DNA of 64,000 bases, from contig NZ_JAUASX010000009.1 of NCBI RefSeq assembly GCF_030345715.1, forward strand, positions 1 to 64,000, read 5' to 3'. Of the stretch, positions 1 to 64,000 are shown one piece after another. Source of the DNA: Solimonas sp. SE-A11 (GTDB taxonomy: Bacteria > Pseudomonadota > Gammaproteobacteria > Nevskiales > Nevskiaceae). The notes under the pieces were generated by a model that was not told where the DNA came from, did no database searches, and worked only from the letters and a program-made list of their open reading frames with translations. Positions within the stretch are counted from its first letter, which is position 1; every line of letters begins with the position of its first letter. The position numbers and the translations under genes are program-made.

Positions 1-60
1 GAACAGATCCAAAGCACGAAAGACCAACTTACCCACAGATTTGAACTAGACTCTCAACCC

Positions 61-192
61 TTACAGGTGGGTCACTTTTCGCTGCGCACCCTGGGTCAAC
101 TTTCGCTGCGCGCCAACACGCGACGGGGTGTAGTGCAGGCGCGCGGCCAAATCCTTGGTGGTGAGGTAACTCGGCATCTCAATAATCTCCAT
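61..192 (-). pseudogene. Truncated helix-turn-helix gene fused to IS-end-like repeats
   Basis: The first 27 codons (MEIIEMPSYLTTKDLAARLH...) look like the start of an excisionase- or AlpA-like DNA-binding protein, with the usual 'LTTKDLAARL' first helix. The frame then enters two 20-bp repeats and stops at 61, giving 43 codons. I infer that the original gene was cut by an insertion-sequence end and that the last 16 codons are not native. Only the N-terminal part is informative. Confidence 0.45.
68..111. repeat. Two direct 20-bp repeats, IS-end-like
   Basis: TGGGTCACTTTTCGCTGCGC (68-87) and TGGGTCAACTTTCGCTGCGC (92-111) match at 18 of 20 positions and are 24 bp apart. Multiple terminal repeats of this kind, starting TGGGTCA, resemble the transposase-binding repeats at ends of IS21-like elements. 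No transposase is inside the window, so this is either a remnant or the edge of an element lying to the left. Confidence 0.4.
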
Positions 193-287
193 TGAACATC
201 AGGAGGCACGTACGTTCACTTTAGTGCCTGTATGTTCAACCTATTGGACAAATGAGATAATGCAACGCCATCCGAGGAGGTCGCAGA

Positions 288-539
288 ATGATTCGGTTCA
301 AGCTTCGCGAGCAGATTGCAGAGAAGGCTTTTCGTGAGAACCGGCGAATCACGGTCACCGAGGTGGCGCAGGAGACTGGTATTGCGCGAGGGGTGGTGTC
401 GGCGTTGATCAATCAGCGCGGCTACAACACCCAGACAGCCAACCTGGATCGCTTATGCGCGTACTTCAAATGCGAGCTTGCGCAGCTCGTCGAGTACGTG
501 CCCGATGCGGAGTTACGACGGACGGGCAAGAAGCGATAA
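288..539 (+). CDS. Small Xre/Cro-type helix-turn-helix regulator
   Basis: 83 residues. Residues about 22-50 (ITVTEVAQETGIARGVVSAL) form a classical HTH, followed by a region typical of the Xre_C-like tail (LDRLCAYFKCELAQLVEYVPD) that describes a monomeric, plasmid- or phage-style repressor. The start has a good ribosome site (GAGGAGG, about 12 bases upstream). It stands alone between IS-like scars and tRNA-Pro and probably belongs to a decayed element rather than the core. Targets are unknown; the GTGACGTCAC palindromes 100 bp downstream are one candidate. Confidence 0.75.
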   Translation: MIRFKLREQIAEKAFRENRRITVTEVAQETGIARGVVSALINQRGYNTQTANLDRLCAYFKCELAQLVEYVPDAELRRTGKKR

Positions 540-635
540 CTCGCGATATGGCAAGGTCAGCGATCGGCTGGATGATGATGTGCGAAGTGGCTCGAGAGTC
601 CACGCGGTGTCGTCGTTGAGGAGCCGCAATCGGCT

Positions 636-674
636 GTGACGTCACCAATTTCTGTGACGTCACTGTGACGTCAC
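636..674. promoter_or_regulatory. Three GTGACGTCAC palindromes
   Basis: Perfect 10-bp palindromes lie at 636-645, 654-663 and 665-674, with start-to-start spacings of 18 and 11 bp. Three identical palindromes within 39 bp suggest a protein-binding array. The function is not known and no gene starts immediately beside it. Confidence 0.4.
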
Positions 675-742
675 AGAGGTAGGTCATGCGCGTCGGCTGG
701 TTTTCCAGCCTCAGCGTAAACTACTGAAGACCAAGGATAAAT

Positions 743-819
743 TGGTCGGGGCGACAGGATTCGAACCTGCGACCTCTTGCTCCCGAAGCAAGCGCTCTAC
801 CAAACTGAGCTACGCCCCG
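743..819 (-). tRNA. tRNA-Pro (CGG)
   Basis: Read on the minus strand the 77-nt gene begins CGGGGCGTAGC and ends GACCA with CCA encoded. The anticodon stem CTTGC/GCAAG holds the loop TTCGGGA, so the anticodon is CGG. The T-arm GGTTCGAATCC is canonical. It is the first clearly core gene in the window; the mobile scars at 1-740 lie on its 3' side. Confidence 0.96.
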
Positions 820-831
820 TTGTTCTGCTGC

Positions 832-1800
832 TTAGCTGACGCGGGACGTGTTGTATCCGGCCAGTTCAACCAGCGCTTTCTTGTAGGGCGAGTCGGGAAC
901 CTCGCTCAGTGCGCTGACCGCTTCACGGGAGTACCGTTCGGCGAGCGCGCGAGTATAAGGAACCGCTCCGGTGGATTCAACGGTTTCGAGCACTTCCTGC
1001 AGCTTTTCTACCTGGCCGCGCTCGATCGCCTCGCGAATCAGGGTAGCCTGGGCCGGCGTGCCCTGGCGCATGGCGTGGATCAGCGGCAGGGTCGGCTTGC
1101 CTTCGGCGAGGTCGGTGCCCAGGTTCTTGCCGCTGACGCTGGGGTCGGCGATGTAGTCGAGCAGGTCGTCCACCATCTGGAAGGCCATGCCCAGCTTGTG
1201 ACCATAAAGACCGATGGCGTCCTGCACGGCCTGCGGTTGGTCGGCAGCGATGCCGCCCAGGCGGCAGGCGGCTTCGAACAGGCGGGCGGTCTTGAGTTCG
1301 ATGACGCGCAGGTAGCGTTCCTCGGTGACCTCGGGGTCACCGGCGTTCATCAGCTGCAGCACCTCGCCCTCGGCGATGGCGTTGGTGGTATCGGCCATGA
1401 CCTTCATGATGCCCATGCGGCCGGTGTCCACCATCATCTGGAAGGCACGGCTATATAAGAAGTCACCCGACAGCACGGCGCCGGCATTGCCCCAGACCGC
1501 ATTGGCGGTCTTCAGGCCGCGGCGCAGGCCGGATTCATCCACCACGTCGTCATGCAGCAGGGTGGCGGTATGGATGAATTCGATGGTCGCGGCCAGCAAC
1601 TCGGGCTCGGCCGTGCGGCTACCCAGGGCGCGGCCGGCCAGCAGGACCAGGGCCGGGCGCAGGCGCTTGCCGCCGGCATTGACGATATAGCCCGCGATCT
1701 CGTTGATGAGCACCACTTCGGAGCTCAGGCGGGCGCGGATGACGTCATCGACGCGCTGCATGTCGCCGGCAATGGGGGCCAGGATGTCTTTCAGGGTCAT
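832..1800 (-). CDS. ispB: Octaprenyl/polyprenyl diphosphate synthase
   Basis: 322 residues from MTLKDILAPI. An upstream ATG at 1854 would add 18 residues that do not resemble the family. It makes the long isoprenoid side chain of ubiquinone by adding isopentenyl diphosphate to farnesyl diphosphate. The first aspartate-rich motif is seen as LLHDDVVDES (around residue 80) and the second as QMVDDLLDYIAD (around residue 205), as in trans-prenyl synthases; GGKRLRP near residue 43 binds the diphosphate. It is divergent from rplU, the usual arrangement in related bacteria. Chain length cannot be read from the sequence. Confidence 0.95.
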   Translation of the reverse strand: MTLKDILAPIAGDMQRVDDVIRARLSSEVVLINEIAGYIVNAGGKRLRPALVLLAGRALGSRTAEPELLAATIEFIHTATLLHDDVVDESGLRRGLKTANAVWGNAGAVLSGDFLYSRAFQMMVDTGRMGIMKVMADTTNAIAEGEVLQLMNAGDPEVTEERYLRVIELKTARLFEAACRLGGIAADQPQAVQDAIGLYGHKLGMAFQMVDDLLDYIADPSVSGKNLGTDLAEGKPTLPLIHAMRQGTPAQATLIREAIERGQVEKLQEVLETVESTGAVPYTRALAERYSREAVSALSEVPDSPYKKALVELAGYNTSRVS

Positions 1801-1946
1801 GGGGAAGCAGGAAAAAGGCCGCGAAAGGCTAGGGTGCCCGGCCGCATTCGTCAATCAATATATGGAGATAGCCCCCGCGGAGGCGGCTTTGGCCTCCAAG
1901 CCCCTGCCCCGGGGACGCCTGGCGGTTACAATTTATGGGATAAATG

Positions 1947-1975
1947 TTGACGAAGGGCGGGGGGATCACTAAAAT
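1947..1975 (+). promoter_or_regulatory. Sigma-70-type promoter of rplU-rpmA
   Basis: TTGACG (1947-1952) and TAAAAT (1970-1975) are separated by 17 bp, leaving a leader of about 50 nt before rplU. It lies in the ispB-rplU divergent region. Confidence 0.6.
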
Positions 1976-2031
1976 CCCGCGCTCTTTCAGGGCCGTTATC
2001 CGGCTCAAGACCTATTCTGGAGTATTCCACG

Positions 2032-2346
2032 ATGTACGCCGTTATCAAGACCGGGGGTAAGCAGTACAAGGTCGCCCCGGGCGAAAAGCTGTCCATCGAG
2101 AGCCTCGACGTGGAAGTCGGCAGCACCGTTTCCTTCGAGGAAGTGCTGATGGTCTCCAACGGCGACAAGCTCACCGTGGGTGCTCCGCTGGTTGCCGGTG
2201 GTGCGGTCAAGGCGGAAGTGCTCGCGCACGGCCGTGGCGACAAGATCCGCATCATCAAGCACCGCCGCCGCAAGCACTATCACAAGGAGCAGGGCCACCG
2301 TCAGAACTTCACGGAAGTGAAGATCACTGAAATCGTTGGCGCCTAA
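2032..2346 (+). CDS. rplU: 50S ribosomal protein L21
   Basis: 104 residues, the normal length for L21. It starts [14 protein letters not shown], the family signature, and contains the basic tract [15 protein letters not shown] that contacts 23S rRNA. It is followed after 17 bp by rpmA, its usual partner, and both share the upstream promoter. Confidence 0.98.
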
Positions 2347-2363
2347 GTTCAAGGAGTACAGAA

Positions 2364-2621
2364 ATGGCACATAAGAAGGCAGGCGGCTCTACTCGTAACG
2401 GCCGCGATTCCGAGTCCAAGCGACTGGGCGTCAAGAAGTTCGGCGGCGAAGCGGTCATCGCCGGCAACATCATCGTCCGCCAGCGTGGCACGCGTTTCCG
2501 CGCGGGCATCGGCGCCGGCGTCGGCAAGGATCACACGATCTTCGCGCTGACCGAGGGCACGATCCAGTTCAACACCCGCGGTCCGAAGGGCCGTATCCAC
2601 GTCGATATCGTCGCGGCCTGA
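2364..2621 (+). CDS. rpmA: 50S ribosomal protein L27
   Basis: 85 residues, starting [16 protein letters not shown]. This N-terminal tail reaches the peptidyl-transferase centre in known ribosomes. There is no N-terminal extension of the kind processed in Firmicutes. A ribosome site AAGGAG lies just upstream. A strong intrinsic terminator follows the gene. Confidence 0.98.
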
Positions 2622-2644
2622 ACTGTCTGAACGTCTCACCGAAA

Positions 2645-2668
2645 AGGCCCCGGAAACGGGGCTTTTTT
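2645..2668 (+). terminator. Rho-independent terminator after rpmA
   Basis: Stem GCCCCG/CGGGGC (2647-2652, 2657-2662) with loop GAAA is followed by six T. It separates the ribosomal pair from obgE, which therefore needs read-through or its own promoter. Confidence 0.9.
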
Positions 2669-2677
2669 GTTCGTTGA

Positions 2678-3769
<1,092 letters not shown>

Positions 3770-3778
3770 GGCCGCAAC

Positions 3779-4903
3779 ATGGATCGCCACAAGCTCGCCG
3801 TCAGCAAGCGCTGGGTCATCAAGGTCGGCAGTTCCCTGGTCACTGCCAAGGGGCAGGGGCTGGACCACGAGGCCATCGCCGACTGGTGTGCCCAGATCGC
3901 GGCACTGCGCCGCCAGGGCAAGCAGGTGGTGCTGGTGTCCTCCGGCGCTGTCGCCGAGGGCATGGCTCGCCTGGGCTTCAAGAAGCGCCCGGGGACGCTG
4001 CACGAGCTGCAGGCCACCGCCGCCGTCGGCCAGATGGGCCTGGTGCGTGCCTACGAGGATGAGTTCGCCAAGCACGGCCTGCGTGCCGCGCAGGTGCTGC
4101 TGACGCACGAAGACGTGGCCGACCGCGGCCGCTACCTGAATGCGCGCAGCACCTTCAACACGCTGCTGGAGTTCGGCGTGGTGCCGGTGGTCAACGAGAA
4201 CGACACCGTCTCCACCGACGAGATCCGCCTGGGCGACAACGACACCCTGGGGGCGCTGACCGCCAACCTGATTGACGCCAACCTGCTGGTGATCCTCACC
4301 GATCAGGAGGGCCTGTTCGATTCCGATCCGCGCCACAATCCGGAGGCGAAGCTGATCTCGGAGGCGGAACTTTCGGACACCCGTCTGGCCGGCATGGCCG
4401 GCGACAGCAAGGGCGAGCTGGGCCGCGGCGGCATGCGCACCAAGCTTTCCGCCGCCCACACCGCCGCCCGTTCCGGCGCGGCCACGGTGATCGCCTTCGG
4501 CCGCAAGTCCGATGCGCTGCTGCGCATTGCCCAGGGTGAGGAGATCGGCTCGCTGTTAAAGCCCGCCCAGGGCGTCATGGCGGCCCGCAAGCGCTGGATC
4601 GCCGGCCAGCTGCAGCTGCGCGGCCGCCTGGTGCTGGACGAGGGCGCCGTGCGCGTGCTGCGCGAGCAGGGCCGCAGCCTGCTGCCGGTGGGCGTGAAGC
4701 GGGTGGAGGGCGAGTTCGAGCGTGGTGACCTGGTCCAATGCCTGGATCTGGAGGGCAACGAGATTGCCCGCGGCCTGTCCAATTATTCGGCGGCCGACGC
4801 CCAGAAGATCGCCGGCGCCCGCAGCGAGGAGCTGGCGGCCCGCCTGGGATACGTGGGTGAGGTGGAAATCCTCCACCGCGACAATCTGGTGCTGAGGGGC
4901 TGA
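3779..4903 (+). CDS. proB: Glutamate 5-kinase
   Basis: 374 residues. The amino-acid-kinase domain covers about 1-260 ([36 protein letters not shown]) and is followed by a C-terminal PUA domain. It phosphorylates glutamate in the first step of proline synthesis and is normally inhibited by proline. The partner proA is not in the window. It is co-transcribed with obgE, as in Pseudomonas, and ends at a bidirectional terminator shared with rpsT. Confidence 0.97.
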
Positions 4904-4965
4904 GCGGTCCTCCCGGGAGCATGCGGCCGGCATGCCGCCATCCGCGCCGGGAGAAGCGGGCGTGA

Positions 4966-5004
4966 CAAATGAAAAAGCCGGGCAATGCCCGGCTTTTTCA
5001 TTTG
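4966..5004. terminator. Bidirectional terminator between proB and rpsT
   Basis: A near-perfect palindrome: an AAATGAAAAAGCCGGGC-type arm and its complement around the loop AAT. The A-run on one side and T-run on the other make it work for both convergent genes. Confidence 0.92.
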
Positions 5005-5016
5005 AAGCTTAGGAAC

Positions 5017-5280
5017 TTAGCCGAGAGCCTTGATGTGCGCGGCGAGGCGCGACTTGTGGCGGGCGGCCTTGTTCTTGTGGATCTGGCCCTTGTCGGCGTA
5101 ACGGTCCAGGACCGGCACCATTTCCTTGTAGGCGGCTTCCGCCGCAGCCTTGTCCTTGGCATCGACGGCCTTGACGACCTTCTTGATGCTGGTACGGATC
5201 ATCGAGCGCTGCGCCACGTTGTGCTCGCGACGCTTGACGGACTGGCGGGCGCGCTTTTTGGCGCTGGCGATATTGGCCAA
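5017..5280 (-). CDS. rpsT: 30S ribosomal protein S20
   Basis: 87 residues, starting (M)[12 protein letters not shown], the S20 signature. The start codon read from the sequence is TTG (5278-5280), with no usable ATG at the conserved N-terminus. E. coli rpsT also uses a TTG start, which there takes part in translational autoregulation, so the rare start is probably functional and conserved. It is transcribed alone from the promoter at 5330-5358. Confidence 0.97.
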
Positions 5281-5329
5281 GGTGAAACTCCTGAAGAATT
5301 CGATTCAAACGGACTTTTGAAGGGGGCGA

Positions 5330-5358
5330 ATTCTCCGGGTTGACGCATTTTTTGTCAA
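5330..5358 (-). promoter_or_regulatory. Promoter of rpsT
   Basis: On the minus strand TTGACA (5353-5358) and GAGAAT (5330-5335) are 17 bp apart. The expected start point lies about 45 nt before the TTG codon. Confidence 0.6.
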
Positions 5359-5401
5359 CTTTTAGCGCCAGAAAACAAAGCCTTCTGTACACTGCGCGCC
5401 C

Positions 5402-6946
5402 ATGTCCAAATCCCTCCTGAAGTCTTCCGGCATCGTCAGCCTGATGACCCTGCTGTCGCGCGTGCTGGGCTTTGTGCGCGACGTGATGTTCGCCGCGTCC
5501 TTTGGCGCCTCGGCGGGGATGGACGCCTTCCTGGTGGCGCTCAAGATACCCAACTTCGGCCGTCGCATGTTCGCCGAGGGGGCCTTTTCGCAGGCCTTCG
5601 TGCCGGTGTTCACCGAGATCAAGACCACCCGTCCGCAGGAAGAGGTGCGTGATCTGGTGGCCGCCACCATGGGCACCCTGGGCGGCGTGCTGGCGATGAT
5701 CACGCTGGTGGGTTGCCTGGCGGCGCCGCTGCTGCTGTGGGTGTTCGCTCCCGGCTTCGGCAGCGATCCGGCCAAGCAGGCGCTGGGCGCGGACCTGCTG
5801 CGCTGGACCTTCCCCTACCTGATGTTCATTTCGCTGACGGCGATGGCGTCGGGCGTGCTGAACAGCTACGGCCAGTTCGCCGTCCCGGCGATCACGCCGG
5901 TGATCCTCAACCTCTGCCTGATCGGCGCCGCCTTCATCGACAACGACTCGGTGCAGATCCTGGCCTATGCCGTGTTCGCGGCGGGCATCCTGCAGTTCGT
6001 CTTCCAGTGGCCGGCGCTGCGCAAGCTGGGCCTGCTGCCGCTGCCGCGCTGGGGCTGGAAGGACCTGCGCGTGCGCCGCGTGGTGACGCTGATGCTGCCG
6101 ATCCTGTTCGGCGCCTCGGTGCAGCAGATCAGCCTGCTGCTGGACACCATCCTGGCCTCGCTGCTGGTCACCGGCAGCGTCAGCTGGCTGTACTACGCCG
6201 ACCGCCTGATGGAGTTCCCCCTGGGCATCTTCAGCATCGCCGTGGCCACGGTGATCCTGCCGAGCCTGGCGGCGCAGCACGCCAAGCGCTCGTCCGAGGA
6301 CTTCTCGGCCACGCTGGACTGGGGACTGCGCACGATCCTGCTGATCGGTGTGCCGGCCGCGCTGGGGCTGTTCCTGCTGGCGGGGCCGCTGACCACCACG
6401 CTGTTCCAGTACAACGCCTTCAACGCCCATGATGTGCGCATGACCGCCTGGGCCCTGATGGCCTATGCCTTCGGCTTCATGGGCTTCTCGCTGGTCAAGG
6501 TGCTGATCCCGGGCTTCTACGCCCGCCAGGAGACCAGGCTGCCGGTGCGCTTCGGCCTGATTGCCATCGTCTCCGGCATGGCCATGAGCGGCAGCTTCGT
6601 CGGCCTGTCGCTGCTGCTGGACTTCGAGGCCCCGCACGCCGGCCTGGCCCTGGCCACCTCGCTGTCGGCCTGGATCAATGCGACCCTGCTGTTCCGCCGC
6701 CTGCGCAAGGACGGCATCTACCGGCCCCGCGCGGGCTGGCGCAGCTTCGGCCTGCGGCTGTTCGCGGCCAACGGCGCCATGGCGGCGCTGCTGCTGCTGG
6801 GCAGCCCGGCACTGCAGGTCTGGATCGACGCCGGCCTGCGCCAGCGCGGCGTCTGGGTGCTGGGCCTGGTGGCGGGAGCCATGGCCGTGTATTTCGCTAC
6901 GCTATGGCTCTGCGGCATGCGCATGGCCCATTTCCGCCGCAGCTGA
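5402..6946 (+). CDS. murJ: Lipid II flippase MurJ
   Basis: 514 residues, almost entirely hydrophobic, with about 14 expected membrane segments typical of the MurJ/MviN family. The N-terminus SLLKSSGIVSLMTLLSRVLG and the following GFVRDVMFA carry the conserved arginines of the central cavity. It moves the lipid-linked peptidoglycan precursor across the inner membrane. It is divergent from rpsT and followed after 10 bp by ribF. Confidence 0.96.
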   Translation: MSKSLLKSSGIVSLMTLLSRVLGFVRDVMFAASFGASAGMDAFLVALKIPNFGRRMFAEGAFSQAFVPVFTEIKTTRPQEEVRDLVAATMGTLGGVLAMITLVGCLAAPLLLWVFAPGFGSDPAKQALGADLLRWTFPYLMFISLTAMASGVLNSYGQFAVPAITPVILNLCLIGAAFIDNDSVQILAYAVFAAGILQFVFQWPALRKLGLLPLPRWGWKDLRVRRVVTLMLPILFGASVQQISLLLDTILASLLVTGSVSWLYYADRLMEFPLGIFSIAVATVILPSLAAQHAKRSSEDFSATLDWGLRTILLIGVPAALGLFLLAGPLTTTLFQYNAFNAHDVRMTAWALMAYAFGFMGFSLVKVLIPGFYARQETRLPVRFGLIAIVSGMAMSGSFVGLSLLLDFEAPHAGLALATSLSAWINATLLFRRLRKDGIYRPRAGWRSFGLRLFAANGAMAALLLLGSPALQVWIDAGLRQRGVWVLGLVAGAMAVYFATLWLCGMRMAHFRRS

Positions 6947-6956
6947 AGCTGAACCC

Positions 6957-7880
6957 ATGGAACTGATCCGAGGCTACCGAAACCTGCAGTCCCGGCACCA
7001 TGGATGCGTGCTGACGATCGGCAATTTCGACGGCGTGCACCGGGGCCACCAGGCGCTGATCGGCCGTGCCCGGGCCCTGGCCGGCGAGCAGGGGCTGCCG
7101 GTGGCGCTGATGACTTTCGAGCCCACCCCGCGCGAGTACTTCGCGCCCGACAACCCGCCGCCGCGCATCAGCACCTTCCGCGGCAAGGTCAAGGTGCTGC
7201 GTGAGTTGGGCGTGGACCGCATGGTGGTGCAGCGCTTCGGCCGCAGCCTGGCGGCCATGCCGGCCGAGGATTTCGTGCGCGAGGCCGTGGTGCGCGCCGC
7301 CGGCGCCCGTGCCGTGGTGATCGGCGACGACTTCCGCTTCGGCCACAAGCGCGGCGGCGACCTGGCCCTGTTGCAGGCCATGGGGCGCGAGCTGGGTTTC
7401 GTGGCCGAGGGCCTGGGTACCGTAGCGGTGGGGCAGGAGCGCTGCAGCTCCACGGCCCTGCGCCAGGCCCTGGCCGAGGCCGACCTGGCGCGCGCCGAGG
7501 CCATGCTGGGGCGCCCCTACGAGATGACCGGCCACGTCCGCCGCGGCCTGCAGCTGGCGCGCAAGCTGGGCATGCCCACCACCAATATCTTCCTGCATCG
7601 CCCGCCGGCGCTGCGCCTGGGCATCTACGCCGTGCGCGCCCGGGCCAATGGCCACGATTACGAGGGCGTCGCGGCCCTGGGCGTGCGGCCCACCCTGGGC
7701 TTCACGCGCTGCCTGCTGGAGACCCATGTCTTCGGTGAGCCGGGCGAGCTTTACGGCCACGCCATGACCGTCCAGTTCCGCAAGTTCCTGCGCCCCGAGG
7801 AGCGTTTCGACTCCCTCGACGACCTGGCGGCCCAGATGCAGCGCGACAAGGCCGACGCCATGGCCTTCTTTGCTTCATAA
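6957..7880 (+). CDS. ribF: Bifunctional riboflavin kinase/FAD synthetase
   Basis: 307 residues from MELIRGYRNL. The N-terminal nucleotidyltransferase domain shows GNFDGVHRGH (nucleotide binding) and a CSSTALRQAL motif. The C-terminal riboflavin-kinase domain begins near residue 185 with GRPYEMTG and GMPTTNI. It converts riboflavin to FMN and then to FAD. The reading frame stays open far upstream, but that stretch overlaps murJ and has no family similarity, so I chose the ATG just after murJ. Confidence 0.96.
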   Translation: MELIRGYRNLQSRHHGCVLTIGNFDGVHRGHQALIGRARALAGEQGLPVALMTFEPTPREYFAPDNPPPRISTFRGKVKVLRELGVDRMVVQRFGRSLAAMPAEDFVREAVVRAAGARAVVIGDDFRFGHKRGGDLALLQAMGRELGFVAEGLGTVAVGQERCSSTALRQALAEADLARAEAMLGRPYEMTGHVRRGLQLARKLGMPTTNIFLHRPPALRLGIYAVRARANGHDYEGVAALGVRPTLGFTRCLLETHVFGEPGELYGHAMTVQFRKFLRPEERFDSLDDLAAQMQRDKADAMAFFAS

Positions 7881-7941
7881 TTCGTATTTCCGCCAAAGCT
7901 TTAGGGCCCGGGTCAGCCGGGCTCCGTGCCAGTCGTAGACC

Positions 7942-10809
7942 ATGAGCGACAAGAAAGACTACAAGCCGACCATCAACCTGCCGGAAACGCCGTTCCCGAT
8001 GCAGGCCAACCTTGCCAAGCGCGAGCCGGACTGGCTCGGGAGCTGGGAGGGTGGCGGTCTCTATGCCCGCATCCAGCAGGATACCTCCGGCCGGCCGCCG
8101 TTCTGGCTGGTGGATGGTCCGCCGTACGCCAATGGCGATATCCATATCGGCCATGCCGTCAACAAGGTCCTCAAGGACATCGTCTGCAAGTCGGCGCGCC
8201 TGGAGGGCTTCCACGTGCCCTTCGTGCCGGGCTGGGATTGCCACGGCCTGCCGATCGAGCTGCAGGTGGAGAAGAAGTTCGGCAAGGTCGGCGAGAAGCT
8301 CGACGCCCGCGAGTTCCGCCAGAAGTGCCGCGAGTACGCCACCGAGCAGGTCGCGCGCCAGCGCGAGGACTTCAAGCGCCTGGGTGTGCTGGCTGACTGG
8401 GATCATCCGTATCTGACGATGGCGCCGAGCTTCGAGGCCGAGCAGTTGCGTGCGCTGTCGCGCATCATCGACAACGGGCACGTCGTGCGCGGCTTCAAGC
8501 CGGTGCACTGGTGCCTGGATTGCGGCTCCTCCCTGGCCGAGGCCGAGGTGGAGTACGAGGACAAGAAGTCCTTCGCCATCGATGTGAAGTTCGCCGCCGC
8601 CGATGTCGCCGATATCGCCCGGCGATTCGGTGTGGCCGATGCGGTGGGCGCCGCCTTCGTGATCTGGACCACCACGCCCTGGACCCTGCCGGCCAACCAG
8701 GCCGTCGCGGCGGGCAAGGACATCGAGTACGTCCTGGTGGACTTCCCCGAGCAGGGCCGCCTGATCGTCGCGGCGCAGCTGCTGGAGGGCATCGCCAAGC
8801 GTTACGGCGCCGAGGCCGCGGTGCTGGGCCGAGCCACGGGCGCGGCGCTGGAAGGCGCGCGTGCGCAGCATCCCTTTGCCGGGCGTCAGGTGCCGGTGAT
8901 CCTCGGCGAACACGTCACGCTCGATGCCGGTACCGGCCTGGTCCATACCGCGCCCGCGCACGGCGTGGAGGACTATGTCGTCGGCAAGCTCTACAACCTG
9001 CCCGTGGACAACCCCGTGCAGTCCTCCGGCAAGTTCACGGACGCCACGCCGCTGGTCGGCGGGCAGCACGTGCGCAAGGCCGAGGAGCCGATCATCGCCG
9101 CGCTGCGCGAGAGCGGCGCGCTGGCGCACGTCACGCAGATCACGCACAGCTACCCGCACTGCTGGCGCCACAAGACGCCGCTGATCTTCCGCGCGACGCC
9201 GCAGTGGTTCATCTCGATGGAAGCCGCCGGCCTGCGCCCGAAGGCGCTGGAAGCCATCCGTCGCACCAACTGGATCCCCGGCTGGGGTGAGGCGCGCATC
9301 CACGAGATGATCAAGGACCGCCCGGACTGGTGCATCTCGCGCCAGCGCACCTGGGGCGTTCCGCTGGCCGTCTTCGTTGAGCGCCAGACGCAGAGCCTGC
9401 ACCCGGACAGCGCCGCGCTGCTGCTGCAGATCGCCGACCGTGTCGATGCCGACGGACTCGAGGCCTGGTGGGGCAGCACGCCCGCCGCCTGGGGCGTGGA
9501 CGAGGCTCGCTACGAGAAGTGCACGGACACCCTGGACGTGTGGTTCGACTCCGGCGTGGTGCATCAGTGCTTCTTCAAGAGCAATGGCTTCACCAGGCCC
9601 GACTACGCCGCGCTGGACAGCGCGGCGAACCGTGACCCGGCCACCGGCAAGAACGGCGCCCAGTCCACGGTGTTCTACCTGGAAGGCTCGGACCAGCATC
9701 GCGGCTGGTTCCACTCGTCGCTGCTGGCGCGCGTCGCCATGGACGGCCACCCGCCGTACACGCATGTGCTCACCCATGGTTTCACCGTGGACGAGCAGGG
9801 GCGCAAGATGTCCAAGTCGCTCGGCAACGTCGTGGCGCCGCAGCAGGTGACCAAGACCCTGGGCGCCGACATCCTGCGCCTTTGGGCCTCCAGCTCCGAT
9901 TACTCCGGCGAGATCGCGATCTCCGACAAGCTGCTGCAGCGCATGGCCGATGCCTACCGCCGCATCCGCAACACCGCGCGCTACCTGCTGGGCAACCTCA
10001 ACGGCTTCGACCCCGCCACCGACATGGTGCCGGCGGAACAGTTGCTGGCGATGGATCGCTGGGCGCTGCAGCAGGCCGAGGCCCTGCAGCAGGAGATCCG
10101 CGCGGCCTACGGCCGGCGCGAGTTCCATCAGGTCTACCACAAGCTCCACAACTACTGCGTGGTGGACCTGGGCGGCCTGTACCTGGACGTGCTGAAGGAC
10201 CGCCTCTACACCTCGCAGCCCAAGAGCCTGGCGCGTCGCTCGGCGCAGACCGCGATGTTCCACATCGCCGAGGCCATGGTGCGCTGGATCGCGCCCATCC
10301 TGTCCTTCACCGCCGACGAGATCTGGGCTGCCCTGCCGGGTGACCGCAGCGGCTCGGTGTTTGCGCAGACCTGGCATGCGCTGCCGCAATCCGGCGCCAC
10401 CGAGGTGGACTGGCTGCGCCTGGCCGCGGTGCGCGAAGCGGTCAAGAAGGTGTTGGAAGACCTGCGTGTCGGTGGCCAGATCGGCTCCGGCCTCAATGCC
10501 GAGGTGGCGCTGCATGCCGACGGCGAACTGGCCACGGCCCTGGCGACGGTGGGCGAGGAACTGCGCTTCTGGTTCATCACCTCCGCCGTGACGCTGCAGG
10601 GCATGGCCGCGCGCCCGCAGGATGCCGTGGAAGCTACCCTGCCGGGTGGCGAGACGCTGTGGATCGCCGCCAAGGCCAGTGCCCATGCCAAGTGCGAGCG
10701 TTGCTGGCACCAGCGTCCGGAAGTCGGCCAGCATGCCGAGCACCCGACGCTCTGCGAGCGCTGCATCGTCAACGTCGACGGAGCGGGCGAGACGCGCCGC
10801 TACATCTAG
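7942..10809 (+). CDS. ileS: Isoleucyl-tRNA synthetase
   Basis: 955 residues, close to the usual length. Class I signatures are GDIHIGHAVNK (HIGH) and GRKMSKS (KMSKS). The CP1 editing domain is seen between (WTTTPWTLPANQA, the threonine-rich editing site). The C-terminal zinc-binding cluster is complete: CERCWHQRP and LCERC. Its neighbours are ribF upstream and lspA 14 bp downstream, a standard order. Confidence 0.98.
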   Translation: MSDKKDYKPTINLPETPFPMQANLAKREPDWLGSWEGGGLYARIQQDTSGRPPFWLVDGPPYANGDIHIGHAVNKVLKDIVCKSARLEGFHVPFVPGWDCHGLPIELQVEKKFGKVGEKLDAREFRQKCREYATEQVARQREDFKRLGVLADWDHPYLTMAPSFEAEQLRALSRIIDNGHVVRGFKPVHWCLDCGSSLAEAEVEYEDKKSFAIDVKFAAADVADIARRFGVADAVGAAFVIWTTTPWTLPANQAVAAGKDIEYVLVDFPEQGRLIVAAQLLEGIAKRYGAEAAVLGRATGAALEGARAQHPFAGRQVPVILGEHVTLDAGTGLVHTAPAHGVEDYVVGKLYNLPVDNPVQSSGKFTDATPLVGGQHVRKAEEPIIAALRESGALAHVTQITHSYPHCWRHKTPLIFRATPQWFISMEAAGLRPKALEAIRRTNWIPGWGEARIHEMIKDRPDWCISRQRTWGVPLAVFVERQTQSLHPDSAALLLQIADRVDADGLEAWWGSTPAAWGVDEARYEKCTDTLDVWFDSGVVHQCFFKSNGFTRPDYAALDSAANRDPATGKNGAQSTVFYLEGSDQHRGWFHSSLLARVAMDGHPPYTHVLTHGFTVDEQGRKMSKSLGNVVAPQQVTKTLGADILRLWASSSDYSGEIAISDKLLQRMADAYRRIRNTARYLLGNLNGFDPATDMVPAEQLLAMDRWALQQAEALQQEIRAAYGRREFHQVYHKLHNYCVVDLGGLYLDVLKDRLYTSQPKSLARRSAQTAMFHIAEAMVRWIAPILSFTADEIWAALPGDRSGSVFAQTWHALPQSGATEVDWLRLAAVREAVKKVLEDLRVGGQIGSGLNAEVALHADGELATALATVGEELRFWFITSAVTLQGMAARPQDAVEATLPGGETLWIAAKASAHAKCERCWHQRPEVGQHAEHPTLCERCIVNVDGAGETRRYI

Positions 10810-10823
10810 GAAATCGAATTCCC

Positions 10824-11321
10824 ATGTCTTTCCAGTACAAGAACGTCTACTGGCTCTGGCTCTCGGCCGCGATCATCGTGCTGGACCAGATCACCAAGCA
10901 GCTGGTGGTGAAGAACTTCGCGGAGTTCGAGCGGATGGTGCTGACGCCGTTCCTCAACCTCTGCCGCGTCCACAACACCGGCGCTGCCTTCTCGATGATG
11001 AGCGAGCTGCCGCCGATGGCCTTCGTGCTGCTGGGCACCGTGGTCAGCGTTGGCATCCTGGTCTGGATGCGCGCCAACCCCTCCAGCCAGCGCCTGGTGG
11101 CGGTCGCCCTGGCACTGATCCTGGGCGGCGCCCTGGGCAACGTGATCGACCGTGCCACTCGAGGCCATGTCGTTGATTTCATAGATTTCTACGTGGGAAC
11201 CTGGCACTTTCCGGCGTTCAATGTGGCCGATATCGCCATCAGCTTCGGCGCGGCCTTTCTGATCCTGGACATGCTTCTGGACCTGCGACGCGGCAAAATG
11301 GCGGCAACGTCGCAGAAGTGA
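10824..11321 (+). CDS. lspA: Lipoprotein signal peptidase II
   Basis: 165 residues from [10 protein letters not shown], with four hydrophobic segments. The catalytic aspartates are seen in GNVIDR and in [10 protein letters not shown], and the conserved box NTGAAFS is present. It cleaves prolipoproteins before the lipid-modified cysteine in the inner membrane. It is translated just after ileS; ispH follows after 22 bp. The fkpB gene that often lies between lspA and ispH in Pseudomonas is absent. Confidence 0.96.
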
Positions 11322-11343
11322 CGATGGAAGTGACGAGGTCCTG

Positions 11344-12300
11344 ATGCAGATTCTTCTGGCCAACCCGCGCGGCTTCTGTGCCGGGGTGGATCGCGCGATC
11401 GAGATCGTCGAGCGCGCCCTCGAGGTGCTGGGCGCGCCGATCTACGTGCGGCATGAGGTGGTGCACAACCGCTTCGTGGTGGACGATCTGCGTGCCAAGG
11501 GTGCCGTGTTCGTCGAGGAGGTGGACGAGATTCCCGAAGGCGCCACCTGCATCTTCTCCGCGCACGGTGTCTCGCAGCAGGTGCGAAGGGATGCCGCGAA
11601 GCGCGGCCTGACCGTGTTCGATGCCACCTGTCCGCTGGTCACCAAGGTCCACATCGAGGTCAAGCGCTACTCGCGCGAGGGCAGGGAAGTGGTGTTGATC
11701 GGCCATGCCGGGCACCCTGAGGTGGAAGGCACCATGGGCCAGTTCGACGCCACCCAGGGCGGTCACATCTACCTGGTGGAGACGCCGGACGACGTCGCCA
11801 AGATGACCATCCGCGATCCGGCACACATGGCCTACGTCACCCAGACCACGCTGTCGGTGGACGACACTTCACGGGTCATTGATGCCTTGCGCCAGCGCTT
11901 CCCGCAGATCCATGGTCCGCGCAAGGACGACATCTGCTACGCCACGCAGAATCGCCAGGACTCGATCAAGGAGTTGGCGTCGAAGTGCGACGTGGTGCTG
12001 GTGGTGGGCTCCAAGAACAGCTCCAACTCCAATCGCCTGCGTGAGCTGTCGCAACTGCGCGGCGTGCCGTCCTACCTGATCGACGGACCCCAGGACATCG
12101 ACCCCACCTGGTTGACTGACCGCAAGGCGGTCGGCGTCACCGCGGGTGCCTCCGCGCCGGAAATCCTGGTCAAGCAGGTCGTCGCACGCCTGCGCGAGCT
12201 GGGCGGCGAGACCGCGCAGGAACTGCCGGGGCGCCAAGAGCACATTGTCTTTTCGTTGCCGCAGCCGCTGCGGCGCCTCCCTGCGGGACCGGCAAGTTAA
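11344..12300 (+). CDS. ispH: 4-hydroxy-3-methylbut-2-enyl diphosphate reductase
   Basis: 318 residues. The three cysteines that hold the iron-sulfur cluster are seen in [12 protein letters not shown] (residue 12), DATCPLVTK and [21 protein letters not shown] and SAPEILV are the substrate-binding segments. It carries out the last step of the MEP isoprenoid pathway. It ends at a terminator shared with the convergent pilus operon. Confidence 0.97.
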
Positions 12301-12323
12301 GCCCTACGGGAATCCACACCAAG

Positions 12324-12350
12324 AAAAAGGCGCCTTGCAGCGCCTTTTTT
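12324..12350. terminator. Bidirectional terminator between ispH and pilE
   Basis: AAAAAGGCGC pairs with GCGCCTTTTT around a six-base loop, so it serves ispH (+) and the pilus operon (-). Confidence 0.88.
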
Positions 12351-12370
12351 ACAGCGACCAGTTCAGTGCC

Positions 12371-12829
12371 CTACTTCCAGCAGCGTTCGAGCGTCTGCGA
12401 TCCGGTGCGACCGCGCACCCCCGTGCTGGTAATGCTCAGGGTGCCGCACTCATCGCCCGCCATGGGGCCCTGCGGCACGGCCTGGAGCGTATAGGAAGCC
12501 GCCGTCGCGCCCGCGGCGACTTGGATCGCATAGGCCTGAGTTCCGTTCGCCGGGGTGCGTTTGAGCGCCGCCGGCATCGCGGTACCCGCGCCAACGTAGG
12601 TATTGTTGGCAACATAGAACCGCTGCATGAACTGCGCGGCGTCCAATAGGGCAGTACGAGCCTCGGCTCTCCGGGCACGGTCGATATAAGCGGTGTAGCT
12701 CGGGATGGCAATCGTCGCCAGGATGGAGACGATGCCCACCGTGATCATCAGCTCCAGCAGGGTAAAACCGTGCTGGGAGCCTGCCGGCATGGGTCGTGCT
12801 ACCTGGGTGCTGCGATAAGTCATGGGCAT
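12371..12829 (-). CDS. pilE: Type IV minor pilin PilE
   Basis: 152 residues. A class III signal ends in G followed by FTLLELMITVGIV, the prepilin-peptidase site and N-terminal helix with the conserved Glu5. Two cysteines near the C-terminus (DECG, ERCW) can close the D-region disulfide. It is the last gene of the fimT-pilV-pilW-pilX-pilY1-pilE operon and lies directly behind pilY1. Minor pilins prime pilus assembly with PilY1. Confidence 0.9.
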   Translation of the reverse strand: MPMTYRSTQVARPMPAGSQHGFTLLELMITVGIVSILATIAIPSYTAYIDRARRAEARTALLDAAQFMQRFYVANNTYVGAGTAMPAALKRTPANGTQAYAIQVAAGATAASYTLQAVPQGPMAGDECGTLSITSTGVRGRTGSQTLERCWK

Positions 12830-12832
12830 TCC

Positions 12833-15800
12833 TTACTCCGGTACCTGCTGTATCTGGCGCCACCACCAGCGTTCGCGGGGAGGCAGCTTGACGCAGATGT
12901 TGCTGTTGCCGCCCAGCGCGCTCTGGACGCTGACGAGCTTGGTGCCGTCCTCGCAGCGATTCTCGGGGTCCGGTGGGCAGTCGTCTGGATTGAGGCAAGG
13001 CTTCTGCGTAAGGACCACGTCGCGTCCATCCCAGGTACCGCGGTATCCGGCCACGATCGTGTCACTGCTGTTGACGTAGCCGTCGCCATTGGTGTCGAAC
13101 AACGCTGTCTGAGGCATGGTGCCGTCGATCGGGTTGATCAGCAGGTTGTAGGCACCGCCGGTGCCGGTATCGTCGCAGGGGTTCAGCGCCCCCTGCGTCG
13201 TCGGCGACATGGTCTCGAACAAGGCGAAGCCGAAGATGAAGGTCGGCGACAGCAGGTTGCGGTGCCCCGCTACGATCGTCAGCGGCAGGGTCCAGCCGCG
13301 TTGGGTGGCCCAATTGAGAGGCGCCGTGTTGAGCCGGTAGTAGATCGCGCCATCAGGTCCGTTGATAGCCGTGGAATTGAAGGCATGGTTGGCCAGGGCG
13401 CTGCTCAGGACCTGGGCATCCGCTGGCGTAACGGTGGCCCAGGAAGCGACGCCATTGCCGTCGACGGTGAGTTGCTGCTTGTCCCAGAGGCCATAGAGGG
13501 CCTGCTGGGCCGTGGTGGCCTGGTCGCCCTCTTCGTACAGCTTGCCCGTACCCACCAGCACCATGTAGCCGCCCAGCGGATGTGCGAGATACTGCGGCGC
13601 TGCCGTGATCGGCTTGGTGTTGCTCGCCTGGAAGAGCGGGGTGCCGGCGAAAGAGACACCCCAGCTGCCGCTGCTCGTGGAGGCCAGGTCGAATTTCCAG
13701 ACATTACCCAGCAGATCCCCGGCATAGGCGCCGACGATCACCCGATTGGCATCGCGGATCACGCGTACGCCACCCAGGCCATTGCCGGTGGCCGTGGAGG
13801 CCTGGATTCTGCTGATCAGGGCGCCGGTTTGCAGGTTCACGATGAACAACTGCGCCGTGCCGCTATTGCTGTTGGGACCATTGCCGAAGACGGCGGCCCA
13901 TTGGCCATTCTTCATCAGGCCGACTTCGATGGGCGTCATGACGTAACCCAGTTCGGACTGTGTCGTGGAATCCATTTCCCACAGTACGTTGCTCGCATTC
14001 ATGGTGCCGGTGCTGGTCACGTCCAGAGCGAACACGGCGCGGGCTCCGGCGCCCGTGGCTCCCACCAGTACGTTCTTCCACCCGCCGCCCAGGTAAGCGT
14101 CGCTTTCCGTTAGCTGCCCATCCACGTAGAAGCGATGCTCGTAGGAGGTGGACGCCAGGGCCGGCAGGTACTGCATAAGGATGCGGGGAATGAAGCCGAA
14201 GATTTCCCGGCCGTCGCTATCGCGGAAGGCATGCAACATGCCGTCGTTGCCGCCGATGAAGACCACCCCATCGCGCGCTGCCTTGTCTGTCAGGAACTGC
14301 TTGTAGGTCGTGCGCCCCGCCGTCCCGGTCGGCAGGAAGTTGTACTGCATGTCGACCAGGCTCTTGACGTAAACAGGCTGCGAATTCACGAAGTCGCCGA
14401 GACGCGAGGCGCGCTCCCGGTAAAGACCTCCTTCATAGGTTGCATCGCCGCGCAGGTAGTTCACCAGGTTTTCCGTTGCGCCCGGCAGATCGGCTTTGAC
14501 ACCGGCACTCATGCCGGTCCAGGTGAACGTCTCCGCCTTGGGTGTTCCATTGCGCGTGCCGACGAAGATGTTGCGGGACCCGTGCGCCGGGAGTGCCGCG
14601 GCCGCATTCCAGATCGGGGAGAGTTGTTGGCCGAACTGATCCAGCTCGTAGGCCGTGAGATTGCCGGTCCAGATAGCAGTCTTGTATTCGGGGACGTACT
14701 TGCGGTTTCCGGCTTGCAGGGTGGCGGCTGTTGCAGCCACGCCGCCTTCGCTGGCGTTGCGAACCGTGATCTCATTGAGAATCGAGGATAGCGAGGCAGC
14801 GAACTCATCCGGATCCTTGGCGCTGAGATATTCGCCACGGCTGTTGACGGCGGCATGCCAGAGATCATCGACCGCGGTGGAGGTATCGCCGACCGGGACG
14901 GGCCAGTTCTTGGTGCCTGCCTGCAGCCCAGCGATATCGTCGGGATAGTTCAGTGTGCCGCCGACGCCCAGGCCGACGGTGAAGTTGACCATGTGTTGCC
15001 AGAAGGCGGGATTCTTGGCGTCCGGCTTGACGCGATTATCGAGGTCCGTCCTCAGGTCGCGGTTCCAGTAGTACATCGCGACGTCAGCCAGGGTTCCAGT
15101 GGTGCTGTCGCTGGCGTCCTGGTAGGGCCGTGCCTTGACGTAACGGTAGGACTGGCTATTCGGGCCGGTGATCGTTGGGCCGGCGACATTGTCCACATTG
15201 GAGCCGTTGATGGTGCTGGAGGCTGCATCGCCGTTCCAGAATCCGTCCGTCATGAGAATGTGGTAGGACTTGCGGCACTGCAGGTGCGTATTGACGGCAA
15301 CGCCGTCGTCCGTGCCGGGGGTGTTGCCCCAGGGGCCTCGATTATCTGAGCGCTGATAATACTTGCCGACGTCGTCCATCGCGCGCCGCAGGGGGGTGCC
15401 GCCGGAGGCGGGCACATCATGCAGCCAGTCGAAGAAGGCGATGCGGTCGTTGCCTGTGAAGGTCCTGACCCCGCGCTGTATGGTGGCGGTGGCCACGCTG
15501 TCAATGCTGCTGCTGGCCTTGTTGATCCGGCCGTAGCCTACGCGCAGTTCAGTGCCCTGCTCGGAGAACGCTCGGCTGGCTGACGCAATCGACAGGTAGT
15601 TGCGCGTACGGTAATAGGTGAACCAGTTGGCGAAATTCTTGTACTCCTGCGCCTGCGTGCAGGAGCTGGTAGAGCCCGAGATGGTGCAATCGGTACGGCC
15701 GGCACCACGGGTGAACGTGGTGTAGTCCATGATGCGGATGCGTCGGTAGTTCTGGGCTTCCGATGTGCTGGTGGAGCCGTTCACATACTCGTAGTAGGTT

Positions 15801-16807
15801 GCTGGCGCCAGGACTTCGTCCTCGCTCCCCGGATAGCACGCGCTATTGAGCCAGATGCCGCCCAGGCGGGTGGTGCAGAAGGAGCTGCTGGCCCAGCGCG
15901 AAGAGTTGACACGGCACTGGCTGCTGGTCCAGTTGGCGCTGTTGCCGGTCAGCGTGGTGCAGGCCGACTGGGTCGTGGGGGCGGTCAGTCGGCAATAGGT
16001 CGTACTGCCGGTGCCGGTGCCGCTGTAAGTTGCCGCGGTGCCGAGAACGGTGGAATTGCAGTTTCCTGAACCATAGGCGATGGCCGTCCCGACCGGTGCA
16101 GTCGAAATGGTGCCGCAAGTGGCCGTCTTGTTGCGGTCCGCGGTCAGCGTGGTATTCGGCGTGGTGGTCGTGGACGAGCGGCAGACGAAGGTCCCGGTCG
16201 GGATCGGCTGGAGACCTGTCAGGTCGACCGAGCCTGCCGCAGTACGGATATTCGGGTCCAGCCAAGCCTCGGTAGCCGAAGAGTCCGGGTACTGCGTGCC
16301 ATCCGACTTGTACCATGGCTGGTATCGGATTTCCGGGTTGTAGTAGACCGTGTTCCATGCCGACGAGCGCATGCGCGCGGAGATCAGATCCAAGGCACGA
16401 CAGTCGGCGAACTGGGTGTCAGGGCTGCAAACCGTGGTTGTGGAACTGGTTCGAAAATTGGGTCGGGTAGCGACCAGCTGTACGCCGTCACCGGACCCAC
16501 CATTGCCGAAGGTGGCATTGTCCAGCGGATGGAAAGTCGTTGACCAGCGAACCGCGTTGTTCGTGCTCCAGGAGGCAGCGTCGGGCATAAAGCGCCAGGC
16601 CATTGAGCCCGAATCGTCGAACGTGAACATGACGTTCGGCTTTGCGGGGTTCTCCGAACGGGTCAGGAGCGGTGACTGCGCCGGATCTGCCCATGCTGGA
16701 TTCAGTGCGGCGGCACCGAGCAGTGCAGCCAGCGCCGTTGCAGTTCGTAGGGGCGCGCGGTTGAGAAGGAACGAAGCTAAGCTGGAGCCGGTCTTCTGCG
16801 TGTTCAT
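12833..16807 (-). CDS. pilY1: Type IV pilus tip adhesin/assembly factor PilY1
   Basis: 1324 residues from MNTQKTGSSL, followed by a signal peptide ending near NPAWADP. A von Willebrand A-like segment starts with FTFDDSGSMAW, which holds the DxSxS metal site. The C-terminal half is the PilC-type beta-propeller (GGNDGMLHAFRDSDG, FGNGPNSNSG). A calcium-loop sequence DTNGDGYVNSSD lies near the C-terminus, like the site that controls retraction in Pseudomonas. The frame is open farther upstream but overlaps pilX; this ATG fits the signal peptide. The stretch at about residues 170-330 is rich in Thr and Ser with scattered Cys and is likely lineage-specific. Confidence 0.93.
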   Translation of the reverse strand: MNTQKTGSSLASFLLNRAPLRTATALAALLGAAALNPAWADPAQSPLLTRSENPAKPNVMFTFDDSGSMAWRFMPDAASWSTNNAVRWSTTFHPLDNATFGNGGSGDGVQLVATRPNFRTSSTTTVCSPDTQFADCRALDLISARMRSSAWNTVYYNPEIRYQPWYKSDGTQYPDSSATEAWLDPNIRTAAGSVDLTGLQPIPTGTFVCRSSTTTTPNTTLTADRNKTATCGTISTAPVGTAIAYGSGNCNSTVLGTAATYSGTGTGSTTYCRLTAPTTQSACTTLTGNSANWTSSQCRVNSSRWASSSFCTTRLGGIWLNSACYPGSEDEVLAPATYYEYVNGSTSTSEAQNYRRIRIMDYTTFTRGAGRTDCTISGSTSSCTQAQEYKNFANWFTYYRTRNYLSIASASRAFSEQGTELRVGYGRINKASSSIDSVATATIQRGVRTFTGNDRIAFFDWLHDVPASGGTPLRRAMDDVGKYYQRSDNRGPWGNTPGTDDGVAVNTHLQCRKSYHILMTDGFWNGDAASSTINGSNVDNVAGPTITGPNSQSYRYVKARPYQDASDSTTGTLADVAMYYWNRDLRTDLDNRVKPDAKNPAFWQHMVNFTVGLGVGGTLNYPDDIAGLQAGTKNWPVPVGDTSTAVDDLWHAAVNSRGEYLSAKDPDEFAASLSSILNEITVRNASEGGVAATAATLQAGNRKYVPEYKTAIWTGNLTAYELDQFGQQLSPIWNAAAALPAHGSRNIFVGTRNGTPKAETFTWTGMSAGVKADLPGATENLVNYLRGDATYEGGLYRERASRLGDFVNSQPVYVKSLVDMQYNFLPTGTAGRTTYKQFLTDKAARDGVVFIGGNDGMLHAFRDSDGREIFGFIPRILMQYLPALASTSYEHRFYVDGQLTESDAYLGGGWKNVLVGATGAGARAVFALDVTSTGTMNASNVLWEMDSTTQSELGYVMTPIEVGLMKNGQWAAVFGNGPNSNSGTAQLFIVNLQTGALISRIQASTATGNGLGGVRVIRDANRVIVGAYAGDLLGNVWKFDLASTSSGSWGVSFAGTPLFQASNTKPITAAPQYLAHPLGGYMVLVGTGKLYEEGDQATTAQQALYGLWDKQQLTVDGNGVASWATVTPADAQVLSSALANHAFNSTAINGPDGAIYYRLNTAPLNWATQRGWTLPLTIVAGHRNLLSPTFIFGFALFETMSPTTQGALNPCDDTGTGGAYNLLINPIDGTMPQTALFDTNGDGYVNSSDTIVAGYRGTWDGRDVVLTQKPCLNPDDCPPDPENRCEDGTKLVSVQSALGGNSNICVKLPPRERWWWRQIQQVPE

Positions 16808-16853
16808 ATGAAGCCTCGTTTGCTGCAATCGGTGAGCCCCTGTAGGGCCCTGC

Positions 16854-17465
16854 CTAGAGAATGGTCCGGATGGTCGATTGGACCCAGGCTTCGGAGCCCG
16901 AGATCGATTTGCCGGACGAATTGCGCTGGAAGTCGGGACTGAATCCGCGAGCCGTGATCCTGAAAATGAAGACACTGCCTGGCTGTACGCCACGGTCCTC
17001 GGGGCGGATCGTGATCTGGTCCATGTCGATGGAGCCATACATTTCGTCGTAGGAGAGCCGCCTGACGATGCATTGCGGCGCTGTGGCGTAGGTGACGGTG
17101 CTGCCCAGGAACGAAGAAGGTGTCGTGTTGACGCGAGTTGTATCCGTCCAGTTGCTGGCGGTACGCCACTCGTCCCGCACAGCGCCATTGTTCAGTGAGA
17201 ACACATTGAGCGTCCCGCTGTTCATCAACTGGCGCTCGCAATAGCGCAACGCGATTTCTGCGGCCTGCAGGGCGAGATTCTGCGAGCGGATGTTCTGGCT
17301 GACCATGTCGCTGGCGGTGGCGCCACGCATAGCCACTACCGATGACACGGTCATCACCACCAGCAGGACCAAGGCGAGCACCAGGACTACGCCACCGGAT
17401 CGGCTGCGCCTGCCGTAGGTCCCAGGGCGGTAACGAGTAAGGCGTGAGCTGGTCATGGTGGGCAT
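16854..17465 (-). CDS. pilX: Type IV pilus assembly protein PilX
   Basis: 203 residues. The N-terminus has the PilX pattern GGVVLVLALVLLVVMTVSS followed by ASDMVSQNIRSQNLALQAAEIAL, the conserved PilX_N helix. The Glu5 of typical pilins is lacking, as usual for PilX. An internal Met at residue 4 is an alternative start. It lies between pilW and pilY1 in the operon. Confidence 0.9.
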   Translation of the reverse strand: MPTMTSSRLTRYRPGTYGRRSRSGGVVLVLALVLLVVMTVSSVVAMRGATASDMVSQNIRSQNLALQAAEIALRYCERQLMNSGTLNVFSLNNGAVRDEWRTASNWTDTTRVNTTPSSFLGSTVTYATAPQCIVRRLSYDEMYGSIDMDQITIRPEDRGVQPGSVFIFRITARGFSPDFQRNSSGKSISGSEAWVQSTIRTIL

Positions 17466-17469
17466 ACGG

Positions 17470-18354
17470 TCAGGGCATGCGGTTGCGAAGGCTGACGGTG
17501 GTCACCATGCTGCGCCGAAGACGGCTGTCGGCGATCGTGGTGCTGGTCCCGTCGCAGTTGACGAAAGCGGTGCCCGTGGCGGGGCCGGCCCCGAGCGCCG
17601 TGCGCATGGTGATGCAGGCACGCACGGCGGTGACGCCGCACCAGGAATTGGAAGCTGGCGACAAGCGGGGGCAGGTCGTCAGCAGGGCGTCGGCCCTGAC
17701 GTATCGCACCGTCTGCCCCGCGAAGGTGGCACGATCGAAAAGCATGTCGGAGTTCCCGGCCGCGGCGGGCTGGGGGATGCCGTAGCGCAACTGCAGCGAC
17801 TCCACGTTGTCGACCAGCATCTGGGGGTCACCGCCGCCATTGCCGCGGCAGAACAGCGACGGGTTTCCGCTCGGGCCAGTGGCGATGTAGAAGCGATTAT
17901 CGACCCAGCCCGCAGGCGTAGCCCCCGCGGGTACTGCAGCGCCCAGGCAATCGAAGCCGGTGGTGCCTCCCTCGGTGCTGTCATAACGTATCGCGACCGA
18001 ATCGTTGCCGGTGCCCGTTGCACAGGCCAGTGAGCCGAAGGCGGCGGTCACGCTGGAGAATCCGTTGCGGCAGCCGAACAGCATGGGCTGCGTGTTGTGC
18101 AGCGAGGAAACCGGAGACGTCGGCTCCCAGAACCCGCCCATGCGCAGTTGGGAAGCGATCAGGTTGAGAGCGATCTGCCCGTCCTCCGAGAGCTGCGCAT
18201 ATCCGCTCTGGCGGGTGCCGCTGAGCCCGGTGCCGGAGACGGCGGTCAGCACCGCCCCGATCATCACGGCACCGATCAACAGCGAGATCATGATCTCGAT
18301 CAGCGAATAGCCGCGCTGACGGGGCCGGTGGGGGAGCATCCGGATGCGGCTCAT
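17470..18354 (-). CDS. pilW: Type IV pilus minor pilin PilW
   Basis: 294 residues from MSRIRMLPHR. The prepilin site is RGYSLIEIMISLLIGAVM. The globular part has many cysteines in a pattern usual for PilW (FGCRNG, ACATG, CPRL, NCDG). The start overlaps the end of pilV by 4 bp (ATGA), so translation is coupled. Confidence 0.92.
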   Translation of the reverse strand: MSRIRMLPHRPRQRGYSLIEIMISLLIGAVMIGAVLTAVSGTGLSGTRQSGYAQLSEDGQIALNLIASQLRMGGFWEPTSPVSSLHNTQPMLFGCRNGFSSVTAAFGSLACATGTGNDSVAIRYDSTEGGTTGFDCLGAAVPAGATPAGWVDNRFYIATGPSGNPSLFCRGNGGGDPQMLVDNVESLQLRYGIPQPAAAGNSDMLFDRATFAGQTVRYVRADALLTTCPRLSPASNSWCGVTAVRACITMRTALGAGPATGTAFVNCDGTSTTIADSRLRRSMVTTVSLRNRMP

Positions 18355-18884
18355 AGCGCCACCCTCATGGCCAGGCAGTTGGGTTGCGGTGTTGCGGTGA
18401 TGGAGCCTGGGCAGGTCAGCAGGGTGGAGGCCATATTCCCCTCGGGATCCTGCCAGATCACCCAGACGTTCATGACGGTGGGATTGGCGGCGTCGCGCTC
18501 CACTCGCAGGCCTCCGCCGGGAACGGCGAGACGCACGGTGTTCCGAATCTCCGCCAGGTCGATCGCCGCGATTTCCGCTGGCGTGCAGACCAAGACATTG
18601 GAGCATGTCGGAACGGTAACGGCGGAAGATGTGGGAGTGTAAGTGGCGGTGTAGACATAGCTGGCGGCACCGCTGGCGTTGGCCCGCATGCGGTCCCCCA
18701 GGTCCAGGGCCAGCTCGGTGGCGATACCGCGGAACTCCGCCATCTTGACGTACTTGAGGGACATGGCGTGCATGTTGGCCATGGCCAGCATCGCAAACGA
18801 AAGCAACAGGACCGTGACCAGCACCTCGATCAGGCTCGCGCCGCGCTGGCCCCGGAGCGATCGGGATATGAGCGGCCTCAGCAT
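18351..18884 (-). CDS. pilV: Type IV pilus modification/minor pilin PilV
   Basis: 177 residues from MLRPLISRSL. The N-terminal helix is GASLIEVLVTVLLLSFAML. The C-terminus includes GGGLRVERD and VWVIWQDPEGN, seen in the PilV family. The start lies inside the end of fimT (7-bp overlap). Confidence 0.9.
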   Translation of the reverse strand: MLRPLISRSLRGQRGASLIEVLVTVLLLSFAMLAMANMHAMSLKYVKMAEFRGIATELALDLGDRMRANASGAASYVYTATYTPTSSAVTVPTCSNVLVCTPAEIAAIDLAEIRNTVRLAVPGGGLRVERDAANPTVMNVWVIWQDPEGNMASTLLTCPGSITATPQPNCLAMRVAL

Positions 18885-19510
18885 GCGCCGGTCCCATTGA
18901 CGAGCCGGGTCGCGCCGCTGTTGGTCACACAGATGCGCCGGCTGAGCGTGGTGTAGCGGGACGAGCTGGCGTTCACCTTGGGCCTGATCAGGAAATTTCC
19001 GTCGGCGCCGGGCGCGATACCTGCCGGGATGAACGTGATGGTCGCCGTGCCGGTCCGGATGATGCCGTCGGTATTGCTGGAAGCCTGCTGGACCTGGATC
19101 AGCGTATCGTTGGCATCCACGGTGCCGCGCGGATTGCGGTCCACAAACATCAGCCACCCCGAGGACCAGTCGGTGCCGGCCGCACAACTGGGGCTCGCCG
19201 CGTTGGCGTCACCAGTGCGGCAAAGTGTCACGGGGACACCTCGCTTGAGGGCCTCGGTGCGCGCCAGGCGAATAGCACCGGCCAGATCGTCGACGTGGCT
19301 GCGTACCGCGCGGGAGGCGGACATATCACGGAAAGATGGAACGCCGATGACGGCCAGGATGGAGACGATCGACACCACGATCATGGCTTCCAGCAGGTTG
19401 AAGCCCCTGTCGCGGCTCCGGAGTACCGCGGAAAGCCGGGCACGGCTTCGCCCACCCGCCACCCCGGGCATTCTTATGGTTGATCTGGTCGCTACAGAAC
19501 CGCGCTTCAT
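18878..19510 (-). CDS. fimT: GspH/FimT-type pseudopilin
   Basis: 210 residues from MKRGSVATRS. I chose this ATG because GGGGAGGG lies just upstream; an ATG at 19546 adds 12 residues. The prepilin motif is RGFNLLEAMIVVSIVSILAV. The body follows the GspH domain (DLAGAIRLARTEALKRGVPVTLC, WSSGWLMFVDRN). It is the first gene of the minor-pilin operon; FimU in Pseudomonas occupies this place. Confidence 0.9.
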   Translation of the reverse strand: MKRGSVATRSTIRMPGVAGGRSRARLSAVLRSRDRGFNLLEAMIVVSIVSILAVIGVPSFRDMSASRAVRSHVDDLAGAIRLARTEALKRGVPVTLCRTGDANAASPSCAAGTDWSSGWLMFVDRNPRGTVDANDTLIQVQQASSNTDGIIRTGTATITFIPAGIAPGADGNFLIRPKVNASSSRYTTLSRRICVTNSGATRLVNGTGAC

Positions 19511-19708
19511 TCGTTCCCTCCCCGAGCCAAGGGCAGTGTTTTCCATACTGCCTCTCTAGCGTCCCCTTGAACCGCTCCAGACGGTTAGAGAAAACATACT
19601 ACAGTCTGGGGTGAGTAGCTCTACGCCGACAAGCGGCCACGACAGACGGTGTGAATTGCCCGACTAGGGCATTCCCCGACATTCCTGTGAGGCCTCATTC
19701 GGTTCGCT

Positions 19709-19749
19709 AAAAACGACAGCGGCGGCGCAAATACATGCGCCGCCGCTGT
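19709..19749 (-). terminator. Strong terminator downstream of the YggL-like gene
   Basis: A 13-bp perfect stem (19716-19728 with 19737-19749) and an 8-nt loop are followed on the minus strand by CGTTTTT. Transcripts from the gene at 19853-20185 should end here. The remaining sequence 19511-19852 shows no gene; a gap this size also leaves room for the fimT promoter, which I could not fix. Confidence 0.85.
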
Positions 19750-19759
19750 GGGACCCGTG

Positions 19760-19775
19760 ATGGTGCGAAAACAGG
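19760..19775. other. Possible left attachment-site remnant of the small element
   Basis: ATGGTGCGAAAACAGG matches ATGGTGCCGAAAACAGG at 30183-30199 (the 3' end of the tRNA-Thr fragment) except for one missing C. Just inside, 19835-19857 carries two GTACTCAC copies, and the same octamer family (GTACTCAC, CTACTCAC) lies beside the integrase at 30048-30069. These agree with the far end of an integrated element, but the shared core is short. Confidence 0.35.
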
Positions 19776-19852
19776 CGCCGCGAAGACGCCGTAAAGCATT
19801 GTAGCCGATGAACGTCAGCGGGCGCGGATTGCGGTTGTACTCACCAGCGTAC

Positions 19853-20185
19853 TCACACTTTGGCCGGGCTGTGCCAAGCATCCACCAGTTGGCCGACTGT
19901 GAAGGCGGAAACATCCGTTCGAGACCTAAGCCAAGCCTGGACAGCATCGCGCTGCGCGTCCGTGGCTGAACCGCGGCGCATGGCTGAAGTCACGAAGAAT
20001 TCCATCGAGCTTAAGCCCCCTCCGCCAGCGTTGAGGCCATTAGCCTCAATGGCGTGTTCTATGAACGCCCACAGCAATGCGGCTCTTTCGTTCTCTGATA
20101 GCGGAGCTGCAGGCGTGAACGAGATCCCGAAGCCCAACTCCTGGAACTCGCCGAGCCGCTTCTTCTTACGTAATCGTCGCTTCAT
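19853..20185 (-). CDS. YggL-like (DUF469) ribosome-associated protein
   Basis: 110 residues. The N-terminus MKRRLRKKKRLGEFQELGF matches the E. coli YggL pattern RRLRKKMHIDEFQELGF, a family that binds the 50S subunit. The C-terminus VGQLVDAWHS corresponds to the YggL end. It lies close to the presumed left end of the small element and may be a mobile paralogue or the core copy. Its start overlaps the stop of a short upstream frame (ATGA). Confidence 0.75.
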   Translation of the reverse strand: MKRRLRKKKRLGEFQELGFGISFTPAAPLSENERAALLWAFIEHAIEANGLNAGGGGLSSMEFFVTSAMRRGSATDAQRDAVQAWLRSRTDVSAFTVGQLVDAWHSPAKV

Positions 20186-20295
20186 GCGTCTGCTTCCATT
20201 CCCGACAGCATCTTAAGGCGCGTCCGCTCGCTCGTGTCGGCAGCCAATCGTGCGGTTGAAAGGTGGGGCGAGCGCGGTCTTGTTTTCGCGCTCAT
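20182..20295 (-). CDS. Short upstream frame, uncertain
   Basis: 37 codons (MSAKTRPRSPHLST...MLSGMEADA) ending in an ATGA overlap with the YggL-like gene. No family is recognised. The overlap is the only support; it may be a leader peptide or chance. Confidence 0.25.
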   Translation of the reverse strand: MSAKTRPRSPHLSTARLAADTSERTRLKMLSGMEADA

Positions 20296-20559
20296 TTCCA
20301 CCGGCGTCCGCTTTCGCCAAGTAAAGGGCGGATCGGCGGGCTGGAAGAGCTGCGAGGCCCGCAGCATCGTTCACAGGGAGCACGCCCCGGTTCACGGCCC
20401 CGTGAGGCACCTAGCCACCCTAGGGGTGTGAACTCATCTCAGGGACTTTGCGCCGGCGAAAGAAACGCGCCTCCGCGTACCCGCATAACGATCTCTCCGG
20501 GAGGACCCATGGCGATCCGCCCAGGCTTGAGCTGGCGCCCCGGCGCTGAGGCTTGCCAG

Positions 20560-20672
20560 GAACTGGGGCAGTGGGGCAGTGGGGCATGACGGGGGGCGCT
20601 TGTCGTAAAGCACTGAGTGAGCTTGATAATTCATAACTAGGTGCTGTCCCAGTTTTCTGTCCCAGTCCCATT
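20560..20672. repeat. GGGGCA and GTCCCA short repeats, left side of small element
   Basis: Three GTGGGGCA/CTGGGGCA units lie at about 20570-20590 and three GTCCCA units at 20646-20671. The same GTCCCA/TGGGAC words recur at 28633-28735. In P4-like satellites, repeats flanking the primase region act in replication, but this is an inference. The rest of 20296-20832 holds no gene that I can support. Confidence 0.4.
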
Positions 20673-20832
20673 GGTGTCGATCCATTGGAGTCCGGCTTCT
20701 GCCTGCTGCCCCTCAACGCGCCGATGCAGTCGGGCCATCCCGAGTTGCCGAAGAGCGACAGACCCGGCTAGGCAACAAGTTATCCCTTTTGACCCCCATG
20801 GATTTCCGTGGACGAAAGTGGATCAAAAGATA

Positions 20833-20862
20833 TTGCAATTGACTTATGAACTGGATCATAAT
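20833..20862 (+). promoter_or_regulatory. Likely promoter of the serine recombinase
   Basis: TTGCAA (20833-20838) and CATAAT (20857-20862) are 18 bp apart, 45 bp before the ATG, in a short AT-rich stretch. Confidence 0.45.
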
Positions 20863-20907
20863 GACGGCATATCTTCTGACCCATTTCCGCGCCATCGGGG
20901 ACCGAAC

Positions 20908-21495
20908 ATGAGCCGCATCGCCTACTACCGCGTCTCGACCGCCAGCCAGAGCATCGAAGCCCAGCGCTCCGCGCTCGGCGCCGGCAGTTCGATCAGCAAA
21001 GAGTTCATGGACGAGGGGGTGAGCGGTGCCACCAAGGCCGCGGAGCGTCCTGGCTTCAGGGCCATGCTTGGCTACGTGCGTGAGGGCGACACGCTGGCGG
21101 TATATGCCGTGGATCGCCTCGGCCGTGACGCCTTGGATGTGCAGGCCAATGTCCGGGCCTTGCTGGACCGCGGTGTGACGGTCGATGTGTACGGCCTGGG
21201 CATCATCGGCCGCGGCGTCGGCGAACTGATCCTTGCCGTGCTGGCGCAGGTGGCGGACATGGAGCGCCATAGGATCGTGGAGCGCTGTGAGTCCGGCCGT
21301 CAGGCGGCGAGGGCGGCGCTGGCTGCCACGGGCAAGACCCACAAGGGCAAGGTCAGCATGGGCCGTCCGGTGGCTGCAGATCCTGCTGCGGTCATTGCAT
21401 GGAAGGCGCAGAACGCGGCCAGCATCGCCGCCACCGCCCAGCACTTCGGCATCAGCGATGCCTCGGTGAAGCGTTACGCCAGGCAGGCAGCCTGA
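20908..21495 (+). CDS. Serine recombinase of the resolvase/invertase family
   Basis: 195 residues from MSRIAYYRVSTASQS. The catalytic Ser is in YRVSTASQ (residue 10), and the conserved arginine region VDRLGRDALDV follows. Helix E carries QVADMERHRIVERCESGRQAA, and a C-terminal HTH is seen as SIAATAQHFGISDASVKRYARQ. The length is that of TnpR/Hin-type enzymes that resolve or invert DNA, not of large serine integrases. The frame is open upstream but the family start is here. A 9-bp inverted repeat (CAGTCGCCC/GGGCGACTG, 21503-21548) sits just after the stop and could be part of a target site. Confidence 0.9.
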   Translation: MSRIAYYRVSTASQSIEAQRSALGAGSSISKEFMDEGVSGATKAAERPGFRAMLGYVREGDTLAVYAVDRLGRDALDVQANVRALLDRGVTVDVYGLGIIGRGVGELILAVLAQVADMERHRIVERCESGRQAARAALAATGKTHKGKVSMGRPVAADPAAVIAWKAQNAASIAATAQHFGISDASVKRYARQAA

Positions 21496-21768
21496 GGCCA
21501 GACAGTCGCCCAGTCGTGGGTGGTGTTGTCATTGTAGTGGGGCGACTGCCTAGCCCTGTCCAGCGGGCTCACGTACCCGTGAGAGGCGCCCCTCGGGAGG
21601 ACCCGTAAGCGTTGCATTGGCGTTGCTCGCCGTTGCCTCTGCAACTCGCGGAACTAAGACCCCGCCCCCGCGCCCCAACGCGCGGGCGGCTGACGGCGCT
21701 ACGCGCCTGCCATTGAGTTCAGCATCCTTGATGCCCATCGGTATGTGCTGATGAAAGCCTGGAGGCTT

Positions 21769-21978
21769 TCACTCGGACATGTCTGGGGCTTCGATCAGGC
21801 CTTGGTAAACGCTCTGGTAAAGGGCCAGCACGTATTTGGCTTGCTCTCTTGCAAGCTCCTCCGAGTTTCGCGGCATGAAACTGATCGGCTTGAACGGGTT
21901 TGCGGCAACGAAGGCCTTGACCAATTCGATCGTTGCGGCTGTGGCCTGTTTTGACGGGTACTGCACTTCCTTTGCCAT
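21769..21978 (-). CDS. Small hypothetical protein
   Basis: 69 residues from MAKEVQYPSKQATAATIELV; TTGAGG lies before this ATG. The sequence is helical (VKAFVAANPFKPISF, LALYQSVYQGLIEA) without a recognised family. It lies between the recombinase and the long inverted repeat. Confidence 0.5.
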   Translation of the reverse strand: MAKEVQYPSKQATAATIELVKAFVAANPFKPISFMPRNSEELAREQAKYVLALYQSVYQGLIEAPDMSE

Positions 21979-22130
21979 CTGCGCCTCAATGCACGGCCCG
22001 GCCATTCCGGGCTGCTGAGTTTGGCGGTCGGTGCTCTCGATTTACAAACTGGTATGGCTGAGCAGTTGAGGTTTACCGCGCGTCGCCAGCGAGGCGCTGC
22101 ATCGCTCATTTGATGCTGTCGCTTCCAAGA

Positions 22131-22257
22131 GGGGCGCCCTCCCGTTTGTCGGAAAGTTATTGACTTATTAAATTAGAATAAATTCATATTATCGTCCATG
22201 GGAATCTACTGACGTCCATGGAAGTCAAGAACTTTCCGACAAACGGGGCGGCGTCCC
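22131..22257. repeat. Long inverted repeat with AT-rich centre
   Basis: Arms 22131-22166 and 22222-22257 match at 32 of 36 positions; 18 bp including CCCGTTTGTCGGAAAG are identical. The 55-bp spacer is AT-rich on one side and carries two CGTCCATGG direct repeats (22193-22201 and 22213-22221), 20 bp apart. It sits 20 bp after the end of the primase gene. A satellite replication origin or a small TIR element are both possible. Confidence 0.75.
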
Positions 22258-22276
22258 GCTTCGGAAAAGCAGGCGA

Positions 22277-25069
22277 TCAGGCGACAGAGGAGAACAGCAT
22301 GTTCCCGTCGATGACATAGAAGTGCATGCGCGTGGTCACGTTCGGCGCCGGCATCTTCTTCGTGTAACGCGCTTCTCCCGTTCCGCCATCGGTTATCAGC
22401 ATGCCTGCCTTTTGAAGTGCTGCACATACATCGCGATAGTCGTAGCCATTGCAGATGACTGACCGGAACCGTTCGCGGAAGCACATGTAGATCAATGCGC
22501 CATTAGCTCCGGACTTCCGCCAGCCAGACTGATAGGGCAGCTTGTTGTTCGACGGGTATCCGTCCTTCTCGTCATCGATCAGAGGGAACTGCGCTGCACC
22601 GTTCTCCTCGATGAACCGTCGCACCTGGGCGATCATGTCCTTAGGCTCCTTGGCGCCGGCGGTACCGCGCAGCTCGAGCCAAGAGTTAAAGGCATGTAGG
22701 CATGCATCCTCGATCTCCTGATATCGCCAGCCTGTCAGACCGTAGCCCGTGGCCAGCTCGCCGGCATATGTCACCAGGCCGAAGCGAGCTGCCACACGCA
22801 ACACCTGACCGTCAGCGCCGTTGGGGCAGGCGTTCTCCACGAAGTCCTTGATGCGCTGTCGCGCGTCGTTGGAGATTTGCGCGCGCTCCTTCACTACACG
22901 CTCCAGGTATGCCGGACCTGCATGCCCATGGTGGCGCGTGGTCATGTCCACCAAGTTGCCCGCTAAGGCCCGAGCGCTACCCGCATCGCCGCCCGAGTCG
23001 AACAGGCCGAAGCTTTTGCCGGCATCGGCCGGCACCTCGACCATGCGCACCTCATGTCCGGCGCGGCTCTTCTGGCCGCTGGCGTTGATCTGTGCCGCCG
23101 TACCCACCTCTCCCGTGGACAGCAGTAGTACGCGGAATTTCTTGTTTGCACGCAGGCCGCCTTCGCGCTTGGCTCTCTCCTTGCCGCGCTGATTGGCCAG
23201 CATGTAGGCCACATCACCGATGATCTTGGGATCTGCCTGGGCGATCTCGTCCAGGCACAGCAGCGAATCGCAGAAGTCCGCGGCCACGTACTCCAGCGAG
23301 TTGTCCGAGTTGCGCCACTGGCGCAGGTAGTTGGAGGGATGGCCCCATACGGATGACGCGATGCGCATGGCTGTGGTCTTGCCTGAGCTGCTGCCGCCTA
23401 CAAGGTGAAAGCCGCCGGACTCCGCGCCAGCCAGCGCCACCAGGGGGCCGGCGAATGCGCAGGAGAGTGCGAACATCAGCCGCTTGTGATGGCCCGCAGG
23501 CCTGGCCACATGGTCCCGCCAACGGTCCAGCGCGCCAGCCTGGGAGTAGGGGTTCTCATCGGAGGAGCCGGGGCCGAAGAAGAAGCGCTCTCCGTTCGCC
23601 TCGCCGAAGCAGCGCTGCGGCAGCACATACACGGTGCCGTGCCAGCCCACGCTGGTGACACAGCGTGCGCGCTCAGCAGGCGCCGTGTGCATTAGGTATT
23701 CCATCAGCTTGCGCTGCGCCTTGGCTTCCAAGCTCACGCGCGGCAGGCCCTCGTTCATCAGCTTGCCGCGCAGCTCGTCACCCTTGCCGCCGCCAAACAG
23801 AGGCGAGGGTAGTACCAGCTCCTTCCGGTGGCCGTCCAAGTCATCGAAAGCCACCAGGCGACCGAACCCGCTGCCGGCCGTGTCGCGTGTCACGGCCTCG
23901 ACGTGCAAAGGCGAGCATACGAACAACGGATCGGCCTCGCGCCAGCGTCCTTTGCGATCCTGATAGGCGCCGATCCAGTAAACCCCGCGTGCTGTCACCT
24001 CAAAGCGCTCCAGAGGCGCCCGTCCGTCATCCTCTTCCTCATCCCTTTGCCCGTCCGGTGGCGCCGGAGGAGATGGCGCGCCGGCCGCGGCTGTGGCCTC
24101 TGCGGAGCCCGCCAGCACGTCGGAGTCGCCCGGGGAGGCAGTAGCACCCGCCTGCACGGCCTCCAGGGCCTGCCGAACCGCCTGCAGGCCGTGCTGGGCA
24201 GCGTAGTCGTTCCAGTCCGTGCCGTGGGCGTGCTCGGTAAAGTCCGGGATTGCCACCAGGCCCTGCACAAGCCGCGCAGCTTCCTGCGCTGCGGTGACTC
24301 CCGGATTGCCCTCTGTGCGGTGATCGTTGTCCGCCGCCAGCACGATCTGCACCGCCGGCCACGCCTTGCGCAAGCCCTTGGCGACGTGCACAAGGTTGCC
24401 CTTGTCGAAGGCCACCACTACCGGCCAGCCCGTCGCCTCGCGCACCGTGGCGCCCGTGGCGTAGCCCTCCACGATGGCCACCACCTCCGGTGCCGATCCG
24501 TCGCCCTGGATCTCGAAGTGCGCGCCCTTCTTCTCCGTGCCAGTAAGGAACATCTTGCCGCCGTCCGGCCGGATGAACTGCAGGCCCACCAGGTCGCGGC
24601 CGAGGTGCACTGGCAACACTAGGCTTTCACGCAATTGGCGTAGCCCATAGGCCCGCACCTGCTTGGCCTGCAGGTAGTGGTGGTCCGCTCGCACGGTCTC
24701 GCTAGCCTGCTTCCATAGCGCTGCGGCCTTTTCTCGCGCTCGCTGCCGCAGCTTGGCCTGCTCAACCTCACGTGCCTGCTTGGCGGCCTCCCAGCGCACC
24801 CGCAGCGCCTCCTGCTCCTCCTTCGTCAGGCTGCGGCCGATGTTCGCCTGCCACTTCTCCCAGCCGCCGCTGTCGCGGTGATTCTCGAAACCGCCGGCCG
24901 GGATGCCATCCGTGAAGAGGATGTAGGCGCCATCCTTCTTTCCTTTTTTGGCGCCCTCGACCGGGCAGCGTTGGAAGCTGTCGGCGACGATGTTATGAGG
25001 GACCAAGCCCCGCGCGGCGAGTGCCGCGCGGAACTGGTCCAAAATGTCCGCCAGGGAGAGTGAGTGCAT
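22277..25069 (-). CDS. TOPRIM/DUF927-type primase-helicase of a satellite element
   Basis: 930 residues from MHSLSLADIL (an in-frame start 59 codons earlier overlaps the next gene and looks spurious). The N-terminal third has primase-like zones, including IVEGYATGATVREATGWPVVVAFDKGN and VLAADNDHRTEGNPG, which are TOPRIM-type motifs. The central DUF927 helicase-like ATPase shows Walker A as LVGGSSSGKTTAMRIA and Walker B as SLLCLDEIAQ. It probably starts replication of the element, as the alpha protein does in phage P4. It is the last gene of the minus-strand operon led by the C4-like RNA. Confidence 0.85.
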   Translation of the reverse strand: MHSLSLADILDQFRAALAARGLVPHNIVADSFQRCPVEGAKKGKKDGAYILFTDGIPAGGFENHRDSGGWEKWQANIGRSLTKEEQEALRVRWEAAKQAREVEQAKLRQRAREKAAALWKQASETVRADHHYLQAKQVRAYGLRQLRESLVLPVHLGRDLVGLQFIRPDGGKMFLTGTEKKGAHFEIQGDGSAPEVVAIVEGYATGATVREATGWPVVVAFDKGNLVHVAKGLRKAWPAVQIVLAADNDHRTEGNPGVTAAQEAARLVQGLVAIPDFTEHAHGTDWNDYAAQHGLQAVRQALEAVQAGATASPGDSDVLAGSAEATAAAGAPSPPAPPDGQRDEEEDDGRAPLERFEVTARGVYWIGAYQDRKGRWREADPLFVCSPLHVEAVTRDTAGSGFGRLVAFDDLDGHRKELVLPSPLFGGGKGDELRGKLMNEGLPRVSLEAKAQRKLMEYLMHTAPAERARCVTSVGWHGTVYVLPQRCFGEANGERFFFGPGSSDENPYSQAGALDRWRDHVARPAGHHKRLMFALSCAFAGPLVALAGAESGGFHLVGGSSSGKTTAMRIASSVWGHPSNYLRQWRNSDNSLEYVAADFCDSLLCLDEIAQADPKIIGDVAYMLANQRGKERAKREGGLRANKKFRVLLLSTGEVGTAAQINASGQKSRAGHEVRMVEVPADAGKSFGLFDSGGDAGSARALAGNLVDMTTRHHGHAGPAYLERVVKERAQISNDARQRIKDFVENACPNGADGQVLRVAARFGLVTYAGELATGYGLTGWRYQEIEDACLHAFNSWLELRGTAGAKEPKDMIAQVRRFIEENGAAQFPLIDDEKDGYPSNNKLPYQSGWRKSGANGALIYMCFRERFRSVICNGYDYRDVCAALQKAGMLITDGGTGEARYTKKMPAPNVTTRMHFYVIDGNMLFSSVA

Positions 25070-25121
25070 CAAGATGCCCGCGCCGCGCGCAGCTTGCCGC
25101 CCAACTGCGCCGCTCGGGTGC

Positions 25122-25367
25122 TCAAGGCTGTACCTCCACGACTGCGGCGGCGTTACGGATCGCCAGCGCGGCCTCTTGCGCTCGATGCTGGGCACGCATG
25201 GCATCTCCGCGCAGCATCTCCAGCGCCTCACCTGCAACGCGGGCAACGTCCGTCTGTCGTCCGTGATCCAGCGCTTCGCGCAACAGTAGGGCTTGCACGT
25301 CGATCCGCCGGGCGATGCTGGCGATCACGTCGAGCTGGAGCGCGGCGGCATTCAGGGTGGCGTTCAT
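25122..25367 (-). CDS. Small hypothetical protein
   Basis: 81 residues, rich in Ala and Arg (MNATLNAAALQLDVIASIARR...). It is predicted to be one or two long helices. It overlaps the upstream gene by 4 bp (ATGA) and lies in the primase operon. No family is recognised. Confidence 0.6.
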   Translation of the reverse strand: MNATLNAAALQLDVIASIARRIDVQALLLREALDHGRQTDVARVAGEALEMLRGDAMRAQHRAQEAALAIRNAAAVVEVQP

Positions 25368-25609
25368 GCCTCCCCCTTTACCGGCAGCTCCAGAGTGGGC
25401 ATGGCCGGATCATCGCGGAACGCCATCAAGTCGGCGGGGCTGATACGGCAGAGAGCCGCGAAGCGGGCGCACTTCTCGTCGCTGGTGAGGTGCCCCACAA
25501 TGATGGTGGGCGGCTCGTCGTCGGACCACCAGGCGCAGCCGGTCTCAGGCAGGACGGCTGCGAAATGGGGGTCATTGGGGCGGCGGACTAGGACGTAAGA
25601 AGCACTCAT
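25364..25609 (-). CDS. Small hypothetical protein
   Basis: 81 residues from MSASYVLVRRPNDP; an ATG six codons earlier is possible. GCAWWSDDEPPTIIVG and CARFAALCRISPADL are the most structured parts. It is coupled to its neighbours by overlaps. Function is unknown. Confidence 0.6.
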   Translation of the reverse strand: MSASYVLVRRPNDPHFAAVLPETGCAWWSDDEPPTIIVGHLTSDEKCARFAALCRISPADLMAFRDDPAMPTLELPVKGEA

Positions 25610-25623
25610 GCCGAAGGAAGCGT

Positions 25624-26109
25624 TCATGCCGTGCCCCCTTCCAGTCCCAGTAGGGTGAGATCGGTTCGCGCCGCCGCCTCAATGCGAGTGAGTGCACCGC
25701 TAATCCGCGTGGCGGCGATATACAGCATCTGGCTGGCGGCCATCGCCGGCTCGCTATCTAGGGCGCGCGCCAGCTCGCGCGCATAGGTCGCGGTGCACAG
25801 CAACTCCTTGCCGAGGCAATAGGGATCAGCACCTGCGGCCACCATGCCATGGTGCGGCCAGGCATGCGGCAGGTTCGCGCGCCGGTATCCAAGTTCCTGG
25901 TAGTCGCCGGCCAATGCCTCGATGCGTTCGCAGATGGCGCGTAGCTGTACATCTGTGGGGCCTAGCTCAAGCACCAGCGCCATGAGTGCATCATGCGAGT
26001 GCCGGGCTGCTTTTGCGCCGATCTGATCTCGGTGGGCCGGGCGTGCGGGGATGGAGGGTACTTCGCGCTTCTTGATCGCCAGCGCGGCGGCGTGTTGCTG
26101 CTGGGCCAT
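25624..26109 (-). CDS. Hypothetical protein, first gene of the primase operon
   Basis: 161 residues from MAQQQHAAAL. This ATG has AGGAGG eight bases upstream, which decides the start over two earlier ATGs. The N-terminus is basic; the rest is helical (DVQLRAICERIEALAGDYQELG). No domain is recognised. It is preceded by a hairpin and a C4-like RNA in its leader, so its expression is probably controlled by the element's immunity circuit. Confidence 0.65.
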   Translation of the reverse strand: MAQQQHAAALAIKKREVPSIPARPAHRDQIGAKAARHSHDALMALVLELGPTDVQLRAICERIEALAGDYQELGYRRANLPHAWPHHGMVAAGADPYCLGKELLCTATYARELARALDSEPAMAASQMLYIAATRISGALTRIEAAARTDLTLLGLEGGTA

Positions 26110-26140
26110 GGTTGGGCCTCCTGTGCTTGGGTTGAAAGTC

Positions 26141-26254
26141 AGCATTGCCGCGCTATGACATGCGGCAATGCTGGTGCTCGGGAGGTTAGAAACCGGCGAA
26201 AGACGGCGGGCGTATTTCCCCTTGCGGGGTCTTGTATTAGCCGCCCTCCCGAGC
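26141..26254 (-). ncRNA. C4/CI-like antisense immunity RNA in the primase leader
   Basis: On the minus strand an outer stem GCTCGGGAGG/CCTCCCGAGC (26245-26254 with 26176-26185) encloses a GGCGG/CCGCC pairing and the hairpin CCCCGCAAGGGG (26218-26229). A separate 11-bp hairpin AGCATTGCCGC/GCGGCAATGCT (26141-26172) follows, then the ribosome site of the first gene. The shape, the CCTCCCGAG words and the position in the leader of a primase operon agree with C4 RNAs of phages P1/P4, which repress by pairing with the leader and causing early termination. The promoter is probably within 26290-26400. Confidence 0.65.
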
Positions 26255-26429
26255 GTTGGAAGACGCACAGGCACAACAAAGCCGGCTGACTGTCGGGGCC
26301 GGCTGCACCGCTTTCGCTAGGAGTTTCTACGCTCCGTTCCGGGATGCTGCGCGCGCCCGGAGGCAACGTCAAGCGGTTAAGTGGTGCTGAGTTGCTGCAG
26401 GTGGGGGCGCCGAGTCGTATCATGGCGTG

Positions 26430-26561
26430 ATGAAGCAGTCCGACACAGCCCTGTTTGCCCTGGCTCGCATTGGTCTTTTCGCCGGCGAAGGGATCGCCAT
26501 CCATTCCGGCGCTACTGGAATCGCGGGTGCGCTCTTGGTGGACGACAATGGGAGCAAGTAG
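26430..26561 (+). CDS. Small protein, divergent from the primase operon
   Basis: 43 residues (MKQSDTALFALARIGLFAGE...). It overlaps the next small gene by 14 bp in another frame, suggesting coupled translation. Residues 8-20 are mildly hydrophobic. No family is recognised. Confidence 0.4.
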   Translation: MKQSDTALFALARIGLFAGEGIAIHSGATGIAGALLVDDNGSK

Positions 26562-26772
26562 TACGCCTGCGCGCATTGGAGCTTGGCCGCCATGGCTGCT
26601 GGGCGCTGCGGTTGTGCTGCTTACCGTGGCAGCGCTACACGACATCGTGGGCGGGAAGGTGCTGGAACGTGCCTTCACTATCGTGCTGGCCGTTCCTATG
26701 CTGGCCGTTCTGCCCCTGCTGGCATTCATGGCCTTCGGCTTGCTGGCAGGCCTGCTAGGTAGACGGGGGTAG
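26548..26772 (+). CDS. Small membrane protein
   Basis: 74 residues from MGASSTPARIG. Two membrane spans are visible: WLLGAAVVLLTVAALHDIV and VLAVPMLAVLPLLAFMAFGL. It could be a holin-like or exclusion protein of the satellite, but no motif proves it. Confidence 0.5.
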   Translation: MGASSTPARIGAWPPWLLGAAVVLLTVAALHDIVGGKVLERAFTIVLAVPMLAVLPLLAFMAFGLLAGLLGRRG

Positions 26773-26789
26773 AGAGCCGCCGTGCCGAA

Positions 26790-26809
26790 GAGTTTCGCCG
26801 GCGAAACTC
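26790..26809. promoter_or_regulatory. 20-bp perfect palindrome
   Basis: GAGTTTCGCCGGCGAAACTC reads the same on both strands. Its 12-bp core TTCGCCGGCGAA recurs at 26478-26489, inside the small plus-strand frames. It may be an operator or a terminator hairpin for the small membrane gene that ends at 26772. Confidence 0.4.
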
Positions 26810-26848
26810 CTGCGCGGTGGTGCGCGAAGCGCATGGCTTGGCGGCAGT

Positions 26849-27058
26849 TCATCGTAGGGGCAATGCCTCCTGCCGATCCGGTCGCGGTGCTGCCCGATGC
26901 TTGCCGCACCAGTTCGTCGGATCGACGGGCGGGAAAATCGAGATTGATTCGCCGTAGCGATCGCGTAGTGTCGGGGGATTGATCCGACACTGGCCGCGCT
27001 CGGCGCCTTCGCGCAAGGCGAAGTAGAAGCAGCTCGCGCAGATAGGGTGGGAGTTCAT
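26849..27058 (-). CDS. Small zinc-finger-like protein
   Basis: 69 residues. Four cysteines in the order CASC, QCRI and NWC suggest a compact zinc-binding site. It overlaps the end of the next upstream gene by 4 bp (ATGA), so it is co-translated with it. Confidence 0.6.
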   Translation of the reverse strand: MNSHPICASCFYFALREGAERGQCRINPPTLRDRYGESISIFPPVDPTNWCGKHRAAPRPDRQEALPLR

Positions 27059-27609
27059 GCAGCCGTTCTCATGCGTCGCGCCAGCTCTTCAGCCTCGAAG
27101 AGTTGCCCGCGGATGCTGTCAGCTTCCCATTGGTCTGGTTCGGCCTGGATCTCCGCCGCCAGCATATCGGCCCGCCCGCGCGTCCACGGAATCAGGGGGA
27201 CGGCATAGATGCGGCCCGGTAGCTCGGCCTCGAGTGCCACACTGGACTCCGTGCCGCACAGCGCTGCTAGGTCGGCGCTTACCTTGCCGTCATCCCCGTT
27301 GGGTGGCCGACGAATGGCGAGGCCTATCATTCCGAGCTGGCGAAGCCGATCGGCGAGCGCCGTGGCAGTGATCGAACCCGGCGGGTTCGCCTGCAGCGCG
27401 TCGTCGATTTCGCGCCAGCGCAGGTAGGCCGCTTCCGGCAGCCCCAGTTTGAAGAGCTGCGAGCCAAGGCCAGGCGGTTGCAGCAGCGGGTGCAGCCCAT
27501 CCGCTGTACCTGCGCGACCATAGCTGGCGCTTCTCATCAGATCCTGCGGTACATCATCCAGGGTGGGAAATTCGCCGTGCACGCGGGGGCTGCAGCGCCC
27601 CGTGCTCAC
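27055..27609 (-). CDS. Hypothetical protein of the satellite operon
   Basis: 184 residues from a GTG start that overlaps the AlpA-like stop (GTGA). The alternative frame extends far upstream but overlaps alpA. The middle part (YLRWREIDDALQANPPGSITATALADRLRQLGMIG) looks like a winged-helix module. The C-terminal half contains TRGRADMLAAEIQAEPDQWE. No function is assigned. Confidence 0.6.
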   Translation of the reverse strand: MSTGRCSPRVHGEFPTLDDVPQDLMRSASYGRAGTADGLHPLLQPPGLGSQLFKLGLPEAAYLRWREIDDALQANPPGSITATALADRLRQLGMIGLAIRRPPNGDDGKVSADLAALCGTESSVALEAELPGRIYAVPLIPWTRGRADMLAAEIQAEPDQWEADSIRGQLFEAEELARRMRTAA

Positions 27610-27860
27610 GCCGCCACCTCGCGCGGTGCTGTGCGGGCTTGTTCCAGGCGCTGCACCAGGTCGCGTAACTCGTCGGCGCTGGCGCCGCGCACCTTGGCGG
27701 CAATGTACTCGTCCACCTCGTTGCTGGGCCAGGCGACGGCCCGCTGAGTGAGGTGAATCGGCCGCATCAGCAGGCGATCCTTGACGAGGGCGTAAGCATG
27801 GGCTCGGCTGCAGCCGAGGCGGCCACACAGCGCAGGGGCTTTCAATAAGGCGATGGACAT
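27606..27860 (-). CDS. AlpA-family regulator
   Basis: 84 residues. The core LLKAPALCGRLGCSRAHAYALVKDRLLMRPIHL and AWPSNEVDEYIAAK follow the AlpA/excisionase pattern (HTH, then the W-x-x-x-EVxxxI helix). In P4-like elements such proteins activate or excise the element with the integrase. It heads the 27860-26849 minus-strand group. Confidence 0.85.
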   Translation of the reverse strand: MSIALLKAPALCGRLGCSRAHAYALVKDRLLMRPIHLTQRAVAWPSNEVDEYIAAKVRGASADELRDLVQRLEQARTAPREVAA

Positions 27861-27967
27861 TCTTGGGCTCCGGCAGACAGAGCCACGATGCCAACCCGTA
27901 TTGGACGCCTGGGGAAATTTCCCTAACTAGCCAAATTTCCTCTCACACCACAGCTGGCCCGCATCGT

Positions 27968-28525
27968 TCAACTCTCTTCCGCCTTCGCTAAGAGCTTACG
28001 GACGGTGGCTGGCGTGACTTCGGTGTCGGATGGAATGGATCCGGCCTTGTCTCCTGTGCATGCCTGCCGATCTACACTCGATTTGTAGTCGTACTTCGCA
28101 CGTGCCATCCCCAAAACCATTTTCAGCAGGGTGTTGTTTTCGCGGGTGCTCTCAAGGGCATTGGCTCGTTTTGCCAGGTCGCTGCGCTGCTTCTCCACTG
28201 CCCGGACGGCGGGGGCGCGGATGTGGCATGCATAGAACTCATCTCGAATCGGTGCCCACTTCCATGCCAGTTGGCCGCCACTGAGAGCGCGTGCGACCCC
28301 GTGTTGGTCTTCACCTTCCCCCACTGCATCAAGCAGCCGCGTGCCGAGCCGCCCAGTGGCCCTGTCCACGCCATCATGGAAATGGAGGTAGTCCCCACGC
28401 TTATCGAATGCCGCCGGCAAGAAGACCGGCATGTCCAGGTCTGCAGCCAGTTGTGCGACCTCTTCGGGAGTGAGGGCCCACAGCTGGCAAAGCTCTTGCA
28501 CCGTGTATCGCGTCTTGATTCCCAT
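27968..28525 (-). CDS. Hypothetical protein with N-terminal HTH
   Basis: 185 residues. The start MGIKTRYTVQELCQLWALTPEEVAQLAADL resembles a MerR/AlpA-like HTH. The C-terminus (NNTLLKMVLGMARAKYDY, VTPATVRKLLAKAEE) resembles a second DNA-binding tail often seen in island proteins. It lies between alpA and the integrase and is probably a regulator of excision or replication. Confidence 0.65.
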   Translation of the reverse strand: MGIKTRYTVQELCQLWALTPEEVAQLAADLDMPVFLPAAFDKRGDYLHFHDGVDRATGRLGTRLLDAVGEGEDQHGVARALSGGQLAWKWAPIRDEFYACHIRAPAVRAVEKQRSDLAKRANALESTRENNTLLKMVLGMARAKYDYKSSVDRQACTGDKAGSIPSDTEVTPATVRKLLAKAEES

Positions 28526-28632
28526 CTCGCGCCCCTATCTGCGCGCCCCTCGAAAAGCCGCGCCGCCAGGCCGGGAAGGGTTCCGGCTTTTTGCCCCGTC
28601 GGGCTAGGCGGGCGGGTTCGGTCAGCCCGTTT

Positions 28633-28735
28633 TCGGCTCCGGGACTGGGACAGGTGGGACTGGCTGGGACAGTCCGCCCCCTGTGCTTTCAATGGCTTGT
28701 GTGCCTTTGTCCCGCTGTCCCAGTGTCCCAGTCGA
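28633..28735. repeat. GGGAC/GTCCC repeat cluster, right side of small element
   Basis: Four GGGAC words (28633-28670) are followed by three inverted GTCCC words (about 28709-28733) with the repeated core CTGTCCCAGTGTCCCAG. The cluster lies between the integrase and the 185-residue gene and mirrors the cluster at 20646-20671. No gene is seen in 28526-28779. Confidence 0.5.
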
Positions 28736-28779
28736 AAAAGCAGAGGGAGAGGGGCTGAGTGTGGAAGGCGGCGCAGCGT

Positions 28780-29994
28780 TCATGCGGCATGCCCAAAGTT
28801 GCCGGCGACGACGTTGCGCCGATCGCGCAGCGTGTCCAGGTAGTCAGCCCACGCCTGCATCATCCGCCGGCGCTCCGGCAGGTATTCGGCATGGTTGTAG
28901 GCGGCTTTCACCTTGTTGCGCTCCGCGTGTGCAAGCTGGCGCTCAATGACCTCGGATGTCCAGCCCATTTCATGTAGTCGCGTCGACGCCAGTGAGCGGA
29001 AGCCGTGCCCGGTCATCTCGTGCTTGTCATAGCCGAGCCGGCGCAGGGCGGCGTTGATGGTGTTCTCGCTCATGGGCCGGGCGCCGGAGCGGACAGACGG
29101 GAACAGGTAGCGCCGCCTTCCGGTGAGTGGCTCCAGGCCCCGCAGGATTGCCACGGCCTGAGAGGACAGCGGCACCAGGTGATCGCGGCGCATCTTCATC
29201 TTGCTGGCCGGAATGCGCCACTGCGCGGCGTCCAGGTCGATTTCTGCCCACTCCGCCTGTCGTAACTCCCCCGGCCGCACGAACACCAGCGGAGCGAGCT
29301 TGAGCGCGCAGGCGGTGGGGAAGGTGCCCGTAAAGCTGTCTATGGCCCGCAGTAGCTCGCCGATGCCTGTGGGGTCCAGCACTGCGGCTCGATGTACGGT
29401 CTTGGGAGTGGCCAGTGCGCCGGCCAGGTCAGCGCAGGGATTTCGCTCGGCTCGCCCCGTTGCGACGGCGTAGCGGAAGACCTGGGCACAGCGCTGCTTG
29501 AGCCGCTGTGCGGTTTCGAGCCGGCCACGCGACTCCACGCGACGCAGGACCGACAGCAGCTCGGGAGGCTGGATATCCGCTATCGGGCGGGTGCCGAGCC
29601 ACGGAAAGGCCAGTTCCTCCAGCATCCACTTTGCCTTGTCCAAAGTGGACTGGGTTAGGTGCTGCTGCTTGTCGAGCCACTCGCCGGCTACAGCCTTGAA
29701 GGTGTTGGCCTGCGCCAGCGCGAGGGTGGCGCTGTCCTGTTGGCGCTTCACGGAGGGGTCGGCGCCGCCCTTGAGCACCTTGCGTTGCGCATCCCGGGCT
29801 AGGCGGGCCTCCCTGAGGCTGACCTGCGGATACTCGCCAAGGCCCAGCATGTTGGCCTTGCCGGCGAAGCGGTAGCGGTAGCGCCAGAGCATCGAGCCGC
29901 CCGGCCGAATCTCGATACAGAGGCCTTCGCTGTCCGCCACCCGGTACAGCTTCGGCCGCGGCTTGAGGCCGCGCAGCTTCACGTCCGTCAGCAT
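28780..29994 (-). CDS. P4-type tyrosine integrase
   Basis: 404 residues from MLTDVKLRGLKPRPKLY. The N-terminal arm-binding domain (DUF4102 type) has GLCIEIRPGGSMLWRYRYRFAGKA and LGLGEYPQVSLREARLAR. The catalytic domain has Arg in FVRPGELRQAEW, the HxxR box in GHGFRSLASTRL, His in LAHAERNKVKAAYNHAEY, and the Tyr nucleophile at that last motif. It inserts the element at a tRNA 3' end. It lies 190 bp from the tRNA-Thr fragment, the normal place. Confidence 0.93.
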   Translation of the reverse strand: MLTDVKLRGLKPRPKLYRVADSEGLCIEIRPGGSMLWRYRYRFAGKANMLGLGEYPQVSLREARLARDAQRKVLKGGADPSVKRQQDSATLALAQANTFKAVAGEWLDKQQHLTQSTLDKAKWMLEELAFPWLGTRPIADIQPPELLSVLRRVESRGRLETAQRLKQRCAQVFRYAVATGRAERNPCADLAGALATPKTVHRAAVLDPTGIGELLRAIDSFTGTFPTACALKLAPLVFVRPGELRQAEWAEIDLDAAQWRIPASKMKMRRDHLVPLSSQAVAILRGLEPLTGRRRYLFPSVRSGARPMSENTINAALRRLGYDKHEMTGHGFRSLASTRLHEMGWTSEVIERQLAHAERNKVKAAYNHAEYLPERRRMMQAWADYLDTLRDRRNVVAGNFGHAA

Positions 29995-30008
29995 GCTGTG
30001 AGTATGCC

Positions 30009-30069
30009 CCTGTGAGTACGCCCTGCCAGGGAGTGAGTACAGGCGGGGTGTACTCACAATCCTACTCAC
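30009..30069. promoter_or_regulatory. GAGTAC/GTACTC repeats beside the integrase
   Basis: GTGAGTAC words and their complements (TGTGAGTACGCC, GAGTGAGTACAG, GTGTACTCAC, CCTACTCAC) occur between 30009 and 30069. Two more GTACTCAC copies lie at 19835-19857. They are likely arm-type integrase sites; they may also overlap the integrase promoter. Confidence 0.5.
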
Positions 30070-30112
30070 AATGCGCCGTGGCTGCCAGCAGGCGGCGATG
30101 GACAGCCAAAGA

Positions 30113-30140
30113 CAAAAAAGCCCGCATTTACGCGGGCTTT
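30113..30140 (-). terminator. Terminator at the element junction
   Basis: GAAAGCCCGC/GCGGGCTTTTTT around GTAAAT, read on the minus strand, ends in six T. It shields the integrase from transcription coming from the ICE side. Confidence 0.75.
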
Positions 30141-30183
30141 CTGGTTTTCCGTGGACAACCTTGGATGTCGGTGGAAAGGTTAA

Positions 30184-30233
30184 TGGTGCCGAAAACAGGA
30201 ATCGAACCTGCGACCTACTGATTACGAATCAGT
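30184..30233 (-). other. attachment site: 3' half of tRNA-Thr (CGT)
   Basis: On the minus strand the 50 nt carry a complete anticodon arm (ACTGA TTCGTAA TCAGT, anticodon CGT), a T-arm GGTTCGATTCC and an acceptor end with CCA. The acceptor 5' strand and D-arm are missing: from 30234 the sequence is unrelated. It is therefore the duplicated tRNA 3' half left by site-specific integration, marking the boundary between the satellite and the ICE. No gene lies in 30234-30372. Confidence 0.85.
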
Positions 30234-30372
30234 GAGGTCGGGGCGAAACCAGGTACCAACCGAAAGAAGTAGGCGAATCAAAGCGTAACGACAGACTCTC
30301 GAGGCCGCAAGGCCGTCCAGAACTCCTTTCCAAGCAGGGGAGCTCCGTGTCCACCACACACAGGAGCAAGCG

Positions 30373-31212
30373 ATGGAAGAGAGGACTGGGACATTGATAC
30401 TGACCGTTACGAGCACGAAGGGGGGCGTCGGTAAGACGACGCTAGCGGCAAATCTGGGAGGCCTTCTGGCCGACCTGGGCCAGCGCGTCCTGCTGATCGA
30501 CGCCGACATTCAGCCGACCCTATCGAGCTACTACGCCTTGGAGCGCCAGGCCAGCCGGGGCCTGACCGCCCTCATGACCGAGGGCGATCTGGAGTCGTCC
30601 ATCAGCCGCACGATGGTCGGCTGCGACCTGGTCGTCTCGGACGACCCGGAGGGCCGGCTGCAGAACTGGGTGCTGCACACCCCGGACGGCCGGGTGCGCC
30701 TCAAGCACACCCTGGCGCGGCTGAACCGCTACGACGTGATCATCATCGACACCCAGGGCGCCGTAGGGCCCCTGCAGGATGCCGCGGTGCTGGCGGCCGA
30801 CGTGCTGCTGTCGCCTATCCCCCCGGAGATCCTGTCGGCCCGGGAGTTTGCCCGCGGCACCCTGGGCATGCTGGAACGCCTGCGTCCCATGCAGTTCCTC
30901 GGGGCCCCGGTCGGCGCCCTGTACGGGGTGATCTACCGCATGGACAGGGCCGCCGAGGCCATCCGTATCGCCGCAGAGCTCCGGAAGGAATCCTTCGCGC
31001 AGTCCCGGGGCCTGATCCGCATCCTGGACACCGTGGTGCAGAACACCGTGGCCTACCGCGAGGCGGCGACCAACCGGACGCCGGTCCATCGCTGGGAGTC
31101 CCGCCGGCGCGGCCCCAGCCAGAGCGCCCGGGACACGATGCTGGCACTGGCCCGGGAACTGCTCCCCCACATCTCGAATGAGCCCGCAGCCCGGGATGGG
31201 GGTGCGGAATGA
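30373..31212 (+). CDS. parA: ParA-family ATPase of the ICE
   Basis: 279 residues. The deviant Walker A motif STKGGVGKTTLAANLGG, the A' motif LLIDADIQPTLSSYY and Walker B YDVIIIDTQGAVGPL are complete. In ICEclc/PAGI-type elements this gene sits at the end opposite the integrase and helps keep the excised form. AGGAG lies before the start. It heads a run of overlapping genes. Confidence 0.92.
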   Translation: MEERTGTLILTVTSTKGGVGKTTLAANLGGLLADLGQRVLLIDADIQPTLSSYYALERQASRGLTALMTEGDLESSISRTMVGCDLVVSDDPEGRLQNWVLHTPDGRVRLKHTLARLNRYDVIIIDTQGAVGPLQDAAVLAADVLLSPIPPEILSAREFARGTLGMLERLRPMQFLGAPVGALYGVIYRMDRAAEAIRIAAELRKESFAQSRGLIRILDTVVQNTVAYREAATNRTPVHRWESRRRGPSQSARDTMLALARELLPHISNEPAARDGGAE

Positions 31213-31481
31213 AGGGGAATTCGATTCCTGCGGCCCGGCGCACGTACACGGGCGCCGTCAACCGCATTCAGATGGCCGCCGCCGAGGCGGCACATCATTT
31301 CAGGCCGGAGGAGTCGGGAGACCGCACGGCGGTCGTCACCGGGCGCGTCCTGTACGTCGTAGGCGCCATGAGCACCGACTACCCCGAGATCGCCGAGGCC
31401 CTGCGCGGCCTGTGCAGGCTTCCGGGGATTGATGCCGACATTACCCCGCGGCCAGGCGTCGCAGCGGGAGGTGCTCGATGA
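31209..31481 (+). CDS. Small ICE protein between parA and parB
   Basis: 90 residues starting MKGNSIPAARRTYTG. It overlaps parA and parB by 4 bp each (ATGA). The C-terminal half (DYPEIAEALRGLCRLPGID) is the most regular. Function is unknown; its position suggests a partition accessory factor. Confidence 0.65.
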   Translation: MKGNSIPAARRTYTGAVNRIQMAAAEAAHHFRPEESGDRTAVVTGRVLYVVGAMSTDYPEIAEALRGLCRLPGIDADITPRPGVAAGGAR

Positions 31482-33148
31482 GCTCCAAGCGAAAGCCCTC
31501 CGACAGCGAGCTCAGCTCCATGCTGCAGATGCCCCACTTCGGCAGCTCGCGCGATCTGCAGCCGTCCGATCCCATCACGGTCACCCCCATGGTGGTCGAG
31601 ATCTCGCGCATCGACGGCTACGAGAACAATCCCCGCCGCACCAAGAACGCGGCCTACGAAGACATCAAGGAGTCCATCCGCAGCCAGGGGCTCAAGCAAC
31701 CTCTCATCATCACCCGCAGGCCTGCCGCGCCGAACTACATGCTCAAGCATGGCGGCAATACACGCCTCACCATCCTCAAGGAACTCTTCACCGAGACGGG
31801 AGAGGATCGCTTCACCAAGGTGAACTGCTTGTTCGAACCGTGGAGCGGCGAGGCGGATGTCCTGGTCGGTCATTTGGTCGAAAACGAGACTCGCGGCGAC
31901 CTGACGTTCATCGACAAGGCGAGGGCAGTGCGCCAAGCGGCGGATCTCCTGGAAGGCGAAGCAGGCGAGAAGCTGTCCTTGCGGCAGTTGTCATCGAAGC
32001 TCATGGAGCGTGGGTATCGCGTTAGCTTCAGCTTGTTGGGTCAGCTGTTCTACACAATGAACGTGCTGGAGCAGGTGATCCCGTTGGCTCTCGGTAATGG
32101 CATGGGAAGGCCCGGAATCCAGCGTATACGGCAACTGGATGCAGCAGCCACAAAAGTCTGGATCCGCCACGGCCTCGGAGATGAGGATTCGTGGTCTCCG
32201 GTCCTCCAGGAAGCTTTGGCGACTTGCGATAGCTCTGATTGGGACCACGATCGAGCTCGCCGCGCGATCGAAGCCGCGATCGCCGCGCGCGCCGGCATCT
32301 CGGTGCGCCAAGTCACCGTCGAGCTGGGCGCGGAACTGATCGGTAATTCTGCCGAAGGCTCCTCAGAATCGGGAGCGCAGCAGTCGCGCGCCGCAGGAGC
32401 GGCTCCGGACGCCGGCACCGCCCAACAGCAGGGAGATGGCGGGAAGCCAGGCGCAGCGCCAGCGGCGCAGCGCCTGGAGGCGGCCCAGGGCGCAAAGCCC
32501 CCTGCGCCGCTCCAGAAGACGCCTACGGCGAGTTCGGCCGCTGCGGCGGGTGGCCACCGCCTGCCAGCCCAGCCTCCCCAGACTGCGAATCCCTCGCAGT
32601 CGCCGGCGGACACCGGCCCGCGCCTCGATGACGATCTTGCGCCTCAGGATCCTCGGGCTACGACCCTGCAACTGCGCCTGGCGCTAAGGGCCGCTGCAGA
32701 GGAATTTGCGGCCCACGTCGGGATGCAGGATTGTTTCAAACCCTGGCAGCGTGCCAACGGCTACATCGTGACCGAGCTCCCCCGCCCGGAGCTCGTGTCC
32801 GCCGTCGCGGAGAACGAGTTCGAGCAGCTGCTCTGCGGCTGGAGCTGGTGGCTGCTGGCCACCTGCGCCGACCTCCTTCCAGCATGCGCGCGTCATGAGG
32901 AAATTCCGGAGTTCACCCAACTGATCCGGCCGCGCTTGCTGGAATGCATGATCCAGGAGGACATGGCCGCAGCGATTGGCCAGCACCTCCCCATCGCCGA
33001 CGCCGCAGGCTTCGGCTATGGGTTCGTCTCCTATAGCTCGGAGACGACCTGGAGTAAGGGGCTGCAAGTGCTCCTGGCCTACAGAGAACTCACGAGCTTT
33101 GCCAAGCGTGCCGAGATCGACCTCCTGACCCTGGAGGATCCGTCATGA
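31478..33148 (+). CDS. ICE ParB-family protein
   Basis: 556 residues. The ParB-like core spans about 25-290: ISRIDGYENNPRRTKNAAYEDIKESIRSQGLKQPL, a GGNTRL motif, and an HTH around LSLRQLSSKLMERGYRVSFSLLGQLFY. A long Ala/Gln/Pro linker (290-385) leads to a C-terminal domain of about 170 residues. The length and linker match the PFGI-1-class ICE ParB family (TIGR03764) rather than a chromosomal ParB. Confidence 0.88.
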   Translation: MSSKRKPSDSELSSMLQMPHFGSSRDLQPSDPITVTPMVVEISRIDGYENNPRRTKNAAYEDIKESIRSQGLKQPLIITRRPAAPNYMLKHGGNTRLTILKELFTETGEDRFTKVNCLFEPWSGEADVLVGHLVENETRGDLTFIDKARAVRQAADLLEGEAGEKLSLRQLSSKLMERGYRVSFSLLGQLFYTMNVLEQVIPLALGNGMGRPGIQRIRQLDAAATKVWIRHGLGDEDSWSPVLQEALATCDSSDWDHDRARRAIEAAIAARAGISVRQVTVELGAELIGNSAEGSSESGAQQSRAAGAAPDAGTAQQQGDGGKPGAAPAAQRLEAAQGAKPPAPLQKTPTASSAAAAGGHRLPAQPPQTANPSQSPADTGPRLDDDLAPQDPRATTLQLRLALRAAAEEFAAHVGMQDCFKPWQRANGYIVTELPRPELVSAVAENEFEQLLCGWSWWLLATCADLLPACARHEEIPEFTQLIRPRLLECMIQEDMAAAIGQHLPIADAAGFGYGFVSYSSETTWSKGLQVLLAYRELTSFAKRAEIDLLTLEDPS

Positions 33149-33852
33149 GCGCCATCCCGCAGAAGGACGAACGGATCAGCAGTACCGATCGCACCAAGGA
33201 AGCGGACCTGGTGTTCGCCGTTTTCCAGTACGCCTCCCGGTGCGTCGTAGAGGGAGACCTTCTCTCGCTCAGGGAAGTGGGTTTCACCCCCGCCGACGTG
33301 CATCGCTTCGAAAAGCTGTCGTTGCCCGACCTATACGCGCTTAGCATGACGCGAGGCCACCCGCTGAGCGTCACGGTCGACCGGGAGGTCTGGGAGTGGC
33401 TGGTAGAGCATGTGCAGCGCACCCGGGCGCGCAGCCAGCTCATCAGCGACATCATTCGGCTGGACGCGCCGCTCTCGATGATGAAGAGCGTCTTCGGGTT
33501 CTCCCAGCGCGAGTACATGGCCAGGCGCGAGGCCTGCGACATGTCGGATGGCCGAGGGCGCCCGAGGGCGCCTACCGCGGAGGAGGAGGAGCGCATCTGG
33601 CCGATCTGGGTGCGTCTCGCCAAGGCCAGCGATCCGCAACACCTTCGCAAAGACGACCTCTGGAGAATCCTCCCGGCCGTCACCGGCATTCCACTGCGCA
33701 CCATCTGGAACCTCATCCAGAGCTGGGCCCACACGCCGGCGATGCTGTCCCGTTTCGAGCAGGAGCGGCGGCAGTTGAAGGACCTGCACCTGGAGGCCTT
33801 CGAGGCAGGGCTACGCAGTAGCTTCGAGCAGCGCCCGGAGCGCCTCGCATGA
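33145..33852 (+). CDS. DUF2857 (STY4526-type) ICE protein
   Basis: 235 residues. The segment FSQREYMARREACDMSDGRGRPRAPTAEEEERIWPIW is typical of this family, which is fixed downstream of ICE parB. The first part (RCVVEGDLLSLREVGFTPADVHRFEKLSLPDLYAL) looks helical and may bind DNA. It overlaps parB by 4 bp. Confidence 0.8.
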   Translation: MSAIPQKDERISSTDRTKEADLVFAVFQYASRCVVEGDLLSLREVGFTPADVHRFEKLSLPDLYALSMTRGHPLSVTVDREVWEWLVEHVQRTRARSQLISDIIRLDAPLSMMKSVFGFSQREYMARREACDMSDGRGRPRAPTAEEEERIWPIWVRLAKASDPQHLRKDDLWRILPAVTGIPLRTIWNLIQSWAHTPAMLSRFEQERRQLKDLHLEAFEAGLRSSFEQRPERLA

Positions 33853-33863
33853 AGGCCGGGACG

Positions 33864-34148
33864 CTACCAGCCGCGGTGCCTGCGCACGGCCTCGCGCAGC
33901 GCGGTCGCCGCAGCCTCGAATGCACTGGCCAGCTGCTCGCCCTCCGTCGCGAAGGCTGTGGTGCCGCGATCAGGGTGGTCAGAAATCCACTCGACCACGA
34001 GTTCATGGAAGTCGATGACCTGGCCGGCCAGCGACTCGTCTCCTGGAATGCGAGCCCGGATCAGAGGCCCAAGCTCCTTGGTTCCCGGGGAGAGTTCCAG
34101 GCTGATCGGGGGACTCTTACGTCCGGTTTCGTCGTGTGTCTTGGCCAT
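33864..34148 (-). CDS. Small minus-strand ICE protein
   Basis: 94 residues from MAKTHDETGRKSPP. The composition is protein-like (GQVIDFHELVVEWISDHP, LASAFEAAATALREAVRRH), better than the 189-codon plus-strand frame in the same place, which looks like a shadow. It runs against the operon direction. No family is recognised. Confidence 0.5.
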   Translation of the reverse strand: MAKTHDETGRKSPPISLELSPGTKELGPLIRARIPGDESLAGQVIDFHELVVEWISDHPDRGTTAFATEGEQLASAFEAAATALREAVRRHRGW

Positions 34149-34414
34149 GGCAGATACAAGAGCTTCACCCTCACGGCGCGCGCGGAGAGGGGCAACAGTT
34201 GTGTGAGGGCGGTGCAGACCCAAGCCCGGGTCAAGAGGGGAGGCGCTTTCGGGCCTCTCCGTAGAAGGTGCCATCCCGCAAGGGTTGGCGAGTCTGGAAT
34301 GAGTGGCGGCGTCCCGCCACGAAGAACAGCGGTGCAGCTATTGGCTGGGCTTTCGGCGGGCTGCTATCCCGCCTATGCACCGTCCTCACACCCCAAATAT
34401 AGCCAGAGTCACCA

Positions 34415-34723
34415 ATGAATGCCAAGCAGCTGACTCGGCTGTTCGATCTTCACAGGGAGCTTGGTATCCCGCTCGTGTCCACAGTCTCCTTTGCATTCCG
34501 CGTGCAGGAGCTCTCCATTACGGAAGTGATGGCTGAGGCGGGCTACTCCAAGGCATCGCTTTACCACACGCTCATTGGCAAATTTGAGCCGCGAGAAGAG
34601 TTGCGGGCTGTAATGAAGAAGCGACTCGGCGTTGATCCGTGGGCCTGGCAACTGCAAGGCGATTCGATCACGCCCCGCAGAGCGCATGGGGGGCGTCGAT
34701 CGCAATCGACGCGATCACCATGA
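34415..34723 (+). CDS. Small HTH protein, paralogue 1
   Basis: 102 residues. The core IPLVSTVSFAFRVQELSITEVMAEAGYSKASLYHTL is an HTH, followed by GKFEPREELRAVMKKRLGVDPWAW. The same plan occurs at 35196-35525 and 40861-41172. It overlaps the next gene (ATGA). It is likely a DNA-binding factor of the element. Confidence 0.7.
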   Translation: MNAKQLTRLFDLHRELGIPLVSTVSFAFRVQELSITEVMAEAGYSKASLYHTLIGKFEPREELRAVMKKRLGVDPWAWQLQGDSITPRRAHGGRRSQSTRSP

Positions 34724-35199
34724 CGTCGCCGAACAGCGCCGCCTCAGCAGCCGCCCCGTATATCGGATCCGACCTCCAGGTCGGCCAGGACGTGTATTTC
34801 GTCTGGCACCACGGGGCCATCTGGCGCGGCCCGGTTCTGGAGGTGAGGGTAAATCCTTCTGCGCCCAAGGATCCATCGATCAAGATCGGAACGCCGGATG
34901 CGTACCTCTACATCGACGCCTGCTACATGGGCTGCTTCCAGAGCCTGGAAGCGATCAATGCAGCATTGAGCTGCACCAGCTCGTTCCAGCCAAGCCGAGC
35001 AGGATATGTCGGCACCATTCGATTCAAGCCGAATTCCAACCGCTCACCGAGAGACATCTGGTGGAGTCAGCCGGTGGGTTCCGCGAAGTTGGCGGAAGAA
35101 CTGGCAGCCATGCGGATTCGTCAGCTGGTCGCATCGGTCACAGATGTGCGGAATCGCGCGCAAGTCGTGAAGCGTGGTCCTAAGGGGCCGTCGACATGA
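34720..35199 (+). CDS. Hypothetical ICE protein
   Basis: 159 residues from MTSPNSAASAAAP. The part VGQDVYFVWHHGAIWRGPVLEVRVNPSAPKD resembles a small beta-barrel. The C-terminal 60 residues are helical. It is coupled at both ends by ATGA overlaps. Confidence 0.6.
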   Translation: MTSPNSAASAAAPYIGSDLQVGQDVYFVWHHGAIWRGPVLEVRVNPSAPKDPSIKIGTPDAYLYIDACYMGCFQSLEAINAALSCTSSFQPSRAGYVGTIRFKPNSNRSPRDIWWSQPVGSAKLAEELAAMRIRQLVASVTDVRNRAQVVKRGPKGPST

Positions 35200-35525
35200 T
35201 GCCCCATCGGAGTTCCGCATCTCGTGGTTACGTTCGTAAGGTTATGAACGCAACCACGGCAAGAGCCTTGTTGCGATGCCACGCGCAGCACCACGTCGCA
35301 TTCCGCGAATCCGTGCTGTTCCTGCTGCGTGTCAGTGGGCACACCCTGGAAGAAGTGTGCGCAGAGCTCGGCCGATCCCGCGCCGGCGTCCACAAGGCCT
35401 TGGATGGCCACTACGACGCCACGCCGGAACTGCGGGCTGCCTTCCGGCAGCGGATCGGCGTGGATCCTTGGTCCTGGGCGTCACGTCAGGCACCGGACCG
35501 CCGAGGCCGAGGAGGTGCCCGATGA
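35196..35525 (+). CDS. Small HTH protein, paralogue 2
   Basis: 109 residues; an internal ATG at 35244 (MNATTARALL) is an alternative start. The core FLLRVSGHTLEEVCAELGRSRAGVHKALDGHYDATPELRAAFRQRIGVDPWSW follows the same plan as paralogues 1 and 3, including the terminal LGVDPW-like box. It overlaps the replication gene (ATGA). Confidence 0.7.
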   Translation: MMPHRSSASRGYVRKVMNATTARALLRCHAQHHVAFRESVLFLLRVSGHTLEEVCAELGRSRAGVHKALDGHYDATPELRAAFRQRIGVDPWSWASRQAPDRRGRGGAR

Positions 35526-37432
35526 GCGCCGCTTCGACGCCACGCGGCGGATTGACGGAGGCCTCGCCCCGCACCAGGGCCTTGGAGGTGCTGATCCTGG
35601 CCAGCCTGGATCAGCTGCTGGACGAGACGCCTGCCAAGGCCAACGAGGGGCTGCTGTTCCTCGGCAACTGGCATGACGCGCTGCCTCGGCTGCTTATCCA
35701 GGATCCGATCTTGCAGCCGGTCGATAAGGTGGTCTGGCAGGTCATCAAGCTCCAGGCCACCGCCCAGGGCGCGACGGGCTTCCCGACCTACGATCAGATC
35801 GCCCGGTGGGCCAACGTCGCCTCAGACGCGACGGTAGCCCGCGCGATCTCGATCTTGAGGTCCACGCGTTGGCTCACCCTCTGCGTCCAGAAGGCGCGCA
35901 CCAGGAAGGGCCGCTTCCGGGGCAACGTCTACGCGCTTCACGACGAGCCCCTGGCCCTCAGCGACACCCTGCACCTCGATCCCGAGTACATGCAGTTCCT
36001 CTGCCGCCTGGCCGCCAAACCTGGAGAGGGCCGGGTTGGCGAGGTGGCCAAGGCCGTCCTCGGATCAATCGAGCTGGACATCGAGGATGGCATCGACATC
36101 ACCGCGCCACGGGACGCTATGACCGAGCGGATGGAGGCGATGCGCTTCATCACGGCCGCTCCCGGCCAAGGCGGCGAGCCCGCCCAGCGGGTATTCGGGG
36201 TGCGACGCGGGTTTGCGATGACATTGCAGTCCCGGGTCAAGGATGGCGTCCAGACTGAGGTGCAGGACAGCGACCAAGAAGACGATGGCCGAAACCTCGA
36301 TCTCTTTGCCTCTGAGGTCCATCTTCAAAATTTGAAGATGGATGAAAACACCCATCTTCAAAAAATGAAGATGGGTAACCGCCTTCAAAAAATGAAGCTG
36401 GCGCCCCCGCCCCAAAATTTGAACCCTCAAATTTTGGGGTCTCGCGCGTCTTTAGGTAGTAGTGGTAGTAAAAATATAACTACTACAACAACTTATCTTG
36501 ATGGTTTAGATAACAAATCCGCGCGTGCGCGTGAGGACGGGGGCTGTATAGGCCCTATACAGCCCAGAGGGGAGGGAGAGGTTGCGGACTGTGTACAGTG
36601 CACACAGCCTTGTTCGGACGTCTCGCTCGGCGCGGAGGGGTTGGTCGCGGTCTGTGAAGGCTCTTTACAGCAACCAACTGCCTTGCGGAGCGGCGCAGGC
36701 GAGCAGCGGCTAGGGCCTAATCAGCCTGCGGCGGGGCTGGTTGCGGACCGTGCACAGTGTACACAGCCCGAAGAAGGGCCTGCTGAGGACTGTAAACCCT
36801 GTTTACAGCTCGGCCCGCCAGGGCTTTCGAGCAATCAAGCCGAGTCCAATGCAGAGGCCTCCGAAGGCGCTTCCCTCCAATTCCCGCCGGAGCTCAGCAA
36901 GAACGAAATTGTTCTGGCGGGGATGCAACTGGCCAAGGTTCCTGCCGACCTCCAACAGGAAGTTCTAGACCTTCTCGGGGACCGGATTCGAGCTGCGGCG
37001 GCCGGAACCATGGAGCCCCTCATCTATGGGCCGCTGGGGTACCTGCGGACCCTCTGTCAGCGTGCCATCGCCGGGACTCTGATCCGTCGTAATCGTGTTG
37101 TTCAGATGGCTGCCCGACCGAGCGCGGCACCGGCGCCTGCTGCGGCTCCGATGCCTGTCGATGAAGAGGCTGTGCGGCTGAAGAATCTCCGAGACGAGCA
37201 CTTCAACGCCCTCCAGTGGAAGCAAAAGCTGGAGCGTATTGGTCCGGGCAGAAGCCCGACCGACGAGCAGCTTCGCGCGCATCAGATCCGAATCGATGAC
37301 GCCGCAGGGCAAGTTGCCCGGCTCGGCCAACAGATTCAGGAGCTCCTGGCTCAGCGCCCCGATCTTCGCCCACCGGTCTCCCATGGTGACAGACCGCCTG
37401 TCCCGCCTCCGACTACCGAAGTTCGCCGATGA
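35522..37432 (+). CDS. STY4528-type ICE replication protein
   Basis: 636 residues from MSAASTPRGG; this ATG overlaps the previous stop. The first 230 residues hold a winged-helix-like domain (VVWQVIKLQATAQGATGFPTYDQIARWANVASDATVARAISILR). A low-complexity middle (about 260-450) contains HLQNLKM/HLQKMKM repeats and five C-x-x-C-x-Q-like boxes. The C-terminus is helical (LSKNEIVLAGMQLAKVPADLQQEVLDLLGDRI). The family is found in pathogenicity islands and ICEs and is named a replication protein. The repeats in the middle correspond to DNA palindromes (see separate entries), so the gene probably contains the origin, as in phage lambda O. Confidence 0.82.
   Translation: MSAASTPRGGLTEASPRTRALEVLILASLDQLLDETPAKANEGLLFLGNWHDALPRLLIQDPILQPVDKVVWQVIKLQATAQGATGFPTYDQIARWANVASDATVARAISILRSTRWLTLCVQKARTRKGRFRGNVYALHDEPLALSDTLHLDPEYMQFLCRLAAKPGEGRVGEVAKAVLGSIELDIEDGIDITAPRDAMTERMEAMRFITAAPGQGGEPAQRVFGVRRGFAMTLQSRVKDGVQTEVQDSDQEDDGRNLDLFASEVHLQNLKMDENTHLQKMKMGNRLQKMKLAPPPQNLNPQILGSRASLGSSGSKNITTTTTYLDGLDNKSARAREDGGCIGPIQPRGEGEVADCVQCTQPCSDVSLGAEGLVAVCEGSLQQPTALRSGAGEQRLGPNQPAAGLVADRAQCTQPEEGPAEDCKPCLQLGPPGLSSNQAESNAEASEGASLQFPPELSKNEIVLAGMQLAKVPADLQQEVLDLLGDRIRAAAAGTMEPLIYGPLGYLRTLCQRAIAGTLIRRNRVVQMAARPSAAPAPAAAPMPVDEEAVRLKNLRDEHFNALQWKQKLERIGPGRSPTDEQLRAHQIRIDDAAGQVARLGQQIQELLAQRPDLRPPVSHGDRPPVPPPTTEVRR
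36320..36400. repeat. Three TTCAAAA-centred repeats inside the replication gene
   Basis: 21-bp units start at 36320, 36353 and 36380. The first two read CATCTTCAAAA-x6-AGATG-like imperfect palindromes; the third matches the second at 18 of 21 positions. They are likely initiator-binding iterons, on the same face at spacings of 33 and 27 bp. Confidence 0.6.
36411..36525. other. Inverted repeat and AT-rich tract (possible DNA unwinding element)
   Basis: CCCAAAATTTGA (36411-36422) and TCAAATTTTGGG (36427-36438) form a perfect 12-bp inverted repeat. Beyond it 36450-36520 is strikingly AT-rich for this window and has a GTAGTA/TACTAC hairpin around AAAATATAAC. The tract lies between the iteron-like repeats and the 19-bp palindromes. 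Confidence 0.55.
36541..36808. repeat. Five 19-bp palindromes CTGT-N11-ACAG
   Basis: Units start at 36544, 36589, 36652, 36748 and 36790. They read CTGTATAGGCCCTATACAG, CTGTGTACAGTGCACACAG, CTGTGAAGGCTCTTTACAG, CCGTGCACAGTGTACACAG and CTGTAAACCCTGTTTACAG. All gaps are multiples of three, so each codes a C-x-x-C-x-Q-like box. The first unit extends to a 25-bp perfect palindrome. The pattern resembles operator half-sites CTGT...ACAG but with 11 instead of 8 inner bases (LexA of E. coli). Confidence 0.65.
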
Positions 37433-37516
37433 CCTGGAGCAATCCCATTCAACCCCAGCTGGGCCGTATGGCCTGGCTCAATTCATACCCCGTCTAGGGG
37501 CCTTCTGGAGAAGTTC

Positions 37517-38365
37517 ATGGCAAGCAAAAGATCCCCGAAAACCGTACCTGCCAATGAGGCCGGTGCCGCCGCTGGCGGGCCGATGGTTCTGGAGCAGCCC
37601 ACCGGCGGTGACGATGACGATTTGCCTGCGCCTGGTGCGTTGCGGTCGGAGACCTGGCTCACGATCCAGACTCGCCAGGCGCAGCGCCTGGTGCAGGGTC
37701 GCCGCGCCGAGGACGGCACGCCTGGCATCATTGGCCTCACCCGCTATGCGGCGATGCTGCGACCGATCTGGAACGGTGCCCGCACCGACGATCCCTACGC
37801 CGACTGGTGGCTGGTGAAGCTGCACGAGTTCCTGGAGGAAGCCTGGTCGGAGATGGGTGTGCTGCAAGAGCACGTCAACAAGGTGCTCCTGGCGCAGGCT
37901 GGGGTGGACGTCCAAGTGGCGCAGTCGGTCGATCCCATCAAGGTGCCGCTGACGTTCAGCAATCCGTTCGCGTTCCGCGGCGCGTACTTGCTGGCGAAGT
38001 ACGACGAACTGGTGCGGACCATCCTGACTGCCCGGCATGTGGCGCTGCTGGACCGCGATGCCGCAGAGAAGCTGCTGCATGACGGCGGCCGCCTGGTGCG
38101 ACGCGTCTTCACCGGCGTGATCGGCTACAGCTTCCTCGGCATCAACCGCGAGGACATCCGCCTGATGACGGCGAAGTCGAAGCAGGCTGAGGACAAGATG
38201 GGCAAGTTGCCGGCCGAGGTGCTCAGCAAGGCTCAGCGCGCGCCGAATGCGCCAGCGATTGCGACGGTGACCGGCAACCGAACCGCAGTGACTCGTGCAA
38301 GGCCGGGCATCCGTCGCCCCGTTGATGCATCCGAAGGGGGCACACAGCCGAAGGAGGCTGTGTGA
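37517..38365 (+). CDS. PFL_4669-type ICE protein (TIGR03761)
   Basis: 282 residues. ETWLTIQTRQAQRLVQGRR, GIIGLTRYAAMLRPIWNGARTDDPYADWWL and the helical YLLAKYDELVRTILTARHVALL are characteristic of this ICE family. The biochemical role is unknown; it is always with the ICE replication genes. It overlaps the next gene through a GTG start. Confidence 0.8.
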   Translation: MASKRSPKTVPANEAGAAAGGPMVLEQPTGGDDDDLPAPGALRSETWLTIQTRQAQRLVQGRRAEDGTPGIIGLTRYAAMLRPIWNGARTDDPYADWWLVKLHEFLEEAWSEMGVLQEHVNKVLLAQAGVDVQVAQSVDPIKVPLTFSNPFAFRGAYLLAKYDELVRTILTARHVALLDRDAAEKLLHDGGRLVRRVFTGVIGYSFLGINREDIRLMTAKSKQAEDKMGKLPAEVLSKAQRAPNAPAIATVTGNRTAVTRARPGIRRPVDASEGGTQPKEAV

Positions 38366-38829
38366 ACTCGAAGTCGCGAAAAGCCGAAGTCGATGTAGGG
38401 TGGGGGTTTCAGCAGAGGATGCTCTCAGGCGCGATGCTCTGGGGCGTCGGCTCGGCTTGCTTGGCGGGCTCTTGGCTTCTGCTAATGCCATTGAGCACAT
38501 TCCCGATCGCTGCGGGTATTGCGGCAATTGGGATCGGCCTGCTCCTTTATGCGGGGATGGCCTGTGACGGCGCCAAGGCAAATATTGCGATGCGAACTGC
38601 GACGCTAGTTCCGTGGCTGTTGAGCGGTCCCCTCGTCATCGGTGGACCTTGGCTTGGGTCGGGCAAGCTGCCGGAGCCTGAGAAGGCCCTGATGGTTGGC
38701 TTTACGACCCTGTGGCTCGTGCTGACTGCGATCCATTGGTTCAGCTACACGAACTGGCGAGCCGAGCTCCGGGCCGCGAGCCGTGACGGAACCATTGCGC
38801 CAGAACGTGACGGCGAGCTAGGCCCCTAA
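38362..38829 (+). CDS. Integral membrane protein, four spans
   Basis: 155 residues, GTG start overlapping the previous stop (GTGA). Hydrophobic segments are at about 25-45, 48-68, 82-98 and 110-128. No family is recognised. Confidence 0.65.
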   Translation: MNSKSRKAEVDVGWGFQQRMLSGAMLWGVGSACLAGSWLLLMPLSTFPIAAGIAAIGIGLLLYAGMACDGAKANIAMRTATLVPWLLSGPLVIGGPWLGSGKLPEPEKALMVGFTTLWLVLTAIHWFSYTNWRAELRAASRDGTIAPERDGELGP

Positions 38830-38877
38830 AGGGCCCTTTAAGGGTAAGGGGCCGAAGGCCCCGCCAGCGATCCGGGA

Positions 38878-39414
38878 ATGAGCCAGATGATTGCCGACGA
38901 ATCTGCCACAGGGCCAAGAGGCCGCCCGCGGGAGCGGGCCGGCCGCGTCCGGGAACCGCGGCCGGCCACCTGGCCGGCACACTCCGCCTACCAGGCGGAG
39001 CTGGGCATGGAATTGCCGCAGCCCTTCCAGCCGCGCCAAACCCCTTGGGGCATGCCGACCGTCGCGGATCTGCTGCGACCCGGCGCCTGGGTCAGGACCA
39101 ATTACAGCGGCCCGTACCGGGTGCTGCGGGTAACCGAGCATGAGCCGTTCACGGGTTGGGTCGGGCAGACGAAGCGGATGCTGGGTCAGTTCCGAACCTG
39201 GTCAATTACCTGCAACGACTTTGAGAACTACCCCAGCCAGCGACAGAAGGATTTGCGCTGGCTCACCGATTATGTGGCTGTCGCTGGCCGCATCCTGCAC
39301 TTCTTCCCGAACAACGACGATGAGGTGTTCCTGTTGCCACGACGCCGGTGCTGGCTCAGAGACCGGGGCCAGGTTCTGGGTCCTGGCTCAGCAGTCCAGC
39401 AGGGCGTGCCGTGA
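38878..39414 (+). CDS. Hypothetical ICE protein
   Basis: 178 residues. The centre (VRTNYSGPYRVLRVTEHEPFTGWVGQTKRMLGQFRTWSITC) looks like a small beta fold. The N-terminal 35 residues are basic and may be disordered. It overlaps the next gene by GTGA. Function is unknown. Confidence 0.6.
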   Translation: MSQMIADESATGPRGRPRERAGRVREPRPATWPAHSAYQAELGMELPQPFQPRQTPWGMPTVADLLRPGAWVRTNYSGPYRVLRVTEHEPFTGWVGQTKRMLGQFRTWSITCNDFENYPSQRQKDLRWLTDYVAVAGRILHFFPNNDDEVFLLPRRRCWLRDRGQVLGPGSAVQQGVP

Positions 39415-39764
39415 CTGCCCCAAAGTCTTCGCTTGCTGGCGGCTGCAACAACGATCATGCCGCCAATCCTGCGCCAGCCAGGCGCAGGCGGGAGCAGCAG
39501 CTGGACCTGGTCCTGTGGGGTGACCGGGCGGGCCGGTTGGTGGATCGGGCCACCGGCAAGCCCGCCCGGCGGCGGCAGGCCGAAGGCTGGACGCTGATCG
39601 GGAACCTGGCCATCCACACGGCCAGCATACGCACTGCCGCAGCGGTTGCGTTGCGCGCCGCCGGCAAGACATCGGCGTGGGGCTGGTGCAAGATCGGGCG
39701 GCGCAGGATTACCTGGATGACCCTGCAGCAGTTCTATTTCCGGGGGCTCGACAAGACACCATGA
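39411..39764 (+). CDS. Hypothetical basic ICE protein
   Basis: 117 residues from a GTG start (GTGA overlap). It is basic, with RRRREQQLDLVLWGDRAGRLVDRATGK and a C-terminal WCKIGRRRITWMTL. It lies before the DUF3158-like gene, coupled by an ATGA overlap. Confidence 0.55.
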   Translation: MTAPKSSLAGGCNNDHAANPAPARRRREQQLDLVLWGDRAGRLVDRATGKPARRRQAEGWTLIGNLAIHTASIRTAAAVALRAAGKTSAWGWCKIGRRRITWMTLQQFYFRGLDKTP

Positions 39765-40387
39765 GGACCATCGCGGAGACCGCCCACGAGCTGGGCGTGT
39801 CTGAGGCTCAGGTGCGCGACTGGTTGCGCAGCAGTGGTCATGGAGATCTGGCGCAGGGTGCTGCGGATCAGCGGGTGATCGACGGGCAGATGATTCTGAG
39901 TATGCGCAAGCGCCTGGGCCTCTACGGTGATCGGCCGCGGTTACCTGGCGAAAGCCTGGCGGGCCAGGCTTTCGAGGAGACGCCGATGCCGGAGCTGCAG
40001 CAGCGGCTGCAAGGCCTCCAGACCCGGAAGGCGGAGCTCCTGGCGCAGGGAGAGCGCATGAGGGTCGCCTGGTTCGAGGCGTTCCCGCAGCGCTCGATGC
40101 CGGTATACCCGGCCAGGACCAGTCACGAGTCGCACACCTACCTGCGTTGGCGCCGGTCTGCTGGCGCAAGTAAGCGGGCTTCTCGCTGTGAGTTGGCCGA
40201 CGTCGAGGAGCGGATTCTGGCGCTGCCAAGGGCGGTGCGCGAGCAGGTCCTGGAGTTCGAGCGCCGGCGGATCCAGTTCAATCTGGACTTCGCCTGCTGT
40301 GCCTACGAGCTGTCGCGGGTCGAGGACCTGATCCGACACCGAAGCAACCTCGGGAAGCTGCGAAAAGCCCACCGCGAAGCGGCGTGA
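39761..40387 (+). CDS. DUF3158-like ICE protein
   Basis: 208 residues from MRTIAETAHELGVSEAQVRDWLR, an N-terminal HTH. The rest is a coiled helical region (QQRLQGLQTRKAELLAQGERMRVAWFEAF) with TSHESHTYLRWRRSAG near residue 130. The place between PFL_4669 and ssb is that of DUF3158 in related ICEs; the family call is mainly from order. Confidence 0.55.
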   Translation: MRTIAETAHELGVSEAQVRDWLRSSGHGDLAQGAADQRVIDGQMILSMRKRLGLYGDRPRLPGESLAGQAFEETPMPELQQRLQGLQTRKAELLAQGERMRVAWFEAFPQRSMPVYPARTSHESHTYLRWRRSAGASKRASRCELADVEERILALPRAVREQVLEFERRRIQFNLDFACCAYELSRVEDLIRHRSNLGKLRKAHREAA

Positions 40388-40455
40388 TATTCACTTCATT
40401 GAACATTGTCTAGCTGTCAGTGTGCCCTGGCGTTTATCAACCCAGGGAGTCACTG

Positions 40456-40854
40456 ATGTCCAACGAGTTCCGCGGCACGGGCAATATCGGCACCGCCCCC
40501 AGCTTCAAGACCCTCAACCTGGCGAACGGCCCCCGGCCGGTGCTGGAGTTCCGCGCGTACTTCGACCGCTCCATCCCCGATGGCGAGGGCGGCTATGTCG
40601 ACAAGGGCGGCTTCTGGTTCGACGTGAGCGTCTGGGGTCCGCGTGCTGAACCTCTGTCCAAGCTCCTGCAGAAGGGCATGCGTATTCGCGCCGAGGGCTC
40701 GCTGGAACTGCGTCCCTGGACCGACAAGGACAGCGGAGAGGATCGCTCCGCCTTCACGCTGCACGCCGACTACGTGGCCATCGACCCTTCCCGCATCGAG
40801 CGCATCCAGATGCGCGAGCGCTCGGCCCGTGACGAGGCTCCCGCTCAGGACTGA
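40456..40854 (+). CDS. ssb: Single-stranded DNA-binding protein of the ICE
   Basis: 132 residues from MSNEFRGTGNIG, with AGGGAG upstream. The OB-fold pattern is visible: TGNIGTAPSFKTL, VLEFRAYFDRS, FWFDVSVWGPRAEPLSKLLQKGMRIRAEGSL. It lacks the acidic C-terminal tip (DDDIPF-like) of chromosomal SSB and ends DEAPAQD, so it may not recruit the same partners. It protects single-stranded DNA during element replication or transfer. Confidence 0.88.
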   Translation: MSNEFRGTGNIGTAPSFKTLNLANGPRPVLEFRAYFDRSIPDGEGGYVDKGGFWFDVSVWGPRAEPLSKLLQKGMRIRAEGSLELRPWTDKDSGEDRSAFTLHADYVAIDPSRIERIQMRERSARDEAPAQD

Positions 40855-40860
40855 TGTTCC

Positions 40861-41172
40861 GTGTGGAACTTGACAATGTTCAAGTGGAAGCACATCGGCG
40901 CGGCTGAGGCGCGGCAATGCCTGGGGGTACTGTCGCGCGCTGGCGTGCCCCTGGTACTCAGCGTGCCGATGTTGCTACGCGCCAGAGGTGTCCCTCTCAA
41001 GAGGGTCCTGGCGGAAGCTGACTGCCACCGCAGCCATTTGCATGCCTGCCTTCGTGGCCGATACCAGCCGAACCGTGGCATGCGAGGCGCGATGCAGCAA
41101 ATGCTCGGCTGTGACCCCTGGATCGAGTTCGAGCAGACAACCCCGGCAGAGGTCAGCGATGGCCACTGCTGA
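40861..41172 (+). CDS. Small HTH protein, paralogue 3
   Basis: 103 residues from GTG, or 98 from the ATG at 40876. The core GVPLVLSVPMLLRARGVPLKRVLAEADCHRSHLHACLRGRYQPNRGMRGAMQQMLGCDPW follows paralogues 1 and 2, with C in place of V before DPW. It overlaps the next gene by 14 bp. Confidence 0.6.
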   Translation: MWNLTMFKWKHIGAAEARQCLGVLSRAGVPLVLSVPMLLRARGVPLKRVLAEADCHRSHLHACLRGRYQPNRGMRGAMQQMLGCDPWIEFEQTTPAEVSDGHC

Positions 41173-41362
41173 GGGAATGTCGGTGTTCATGTTGACGGTG
41201 AACATCATTGCCGTGCTTCTTGCCGCGACCGGCACCGGGCACCTGCTTGTCGCAGTGGGCGTACCCGAGGGGCGACAACGCGCCTGGGTCGGATCGGGCC
41301 TCGGGCTGCTCGGCGTCGCTGTGGTGATGAAGCTTTTCGCTAGGTTCACTTGGCCGAACTGA
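41159..41362 (+). CDS. Small membrane protein
   Basis: 67 residues from MATAEGMSVF; a start at 41177 is possible. Two spans: FMLTVNIIAVLLAATGTGHLL and WVGSGLGLLGVAVVMKLFA. It is the first of several small membrane proteins before topB. Confidence 0.5.
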   Translation: MATAEGMSVFMLTVNIIAVLLAATGTGHLLVAVGVPEGRQRAWVGSGLGLLGVAVVMKLFARFTWPN

Positions 41363-41366
41363 GAGT

Positions 41367-41552
41367 GTGAGTTCTGTGATGACCTATAACGAGACGATGT
41401 CCGTTCTGCTGATTGCTACCGGGATGTTCCTCATTTTTGGAGGTGAGCGCGGCGGCGGACGGCGACCAGGCCGTGCTGTGACGGGAGTCGTCATGGCAGT
41501 CACGGGTCTGGCCTGGTGGGCAGTGACGACCTACGGAACGCAGTGGCTTTGA
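41367..41552 (+). CDS. Small membrane protein
   Basis: 61 residues (GTG start, or ATG at 41379). Spans: MSVLLIATGMFLIFGGE and GVVMAVTGLAWWAVTTYG. It follows the previous small membrane gene after 4 bp. Confidence 0.5.
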   Translation: MSSVMTYNETMSVLLIATGMFLIFGGERGGGRRPGRAVTGVVMAVTGLAWWAVTTYGTQWL

Positions 41553-41560
41553 CACCCTGA

Positions 41561-41575
41561 CACCTGAGTCAGGTG
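41561..41575. promoter_or_regulatory. CACCTGAGTCAGGTG palindrome
   Basis: A perfect 15-bp palindrome with odd centre lies just after the small membrane gene. It may be an operator for the following transcript. No supported gene lies between 41553 and 41698, apart from an 18-codon frame at 41600. Confidence 0.35.
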
Positions 41576-41698
41576 GTATGTACCGAAAGGGGAACTTCGA
41601 TGAAAGCTTTGTTTCAGGCGGTAGAGAATTGCGTCGGCGTCATCGGCCTGCCTTAGGCCATTGACGCCTTCCACCCTCAATCGAAAAAGGAGTTCTAC

Positions 41699-41911
41699 AT
41701 GCTGCACTACATCCTCATCGCGGTTTTCGTGGCCAGCCCCATGCAAGGCACGCAGATCGTGAGCCCGGGCTTTGCCTTCGCTGAGTTCGATGACAAGGCC
41801 GCCTGCGAAGCCGCGGCGGCCACGGCGTCGGCGCAGGCCCAGGAGTTCGGCAAGGGCATGCGCGTGGGCTGGCACTACCTGACCTGCGTCCCGAAGAGTT
41901 CCGCCAAGTAG
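41699..41911 (+). CDS. Small exported protein
   Basis: 70 residues. A hydrophobic start (MLHYILIAVFVASPMQG) serves as signal peptide or anchor. The rest is helical with two cysteines (KAACEAA, YLTCV) that could form one disulfide. No family is recognised. Confidence 0.6.
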   Translation: MLHYILIAVFVASPMQGTQIVSPGFAFAEFDDKAACEAAAATASAQAQEFGKGMRVGWHYLTCVPKSSAK

Positions 41912-41925
41912 GAGGCTGCACAGCA

Positions 41926-42174
41926 ATGGGAGATCCCAAAGAAGCGGCGCCTGAGCTCCTCCCAACGGAATGCGAGCTGATTGCGCAGGCGTTGCACTGC
42001 TTCTACGACGGCCAGGACACCGAGGGCAGGGAAGCCCTCCGTGGTGTTCGTCAGCCGGTTCTCAACCACCTCTACACGGCCGGCCTGCGTCTGGGCATCG
42101 AGGCTGATCAGCTCGCCAAGGGCGTTCCGGTCAAGGTGGAGAAGAAGTCGGGAACGGTGTTGTCCGTTCGTTGA
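41926..42174 (+). CDS. Small soluble hypothetical protein
   Basis: 82 residues. It has an acidic N-terminus and a helical centre (CELIAQALHCFYDGQDTEGREAL). It is followed by a strong hairpin. Function is unknown. Confidence 0.6.
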   Translation: MGDPKEAAPELLPTECELIAQALHCFYDGQDTEGREALRGVRQPVLNHLYTAGLRLGIEADQLAKGVPVKVEKKSGTVLSVR

Positions 42175-42189
42175 AGCCTTGAAGTGCTT

Positions 42190-42220
42190 CGTGGCCGGGC
42201 GGATGGTCCGTCCGGCCACG
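42190..42220. terminator. Strong intercistronic hairpin
   Basis: A 14-bp stem with one G-T pair (from CGTGGCCGG to CCGGCCACG) around TGG. The T-run is weak, so it may be an RNA-processing or stability element rather than a true terminator. Confidence 0.55.
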
Positions 42221-42248
42221 ATTCCATCCTGAGATTTTTTCCGCAGCC

Positions 42249-42779
42249 ATGTTCAGCACGATCGACATCGACACTGAGGTTCTAAATAAGATTCCGTGCG
42301 CGGTGGCCCTGGCGACGCTGCCTGAAGCCGAAGTCGACGCGCCGTCGCTGGGGACGACCCTGATGATAAATGGCGCCCCGTACCTGGTGGGCTTCGGCTT
42401 GTACCTGCTGGGCGTTCCGGCGCCGGCGGCCGCGGCTCTCTGCCTGCTTCTCGGTGCCGGCGCCTTAGTGTGGTGGCATCGCAGAGAGACGATCTCGCGT
42501 CGGACCTGGGAGCGGACACGGGAGGCGTTGTGGTTGCGCGCGGCCGATGAAGTCCAGGACCTGGAGAAGATTGTTCCCAATGCCCTGCGCCGCGCGGCCC
42601 AGGCTCATCGCCGGGCGGTTCTCGATCAGCCGCTTGTCGCGGCCGATCTGCTCGACTACGAACACCTCAAGAGCGACCCCGCCATCTACGCAAGAGTGGC
42701 CATTGCGATCCGACAGATTTCGAAGGCCACCAATGGCCGCCCCTCCAATGCTTCGAGCAAGGAGAATCGACATGGCTGA
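42249..42779 (+). CDS. Membrane protein with cytoplasmic tail
   Basis: 176 residues. One or two spans at about 45-80 (LVGFGLYLLGVPAPAAAALCLLLGAGALVWW) are followed by a long helical soluble tail. It overlaps the next gene by 8 bp. No family is recognised. Confidence 0.6.
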   Translation: MFSTIDIDTEVLNKIPCAVALATLPEAEVDAPSLGTTLMINGAPYLVGFGLYLLGVPAPAAAALCLLLGAGALVWWHRRETISRRTWERTREALWLRAADEVQDLEKIVPNALRRAAQAHRRAVLDQPLVAADLLDYEHLKSDPAIYARVAIAIRQISKATNGRPSNASSKENRHG

Positions 42780-43065
42780 TAAGTATCCCAAGACCGCCGC
42801 GGCATTTCGGGTCGTCCACGCCTTCCAAGACAAGATGGTCATCGCTATCGGCGTCGTGATCATCTTCACGATCGTCAGTTGGGGCTTCATCTACGTGACC
42901 TGCAGCACCATGGGCGGTGGACCGAACATCGTCGGCCATACGTGTAAGGACGCAGCGGAGGCTTGGCATGAGAACCGGATCGAGATGCTTGTCGCAATCG
43001 TGATGTTCCCAGTCATCTTGGGCCTCCGGGTCTTGCGCGATCGGCGAGACGCCAAGGCGGAGTAG
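42772..43065 (+). CDS. Small two-span membrane protein
   Basis: 97 residues. Spans: MVIAIGVVIIFTIVSWGFIYV and IEMLVAIVMFPVILGLRVL, with the loop between holding two cysteines (CSTMG, HTCKD). It is followed after 2 bp by another small gene. Confidence 0.6.
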   Translation: MADKYPKTAAAFRVVHAFQDKMVIAIGVVIIFTIVSWGFIYVTCSTMGGGPNIVGHTCKDAAEAWHENRIEMLVAIVMFPVILGLRVLRDRRDAKAE

Positions 43066-43067
43066 TC

Positions 43068-43265
43068 GTGGCCAGCGCAGTGAATCAAGTTGCCTGGCTG
43101 GGTTGGTCGGCCACGCTTCTGCTGACGGCTGTCAGCGCGGCCTCCAACGTGAACGCTGACTGGGAACTTACAGGTGAGGCCGCGTCGAGAGTGTGGCAAG
43201 TGATTTACCTCAACTGGGGATGCGCTATTGCCTATGCCCTCTCTTACAACGGGGCACCTACATGA
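43068..43265 (+). CDS. Small membrane protein next to topB
   Basis: 65 residues, GTG start. One span at about 11-28 (GWSATLLLTAVSAASNV) and a second weak one near the C-terminus. The stop overlaps the topB start (ATGA). Confidence 0.5.
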   Translation: MASAVNQVAWLGWSATLLLTAVSAASNVNADWELTGEAASRVWQVIYLNWGCAIAYALSYNGAPT

Positions 43266-45298
43266 GAATCTTCATTTGTGAAAAGCCGAGCCAGGCCCGC
43301 GATATTGCGGGTGTGCTGGGTGTGCGGACCAAAGGCGACGGATATCTTGCTTGCGGCGATGCTGCGGTGACTTGGTGCTATGGCCACCTTCTGGAGATGT
43401 GTCCGCCAGAGGCGTATAGCGAGGGCTACAAGCAGTGGACCTTGCACTCGCTTCCCATCCTGCCCGGCGAATGGAAGCTGGAGGTGAAGCGGGAAGGCGC
43501 CAAGCAGTTCAAAGCGATCAAGCAGCTGCTGAGGCAGGGTACAGAGGTTGTGATTGCCACGGATGCCGACCGCGAGGGCGAGACGATCGGGCGGGAGGTC
43601 CTGCAGGCCTGCGGATGGCGCGGCCCTGTTCAGCGCTTGTGGCTGTCGGCGCTGGATCCGGCGTCGATCAAGAAGGCCCTCGCGCAGATATTGCCAGGTG
43701 AGCGCACAGCCGCTCTCTACTCGGCGGGTCTGGGCCGAGCGCGCGCAGACTGGCTGGTGGGCATGAACCTCACCAGGGCGTACACCCTCCTTGGCCGGGA
43801 TCGTGGCGTCGAGGGTGTGTTGTCCGTTGGACGTGTACAGACGCCCACCCTCCGCCTGGTCGTGGACCGCGACCGGCAGATCGAGGGCTTCGTGGCGCAG
43901 CCGTTCTGGGATGTGGTCGCGGTCGTGCAGCGGCCGGCGGTGCCCGAGCCCTTCAAGATGAAGTGGAAGCCGACCGGTGCCGTTGTCGACGCCGAGGGCC
44001 GCTGCATCAATGAGCAAGCGGCCCGCAACCTGGCGCAGCAGCTGCGCGGAGCGCCTGGTCGTGTGACCCTGGCGCAGGTCGAGCGGAAGTCGGAGTTGCC
44101 GCCGCTGCCCTACAAGCTCTCGGTCCTGCAGCAGGATGCATCCAGGCTGTTCGGCCTGGACGCGGACAAGACCCTGGAGATCGCGCAGGCGCTGTACGAG
44201 ACGTACAAGGCCACGACCTATCCGAGGACGGATTGCCAGTACCTCCCGGAATCCCAGTTTGAGGAAGCGCCGGCGATCCTGCAGGCGATGATGAGCTTTG
44301 ACGGCTCGATCGCGACGATCGTCCAGGCAGCGAAGCTGACGCTCAAGAGTCGTGCTTGGAATGACGCAAAGATCACAGCTCACCACGGGATCATCCCGAC
44401 CGCGGCGCGCGTGAACCTCTCGGAGATGAACGAGATGGAGCGCAAGGTCTACGACCTGATCCGCCGGCGGTACATCGCGCAGTTCTATCCGGACTACCAG
44501 TTCGATCAAGCGCGTATCGAGGCGCAGTTCGGATCGGTGTTGCTGGGGGCCACCGGCCGGACGCCCGCGGCGGTGGGCTGGCGGGGAGTCTTCAACCTAC
44601 CGGATGAGGAGGATGAGCAGGTGCGGGTGGTCCTGCCGCAACTCGCACAGGGCGACGGCCTGCAATGCCTGCAGGTCGACGTTGAAGCCAAGAAGACCCA
44701 GCCGCCGGCGCGGTACACGGATGGGACGCTGATCCAGGCGATGGAGTCGGTCGGCCGCCATGTGGCCGACGAGCGACTGCGCAGGATCCTGAAGGAGACG
44801 GCCGGTATCGGAACCGAAGCCACCCGGGCTTCCATCATCAAGACACTCGTCGGCCGCGGTTACATCGAGAGAACGGGGAAGAAGAAGCATCTCATCAGCA
44901 CGCCGAAGGCCCGGCTGCTGATCGATGCGTTGCCGGATCCAGTGAAGGACCCGGCGACGACGGCGCTCTGGGAGCAGGCCCTGGAAGAGATCGCGCAGGG
45001 GAGGGGCTCGCTAGAGGCCTTCCTGGAGCGCCAGGCGGCCTGGGTCGGTCAGTTGGTGTCAGGCGCCAGGAGTGACGGTGCAACGCGCCTGCTGGCCTCT
45101 CCGGAGGCCGCCAAGGCGATTGCACAGACGAGGGAGTGTCCGACGTGCGGCAAGCCGATGCGCAAGCGCAGCGGCAGCCGTGGGGAGTTCTGGGGCTGTA
45201 CCGGGTACCCGGACTGCAAGGCTACGGCGGAGGTTGAGGGGAAGTCCTCGGGGTCATCGGCCAAGCCTCGCGCCAAGCGATCAGCGAGAGGAAGGTAG
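43262..45298 (+). CDS. topB: DNA topoisomerase III
   Basis: 678 residues from MRIFICEKPSQARDIAGVLG. The TOPRIM metal site is VIATDADREGETIGRE. The active Tyr lies in TTYPRTDCQYLPES. The C-terminus carries one Topo C4 zinc finger (CPTCGKPMRKRSG, FWGCTGYPDC). It removes negative supercoils and untangles single strands; ICE copies are standard after ssb in this family. The upstream frame is open but this start matches the family. Confidence 0.95.
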   Translation: MRIFICEKPSQARDIAGVLGVRTKGDGYLACGDAAVTWCYGHLLEMCPPEAYSEGYKQWTLHSLPILPGEWKLEVKREGAKQFKAIKQLLRQGTEVVIATDADREGETIGREVLQACGWRGPVQRLWLSALDPASIKKALAQILPGERTAALYSAGLGRARADWLVGMNLTRAYTLLGRDRGVEGVLSVGRVQTPTLRLVVDRDRQIEGFVAQPFWDVVAVVQRPAVPEPFKMKWKPTGAVVDAEGRCINEQAARNLAQQLRGAPGRVTLAQVERKSELPPLPYKLSVLQQDASRLFGLDADKTLEIAQALYETYKATTYPRTDCQYLPESQFEEAPAILQAMMSFDGSIATIVQAAKLTLKSRAWNDAKITAHHGIIPTAARVNLSEMNEMERKVYDLIRRRYIAQFYPDYQFDQARIEAQFGSVLLGATGRTPAAVGWRGVFNLPDEEDEQVRVVLPQLAQGDGLQCLQVDVEAKKTQPPARYTDGTLIQAMESVGRHVADERLRRILKETAGIGTEATRASIIKTLVGRGYIERTGKKKHLISTPKARLLIDALPDPVKDPATTALWEQALEEIAQGRGSLEAFLERQAAWVGQLVSGARSDGATRLLASPEAAKAIAQTRECPTCGKPMRKRSGSRGEFWGCTGYPDCKATAEVEGKSSGSSAKPRAKRSARGR

Positions 45299-45302
45299 GG
45301 CA

Positions 45303-45455
45303 GTGAACTTCCAAATCAGTGCTCTTATCTGGCGCTGCCAAGAGGCGGTCGAGTTCTGGCGGTGCGTGTTCCGAGCCTACGCATCCTATGCACCGCCGGC
45401 AATGTTGTATCCACCCCGTGATCTTCACGGAAATGAGGATGGAGTCCGCCGATGA
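45303..45455 (+). CDS. Small hypothetical protein
   Basis: 50 residues, GTG start, stop overlapping the next ATG (ATGA). It has a Trp/Cys/Phe-rich helix (LIWRCQEAVEFWRCVFRAY). Support comes from the overlap and composition only. Confidence 0.4.
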   Translation: MNFQISALIWRCQEAVEFWRCVFRAYASYAPPAMLYPPRDLHGNEDGVRR

Positions 45456-46033
45456 AGTCCGATGAAAATCTCGGCTCCCAGCCCCGGATGTTCAAAAGCT
45501 TGCCAGGGCTGACGGACTTGTTTGATGAGGGAATGAAGGAACTCTTGCGATTGCCGCTTGAGAAGCGACGGGAAATGGTTCTGGAGAGTGCCGCCGACCA
45601 CGTCGAGAGAATCAAGGGCAATTTGCCGCTGGCTCTTGCCGGACTTCTGTATCCGTGGTTGTCCAGGCGGTTGAGCGGGCCATTGCCGGCAGACGTGCTG
45701 AACAATCCTCCCGTCTATGAGGCATTTGCTATGGCGCTGGTGCAGGTCGCAGCCTGGGTGGCTGTTGCGGTAGGCCTTTGGGCCTTGTTCCTTGCAACTC
45801 TTGCACTGACTAGACGTCCCGCAGTGGGAATATGGGGCCACCGCGTTCTAGTTTCGTGCCCGGTCCTCCGGGCAATTCAGGCAATCGGGCTGGCAGCATT
45901 GCTAAGGTGGTCGTGCATGCAATCAAGGAGCGTCAATGCCAACAGTAAAATTCCAGTTCCGGCCCTCAAACCTGCGCGCGACCTCGCAGCATCTCAAGCG
46001 GGAGGCTGCCGCGAAGTTCGGGCGGAAATCTGA
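45452..46033 (+). CDS. Membrane-associated hypothetical protein
   Basis: 193 residues. One clear membrane region (AFAMALVQVAAWVAVAVGLWALFLATLAL) lies at about 90-120. The last 30 residues overlap the next gene in another frame and look less protein-like. Function is unknown. Confidence 0.55.
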   Translation: MKSDENLGSQPRMFKSLPGLTDLFDEGMKELLRLPLEKRREMVLESAADHVERIKGNLPLALAGLLYPWLSRRLSGPLPADVLNNPPVYEAFAMALVQVAAWVAVAVGLWALFLATLALTRRPAVGIWGHRVLVSCPVLRAIQAIGLAALLRWSCMQSRSVNANSKIPVPALKPARDLAASQAGGCREVRAEI

Positions 46034-46295
46034 CGCCGAGGTGGAGGACTTTCTGGTCGATGAAGCCGTGAAGATTTTCCTGGCTCGGCACGGAACCCAG
46101 AATCTCGATGCCGAGGCGATCAACGGAGAGGGGATTTCTCCCACCAACATCCTGTATCGCGGCCTGATCCCTGGTTTCAGCGTCGCCACCGAGGCGAGCG
46201 GGGGCATCATCAGGGAGGTTGAGTTGCCGAGGAACGGCTCCAGGAAGCCTGGCCCCACGTTCGTCGGTGTCGAATACTGGGTTTCCCTGGACTAG
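45936..46295 (+). CDS. Hypothetical ICE protein
   Basis: 119 residues with AAGGAG before the ATG. LKREAAAKFGRKSDAEVEDFLVDEAVKIFLARHGTQNLDAEAING is helical; the C-terminus (RKPGPTFVGVEYWVSLD) is beta-like. The 98-bp overlap with the previous gene is unusual. Confidence 0.55.
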   Translation: MPTVKFQFRPSNLRATSQHLKREAAAKFGRKSDAEVEDFLVDEAVKIFLARHGTQNLDAEAINGEGISPTNILYRGLIPGFSVATEASGGIIREVELPRNGSRKPGPTFVGVEYWVSLD

Positions 46296-46303
46296 TGAGG
46301 GCT

Positions 46304-46337
46304 GTCCAACGCCCGGTGCTTGCACCGGGCGTTGGAC
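46304..46337. other. Perfect 16-bp stem-loop starting the structured-leader module
   Basis: GTCCAACGCCCGGTGC pairs with its exact complement around a TT loop. There is no T-run. From here the region 46296-46679 is non-coding leader. Confidence 0.7.
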
Positions 46338-46368
46338 GTGCTAACCTAACTGTATTGATTTCACCCTG

Positions 46369-46442
46369 GCGACGTGGGCATCGTCGCACCCTGCAAAGCA
46401 GCTCCGGATCGGGTAGAGCTGCGAACCGTAAGGTTTCGATCC
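46369..46442 (+). ncRNA. Pseudoknot leader element, copy 1
   Basis: An entry hairpin GCGACG/CGTCGC (46369-46387) is followed by stem 1 GCAGCTC (46398-46404) with GAGCTGC (46416-46422) and the 11-nt loop CGGATCGGGTA. Next comes the hairpin AACC-GTAA-GGTT (46424-46435), then CGATCC (46437-46442), which can pair with GGATCG in the loop. The RBS-proximal hairpins GGGGA/TCCCC (46627-46641) and CTCCGGC/GCCGGAG stand before micro-protein 1. Confidence 0.75.
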
Positions 46443-46679
46443 GTCACTCTGTTGCAAGCTCTATCTGAGCGCACCTCCTGCTCGCGGTTCTGCAGGTTTC
46501 TCACCGGCCTTCCTGGCCTGTTTCTGATTCCACCGTCGCTTCCTCCTGATCGCTACTGCGACCGGGTCGGCGGCTTGTTGTTGCTGTTCCTTACACTTCC
46601 GTCGCGTTCTGCGACCCACCCAGCCGGGGATACGTTCCCCGTCAGGGGCGTACTCCGGCTTAAACGCCGGAGCACTGCC

Positions 46680-46760
46680 ATGTCTCATCTCTTCACCGTC
46701 AAGATGTTCGGTCTGTACCTCGTCACCTCCCAGCTGCTCGCCCTTGTGGTGGCACGCTGA
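46680..46760 (+). CDS. Hydrophobic micro-protein 1
   Basis: 26 residues, MSHLFTVKMFGLYLVTS then QLLALVVAR. It is one membrane span with a short N-terminus. It matches micro-protein 2 in TVK-x8-SQ-x-LA-x2-V spacing. A GGAG site lies nine bases upstream. A longer in-frame open stretch reaches back to 46374, but it crosses the pseudoknot and has no protein character. Confidence 0.6.
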   Translation: MSHLFTVKMFGLYLVTSQLLALVVAR

Positions 46761-46792
46761 TTCTTTGGTCCCGCGCCGGTGTATCGGCTGCG

Positions 46793-46835
46793 GGGCCTTC
46801 ACCAAGCGGCCGTCCTGGCTGCTTGGTGAAGGCCC
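46793..46835. other. Perfect 15-bp hairpin between the micro-protein genes
   Basis: GGGCCTTCACCAAGC (46793-46807) and its exact complement (46821-46835) enclose 13 nt. It probably stabilises or separates the two short messages. Confidence 0.7.
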
Positions 46836-46873
46836 TGTAGCCCTCATCCACCAACCGGAACCGGAGTAAGACG

Positions 46874-46957
46874 ATGTCTATCCTGACTGTGAAGAACCTC
46901 ATCCTCTGCGTCCTGGTCTCCCAGGTCCTGGCCGTGGCCGTCACCATGCACGCCTGA
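46874..46957 (+). CDS. Hydrophobic micro-protein 2
   Basis: 27 residues, MSILTVKNLILCVLVSQ then VLAVAVTMHA. A GGAG site lies eight bases before the ATG. It is a single-span peptide, clearly related to micro-protein 1. Such peptides can be type I toxins, small membrane-enzyme regulators or leader products; nothing here decides between these. Confidence 0.6.
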   Translation: MSILTVKNLILCVLVSQVLAVAVTMHA

Positions 46958-46984
46958 GGCAAGCGCATGAGGTATGAACAGACG

Positions 46985-47121
46985 CCGTGAAAGCGGCGTC
47001 TTCCTGGAGGGCCTCGCCCGAGGTCCTGCAGGAAGACGGTTTTTCCCGTGTCGACTGCGGTTCAGTCGAAAGAAGTAGCTTCGGATCAGGCAGAGCTGCG
47101 CGATCACAAGATCGTTGGTCC
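46985..47121 (+). ncRNA. Pseudoknot leader element, copy 2
   Basis: Hairpins GACGCC/GGCGTC and a long TTCCT/AGGAA stem precede ACGG...CCGT and the entry hairpin CGACTG-CGGTT-CAGTCG (47052-47068). Stem 1 is GTAGCTT (47075-47081) with GAGCTGC (47093-47099); the loop is CGGATCAGGCA. The hairpin CGATC-ACAA-GATCG (47101-47114) follows. TGGTCC (47116-47121) pairs with GGATCA in the loop, with one wobble. It leads the DUF3577 gene. Confidence 0.8.
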
Positions 47122-47230
47122 TTTTTCCCTCACGCGAAGTCACATTCGCACCATCCCGCCGGGGTATGTCCGCCCCGTCAGGGTCGGCATTTCTCCTGCG
47201 ACGTTGTTTTCAACTTAACTCTCAGGAGAG

Positions 47231-47722
47231 ATGTCCATGTCCACCAATGTCACCAATGCTGTTTCGTCCAACACCGCCGGCAACGGCGCGAAGTACTTCG
47301 ACCTCCACACCACTGGCGTCGGTTATCTGAACCGTCCCCGTGAGGTGAAGCTGAAGAAGGGTAGCTTCCTCGCCGTCGACGTGTCCGCCCTGCGCGGCTC
47401 GGCCGATGACGTGGAATACACCCGCTTCGATTGCCGCGTCAGCGGTGAAGAAGCTCAGGCTGTGATCCGCAATCTGCAGGCGGACATCGACGCGAAGAAG
47501 AAGGTCATCGTGGGATTTCGGATCGGCGACATCTACGCCGAGCCGTTCACCTACGAGTCCGGTGAAAAGAAGGGCCAGACGGGGGTTTCCCTGAAAGGCC
47601 GTCTGCTGTTCATCCAGTGGGCCAAGGTCGACGGTGTCTCCGTCTACCAGGCGCCCCGCCAGGATGAGCCGACACCGGATGCTTCGTCCGTCGCTCCGTT
47701 CGAAGAGCCGGCCACGGCCTAA
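47231..47722 (+). CDS. DUF3577 (STY4534-type) ICE protein
   Basis: 163 residues. NRPREVKLKKGSFLAVDVSALRGSADDVEYTRFDCRVSGEEA is typical of this conserved ICE family. It is named a replication-associated protein, and the fold looks like a single-strand-binding OB barrel. A structured leader with a ribosome site AGGAGAG stands before the ATG. Confidence 0.85.
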   Translation: MSMSTNVTNAVSSNTAGNGAKYFDLHTTGVGYLNRPREVKLKKGSFLAVDVSALRGSADDVEYTRFDCRVSGEEAQAVIRNLQADIDAKKKVIVGFRIGDIYAEPFTYESGEKKGQTGVSLKGRLLFIQWAKVDGVSVYQAPRQDEPTPDASSVAPFEEPATA

Positions 47723-47728
47723 ACCACA

Positions 47729-47766
47729 CTGCCGACGCGGAAGGGTCTCCCTTCCGCGTCTGGCAG
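47729..47766. other. Long intercistronic hairpin
   Basis: CTGCC plus ACGCGGAAGGG pair with CCCTTCCGCGT plus GGCAG around a 3-nt loop. It separates the DUF3577 gene from the next. Confidence 0.7.
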
Positions 47767-47784
47767 TTCCTTCCAGGAGCTTCC

Positions 47785-48228
47785 ATGAAGATTCAAGACA
47801 TGCTGCAACTGCTGGCCGGTTTCCCGGCCGATGCTGATCTGAGCATCTTGCTCAGTGCCAACGGCACGGAAATGAGCCTCACCAGCCTCCAGGCAGGCTT
47901 TTCCGTGGCGCCGGGGACTGAGGAGGTTGTTCCCGCGAAGGCGGTCTCTGTCGGCCTCTACGAGCCCGAGCCCGAGGGCGAGAAGCACTTTGACGACCAA
48001 ATCCGTCTGGGTATCCCGGACGAGCTGGTCGACTTTTGTGCCAGGTATCAGGTCAAGCCCGAGGAACTGTTGCACGGCTTCATTGCCGACCTCTGCGGGA
48101 TCCGCAACCTGGCTTCCAACCCCAGGGCGGATGGCCTGAGCTCTAACGGCTCTGACGAGCGTGATATGGCCTGGGCCTGGTTCGACCGGGCCGGGTACAC
48201 ATGGAGAAACGGCGGCGAAGCAGCGTAA
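47785..48228 (+). CDS. Hypothetical ICE protein
   Basis: 147 residues. The first half (IQDMLQLLAGFPADADLSILLSANGTEMSLTSL) is a small alpha/beta region. The second half (PDELVDFCARYQVKPEELLHGFIADLCGIRNL) resembles a helical DNA- or protein-binding module. AGGAG lies before the start. No family is recognised. Confidence 0.65.
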   Translation: MKIQDMLQLLAGFPADADLSILLSANGTEMSLTSLQAGFSVAPGTEEVVPAKAVSVGLYEPEPEGEKHFDDQIRLGIPDELVDFCARYQVKPEELLHGFIADLCGIRNLASNPRADGLSSNGSDERDMAWAWFDRAGYTWRNGGEAA

Positions 48229-48249
48229 AATTGCGGTATTGCGCCAGGC

Positions 48250-48402
48250 CGTAGCCTGGCGTCTTCCTCAAGGGGGTAGGTGCCTCTTTGAGGAAGACGG
48301 TTTCACCCGTGGCGACTGCGGTTCAGTCGCGCCCTGCAGGCTCGTCCTGCATGAAGCGGATCCGGTTCGGGAAGATCCGCGGGGTCGAAAGACCATCGAA
48401 CC
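48250..48402 (+). ncRNA. Pseudoknot leader element, copy 3
   Basis: Hairpins GCCAGG/CCTGGC and CGTCTTCCTCAA/TTTGAGGAAGACG come first, then ACGG...CCGT and GCGACTG-CGGTT-CAGTCGC (48312-48330). An extra TGCAGG/CCTGCA hairpin is inserted. Stem 1 is GCGGATC/GATCCGC (48356-48362, 48374-48380), loop CGGTTCGGGAA. The hairpin GGTC-GAAA-GACC follows. CGAACC (48397-48402) pairs with GGTTCG. All three helices differ from copy 1 but keep pairing. It leads the DUF3275 gene. Confidence 0.82.
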
Positions 48403-48582
48403 TTTAGTCCCCTGATTATAACTAGGGCTCTCCGACAGGGGCTTCACCGCGTTCCGGTGCGTGAACTGGGACGTCTTCAACTCCGCCGGTAACTCTGTTA
48501 CCGGCATCTACAATGCCCTGGCGGGTCTCCCGCCCGGGGGCGCGCTTTGCCAGGGATTTTCCATCCAACCGCAAGGTGCGTC

Positions 48583-49179
48583 ATGTCCCTCTTCAAACTC
48601 AGTGGTGTTCTCACAATCCGCGCGATCAACGGGTCGCGCGGCACGTTCAACGTAGGCCGGTTAATCACTCCCATCGGTGACTTCGCAGTGAAGTCGCCGG
48701 CGATCGAGGAGTACGAGCCCGGCAAATACGAGGGTGAGTTCGGAGTATCCCGAATCTATCCCTCGCACTACTTCGCCCATGGGCGCCTGGTTGTGGAGGT
48801 TCGTGCGGACGTCGCGTCGATTGCGCTGGCGTCGATCGCCGATCTTCCCACGGAGGACCAGGCCCCGATGGAGGAGCAGGATCCGGCGAGCGAGAAGCTC
48901 ACGCCGCCTGCGCCTGCCGCGACCCCGGTGGAACCTCAGACCCCGGTGGCTGCGGACGCGGAATCCGCGGTAGAAGCTCGTGCCCCTGCAGGGGGGGTCG
49001 CCTCGGCGATCCCAGCGGAGAAGTCCTTCCAGGACCTCTTCGGCGAGCTCTGGCCGCTACAGGACAGGGTGAAGCTGGATCCCACCGTCGACCGGATGCA
49101 GTTCCGCGCACAGCGGGACGCGCTGAAGGAGATGGGGTATCGCTTCCAGCCCTTGGGTCAGGTCTGGGAGAAGGCCTAG
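48583..49179 (+). CDS. DUF3275 ICE protein
   Basis: 198 residues, starting MSLFKLSGVLTIRAINGSRGTFNVGRLITPIGDF, and with GKYEGEFGVSRIYPSHYFAHGRLVVEVRADV, the family pattern. A Pro/Ala-rich linker leads to a C-terminal helical piece (FGELWPLQDRVKLDPTVDR). The family is constant in this ICE class; the role is unknown. Confidence 0.8.
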   Translation: MSLFKLSGVLTIRAINGSRGTFNVGRLITPIGDFAVKSPAIEEYEPGKYEGEFGVSRIYPSHYFAHGRLVVEVRADVASIALASIADLPTEDQAPMEEQDPASEKLTPPAPAATPVEPQTPVAADAESAVEARAPAGGVASAIPAEKSFQDLFGELWPLQDRVKLDPTVDRMQFRAQRDALKEMGYRFQPLGQVWEKA

Positions 49180-49617
49180 CGCCTTCTGCCGATGGGGTGA
49201 ATCCCCATCGGCCTTCCCGGAGTGCTCAGGTGAGCGCTGCGGGAAGGCCGATGGTCTTCGTTCACCTCACCGGTTGCTCGCCGCCGGTGACCGGGCGAAG
49301 CCCCTTTGTACGGCTGATAACCGTGCCCGATGACTTGCTGAACCCATGCGCCCCGAACTGATGGGTTGAAGCGCGCGAGGTGACCCAACGGGAAGGTCAC
49401 CGGCGGCGCCTTCTGAGGGGCAAAGCCTCATACACGCATGACCGGCACATTCACGCACTCGGCCGGCGGCAGGAAGTAGCAACGCCGTTGTCCGGCTGCG
49501 CCGCGACAGCGTGAGTCGAACCAGGCTCCGCGCGCGGTATGGCGCGGGGCTTACCGATGGACGCCGCCAGGTGCCCATCGGTAAGCCTTCCGTGAGGAGG
49601 CCCCACTTGCAAACGAA

Positions 49618-49661
49618 CCGCCTCGGATCGGGAAGGGCGGAAGGTCGCAGGACCTCGATCC
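49618..49661 (+). ncRNA. Pseudoknot element, copy 4
   Basis: Stem 1 CCGCCT (49618-49623) pairs with GGGCGG (49635-49640); loop CGGATCGGGAA. The hairpin AGGTC-GCAG-GACCT follows. CGATCC (49656-49661) pairs with GGATCG. No CGACTG entry hairpin is seen immediately before it, unlike the other copies. Confidence 0.72.
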
Positions 49662-49907
49662 TCATATGCAATCACGGCCCAGGGCCTGCTTTTCACAATC
49701 AGACAGGGAATCGTCCAGCTGCGTCAGGCAACGCGGTTGGCGGCGCCGGCGGAACTCGCCGCCGGCGGTGTCGGGGATCACGTCAAAGCAGTGTGTCGCT
49801 GCGACAGACGTGATTGGAATGCGCCGGCCGGTGAAACACTCCGGCCGTCTTCCATCCTTTTCCGGGAGGCTCTCGTGCGAGCCTGCCGAAAGAGGGTGTT
49901 ACCCGTG

Positions 49908-49981
49908 CGACTGCGGTCCAGTCGAGCCCTTTAAGCAGCTGCGGTTTCGGTAGCGCTGCGCGATCGAAAGATCGTGAAACC
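49908..49981 (+). ncRNA. Pseudoknot element, copy 5
   Basis: The entry hairpin is CGACTG-CGGTC-CAGTCG (49908-49924). Stem 1 GCAGC/GCTGC has two unpaired bases at its top; loop CGGTTTCGGTA. The hairpin CGATC-GAAA-GATCG follows. GAAACC (49976-49981) pairs with GGTTTC. The pseudoknot strand and loop have changed together relative to the other copies. Confidence 0.78.
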
Positions 49982-50080
49982 CCTTGTACACGTCAGGCCA
50001 TTCGTGGCCTTCACCCACCGGTCGGGAATGCACGTTCCTGACCGGAACGTGCTGCTCCGGCTTTCTCCAGGAGTTGCACG

Positions 50081-50269
50081 ATGGTGAACTACCTCGACCT
50101 GAAGTACCTGGTCAAAGTAGAGAAGGACCTGCGTGCGGCAGCTGATGACCCTCAGCTGGCGCCGCAGATCAAGGCCTACCTTGATGCCAATCCTGATGTC
50201 CGGGATGAACTGGCCGATGTCTATGTGCGCGCCTTGCGCACCATGGAACGCCAGCAGAACGCAGGCTAA
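50081..50269 (+). CDS. Small helical hypothetical protein
   Basis: 62 residues (MVNYLDLKYLVKVEKDLRAA...). It is likely all-helical and acidic. AGGAG is present before the ATG. It is the only gene behind the 900-nt leader and ends at a strong terminator. Confidence 0.55.
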   Translation: MVNYLDLKYLVKVEKDLRAAADDPQLAPQIKAYLDANPDVRDELADVYVRALRTMERQQNAG

Positions 50270-50283
50270 AACCTGCATCCACT

Positions 50284-50320
50284 CTGTCAGTCAGGTCAGC
50301 CTTCGTTGCTGACCTGACTG
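50284..50320. terminator. Terminator between convergent genes
   Basis: A 14-bp stem (TCAGTCAGGTCAGC with its complement) around CTTCGTT. On the plus strand it is followed by TGGGGTTTTT. It overlaps the end of the minus-strand gene and probably stops both directions. Confidence 0.75.
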
Positions 50321-50742
50321 ATGGGGTTTTTGAGCTCCGCCCAATCGGGCGCGCCGAGGATGGCAGTTCGGAGCTTCAGCAGCGCAGCGATGCGACCAGG
50401 CTGAAGCAGCGAGCGCAGGCTGTCCTCTGCAGAGTCTTCACCCGGGGCGTCTGCACTTGCCCCTAGTTGTCCTTCACGAGAATCCGGTCGTTCGCTCCTG
50501 CTGGTCGGGGAGCTAGCACGGTCGGATGCTTCGAGTATGTCGCTGACGGACTGGTCGATCAGGCCACGGATCAGCTGCTCCTCGGGAGTGTTCCCGGGAT
50601 ACAGCAGCTTCTGTTGTTCTGCGAAGCGACGCAGACCCTCCGGTGTTCGCACACCGGCGGGTATCGCGTCGCACCAGTAGCCGATGCGGCGTCGATCTAG
50701 ATCAGTGAGCCGGATTTTCCCGGTGCTAGTGTCAGTCAACAT
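50296..50742 (-). CDS. Minus-strand ICE protein
   Basis: 148 residues from MLTDTSTGKIRLTDLDRRRIGYWCDAIPAG; a TTG at 50757 is an alternative that would overlap the previous stop. The N-terminal half is well structured (GLRRFAEQQKLLYPGNTPEEQLIRGLIDQ); the centre is Ser/Glu-rich. It forms a two-gene unit against the operon direction. No family is recognised. Confidence 0.6.
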   Translation of the reverse strand: MLTDTSTGKIRLTDLDRRRIGYWCDAIPAGVRTPEGLRRFAEQQKLLYPGNTPEEQLIRGLIDQSVSDILEASDRASSPTSRSERPDSREGQLGASADAPGEDSAEDSLRSLLQPGRIAALLKLRTAILGAPDWAELKNPISQVSNEG

Positions 50743-50753
50743 CGACTGCGTCC

Positions 50754-50978
50754 TCAATGCGTCTGCTGTAGGGGCGGGGCTTCGCTCTGTACCGTGTCGC
50801 GTAAGCGCTGCAAGGCATCTTCGCGTCCTGGCGAACCGAGGACTCGGACGCCAGCGACGATTGCGGCATGAAACTCTTCTGCCGGAAGCGGCTGGTCGGG
50901 TTTCTTTCCTGCCAGCTCCAAAAGCAGTCTTTCAACTTCAGACGCCGCAAGCGTCAGCTTTTCGACTTTGATCGCCAC
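50754..50978 (-). CDS. Small minus-strand protein
   Basis: 74 residues from a GTG start with GGGAG seven bases before it. It is helical (VEKLTLAASEVERLLLELAGKK). It is the first gene of the minus-strand pair and divergent from 51091. Perhaps it is a regulator. Confidence 0.55.
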   Translation of the reverse strand: MAIKVEKLTLAASEVERLLLELAGKKPDQPLPAEEFHAAIVAGVRVLGSPGREDALQRLRDTVQSEAPPLQQTH

Positions 50979-51023
50979 GTTCCACTCCCTGTGAGAAGGC
51001 AGCGTTGGCGAGTGTACCTCAAC

Positions 51024-51050
51024 CCCGCCGGGGACATCCCCGGCAGGGGC
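51024..51050 (+). promoter_or_regulatory. RBS-proximal hairpin of the leader type
   Basis: GCCGGGG-ACAT-CCCCGGC (51027-51044) then AGGGGCG. The same GCCGGGG...CCCC(G)...AGGGGCG arrangement occurs before micro-protein 1, the DUF3577 gene and the gene at 53171, so these genes share a leader feature even where no pseudoknot is seen. Confidence 0.55.
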
Positions 51051-51090
51051 GTGTCTTCCGGAAACCTTCAATTGTCACAAGGAGATTCCC

Positions 51091-51438
51091 ATGGAAGTCA
51101 CGTTCTTGCAGTGGAAGTGCCAGGCAGTGTTCGGGAAGTACCGCAACGGCCGTATCGCCATCCAGCTCGTCGCCGCCGGCGATGCATCTGGGGACGTGGA
51201 GGTCATGTGTGGTGAGCCCATCGCTACTGCCACGGTCAATGTCGACCGTATTGCCCTCGAAGCCGACGAGGTCCTGATCAAGGACTACGCCGAGAACGAG
51301 GGCATGTCGGATGCGCTGGTCGCGGCTGGCTTGGTGCAGCCCTTGCTCAAGGTCATTCACATCGGCGGCTTCCAGGCGCAGTGCGCCATTGGTCGCCTGA
51401 CGCCCACGGCCCTCCAGGCTGCGGGCCTCGCTCACTAG
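51091..51438 (+). CDS. Hypothetical ICE protein
   Basis: 115 residues. The first half is beta-rich (FGKYRNGRIAIQLVAAGDASGDVEVMCGEPIATATVNV). The second half (VLIKDYAENEGMSDALVAAGLVQP) follows the pattern of DUF4313-like small proteins, but I am not certain. AGGAG precedes the ATG. Confidence 0.6.
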   Translation: MEVTFLQWKCQAVFGKYRNGRIAIQLVAAGDASGDVEVMCGEPIATATVNVDRIALEADEVLIKDYAENEGMSDALVAAGLVQPLLKVIHIGGFQAQCAIGRLTPTALQAAGLAH

Positions 51439-51512
51439 CTGTTCCTACCTCAACCCCGGCCGGGACTCGATCCCGCCGGGGTCGAGGTCTCCGGCCTCTG
51501 CTGGAGATCCTC

Positions 51513-51800
51513 ATGCCTCAAACCTTCAAACCGGGCCGCTTCCGCGGCTACGAGTTGTCCCCCGTCGTGGAAGTGCCCGGCGAGGGTCTCGTCCCCCAGC
51601 AGTCGCTCGAAGCGGCGGAGGCGCTGTCGGACCGGGTCATCTGGTCGCTGTACGGCCACCTCCCGGAGGGCGGCGTCAGCATCGTGGGCGACTTCGATGA
51701 CTACGCCGCCGCGGCAGAAACCTACTCGCGCATCACTGGCCTGGTCGTCCCGGAGAACCTGGACGGCCGCCGGCTGCTTCGCTTGCCACCGGGTCCCTGA
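51513..51800 (+). CDS. Small hypothetical ICE protein
   Basis: 95 residues from MPQTFKPGRFRGYELSP, with GGAG before this ATG. IWSLYGHLPEGGVSIVGDFDDYAAAAETYSRITG is the best-formed part. An earlier in-frame ATG lies inside the previous gene and was rejected. Confidence 0.6.
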   Translation: MPQTFKPGRFRGYELSPVVEVPGEGLVPQQSLEAAEALSDRVIWSLYGHLPEGGVSIVGDFDDYAAAAETYSRITGLVVPENLDGRRLLRLPPGP

Positions 51801-51845
51801 CCTGTTCCACCTCGAGGGAAACCTCTTACCACCACGGAGGCCACT

Positions 51846-52943
51846 ATGGCTCTGATGTTCCAGCGCCTGGCGCGCAATTTCATCAAGAACGGGTATTTCC
51901 CGACCGACGCGGAGACCACTTCGCGCATCCTGTCCGCCATCGAGCCTGCAGCTGCAGGGGAGATGCGGATCCTTGACCCCTGCTGTGGCGAGGGCGTGGC
52001 GCTGGCCGAGGTGCGCGAGCACCTGGGGCCGACGCAGACCGAGGCCTTCGGCGTCGAGTACGACGAGGAGCGTGCCTGGCACAGCAAGCAGCTGCTGGAC
52101 CGCTGCATCCATGGGAACTTCCAGGAAGTGATCGTGGGGCGGCGGCAGTTCGGGTTGCTTTGGCTCAATCCGCCTTACGGCGATCTGGTTGCCGATCGCT
52201 CGGGCGTCACCGAGGACCGTTCCGGCCGGAAGCGGCTGGAGAAGGTCTTCTACCAACTGGCCTATCCGCTGTTGGTGTTCGGCGGTGTCCTGGTGCTGAT
52301 CGTCCCGCACTACGTCCTGGATCGGGAGTTCTCGACCTGGCTATCCATGCACTTCGACAACCTCAGGGTGTACCGAGCACCGGAGCAGCGGTTCAAGCAG
52401 GTCGTGGTACTCGGCGTGCGCCGACGTACCTCAGATGCCATCGCCTCGGCCGAGGCGCGCAAGCGGCTGGAGTCCGCCGGCGCCGGCGAGGACCTGCAGG
52501 AGCTGCCCGAGCGCTGGTGCGAGGGCTACTACCGGGTGCCGGCCACACCGGGCGAAGCGAAGTTCGCCCTGGGTGTGGTCGAGCCGCGGCAGTTGGCGAA
52601 CGAGATCTCGCGGATGCCGACGCTGTGGGACCAGTTCGAGCTGCGCTTTGCGCATGCCGAGCAGGCTCATCGCCGGCCGCTGCGCGGGCTTTCGCGCTGG
52701 CACCTGGCGCTGGCCCTGGCCGCGGGCCAGGTCTCCGGCGAGGTGCGATCGGCCGATGGCCGCGTGTACGTGGTCAAAGGCGACACCCACAAGGAGAAGG
52801 TGGCCAAGGTCGAAGTGGAGGAGGGAGACAACGGCTCGATGCGCGAGGTGAGGATCCTCACGGATCGTTTCGTTCCGACGATCCGCGCGATCGACTTCAC
52901 ACCTACGTCACCGACCTTCGGCCGCGTGCTGACGATTCGGTGA
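51846..52943 (+). CDS. DNA N6-adenine-type methyltransferase (DUF6094)
   Basis: 365 residues. SAM-binding motif I is LDPCCGEG, the acidic residue follows in GVEYDEER, and the catalytic motif IV is NPPYGD (Asn-Pro-Pro-Tyr). The C-terminal part may hold target recognition. It has no restriction partner next to it, so an orphan enzyme of the ICE is likely, perhaps for protection on entry. It lies in the replication block with DUF3275 and the helicase. Confidence 0.8.
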   Translation: MALMFQRLARNFIKNGYFPTDAETTSRILSAIEPAAAGEMRILDPCCGEGVALAEVREHLGPTQTEAFGVEYDEERAWHSKQLLDRCIHGNFQEVIVGRRQFGLLWLNPPYGDLVADRSGVTEDRSGRKRLEKVFYQLAYPLLVFGGVLVLIVPHYVLDREFSTWLSMHFDNLRVYRAPEQRFKQVVVLGVRRRTSDAIASAEARKRLESAGAGEDLQELPERWCEGYYRVPATPGEAKFALGVVEPRQLANEISRMPTLWDQFELRFAHAEQAHRRPLRGLSRWHLALALAAGQVSGEVRSADGRVYVVKGDTHKEKVAKVEVEEGDNGSMREVRILTDRFVPTIRAIDFTPTSPTFGRVLTIR

Positions 52944-52974
52944 AGCTGTCCTTGGCGCCGCGCATCTGCGCGGC

Positions 52975-53086
52975 GTCTTTCCAGAGCGCCTCACGCTGTG
53001 GAAAGACGGTTCCCACCGTGGCGACTGCGGTTCAGTCGCAAGCAGCTCCGGATCGGGGAGAGCTGCGGGCCGCAAGGCCTCGATCC
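52975..53086 (+). ncRNA. Pseudoknot leader element, copy 6
   Basis: The ACGG...CCGT hairpin and GCGACTG-CGGTT-CAGTCGC (53021-53039) precede stem 1 GCAGCTC/GAGCTGC (53042-53048, 53060-53066) with loop CGGATCGGGGA. The hairpin GGCC-GCAA-GGCC follows. CGATCC (53081-53086) pairs with GGATCG. A CCGGG/CCCGG hairpin and the ribosome site then lead the gene at 53171. Confidence 0.82.
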
Positions 53087-53170
53087 TTGTTCCATGTCGG
53101 CCCTCACAGGCCATTCCCTGCCGGGGATCTCCCGGTAGGGAGCTCTCCGGCCTTCACGAAGGAGAGTCGT

Positions 53171-53614
53171 ATGTCTCAAGAAGCAGATAGCGGCCGGAAG
53201 TCCGGCCCCCAGCCGGATTCCATTTTCGGGCCGGTGGTCTTCAGTTACACCCGGGCACAGGCCCTCGCGGATGGCGTCCTGGTGGATGTCTCTTCCACGG
53301 CGGTCGAAGCCGGTTTCAGGTTCCCGGTCGCGGTCACGGAGGCGGTCTGGAAGGACTGCATCGAGTGGTCGGAGGCGGATAGCCAGCGACAGGTCCACCA
53401 GGACCAGTCCGGCCGGCTCTGGGATGTGCTGTTCATGGCGTATATCGCGGTCCGGACCAATCCCACGGTCCAAGGCTTCATCAACTACGGGATCGTCCGT
53501 GTTCCGAGGGACGGGCTTACCCGTCGCCCGAAGAGAGTCGAGCTCAAGCTCGTGCTTTCCGGCGGCGATCAGGGCGAGCCCGTGCTCACGATCATGCAGC
53601 CGCATGAGGACTGA
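53171..53614 (+). CDS. DUF6573-like ICE protein
   Basis: 147 residues. SIFGPVVFSYTRAQALADGVLVDVSSTAVEAGFRFPVAVTEAVW is the core of this family of element proteins. AAGGAGAG precedes the ATG, which follows the sixth pseudoknot leader. Function is unknown. Confidence 0.7.
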   Translation: MSQEADSGRKSGPQPDSIFGPVVFSYTRAQALADGVLVDVSSTAVEAGFRFPVAVTEAVWKDCIEWSEADSQRQVHQDQSGRLWDVLFMAYIAVRTNPTVQGFINYGIVRVPRDGLTRRPKRVELKLVLSGGDQGEPVLTIMQPHED

Positions 53615-53675
53615 GAGGCGCGCGGGCGGGGCTGACGGCCTCGCCCGCATTCCAAACTCGACATGGAGGTTCACG

Positions 53676-54335
53676 ATGTCCATTGAAACCAAGCCGGCGT
53701 CGCCGGCGGCGGCACCCCTGATGGAGTTGGTCGAAGCGCCTGGGCTGTTCGCCGATGCGCTGCTGACCGACGAAAGAGGCGGGCTACTGTTCATTTCGCT
53801 GTGGGGCCGCGACACCGCGGTGCAGGAGTTCCTGGCCAGACTCTCGGTCGATGTGTCCGAGGGCGGCCTGCGGACCCTGCATGTCGAGGGTCCGGCAGGT
53901 CGCGTCCAGGTTCATTTCGACCGGATGCCGAGCCTGGAGAAGCACACCGGGCGCCTGCCGCCCAGGAACCTCTTCGGGGACCTGGTGCAGCTGTGGATCC
54001 ACGACAAGCTGGCGACGGAGCCCGACAGGGCCAACCGGCGCGCGCTGCTGCTGCACAGGCCGCGCTTGAGTCGTCATGATGCGACGGACGCCTGTCTGTG
54101 GGGCCTGGTGCGAGAGGTTTGCCATATCCCTTTGCTGGAGGGATGGCGGCAGCCCGTACTGACGCTGTTGGAACTGCACGGCTGGCTAACCCCGATTCCA
54201 GGCATCGGCATCGATGCTTGGCGCCTGGAACTCGGGAATCCACGGCTCGATGCGGAAATCTCCCAGATGATCCGGGGAGGGGTGCTGCAGTTGTCGGGAA
54301 ACGCTGCACAGGGCGGGATGGCCAGGTTGGCCTGA
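53676..54335 (+). CDS. Hypothetical ICE protein
   Basis: 219 residues from MSIETKPASPAAAP, with GGAGG upstream. LLFISLWGRDTAVQEFLARLSVDVSEGG and GDLVQLWIHDKLATEPDRANRRALLLHRPRLS are well formed. No domain is recognised. It is preceded by a GCGGGCG/CGCCCGC hairpin (53625-53649). Confidence 0.6.
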   Translation: MSIETKPASPAAAPLMELVEAPGLFADALLTDERGGLLFISLWGRDTAVQEFLARLSVDVSEGGLRTLHVEGPAGRVQVHFDRMPSLEKHTGRLPPRNLFGDLVQLWIHDKLATEPDRANRRALLLHRPRLSRHDATDACLWGLVREVCHIPLLEGWRQPVLTLLELHGWLTPIPGIGIDAWRLELGNPRLDAEISQMIRGGVLQLSGNAAQGGMARLA

Positions 54336-54444
54336 TGTAAACGCCGCGCAAGCGGCATCGCTGTACTTAACGACCCGACGGGGCATGCGCCCTGTCCAGG
54401 GCCGTGCTCCGTCGGTTCTTCAACCAACCGATAGGAGTTTCACG

Positions 54445-56730
54445 ATGGAAGATGCACTCGACACCGCGGCGGTAGCCGCAGAGGACCTGGTAGTGCCGCT
54501 GCAGGAGTTTGTCGCCGATTTCGGAGACGGGCTCCTCGATGCGGTGTCCCGCCAGAATCCGCCGATCTACGACGGCAGCAGGAATCCGGCGCGGGACGCG
54601 GTGATGGATGCGCTGAAGCGCAAGCCCTTCGAGGCACAGCGCGACGTGGTCCATGCCGTGACCCGCCTGCTGGTCGACGCCGGCGACCCGGCCGCGGTCA
54701 TCAACGCGGAGATGGGCACCGGCAAGACGATGATGGCGATCGCCGTGGCGGCCGTCCTGCAGCAGGCGGAGGCCTTCGGGCGTGTCCTGGTGATCTCGCC
54801 GCCGCACCTGGTCTACAAGTGGCGTCGCGAGATCCTGGAGACCGTCAAGGACGCCAGGGTCACGGTACTCAACGGGCCGGACACGCTCCGGCAGCTCCTG
54901 AAGATGCGTGCGGCGGCCGCCGCCGGCGTGGGCAGCACCGGGAAGGAGTTCGTCATCCTGGGCCGCGTCCGTATGCGGATGGGCTTCCACTGGCGCCCGG
55001 CGGTCGTTCCGAGGCGGATGCTGGTGCCACAGGCAGAAGGACAGCCGCCGGTGCCGGCGGCCGACCGACTGCAGCTGGCGGCGAGCTGCCCGCGCTGCGG
55101 GGAGCACGTCCAGGACCTGGACGGCAACCCGGTGCCGGTCTCTGTCTTCACGGAGGACCGACGCCTGGCCTGCAGCGCCTGCAGGGAGCCGTTGTGGACC
55201 TTGATCCGGGGCGAGTATCAGCCCCGCAGCCGTGCGGAGCTCGTCGCGCAGGCGCTGTGCCAGATTCCGACCATTGGTCAGAAGACGGCGCAGCGGCTGA
55301 TCGGGGAGTTCGGCGAAGAGCAGCTGGGCGGCATGCTGGAGGACAACGTCTACGAGTTCGTGAATCTCATGAACGCGGAGGGCGAGCTGGTCTTCAGCGA
55401 TCGGCAGGCTCGACGGATGGAACGGGCGATGGCGACGATGGAGTTCTCTCTGGGGCAAGGGGGCTACCAGGCCACAGAGTTCGTGAAGCGGTACTTGCCG
55501 GACGGGTATTTCGACGTCTTGGTGGTCGACGAAGGGCATGAGTACAAGAACGAAGGCTCTGCCCAGGGTCAGGCGATGGCGGTGCTGGCCAGGAAGGTCC
55601 GGAAGGTGGTTTTGCTGACCGGCACCTTGATGGGTGGCTATGCCGATGACCTGTTTCACCTGCTGTGGCGGATCATGCCGGAACGGATGATCGAGGACGG
55701 CTTCCGCTACCAGCGCGGCAGTCTCGGGCCCGCGGCGATGTCCTTCATGCGCCGGCACGGCGTGCTGAGGGACATCTACAAGGAGTCTGATGGCGGTGCG
55801 CACAAGACGTCGCGCGGCAAGCGGCTGACGGTGCGCACGGTGAAGGCACCGGGCTTCGGCCCGAAGGGCATCGCACGCTACGTGCTGCCCTACACGGTGT
55901 TCCTGAAGTTGAAGGACATCGGTGCCAACGTGCTGCCGCCGTACCAGGAGCACTTCACGGAGATCCGCCTGGACGGGGATCAGGCCAAGGCCTACCAGAT
56001 GCTGCAGGCGACGTTGACGTCAGCGATGCGGGAGGCGCTGCGCAAGGGTGACAACAGTCTCCTGGGCGTGGTGCTGAATGTGCTTCTGGCCTGGCCAGAC
56101 TGCTGCTTTAGGGAAGAGGTGGTTCGTCATCCGCGCACGCGCCAGGAGCTGATCCGGATTCCGGCGCTATTCGGCGCCGAGTCGATGCCCAAGGAGCGGG
56201 CGCTGATCGACCTCTGCCGCCGGGAGAAAGCGGCAGGCCGCCGCGTCCTGGTCTACACGACCTACACCGGTACGAGGGACACCTCTAGCCGGCTGAAGGC
56301 CTTGCTCGAACAGGCCGGCTTGCGGGCGGCGGTGCTGCGTGCGTCAGTGGAGACCAGCAAGCGTGAGGACTGGATCGCGGAGCAGGTAGACCGTGGCGTG
56401 GATGTGGTTGTCACCAATCCGGAGCTGGTGAAGACCGGGCTGGACTTGTTGGAGTTTCCGACGATCGCCTTCATGCAGAGCGGCTACAACGTCTACACGC
56501 TTCAGCAGGCGGCGCGGCGGTCATGGCGCATCGGTCAGAAGGAAGCGGTCGGCGTGCACTTCTTCGGCTATGCCGAGACGACGCAGATCGCCTGTCTCAG
56601 GCTGATGGCACAGAAGATCGCGGTGAGTCAGTCCACGTCAGGCGACATGCCCGACACAGGCCTGGATGTGCTGAACCAGGACGGCGACTCCATAGAGGTC
56701 GCATTGGCAAAGCAGTTGTTGGCGGCGTAG
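54445..56730 (+). CDS. SNF2/DEAD-like helicase of the ICE
   Basis: 761 residues from MEDALDTAAVAAED; TAGGAG is upstream. Walker A is INAEMGTGKTMMAIA, motif II is VVDEGHEYKN, motif III is LLTGTLMGG, and motif VI is QAARRSWRIGQKEAVGV, which is SNF2-like. A CPRCGEH...CSACREPL zinc-ribbon insert lies at about 215-250. Such proteins are fixed in this ICE class, with a role in DNA processing not defined. A partial copy of the 3' end lies at 58711-58880. Confidence 0.85.
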   Translation: MEDALDTAAVAAEDLVVPLQEFVADFGDGLLDAVSRQNPPIYDGSRNPARDAVMDALKRKPFEAQRDVVHAVTRLLVDAGDPAAVINAEMGTGKTMMAIAVAAVLQQAEAFGRVLVISPPHLVYKWRREILETVKDARVTVLNGPDTLRQLLKMRAAAAAGVGSTGKEFVILGRVRMRMGFHWRPAVVPRRMLVPQAEGQPPVPAADRLQLAASCPRCGEHVQDLDGNPVPVSVFTEDRRLACSACREPLWTLIRGEYQPRSRAELVAQALCQIPTIGQKTAQRLIGEFGEEQLGGMLEDNVYEFVNLMNAEGELVFSDRQARRMERAMATMEFSLGQGGYQATEFVKRYLPDGYFDVLVVDEGHEYKNEGSAQGQAMAVLARKVRKVVLLTGTLMGGYADDLFHLLWRIMPERMIEDGFRYQRGSLGPAAMSFMRRHGVLRDIYKESDGGAHKTSRGKRLTVRTVKAPGFGPKGIARYVLPYTVFLKLKDIGANVLPPYQEHFTEIRLDGDQAKAYQMLQATLTSAMREALRKGDNSLLGVVLNVLLAWPDCCFREEVVRHPRTRQELIRIPALFGAESMPKERALIDLCRREKAAGRRVLVYTTYTGTRDTSSRLKALLEQAGLRAAVLRASVETSKREDWIAEQVDRGVDVVVTNPELVKTGLDLLEFPTIAFMQSGYNVYTLQQAARRSWRIGQKEAVGVHFFGYAETTQIACLRLMAQKIAVSQSTSGDMPDTGLDVLNQDGDSIEVALAKQLLAA

Positions 56731-56732
56731 TT

Positions 56733-56761
56733 AAGGGCCGGCTCGAAAGAGCCGGCCCTTC
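56733..56761 (+). terminator. Terminator after the helicase gene
   Basis: AAGGGCCGGCTC-GAAA-GAGCCGGCCCTT, a 12-bp perfect stem. The T-run is short. A damaged second copy lies at about 58852-58879. Confidence 0.8.
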
Positions 56762-56775
56762 CATTCGCGATGCAG

Positions 56776-58497
56776 CTACTGTCTCTGCGATAGACCTATG
56801 TCCTTGCCCTCCCAGAATTTCTGTTCCCACCATTTGTAGTCACCAAAATCTCCGTGATTTTGCGGTCCCTGTTGAATCTCTGAAGATCCTTGGTACCCGA
56901 AGGCCGTCAGGAAAATTTGCTTCTGTACATCCGGCGGAAAAACCGTTTCCGCTGCGCGAGTAATATTCCACCACGAGCCCGCAGTCCTATCTGTAAACGC
57001 AGAAACCTGTTCGAAGTACAGGTCGATCCAGTTGAGCAAGCTGCCGTTTGGGATTGTGCCCAGAAGCCAAGCCTTCGTTTCCAGTAGCTCGCGGTATGGG
57101 TCAATGGAAAGATTGTAGAAGCGGGCCTCCGGATTGCGGCGAAGAGTGGGTATCACCGCGTTCGCCACATCCTTGACGCTTGCGGCAGCACCCATGTACA
57201 CCACGTTCTTTACGTTCAGATCGCCGTTCTGCGTCTGGATAGTATTGGCGACGATCGATCCCATGCTATGACCCACGAGCGTTACCTCCGGGGATGGCTC
57301 AAGACGCTCCAATGCATTGAGAAGCTTGGTTAAGGCCGTGTTGTAGTTTCCACCCCCCTGGGAGCTATAACCATAGTAGGACTCTTCTCGCTGGAGAAGA
57401 ATGTCGGCGCGTCGCTTCATAGACGTCCACATTCCCGTGCCGAACCCGTCGATTAGGGGGGCGGTGACCCATTTGATCGGGTTTGCCAAAAGCAGGCTTT
57501 GGCCAACAGTCACCCCGGCATCGTTGCCGCGCTTGCACATTGTGAAGAGCGGTGGGTTGGGAGGATTGCTGTCCTTGTCTTCAAATTCTCCGTGATCGCA
57601 ACGAGGGACTGGACCTTCGTAGTAGTTTGCTCGGACCGATTCGTACCCTTGCTCCTCGGTAGAGGTGAAGAAGTAACCCGTGGGAATCGTTCGCTGCTGC
57701 TGAAACGTTGTCCAGGCAGCCCGTGGCGCCTTGCCGATCGCGCGGAATGCGTCCTCAACGAAAATGGCGGGTGGGACAACAATGAACTCGGGTACCTTGG
57801 TCAACGTTGGTCGGTGTGCAGCCTGGCCGTAGTGGTCAATGAAATAATGAGCGGCAAGGTTGGCCCAAGGCCCCGAACGCCAGCCGACGAAAATCGGATA
57901 GTGACCATCGTTGAATATCTCGTCGCGGAGGTCGGAAGCCCTGTTGATGGCTTTCGCGCGTATGTTGAGTCCCCCATGTATGAAGATCGTAATGTCCTTG
58001 ACTCTATGCGCGTTGGCGCAATAGGTGCGCAGAATGTTCATTACGTAGGCTTCCTCCTCCGTTGCATCCAGCGGAGACGCCGGGGAAAAAGAAGCACAAC
58101 TCAGCGGATCCAGTGACACGCGAACCTCACATCCCTCGGATGTAATCACTGCGCCGGGGGAATCGCATGTCTCGTCAGTCTTTGAAAATTTCTTCACCTC
58201 TCGGCGTCCCTTGCTAAACAGGCGGCTCGCCTGCGTGGGTGGAGGGATGGAAGACTGATCTAGCGGCTTTTCATGATCATCATTCAATGCCTTTGCAGCG
58301 GCGATGATCTTTTCTTCTTCTTCGGGTGAGCGAAAATTGAGCTTATCGGTTCCTGTCTCGGGATCGTACAGATTTCCCGATGAGTTGATGTACAGGAGGT
58401 TGTTGCGAATGTCCCCCAGGCCATATTGAGAATCTATTGGTTTAATCGCGCAACCACCCAGCGCCAAGGCGCAAAGCACCAATGCCAGTTGTCTCAT
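56776..58497 (-). CDS. Lipoprotein with alpha/beta-hydrolase domain
   Basis: 573 residues from MRQLALVLCALALGGCAIKP, a lipoprotein signal with the lipobox LGGC. The hydrolase elbow is VTLVGHSMGSIVAN, and ITIFIHGGLNIRAK precedes it like an oxyanion strand. The N-terminal 130 residues are low-complexity and charged. It is anchored in the envelope, facing the periplasm or surface. Its base composition is less GC-rich than its neighbours and it runs against the operon, so it is likely cargo. The substrate (ester, lipid or other) is unknown. The frame is open upstream, but this is the first start with a signal. Confidence 0.8.
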   Translation of the reverse strand: MRQLALVLCALALGGCAIKPIDSQYGLGDIRNNLLYINSSGNLYDPETGTDKLNFRSPEEEEKIIAAAKALNDDHEKPLDQSSIPPPTQASRLFSKGRREVKKFSKTDETCDSPGAVITSEGCEVRVSLDPLSCASFSPASPLDATEEEAYVMNILRTYCANAHRVKDITIFIHGGLNIRAKAINRASDLRDEIFNDGHYPIFVGWRSGPWANLAAHYFIDHYGQAAHRPTLTKVPEFIVVPPAIFVEDAFRAIGKAPRAAWTTFQQQRTIPTGYFFTSTEEQGYESVRANYYEGPVPRCDHGEFEDKDSNPPNPPLFTMCKRGNDAGVTVGQSLLLANPIKWVTAPLIDGFGTGMWTSMKRRADILLQREESYYGYSSQGGGNYNTALTKLLNALERLEPSPEVTLVGHSMGSIVANTIQTQNGDLNVKNVVYMGAAASVKDVANAVIPTLRRNPEARFYNLSIDPYRELLETKAWLLGTIPNGSLLNWIDLYFEQVSAFTDRTAGSWWNITRAAETVFPPDVQKQIFLTAFGYQGSSEIQQGPQNHGDFGDYKWWEQKFWEGKDIGLSQRQ

Positions 58498-58710
58498 AGT
58501 TTCCCCTCGCACCCCAGACACTAAATTGGAATTTTTGATGTGTTGGCCATAGATCGAAGGCCGTTTCCAGTTTGCCAATCCCCGCACTACGGTCAAGTGG
58601 CTCAGGAAAGAGACACCTGATTCGGGTGTCATATGAGGGGCCATCCCTGTAGCGTAGGGTTTAGTTGGAAGTTGGAGCCAGCTCTGCAATTGCTTCGGGC
58701 GCCTGGCAGC

Positions 58711-58880
58711 ATGTCTGGCTGGTAGAGCAGAAGCGCGCATGTAGTCAGTCCACATCGGGCGACATGCCCGACACCGGCGTTGATGGGTTGAATTAGTACG
58801 GGGACTCCATCGAGGCGGCATTGGCGCAGCGGTTGCTGGCGGCCTAGTTCAGGGCAGCCTCGAAAGAGCCGGCCTCTTTT
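58711..58880 (+). pseudogene. Decayed duplicate of the helicase 3' end and terminator
   Basis: From about 58711 the sequence matches the helicase gene from about 56591 through the stop codon and the terminator. Examples are GTCAGTCCAC, GGCGACATGCCCGACAC, GACTCCAT, TTGGC...GCGGC-TAG and TCGAAAGAGCCGGCC. It has a frame stop (TAG) and several changes. The remainder of 58498-58710 and 58881-58973 holds no gene I can support. Confidence 0.7.
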
Positions 58881-58973
58881 GCGTCTGTTTTGAAGAGGCA
58901 GTTGAATGCCTTCTCGGCTACCTAGGTTTCACAGAACATGCTCGCAATGGCCCAACCAGCAGGGGCAAGCTTC

Positions 58974-59621
58974 TCAGCGTTGCCCCAGTGCCCGCGCCCG
59001 CACCAGGCCGCAATAGACTCCTATAAGCTGGATGGCATCTCGGTTGCCCATGAATGTCATCGGCGCGAACCGCTGCTGGTCATCGTTTTCAGAGAGCAGT
59101 GAGATCCTGCCTCCACTACGCCGTAGAGTCTTGAGCGTAAGCTCCGGATCGTTGGTCTTTGCGTGGGTGATGACGGCGGCCACGATCTGTCCGTTCTGAA
59201 CGGAGTCCTGCAGGTGGATGCCGACCAGGTCGCCGTCATGGATACCGGCATTGATCATCGACTCGCCGGACACCCGGAACAATAGGTCTGCCGGCGGATC
59301 GAACAGCTTCGGCGACACGTCGATGTAGTCAGCTACATGCTCTCCAGACGTGACCGGGGCGCCCGCCGCGATGCGGCCGATAAGCGGCACCTGCATCGAC
59401 TTCGCGGCGACCTGCGAGGTTAGCCGAATCGAACGCCGGCTCCCAGGCTGCCTCGACAGCTCGCCGCGCGCTGCGAGTTTACCGAGCAGCTTCGCGGCAT
59501 TGGCCGGAGTAAAGCGGAAATGTTCTGCAATCTCGTAGATCGTCGGGCTTCTGCCTTCGGAAGCCTGATAGTCCCTTAGGAACTCCAGAACAGCAGCTTG
59601 CCGCGGAGGGAGGTCGGCCAT
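58974..59621 (-). CDS. lexA: LexA-like SOS repressor
   Basis: 215 residues. The N-terminal HTH is EGRSPTIYEIAEHFRFTPANAAKLLGKLAARGELS. The self-cleavage site is RIAAGAPV (Ala-Gly). The catalytic Ser lies in RVSGESMINAGIHDGD and the Lys in ELTLKTLRR. It is therefore likely RecA-inducible. The HTH differs from canonical LexA, so the operator may differ. It is divergent from the DUF5131-TcmP genes and overlies a likely operator at 59642-59661. Confidence 0.92.
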   Translation of the reverse strand: MADLPPRQAAVLEFLRDYQASEGRSPTIYEIAEHFRFTPANAAKLLGKLAARGELSRQPGSRRSIRLTSQVAAKSMQVPLIGRIAAGAPVTSGEHVADYIDVSPKLFDPPADLLFRVSGESMINAGIHDGDLVGIHLQDSVQNGQIVAAVITHAKTNDPELTLKTLRRSGGRISLLSENDDQQRFAPMTFMGNRDAIQLIGVYCGLVRARALGQR

Positions 59622-59641
59622 CGACAGCGATTCAAATTTGG

Positions 59642-59661
59642 GGGTATACTTATATATACCC
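59642..59661. promoter_or_regulatory. Candidate LexA operator
   Basis: GGGTATACTTATATATACCC has 7-bp arms (GGGTATA/TATACCC) around 6 bp. It lies 21 bp before the lexA start codon and about 160 bp before the DUF5131 gene. No CTGT-N8-ACAG site is present. It could control both directions. Confidence 0.55.
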
Positions 59662-59821
59662 TACCGAGCGGAGGCGTTCAAGTGTCAGCGCGTCTTGCCA
59701 CCAGGGTGCCGTGATCTCAGTGAGCAGTAGGGCTTGCGGCTGGGCCGGTTTCTGTCGACACGCCGCCTCGGCGTTGGTATAGATGCCGAAACTACAAGGC
59801 TGTTTTACTTGGGGAAACGAC

Positions 59822-60601
59822 ATGGCGGAGTCTCAGATCGAGTGGACCGACGCCACCTGGAATCCGGTCGCCGGGTGCACACTCGCGAGCGCAGGGTGCA
59901 AGAACTGCTACGCGATGAAGATGGCTCGACGACTGGAGGCAATGGGCGTCGAGAAATATGCCGGCCTCACCAAGAAGACCGGTCGCAATGTGACCTGGAA
60001 CGGTATTGTTCGGGAGGATCCTGAAGCGCTTCAGATTCCGCTTTCCTGGCGCAAGCCACGGAAGATTTTCGTGAACTCGATGAGCGACCTCTTCCATGTC
60101 GATGTCAGCGAGAAGTTCATTGTGGCAGTCTGGGAGGTTATGAGACAGACCCCTCAGCATCACTATCAGATTCTCACCAAGCGGCCGGAGCGGATGAGCC
60201 AGCTCGTGCGGAGCCGCAGGATTGCAGTGCTGCCGAACGTTTGGTTGGGCACCAGCGTGGAAAATGCCGAAACGACCTACCGCATCGACGAGCTGCGGCG
60301 CACGCCAGCTGCGATTCGTTTTGTCTCCTTCGAGCCACTGATCGGGCCGGTTGGCCGCGTCAATCTGAAGGGCATCCATTGGGCCATTGTCGGCGGCGAG
60401 AGCGGCCTGAAAGCTCGTCCCATTAAGGAAGAGTGGATCGACGAGATTCACGCCCAGTGCGACCGCTTCGAAACTGCGTTCTTTTTCAAGCAATGGGGCG
60501 CTTGGGGTGGCGACAATCAAAAGCGCTCAAAGAAAGCTAACGGCCGCGTATATCGCGGACAGGTCTGGGATGAGATGCCAACTCTCGGAATGCCTGGCTG
60601 A
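59822..60601 (+). CDS. DUF5131 (phage Gp37/Gp68) three-cysteine protein
   Basis: 259 residues from MAESQIEWTDATWNPVAGC; an ATG at 59783 adds 13 unlike residues. The cysteines follow GCTLASAGCKNCYA (C-x6-C-x2-C), the family mark. NSMSDLFHVDV, ILTKRPERM and GGESGLKARPI are also family motifs. The family is distantly like the spore-photolyase branch of radical-SAM enzymes; the exact reaction is unknown. It is followed after 14 bp by its usual partner TcmP. Confidence 0.85.
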   Translation: MAESQIEWTDATWNPVAGCTLASAGCKNCYAMKMARRLEAMGVEKYAGLTKKTGRNVTWNGIVREDPEALQIPLSWRKPRKIFVNSMSDLFHVDVSEKFIVAVWEVMRQTPQHHYQILTKRPERMSQLVRSRRIAVLPNVWLGTSVENAETTYRIDELRRTPAAIRFVSFEPLIGPVGRVNLKGIHWAIVGGESGLKARPIKEEWIDEIHAQCDRFETAFFFKQWGAWGGDNQKRSKKANGRVYRGQVWDEMPTLGMPG

Positions 60602-60615
60602 AGAAGGATTTTCCG

Positions 60616-61785
60616 GTGGACATCGATGAGGACTATGTTGGTCGCGAACAAGCGCTCGTCAAACATAACCTGTTGAAGAGTTACCTCGAAGTCGTTCTCT
60701 CGATCATCGGCGTGAGCAAGCAAGCGACCAGGATCACCTATGTCGACTGCTTCGCTGGGCCTTGGGGGCCGAAAGGCACAGACCTGAAGGGCACGTCGAT
60801 CGCGATCTCCCTGGAAATCATTCGAGGTGTGCGGGAAGCGCTGCGAAAGCTTCCCAATGTTCCGCCAATCGATTTTCAAGCGATTTACATCGAGAAATCT
60901 CCCGGCGCGTACGCCAGGCTTTCCGAGTACCTGGCTGCCCACACGCCTCAAGGCATCCGGAGTGTTGCGCTGGAAGGCGACTACCGAACCCGAATGGATG
61001 AAGTGATGCGCATCTGCGGGGGCGGATTTGCATTTTTCTTCATTGATCCCAAGGGATGGTCCGAGATTAGGATCGAAGATCTGGCCCCACTTCTTCGACG
61101 TCCGCGCTCAGAGTTTCTCATCAATCTTATGTACGACTTCCTCAACCGAGCGCTGGGGATGAAGGCTTTCAGAGAGAAGGTCGAGCTGGTTCTTGGAAAG
61201 CTCACTGATGAAGAGTCAGCCAGCTTGGCACACTTGGAAACAGCGGCTAGGGGCCGGTTCGTTGTCGAGAAGTATCGCGCGTCTCTAGAGAACGCAATGG
61301 GTGGCACCGGCTCAAACAGTCCTCGGTCGTATAACGCCGCGATTTTAAAACCGCAAGCTGACAGGGTTCTGTATCACTTGGTATACCTGACGCGGCACCC
61401 TAAGGGTATCGTCGAGTTCGCTAAGGCTTCAGAGAAGGCGGAATATTTGCAGCGCGTGGTTCGCATACAGACAAAAAGGAACCAAACGCTGCAATCAGGG
61501 CTGTTCACGGCCGAAGAGGAGGCGAGTGCGGCGGTCCATGGTGGCGTTAGCATTCAAGACGTGAAGTCTTACTGGCTAGCAAAAATGCAGAGCGGCAACC
61601 TGGTCTGCGATGAAGCTTGCTTGGCCGACGCCCTCCGCGATACCGGTTGGCTGGTTTCGGACATCCAACGGGCTTTCTCGGAACTTATTGCTGAAGGCTT
61701 GGTTGAAAATCTCGATGCCAGAGGGCCTCGACGTAGTCGCCCCGTTCATTTCGATGAGAATGAGCGCCTACGGAGGGTTGTCTGA
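60616..61785 (+). CDS. tcmP: Three-Cys-motif partner protein TcmP
   Basis: 389 residues, GTG start. EQALVKHNLLKSYLEVVLSIIG, YVDCFAGPWG and FFFIDPKGWSEI are the TcmP core, which resembles a methyltransferase-like fold. It is always coupled to DUF5131. The function of the pair is not established. The TcmP C-terminus carries a winged helix (CDEACLADALRDTGWLVSDIQRAFSEL). Confidence 0.85.
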   Translation: MDIDEDYVGREQALVKHNLLKSYLEVVLSIIGVSKQATRITYVDCFAGPWGPKGTDLKGTSIAISLEIIRGVREALRKLPNVPPIDFQAIYIEKSPGAYARLSEYLAAHTPQGIRSVALEGDYRTRMDEVMRICGGGFAFFFIDPKGWSEIRIEDLAPLLRRPRSEFLINLMYDFLNRALGMKAFREKVELVLGKLTDEESASLAHLETAARGRFVVEKYRASLENAMGGTGSNSPRSYNAAILKPQADRVLYHLVYLTRHPKGIVEFAKASEKAEYLQRVVRIQTKRNQTLQSGLFTAEEEASAAVHGGVSIQDVKSYWLAKMQSGNLVCDEACLADALRDTGWLVSDIQRAFSELIAEGLVENLDARGPRRSRPVHFDENERLRRVV

Positions 61786-61867
61786 TGCGCAAAGATTCAC
61801 GAATGAGGTAATCGCTAAGGAGAAAAGTCAGTGCGCGGATGAACTGACTTGCAAGGGGGATTTATCC

Positions 61868-63100
61868 ATGACAGCAAAGCCGTACCGATTCGTCGAAGGC
61901 GCGGTACTGGAAGATCACACTAAAAAGAAGCACGACGTACTCAGTCAGTATTTTCGCCAGTACTTGATCGTTCGTTGCCAGCTTCCGCAGCAGGAGAGGT
62001 TCCGGCTTGCAATCGTGGATGGCTTCGCGGGTGGTGGCCGCTATGCCTGCGGTTCGTATGGATCGCCGCTCATCTTCGTCGATACCTTGATCAAGACAAC
62101 GAACGAGATCAACACACGTCGGGCCGCAAATGCGATGAAGCCCATCCAGATCGAGTGTCTCCTGATCTTGAACGACATCGATCGATCCGTTGTGGAGGTT
62201 TTGAAGGAGAACCTCGCGCCTCTGGAAGCTTCGGCCAAAGTCGAGGCGACGAACCTGCGATTGGTGATCGAGTACCACAACGACGCATTTGAGACGATCT
62301 ACCCGGTCATTAAAGCCAGGATCAATAGCGCAGGTTGCAGCAACGTCTTCTTTAATCTGGATCAGTGCGGATACAAGTTCGTAACGTCCCAGTTGATTCG
62401 AGACATTATGGCGTCTTGGAAGCGTGCAGAGGTGCTGCTCACTTTCATGATTAGCACAATCTTGGCCTACCTATCGCCTGACAAAGAAAAGTCCCGAGTG
62501 CCTTTGGAGGCCGAAGTCCAAGCCAGGATCGATGCGATCAAGGCCGATCAACAACTCCTGACTAAAAGCAACTGGCTTGGTGTTTGCGAAAAGATCATTT
62601 TTGAGCATCTCCGCGAGTGCGCTTCATTTGTCAGCCCTTTCTCTATCACGAATCCGAACGGCTGGCATTACTGGTTGATGCATTTCGCCACGTCGTATCG
62701 CGCCCGGCAGGTTTATAACGATGTGCTCCATTCGGACGGTTTGTCGCAAGCGCACTTCGGCAAGTCTGGCCTTCGAATGCTGGCCTACGATCCTCTCGCA
62801 GGTTCAGGCCAGCTCTACCTCTTCGATGGCAGCTCGCGTCAGAAAGCGATTGATTCATTAAATGAGGACATTCCTCGATTTATTGCGGAGTCAGGCGATT
62901 CACTTTCAGTCGAAGAGTTCTACACCGCGGCTTACAACGAAACTCCTGCTCACAGCGACGACATACACCGGAGCATCATCGAATGCACGGACATCGAGGT
63001 AATCACTCCCAACGGGGGGCGGCGCCGTGAACCACACGCAATCGACATCGGGGACACGCTGAAGCTGAAGTCGCAGAAAAGTTTTGTGTTTGGCTTCTAG
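61868..63100 (+). CDS. Second TcmP-like protein
   Basis: 410 residues from MTAKPYRFVEG. It keeps TKKKHDVLSQYFRQYLIVRCQ, IVDGFAGGGRY and VFFNLDQCGY, the same three core motifs as TcmP with different details. The frame is open upstream and overlaps tcmP, but the family start is here. An 82-bp gap separates the two. It is a divergent paralogue; the pair may form a complex. Confidence 0.8.
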   Translation: MTAKPYRFVEGAVLEDHTKKKHDVLSQYFRQYLIVRCQLPQQERFRLAIVDGFAGGGRYACGSYGSPLIFVDTLIKTTNEINTRRAANAMKPIQIECLLILNDIDRSVVEVLKENLAPLEASAKVEATNLRLVIEYHNDAFETIYPVIKARINSAGCSNVFFNLDQCGYKFVTSQLIRDIMASWKRAEVLLTFMISTILAYLSPDKEKSRVPLEAEVQARIDAIKADQQLLTKSNWLGVCEKIIFEHLRECASFVSPFSITNPNGWHYWLMHFATSYRARQVYNDVLHSDGLSQAHFGKSGLRMLAYDPLAGSGQLYLFDGSSRQKAIDSLNEDIPRFIAESGDSLSVEEFYTAAYNETPAHSDDIHRSIIECTDIEVITPNGGRRREPHAIDIGDTLKLKSQKSFVFGF

Positions 63101-63138
63101 GAAGGCCTCAAGGTACGTCGACGGACAAGAACGATCGT

Positions 63139-63654
63139 CTACCTTGTGTCCGTTGCCGTCGATCGCTCTGCTGGTCGGAGCGCCTGCGTCGCTTGGCTGA
63201 GTGAGGCCTGCAGTTCGTTCCAGGCATCGAGGTGCGCCATGCAGGCGCTGCAAAGTCCTAGCTTGTAGGTGTCGTTGCAGCTATGCCAGCTGCAGGGCCC
63301 CTCTTCGGTCTCGCAGCCCATGCTGTCGGTACAGCCGCAGGCGATGCAGATCCAGTCCAGGGCCGCTCGTCCCGGATTCCAGAATGGAGCCTTGGCGCCC
63401 TGGCAGTCCGCCGGCGTCGCCAGCACCAGGCGGGAGGCCCTGACGGGGACGGGCTGGAGCTCGTCGCCGATCGCGCGCGCGAGCAGCGCGATCTCCAGTG
63501 TCGATCCGAAAGTAATCGCCGCCGGGATCGGAGGATTTCCAGCGGACCAAGCGGGAACGCCATCCTGCAGTCCGATCAAGGTTCCCAGGCCTTCATGAAT
63601 GGCTAGATAGCGGTGAGGGGCGAGGGGATGAGGGGCAATCGCGGGCTTTCCCAT
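63139..63654 (-). CDS. Cys-rich zinc-binding ICE protein
   Basis: 171 residues. The C-terminal part CIACGCTDSMGCETEEGPCSWHSCNDTYKLGLCSACMAHL has nine cysteines in a pattern (C-x2-C...C...GPCSW...LCSAC) known from small element proteins. The N-terminal 90 residues are a beta-like domain. It runs against the TcmP genes. Function is unknown. Confidence 0.65.
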   Translation of the reverse strand: MGKPAIAPHPLAPHRYLAIHEGLGTLIGLQDGVPAWSAGNPPIPAAITFGSTLEIALLARAIGDELQPVPVRASRLVLATPADCQGAKAPFWNPGRAALDWICIACGCTDSMGCETEEGPCSWHSCNDTYKLGLCSACMAHLDAWNELQASLSQATQALRPAERSTATDTR

Positions 63655-63862
63655 GGCGTCGAATCCTGTGCGTGACTAAGGCCTGCATCCTGCGCGGGTG
63701 AGGCCTTCTCCACATCCAGAAATAAACCCGCCGAGTGGCGTGTTTTCCGCTTCTGTCATCGGGCACGGTTGGAGACACTGGCTTCGGGTTCGGTTTCCTC
63801 CAAGCGAATCCAGCGGGCTTGCCCCCAAGTCCGCCCTCCCTGCCCAGTGTGTGGGCTTTTGG

Positions 63863-63891
63863 GCCCCGGGTTCCCATCCCGGGGCTTTTTT
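63863..63891 (+). terminator. Rho-independent terminator
   Basis: GCCCCGGG/CCCGGGGC (63863-63870 with 63878-63885) around TTCCCAT, then TTTTTT. The rest of 63655-64000 shows no gene; short frames on both strands are of doubtful value. Confidence 0.8.
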
Positions 63892-64000
63892 GTGCCCGAG
63901 GCCGGCACTTGGACGCCACAAGGAAATCATGCAGGCGTTTGTCGTGTTTTTCGCTTCCGGGGGGTGAGAGGGGTTCCCAAACTGGCCGCCTCATGGGGGT

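Follow-up and report, generated by a model that had tools for sequence, protein, structure and literature searches.

A covarying single-unit pseudoknot of a radC-like kind in gene leaders of an integrative and conjugative element

Leaders that carry radC RNA precede genes of mobile elements such as radC, integrases and methyltransferases. The 2010 descriptions of radC RNA and STAXI rested on sequence alone. The table of Weinberg et al. (2010) enters radC as an RNA (Y) that is probably cis-regulatory (y), with '?' for switch, and the same paper published STAXI as two or three repeats of a pseudoknot. Rivas (2020, PMC7657543) counts radC (RF01754) as one of the RNAs for which the structures in Rfam and ZWD disagree and leave out covarying pairs, and we therefore claim no priority for the radC pseudoknot pairs described below. 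Real-time PCR has shown STAXI RNA to be present in the vesicles of one strain of E. coli (PMC12370729). Among the matches listed in our literature searches, no function is assigned to radC RNA or STAXI, and structured leaders in integrative and conjugative elements (ICEs) are represented only by general riboswitch and RNA-motif papers. One ICEclc transcriptome paper contains none of five terms for leaders or small RNAs, and the ICEclc regulatory papers among the matches listed treat, in the excerpts available, transcriptional control.

The window analysed here is a stretch of 64,000 nt from Solimonas sp. SE-A11. It carries ParA, DUF2857, SSB, TopB and STY4534 in one cluster, which marks the element as an ICE of the SPI-7/ICEclc kind. 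The original prediction placed six pseudoknotted RNA sites in this element; all six are present on the + strand exactly where they had been placed and fold as described, with small exceptions. Each unit forms an H-type pseudoknot that encloses a hairpin (order A-B-A'-C-C'-B') and has conserved unpaired loop bases, a C at the 5' end and GGNA at the 3' end. Scores are those of model R2, which describes window-type units.

46398..46442, + strand: pseudoknot unit, copy 1 (stem GCAGCTC/GAGCTGC, pseudoknot GGATCG/CGATCC; 64.1 bits)
47075..47121, + strand: pseudoknot unit, copy 2 (pseudoknot GGATCA/TGGTCC; 64.4 bits)
48356..48402, + strand: pseudoknot unit, copy 3 (pseudoknot GGTTCG/CGAACC; 62.9 bits)
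49618..49661, + strand: pseudoknot unit, copy 4 (58.5 bits; without visible entry hairpin, no convincing gene before copy 5)
49935..49981, + strand: pseudoknot unit, copy 5 (pseudoknot GGTTTC/GAAACC, two loop-adjoining stem pairs mismatched; 51.6 bits)
53042..53086, + strand: pseudoknot unit, copy 6 (pseudoknot GGATCG/CGATCC; 69.4 bits)

When the pattern is defined strictly (loop CGGNTNNGGNA, a loop-adjoining stem of at least 5 bp, a 6-nt pseudoknot strand and a hairpin of at least 4 bp), five of the six sites carry it on the + strand of the window and none is found on the - strand; 100 dinucleotide-preserving shuffles of the whole window, searched on both strands, gave one instance. The loop pattern by itself is common in the window, with ten instances on the + strand and four on the -, and a sequence-free scan for the architecture is not selective either, with 325 overlapping raw hits. 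Copy 5 (49935) misses the strict form because of its two mismatched stem pairs, while keeping the outer 5 bp, the hairpin and the pseudoknot. Folded without the pseudoknot, the copies have ordinary energies (z-scores +0.76 to -0.92); support for the fold therefore comes from covariation and not from stability.

That the pairings change together, as had been proposed from the six copies, is borne out by counting: 9 of 17 pairs changed on both sides (2.9 in shuffles), and 97.1% of cells are paired compared with 82.3% in shuffles. A wider set draws on the window and on 14 loci elsewhere and numbers 46 matches (37 distinct); it was counted without phylogenetic correction and includes related copies inside one element. 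Here 96.8% of cells are paired (78.6% in shuffles), 12 of 17 pairs changed on both sides, four of these in the pseudoknot helix, and the covariation score is 0.544, where shuffles give 0.185 and slid controls no more than 0.11. Taken by itself, the pseudoknot helix is 95.5% paired in this set, with two-sided changes at 4 of its 6 pairs, although no pseudoknot pairs were part of the search models. Some elements do hold identical copies (L177:1221, 3388 and 5845), as a decaying, functionless repeat family spread by duplication would. With paired changes in all three helices, and with the same gene slots reused in elements of distant hosts, we regard such an origin as highly improbable.

G.U cells far exceed A.C cells in window-type units (35 versus 6), in the radC entry hairpin plus unit 1 (41 versus 10) and in radC unit 2 (7 versus 2), and therefore the sense strand folds. 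This bears on the idea, raised for STAXI by Weinberg et al. (2010), that such units work as folded single-stranded DNA, serving for instance as single-strand promoters or as sites of protein loading while the element is replicated or transferred by conjugation. The idea would suit genes that handle DNA and a lead gene, DUF3577, whose product has a predicted SSB-type fold. The excess of G.U cells in all three sets nevertheless suggests that the template strand, which a single-strand promoter needs, is not the folding one; single-stranded DNA of the sense strand may still have a role. The many leaders that fold over the ribosome site point to mRNA. We consider the DNA reading unlikely.

Copies 2, 3, 5 and 6 clearly fit the expectation that every copy stands before element genes; copy 1 precedes two tiny ORFs and copy 4 lacks a convincing ORF before copy 5. 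The following genes were assigned:

46680..46760, + strand: hydrophobic 26-aa ORF behind copy 1 (genome G237 has a relative behind a unit, L175:5156)
47231..47722, + strand: DUF3577/STY4534-family ICE replication protein, first gene after copy 2 (Pfam PF12101, NF040584)
48583..49179, + strand: DUF3275 protein, first gene after copy 3 (Pfam PF11679)
50081..50269, + strand: 62-aa ORF after copy 5
53171..53614, + strand: DUF6573 protein, first gene after copy 6 (Pfam PF20213)

The lack of a gene of its own behind copy 4 counts against an explanation of the units as shared leaders. The DUF3577 protein is predicted to have an SSB/PriB-type OB fold; a PDB sequence search with it returned nothing useful. 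Across loci, the gene types behind units are DUF3577, DUF3275, DUF6573, SNF2-type helicase, RadC, DUF932 and DUF4942. RadC genes follow units in L178, L044 and L061 (the units of the latter two are weak, 11.7 and 23.5 bits), a DUF4942 gene follows one in L177, and in L042 an integrase (Integrase_1) starts about 500 nt behind the nearer unit. Window-type units thus share with radC RNA the position before mobile-element genes of this sort (RadC, DUF4942, Integrase_1). Apart from L042 with its integrase and L177 with its DUF4942 gene, unit-bearing loci also hold ICE genes.

This gene context also weighs on whether the units are a riboswitch-like class binding a small molecule, as their compact pseudoknot and conserved unpaired loop bases (5' C, 3' GGNA) might suggest. 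Their topology resembles that of the fluoride riboswitch (crcB), in which the loop of a stem-loop is paired to sequence beyond the next hairpin; loop bases and gene context differ. Against a riboswitch, the ICE genes at unit loci (L042 and L177 excepted) have no evident metabolite in common, and the crcB model (RF01734) has no match at gathering score in the window, nor up to E 10 in 45900-54400. We think a small-molecule sensor distinctly unlikely.

Units occur in many copies per element. At E 1e-4 the five matching genomes of the class sample hold 6, 6, 7, 5 and 7 copies, and no further match appeared in the phylum sample of 398 genomes, where about 14 candidates were scored per genome, compared with 15 for the class and 67 for the order. 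The DUF3577 gene is present in 8 of 9 genomes positive for model R2 and absent from G024; the leader test at DUF3577 genes took in 39 of 80 loci (40 listed, one too short). Several further candidates were set aside. Low-scoring matches of model R1 in L046-L050 were judged by eye to be chance, as was a recurring match near position 15840 of ICEclc-type loci, whose sequence looks like coding DNA and hardly differs between several of these loci; low matches of model R2 at L097:18887 and L064:19606 are probably chance as well.

Beyond the unit itself, the leaders have further parts in common. As predicted, four copies share an entry hairpin: the exact sequence CGACTGCGGTYCAGTCG precedes copies 2, 3, 5 and 6, and these are its only occurrences in the genome of 4.94 Mb. 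Before copy 1 stands a variant, a similar form of which precedes some units in loci L043 and L044, and by eye no entry hairpin was seen before copy 4. Long hairpins stand directly upstream of several units.

46369..46387, + strand: entry hairpin variant, copy 1 (GCGACG...CGTCGC, read from the sequence; paired in the MFE fold)
47052..47068, + strand: entry hairpin, copy 2 (exact-sequence search)
48313..48329, + strand: entry hairpin, copy 3 (exact-sequence search)
49908..49924, + strand: entry hairpin, copy 5 (exact-sequence search)
53022..53038, + strand: entry hairpin, copy 6 (exact-sequence search)
47192..47229, + strand: hairpin covering the ribosome-binding site (RBS) of the DUF3577 gene (TCTCCTG/CAGGAGA by eye; the scan gave a shorter 5-bp form)
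53115..53141, + strand: G+C-rich hairpin near the ribosome site, copy 6 leader (TCCCTGCCGGG/CCCGGTAGGGA, by eye)
53142..53167, + strand: RBS-covering hairpin, copy 6 leader (GCTCTCC/GGAGAGT, ribosome-site scan)

The hairpin near the ribosome site that had been noted for these leaders is likewise visible by eye in several of them. For a count we used 31 leaders, hand-picked from 52 units (convincing ORF, offset of 60-240 nt, near-duplicates in L044 left out). A ribosome-site hairpin of at least 6 pairs is present in 14 of the 31 compared with 10.6% of 3,100 shuffles; a 5-pair stem is absent from 12 of the 31 and present in 28% of shuffles. From unit end to start codon the distance is 66-233 nt, and 66-120 nt in 27 of 31, a narrow range that is partly a product of the hand selection; the integrase of L042, about 500 nt behind its nearer unit, starts well beyond it. 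The region has 4 terminator-like sites where 5.4 are expected, and only copy 2 carries one. The original prediction had offered either a cis-regulatory RNA or a set of attenuators. A family of cis-acting leader RNAs in the ICE is well supported by covariation and leader position, whereas intrinsic attenuators are not. Long hairpins just upstream of several units might speak for attenuators or put-like antitermination sites, but with terminator-like sites no more frequent than chance, and one on a copy, we hold this to be very unlikely.

The original prediction had named a match to a described Rfam family as evidence against it. By model score no family matches: none reaches gathering score in the window, nor E 10 in 45900-54400 and 47040-47235. 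RF01754 itself has no match at E 0.001 in the whole window genome or in any of the 10 searched genome entries with window-type units (two entries are one genome), in a search that covered entries for 29 of the 80 DUF3577 loci and five others. In related elements, though, Rfam radC RNA or STAXI occupies the same gene slots, so that to call the motif wholly new would be too strong.

We found radC RNA to be built of two tandem pseudoknot units. In an alignment of 44 rows (34 of 70 from the RF01754 genome search, 10 of 10 from the locus search) the unit 1 pseudoknot is 94.4% paired; unit 2 was found in 36 rows and was absent from the other 8, and its pairs were counted in 16 of the 19 Pseudomonas-type rows, three being dropped for a one-column shift. 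Like the window type, radC RNA has an entry hairpin followed by an A-B-A'-C-C'-B' pseudoknot, occurs in several copies per ICE and precedes DUF3577, and RadC genes also lie behind window-type units. It differs in its two tandem units, the window leaders showing one each. Model R2 weakly matches radC unit 2 (24.6 bits, E 0.0047). Under model R3, built from 25 of 38 distinct radC unit 1 segments, copies 6 and 1 score only 8.2 and 8.0 bits (ranks 22 and 23 of 85), and the remaining four copies are missing from its list. Reciprocal proof of kinship through the unit 1 model thus failed, which counts against membership, and because that model does not find them we leave the window copies outside radC RNA, as a divergent variant of the same kind with a single unit.

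The STAXI model (RF01728) has matches in L056 and L057 and none in the window, the window genome or the control genomes. Its copies in L056 (two units) and L057 (one) can be read as A-B-A'-C-C'-B' with a 12-nt loop (N, the 6-nt pseudoknot strand, TGTGA), a topology that chance could also give when score alone is considered: 15 pairs in one unit are reached by 19.5% of shuffles, and 10% have two units of at least 13 pairs. The published account of STAXI as repeated pseudoknots agrees with this reading. In a Citrobacter plasmid STAXI lies upstream of an STY4534 gene and, about 700 nt away, an integrase gene. It differs from the window type in its tandem units and sequence; window units are single, and even between the starts of the two closest copies, 4 and 5, there are 317 nt.

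Taken together, we lean somewhat towards the units being part of a shared mRNA leader, a recognition site through which one trans-acting factor would set translation or stability of DNA-processing operons together. The leader runs from entry hairpin through H-type pseudoknot to a G+C-rich hairpin, with a short RBS-covering hairpin in about half of the leaders tested. The common core precedes several separate operons of one ICE, mainly of DNA-handling genes; the leaders would be transcribed, and the factor would recognize the core and, by binding, set translation (or stability) of all these mRNAs in answer to one signal. If one factor does act on all leaders, it would amount to a post-transcriptional switch for conjugation in a common element family. 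The two-unit radC RNA, STAXI with its apparently like topology and the single-unit relatives in other ICEs form a common object to test, and the leaders of ICE DNA-processing operons are the place to look.

A last comparison is with phage T4 gene 32, which codes for a single-stranded-DNA-binding protein and has a pseudoknot in its leader as translational operator (PMC535899). The likeness lies in DUF3577 behind copy 2, with its predicted SSB-type fold, and by this analogy a gp32-like role of the DUF3577 protein is possible, with G024 as one counterexample. Against DUF3577 as sole factor stands G024, which is positive for model R2 without the gene that the other 8 of 9 genomes have. A wider proposal, which we rate a long shot, would unite radC RNA, STAXI and the unlisted single-unit form with Halomonas-type and Methylococcaceae variants in one superfamily of pseudoknot operators of proteobacterial ICEs; DUF3577 would bind them and repress the DNA-processing regulon until single-stranded DNA from excision or transfer drew the protein away, as with T4 gp32. 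The two systems also differ: T4 gene 32 has one small pseudoknot, one gene and a less structured ribosome site after it, whereas the window has a regulon and a structured downstream leader.

The six pseudoknotted RNA sites proposed in the original prediction are real and lie on the same strand as the genes (copies 1-6, at 46398, 47075, 48356, 49618, 49935 and 53042, all +). In each unit a loop strand within stem A/A' pairs with a strand 3' of hairpin C. Searched for in a strict form, the motif turns up five times on the window's + strand and never on its - strand, and 100 shuffles of the complete sequence gave it once; copy 5 falls outside this form by two mismatched stem pairs. Taken alone, the six copies pair above both shuffles and slid controls. 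From ~30 to 57 kb, the window (genome size 4.94 Mb) carries the core of an SPI-7/ICEclc-type ICE, with genes for ParA, DUF2857, SSB, topoisomerase III, the STY4534-family protein (DUF3577), DUF3275, DUF6094, DUF6573 and an SNF2-type helicase. Further features are as follows:

49618-49661, copy 4: a well-formed unit, lacking a visible entry hairpin (the hairpin just 5' of a unit) and any convincing gene ahead of copy 5
58974-59621, - strand: LexA-like S24 peptidase repressor, close to the ICE genes
26168-26254, - strand: sRNA-Xcc1, in the same window
28547-28614, - strand: int-alpA RNA, in the same window
746-819, - strand: tRNA-Pro, in the same window

Copy 4 may be what remains after a gene was lost. 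Two very short hydrophobic ORFs of related sequence (26 and 27 aa; 46680-46760 and 46874-46957) lie 3' of copy 1. They may encode real small proteins, since in a distant ICE a unit is likewise followed by a 27-aa relative (L175 after 5208, equivalent to L153:1116).

A covariance model without the pseudoknot, built on the six copies (R1), gave strong matches in four other genomes (58 of the family searched), and a second model, R2, was built on 21 matches. At E 1e-4, and counting the window genome each time, R2 was positive in 5 of 85 genomes of the order (67 candidates scored per genome), 5 of 369 in the class sample (15 per genome) and 1 of 398 in the phylum sample (14 per genome); the five positive class-sample genomes carry 6, 6, 7, 5 and 7 copies. 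The 46 R2 matches (37 distinct) come from the window plus 14 loci (15 sources), all Gammaproteobacteria by label or sampling except one labelled Gemmatimonadetes. The exception, L061, is a MAG locus with a proteobacterial-type ICE segment, and its contig may be mis-binned. With kinship ignored, 96.8% of 620 cells in these matches are paired vs 78.6% after shuffling, 12 of 17 pairs show double changes, and covariation scores 0.544 vs 0.185 shuffled and at most 0.11 slid. The pseudoknot helix, whose pairs are absent from every search model, is paired in 95.5% of cells with double changes in 4 of 6 pairs, again ignoring kinship. Folding of the opposite strand would favour A.C cells over G.U. The sense strand is the one that folds, because G.U cells exceed A.C cells: 35 to 6 in units of the single-unit window type, 41 to 10 in the entry hairpin plus unit 1 of radC RNA (Rfam RF01754), and 7 to 2 in radC unit 2. 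Sense-strand folding agrees with an mRNA.

Of 52 units examined, we hand-picked 31 that are followed, 60-240 nt on, by a convincing start codon. The unit ends 66-233 nt before the start codon, limits that partly reflect the hand selection, and 27 of the 31 fall at 66-120 nt. The genes behind units encode DUF3577, DUF3275, DUF6573, DUF932, DUF4942, an SNF2-type helicase, a CCDC90-like protein (a match under Pfam's cut-off) and RadC (L178, L044 and L061, the units of the latter two being weak); in locus L042, two units stand upstream of Integrase_1, whose start is ~500 nt from the nearer one. The ribosome site is covered by a stem of at least 6 pairs in 14 of the 31 leaders vs 10.6% of 3,100 shuffles, and by one of at least 5 pairs in 19 of 31 vs 28% of shuffles. 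Neither terminator-like nor promoter-like sites exceeded chance in the region. By eye, the ribosome site is preceded by a G+C-rich hairpin (GCCGGGG...CCCCGNCAGGGG; 46630-46652, 51018-51050 and 51449-51482) also at ICE genes that lack a unit directly 5', and in Pseudomonas ICEs. The stretches between ICE genes contain long near-perfect hairpins (46304-46337, 46786-46842, 46997-47038, 48260-48299, 49205-49254 and 52974-53008), several of them directly 5' of units, and none was scored terminator-like by the scan.

A unit finder without sequence constraints was applied to the 330 nt 5' of DUF3577 in 39 of 80 loci. Many of these loci are related and thus not independent; 24 of 39 leaders scored at least 40 vs 4 of 195 shuffles, and 20 reached at least 44. 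Controls reached these two thresholds in 24 and 2 of 340 window pieces outside the leader region, in 5 and 3 of 78 pieces taken from within the gene or far 5' of it at the same loci, and in 3 and 0 of 39 antisense leaders. Several leaders without a match have an ORF directly 5' of DUF3577, and here the unit may stand further upstream, as does the radC RNA at 9450 in L068. Other unit sequences precede DUF3577 in L075 (Litchfieldella, score 48.7) and L087 (Methylococcaceae MAG, score 52.7). These are further variants of the unit, in Halomonas-type and Methylococcaceae ICEs; L077, L078, L085 and L100 are weaker cases, scoring 39 to 44, near background. Neither R1 nor R2 matched the variant units of these six loci, and RF01754 gave one sub-threshold match, in G068, among four variant-unit genomes (G068, G069, G071 and G078).

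The original prediction left room for an already named Rfam family, and the window copies match none. Known motifs do occupy the same gene slot: radC RNA precedes the STY4534 gene of Pseudomonas aeruginosa, P. veronii and Enterobacter ludwigii (4, 2 and 4 copies within 18 kb, respectively), and STAXI (RF01728) does so in a Citrobacter plasmid. Among 34 genomes searched, 15 had RF01754 above its cut-off; the 10 genome entries with window-type units (G054 and G058 being the same genome) had no match at E 0.001. We aligned 44 radC sequences, 34 of 70 genome-search rows plus the 10 from the Pseudomonas and Enterobacter loci just named. The RF01754 sequences in L051-L053, L065, L068, L071, L083, L093, L094, L112, L121, L122, L124, L131, L133 and L136 show radC RNA to be made up of two pseudoknot units in tandem. 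In unit 1, the first-stem loop pairs with a strand 3' of the next hairpin in 94.4% of cells, with double changes in 3 of 4 pairs. The second half repeats the design, a full unit being present in 36 of 44 sequences vs 35 of 440 shuffles; among 16 aligned copies of Pseudomonas type, the pseudoknot of this half is paired in 100% of cells and doubly changed in 4 of 6 pairs. Neither pseudoknot appears in the RF01754 structure lines printed by cmscan. Rivas 2020 (PMC7657543) states that the Rfam and ZWD structures of this RNA differ and that CaCoFold adds covarying pairs, so these pseudoknot pairs may already have been reported there.

R2 matched radC unit 2 in L071 (24.6 bits, E 0.0047; identical sequence in L082), a site in L069 that reads as radC unit 1 (21.3 bits, E 0.035), and related units in two Pseudomonas loci (L109 and L091; pseudoknot GCTCCG/CGGAGC). 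In the reverse direction, a covariance model of radC unit 1 (R3) ranked copies 6 and 1 22nd and 23rd of 85 (~8 bits), did not report the other four copies, and reported no unit in the other loci. Topology, loop form, gene slots and this weak one-way similarity thus hint at kinship. The window copies were not classed as radC RNA, as the search with R3 gives this no support. The copies are a variant of the same kind, set apart because the similarity is weak and one-way only. Among the papers listed by literature searches on radC, STAXI, EFASI and structured ICE leaders, none is a functional study.

With moderate confidence, we consider it most likely that the units are shared mRNA operators through which one trans-acting factor coordinates translation, because of the core, the ribosome-site structure and the repetition before separate operons; the steps beyond the fold are ones we infer. 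The folded pseudoknot core would be the recognition site for a single trans-acting factor, structure around the ribosome site would stand 3' of it, and the same leader before separate operons would allow coordinated translational control. A candidate for the factor is suggested by DUF3577 (47231-47722), whose model has a predicted SSB/PriB-type OB fold (mean pLDDT 78.5, pTM 0.63; best Z 9.4 to 4dam_H over 102 aligned residues, rmsd 3.2; Foldseek E 4.7e-4, TM 0.37/0.51). Of the 9 genomes with R2 matches, 8 encode it. G024, which has two units before an integrase gene, lacks DUF3577 and is therefore a counterexample to its being the sole factor.

Among known systems, STAXI was described as a repeated pseudoknot (Weinberg et al. 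2010). Its units in L056/L057, GTTCC-G[GCAGTC]TGTGA-GGAGC-hairpin-GACTGC and GATTC-A[GTAGCC]TGTGA-GAATC-hairpin-GGCTAC, can be read in the same part order as the window and radC units. Score alone does not set this reading above chance, as 19.5% of shuffles reach 15 pairs, but the published description agrees with it. STAXI alone provides outside support that such motifs exist as RNA, having been detected in vesicles by real-time PCR (PMC12370729). In the phage T4 gp32 system (PMC535899), binding of the single-strand-binding protein is nucleated by a leader pseudoknot, and the bound protein blocks translation. This design would be a specific, bolder form of the shared-operator reading, and the predicted fold of DUF3577 agrees with it.
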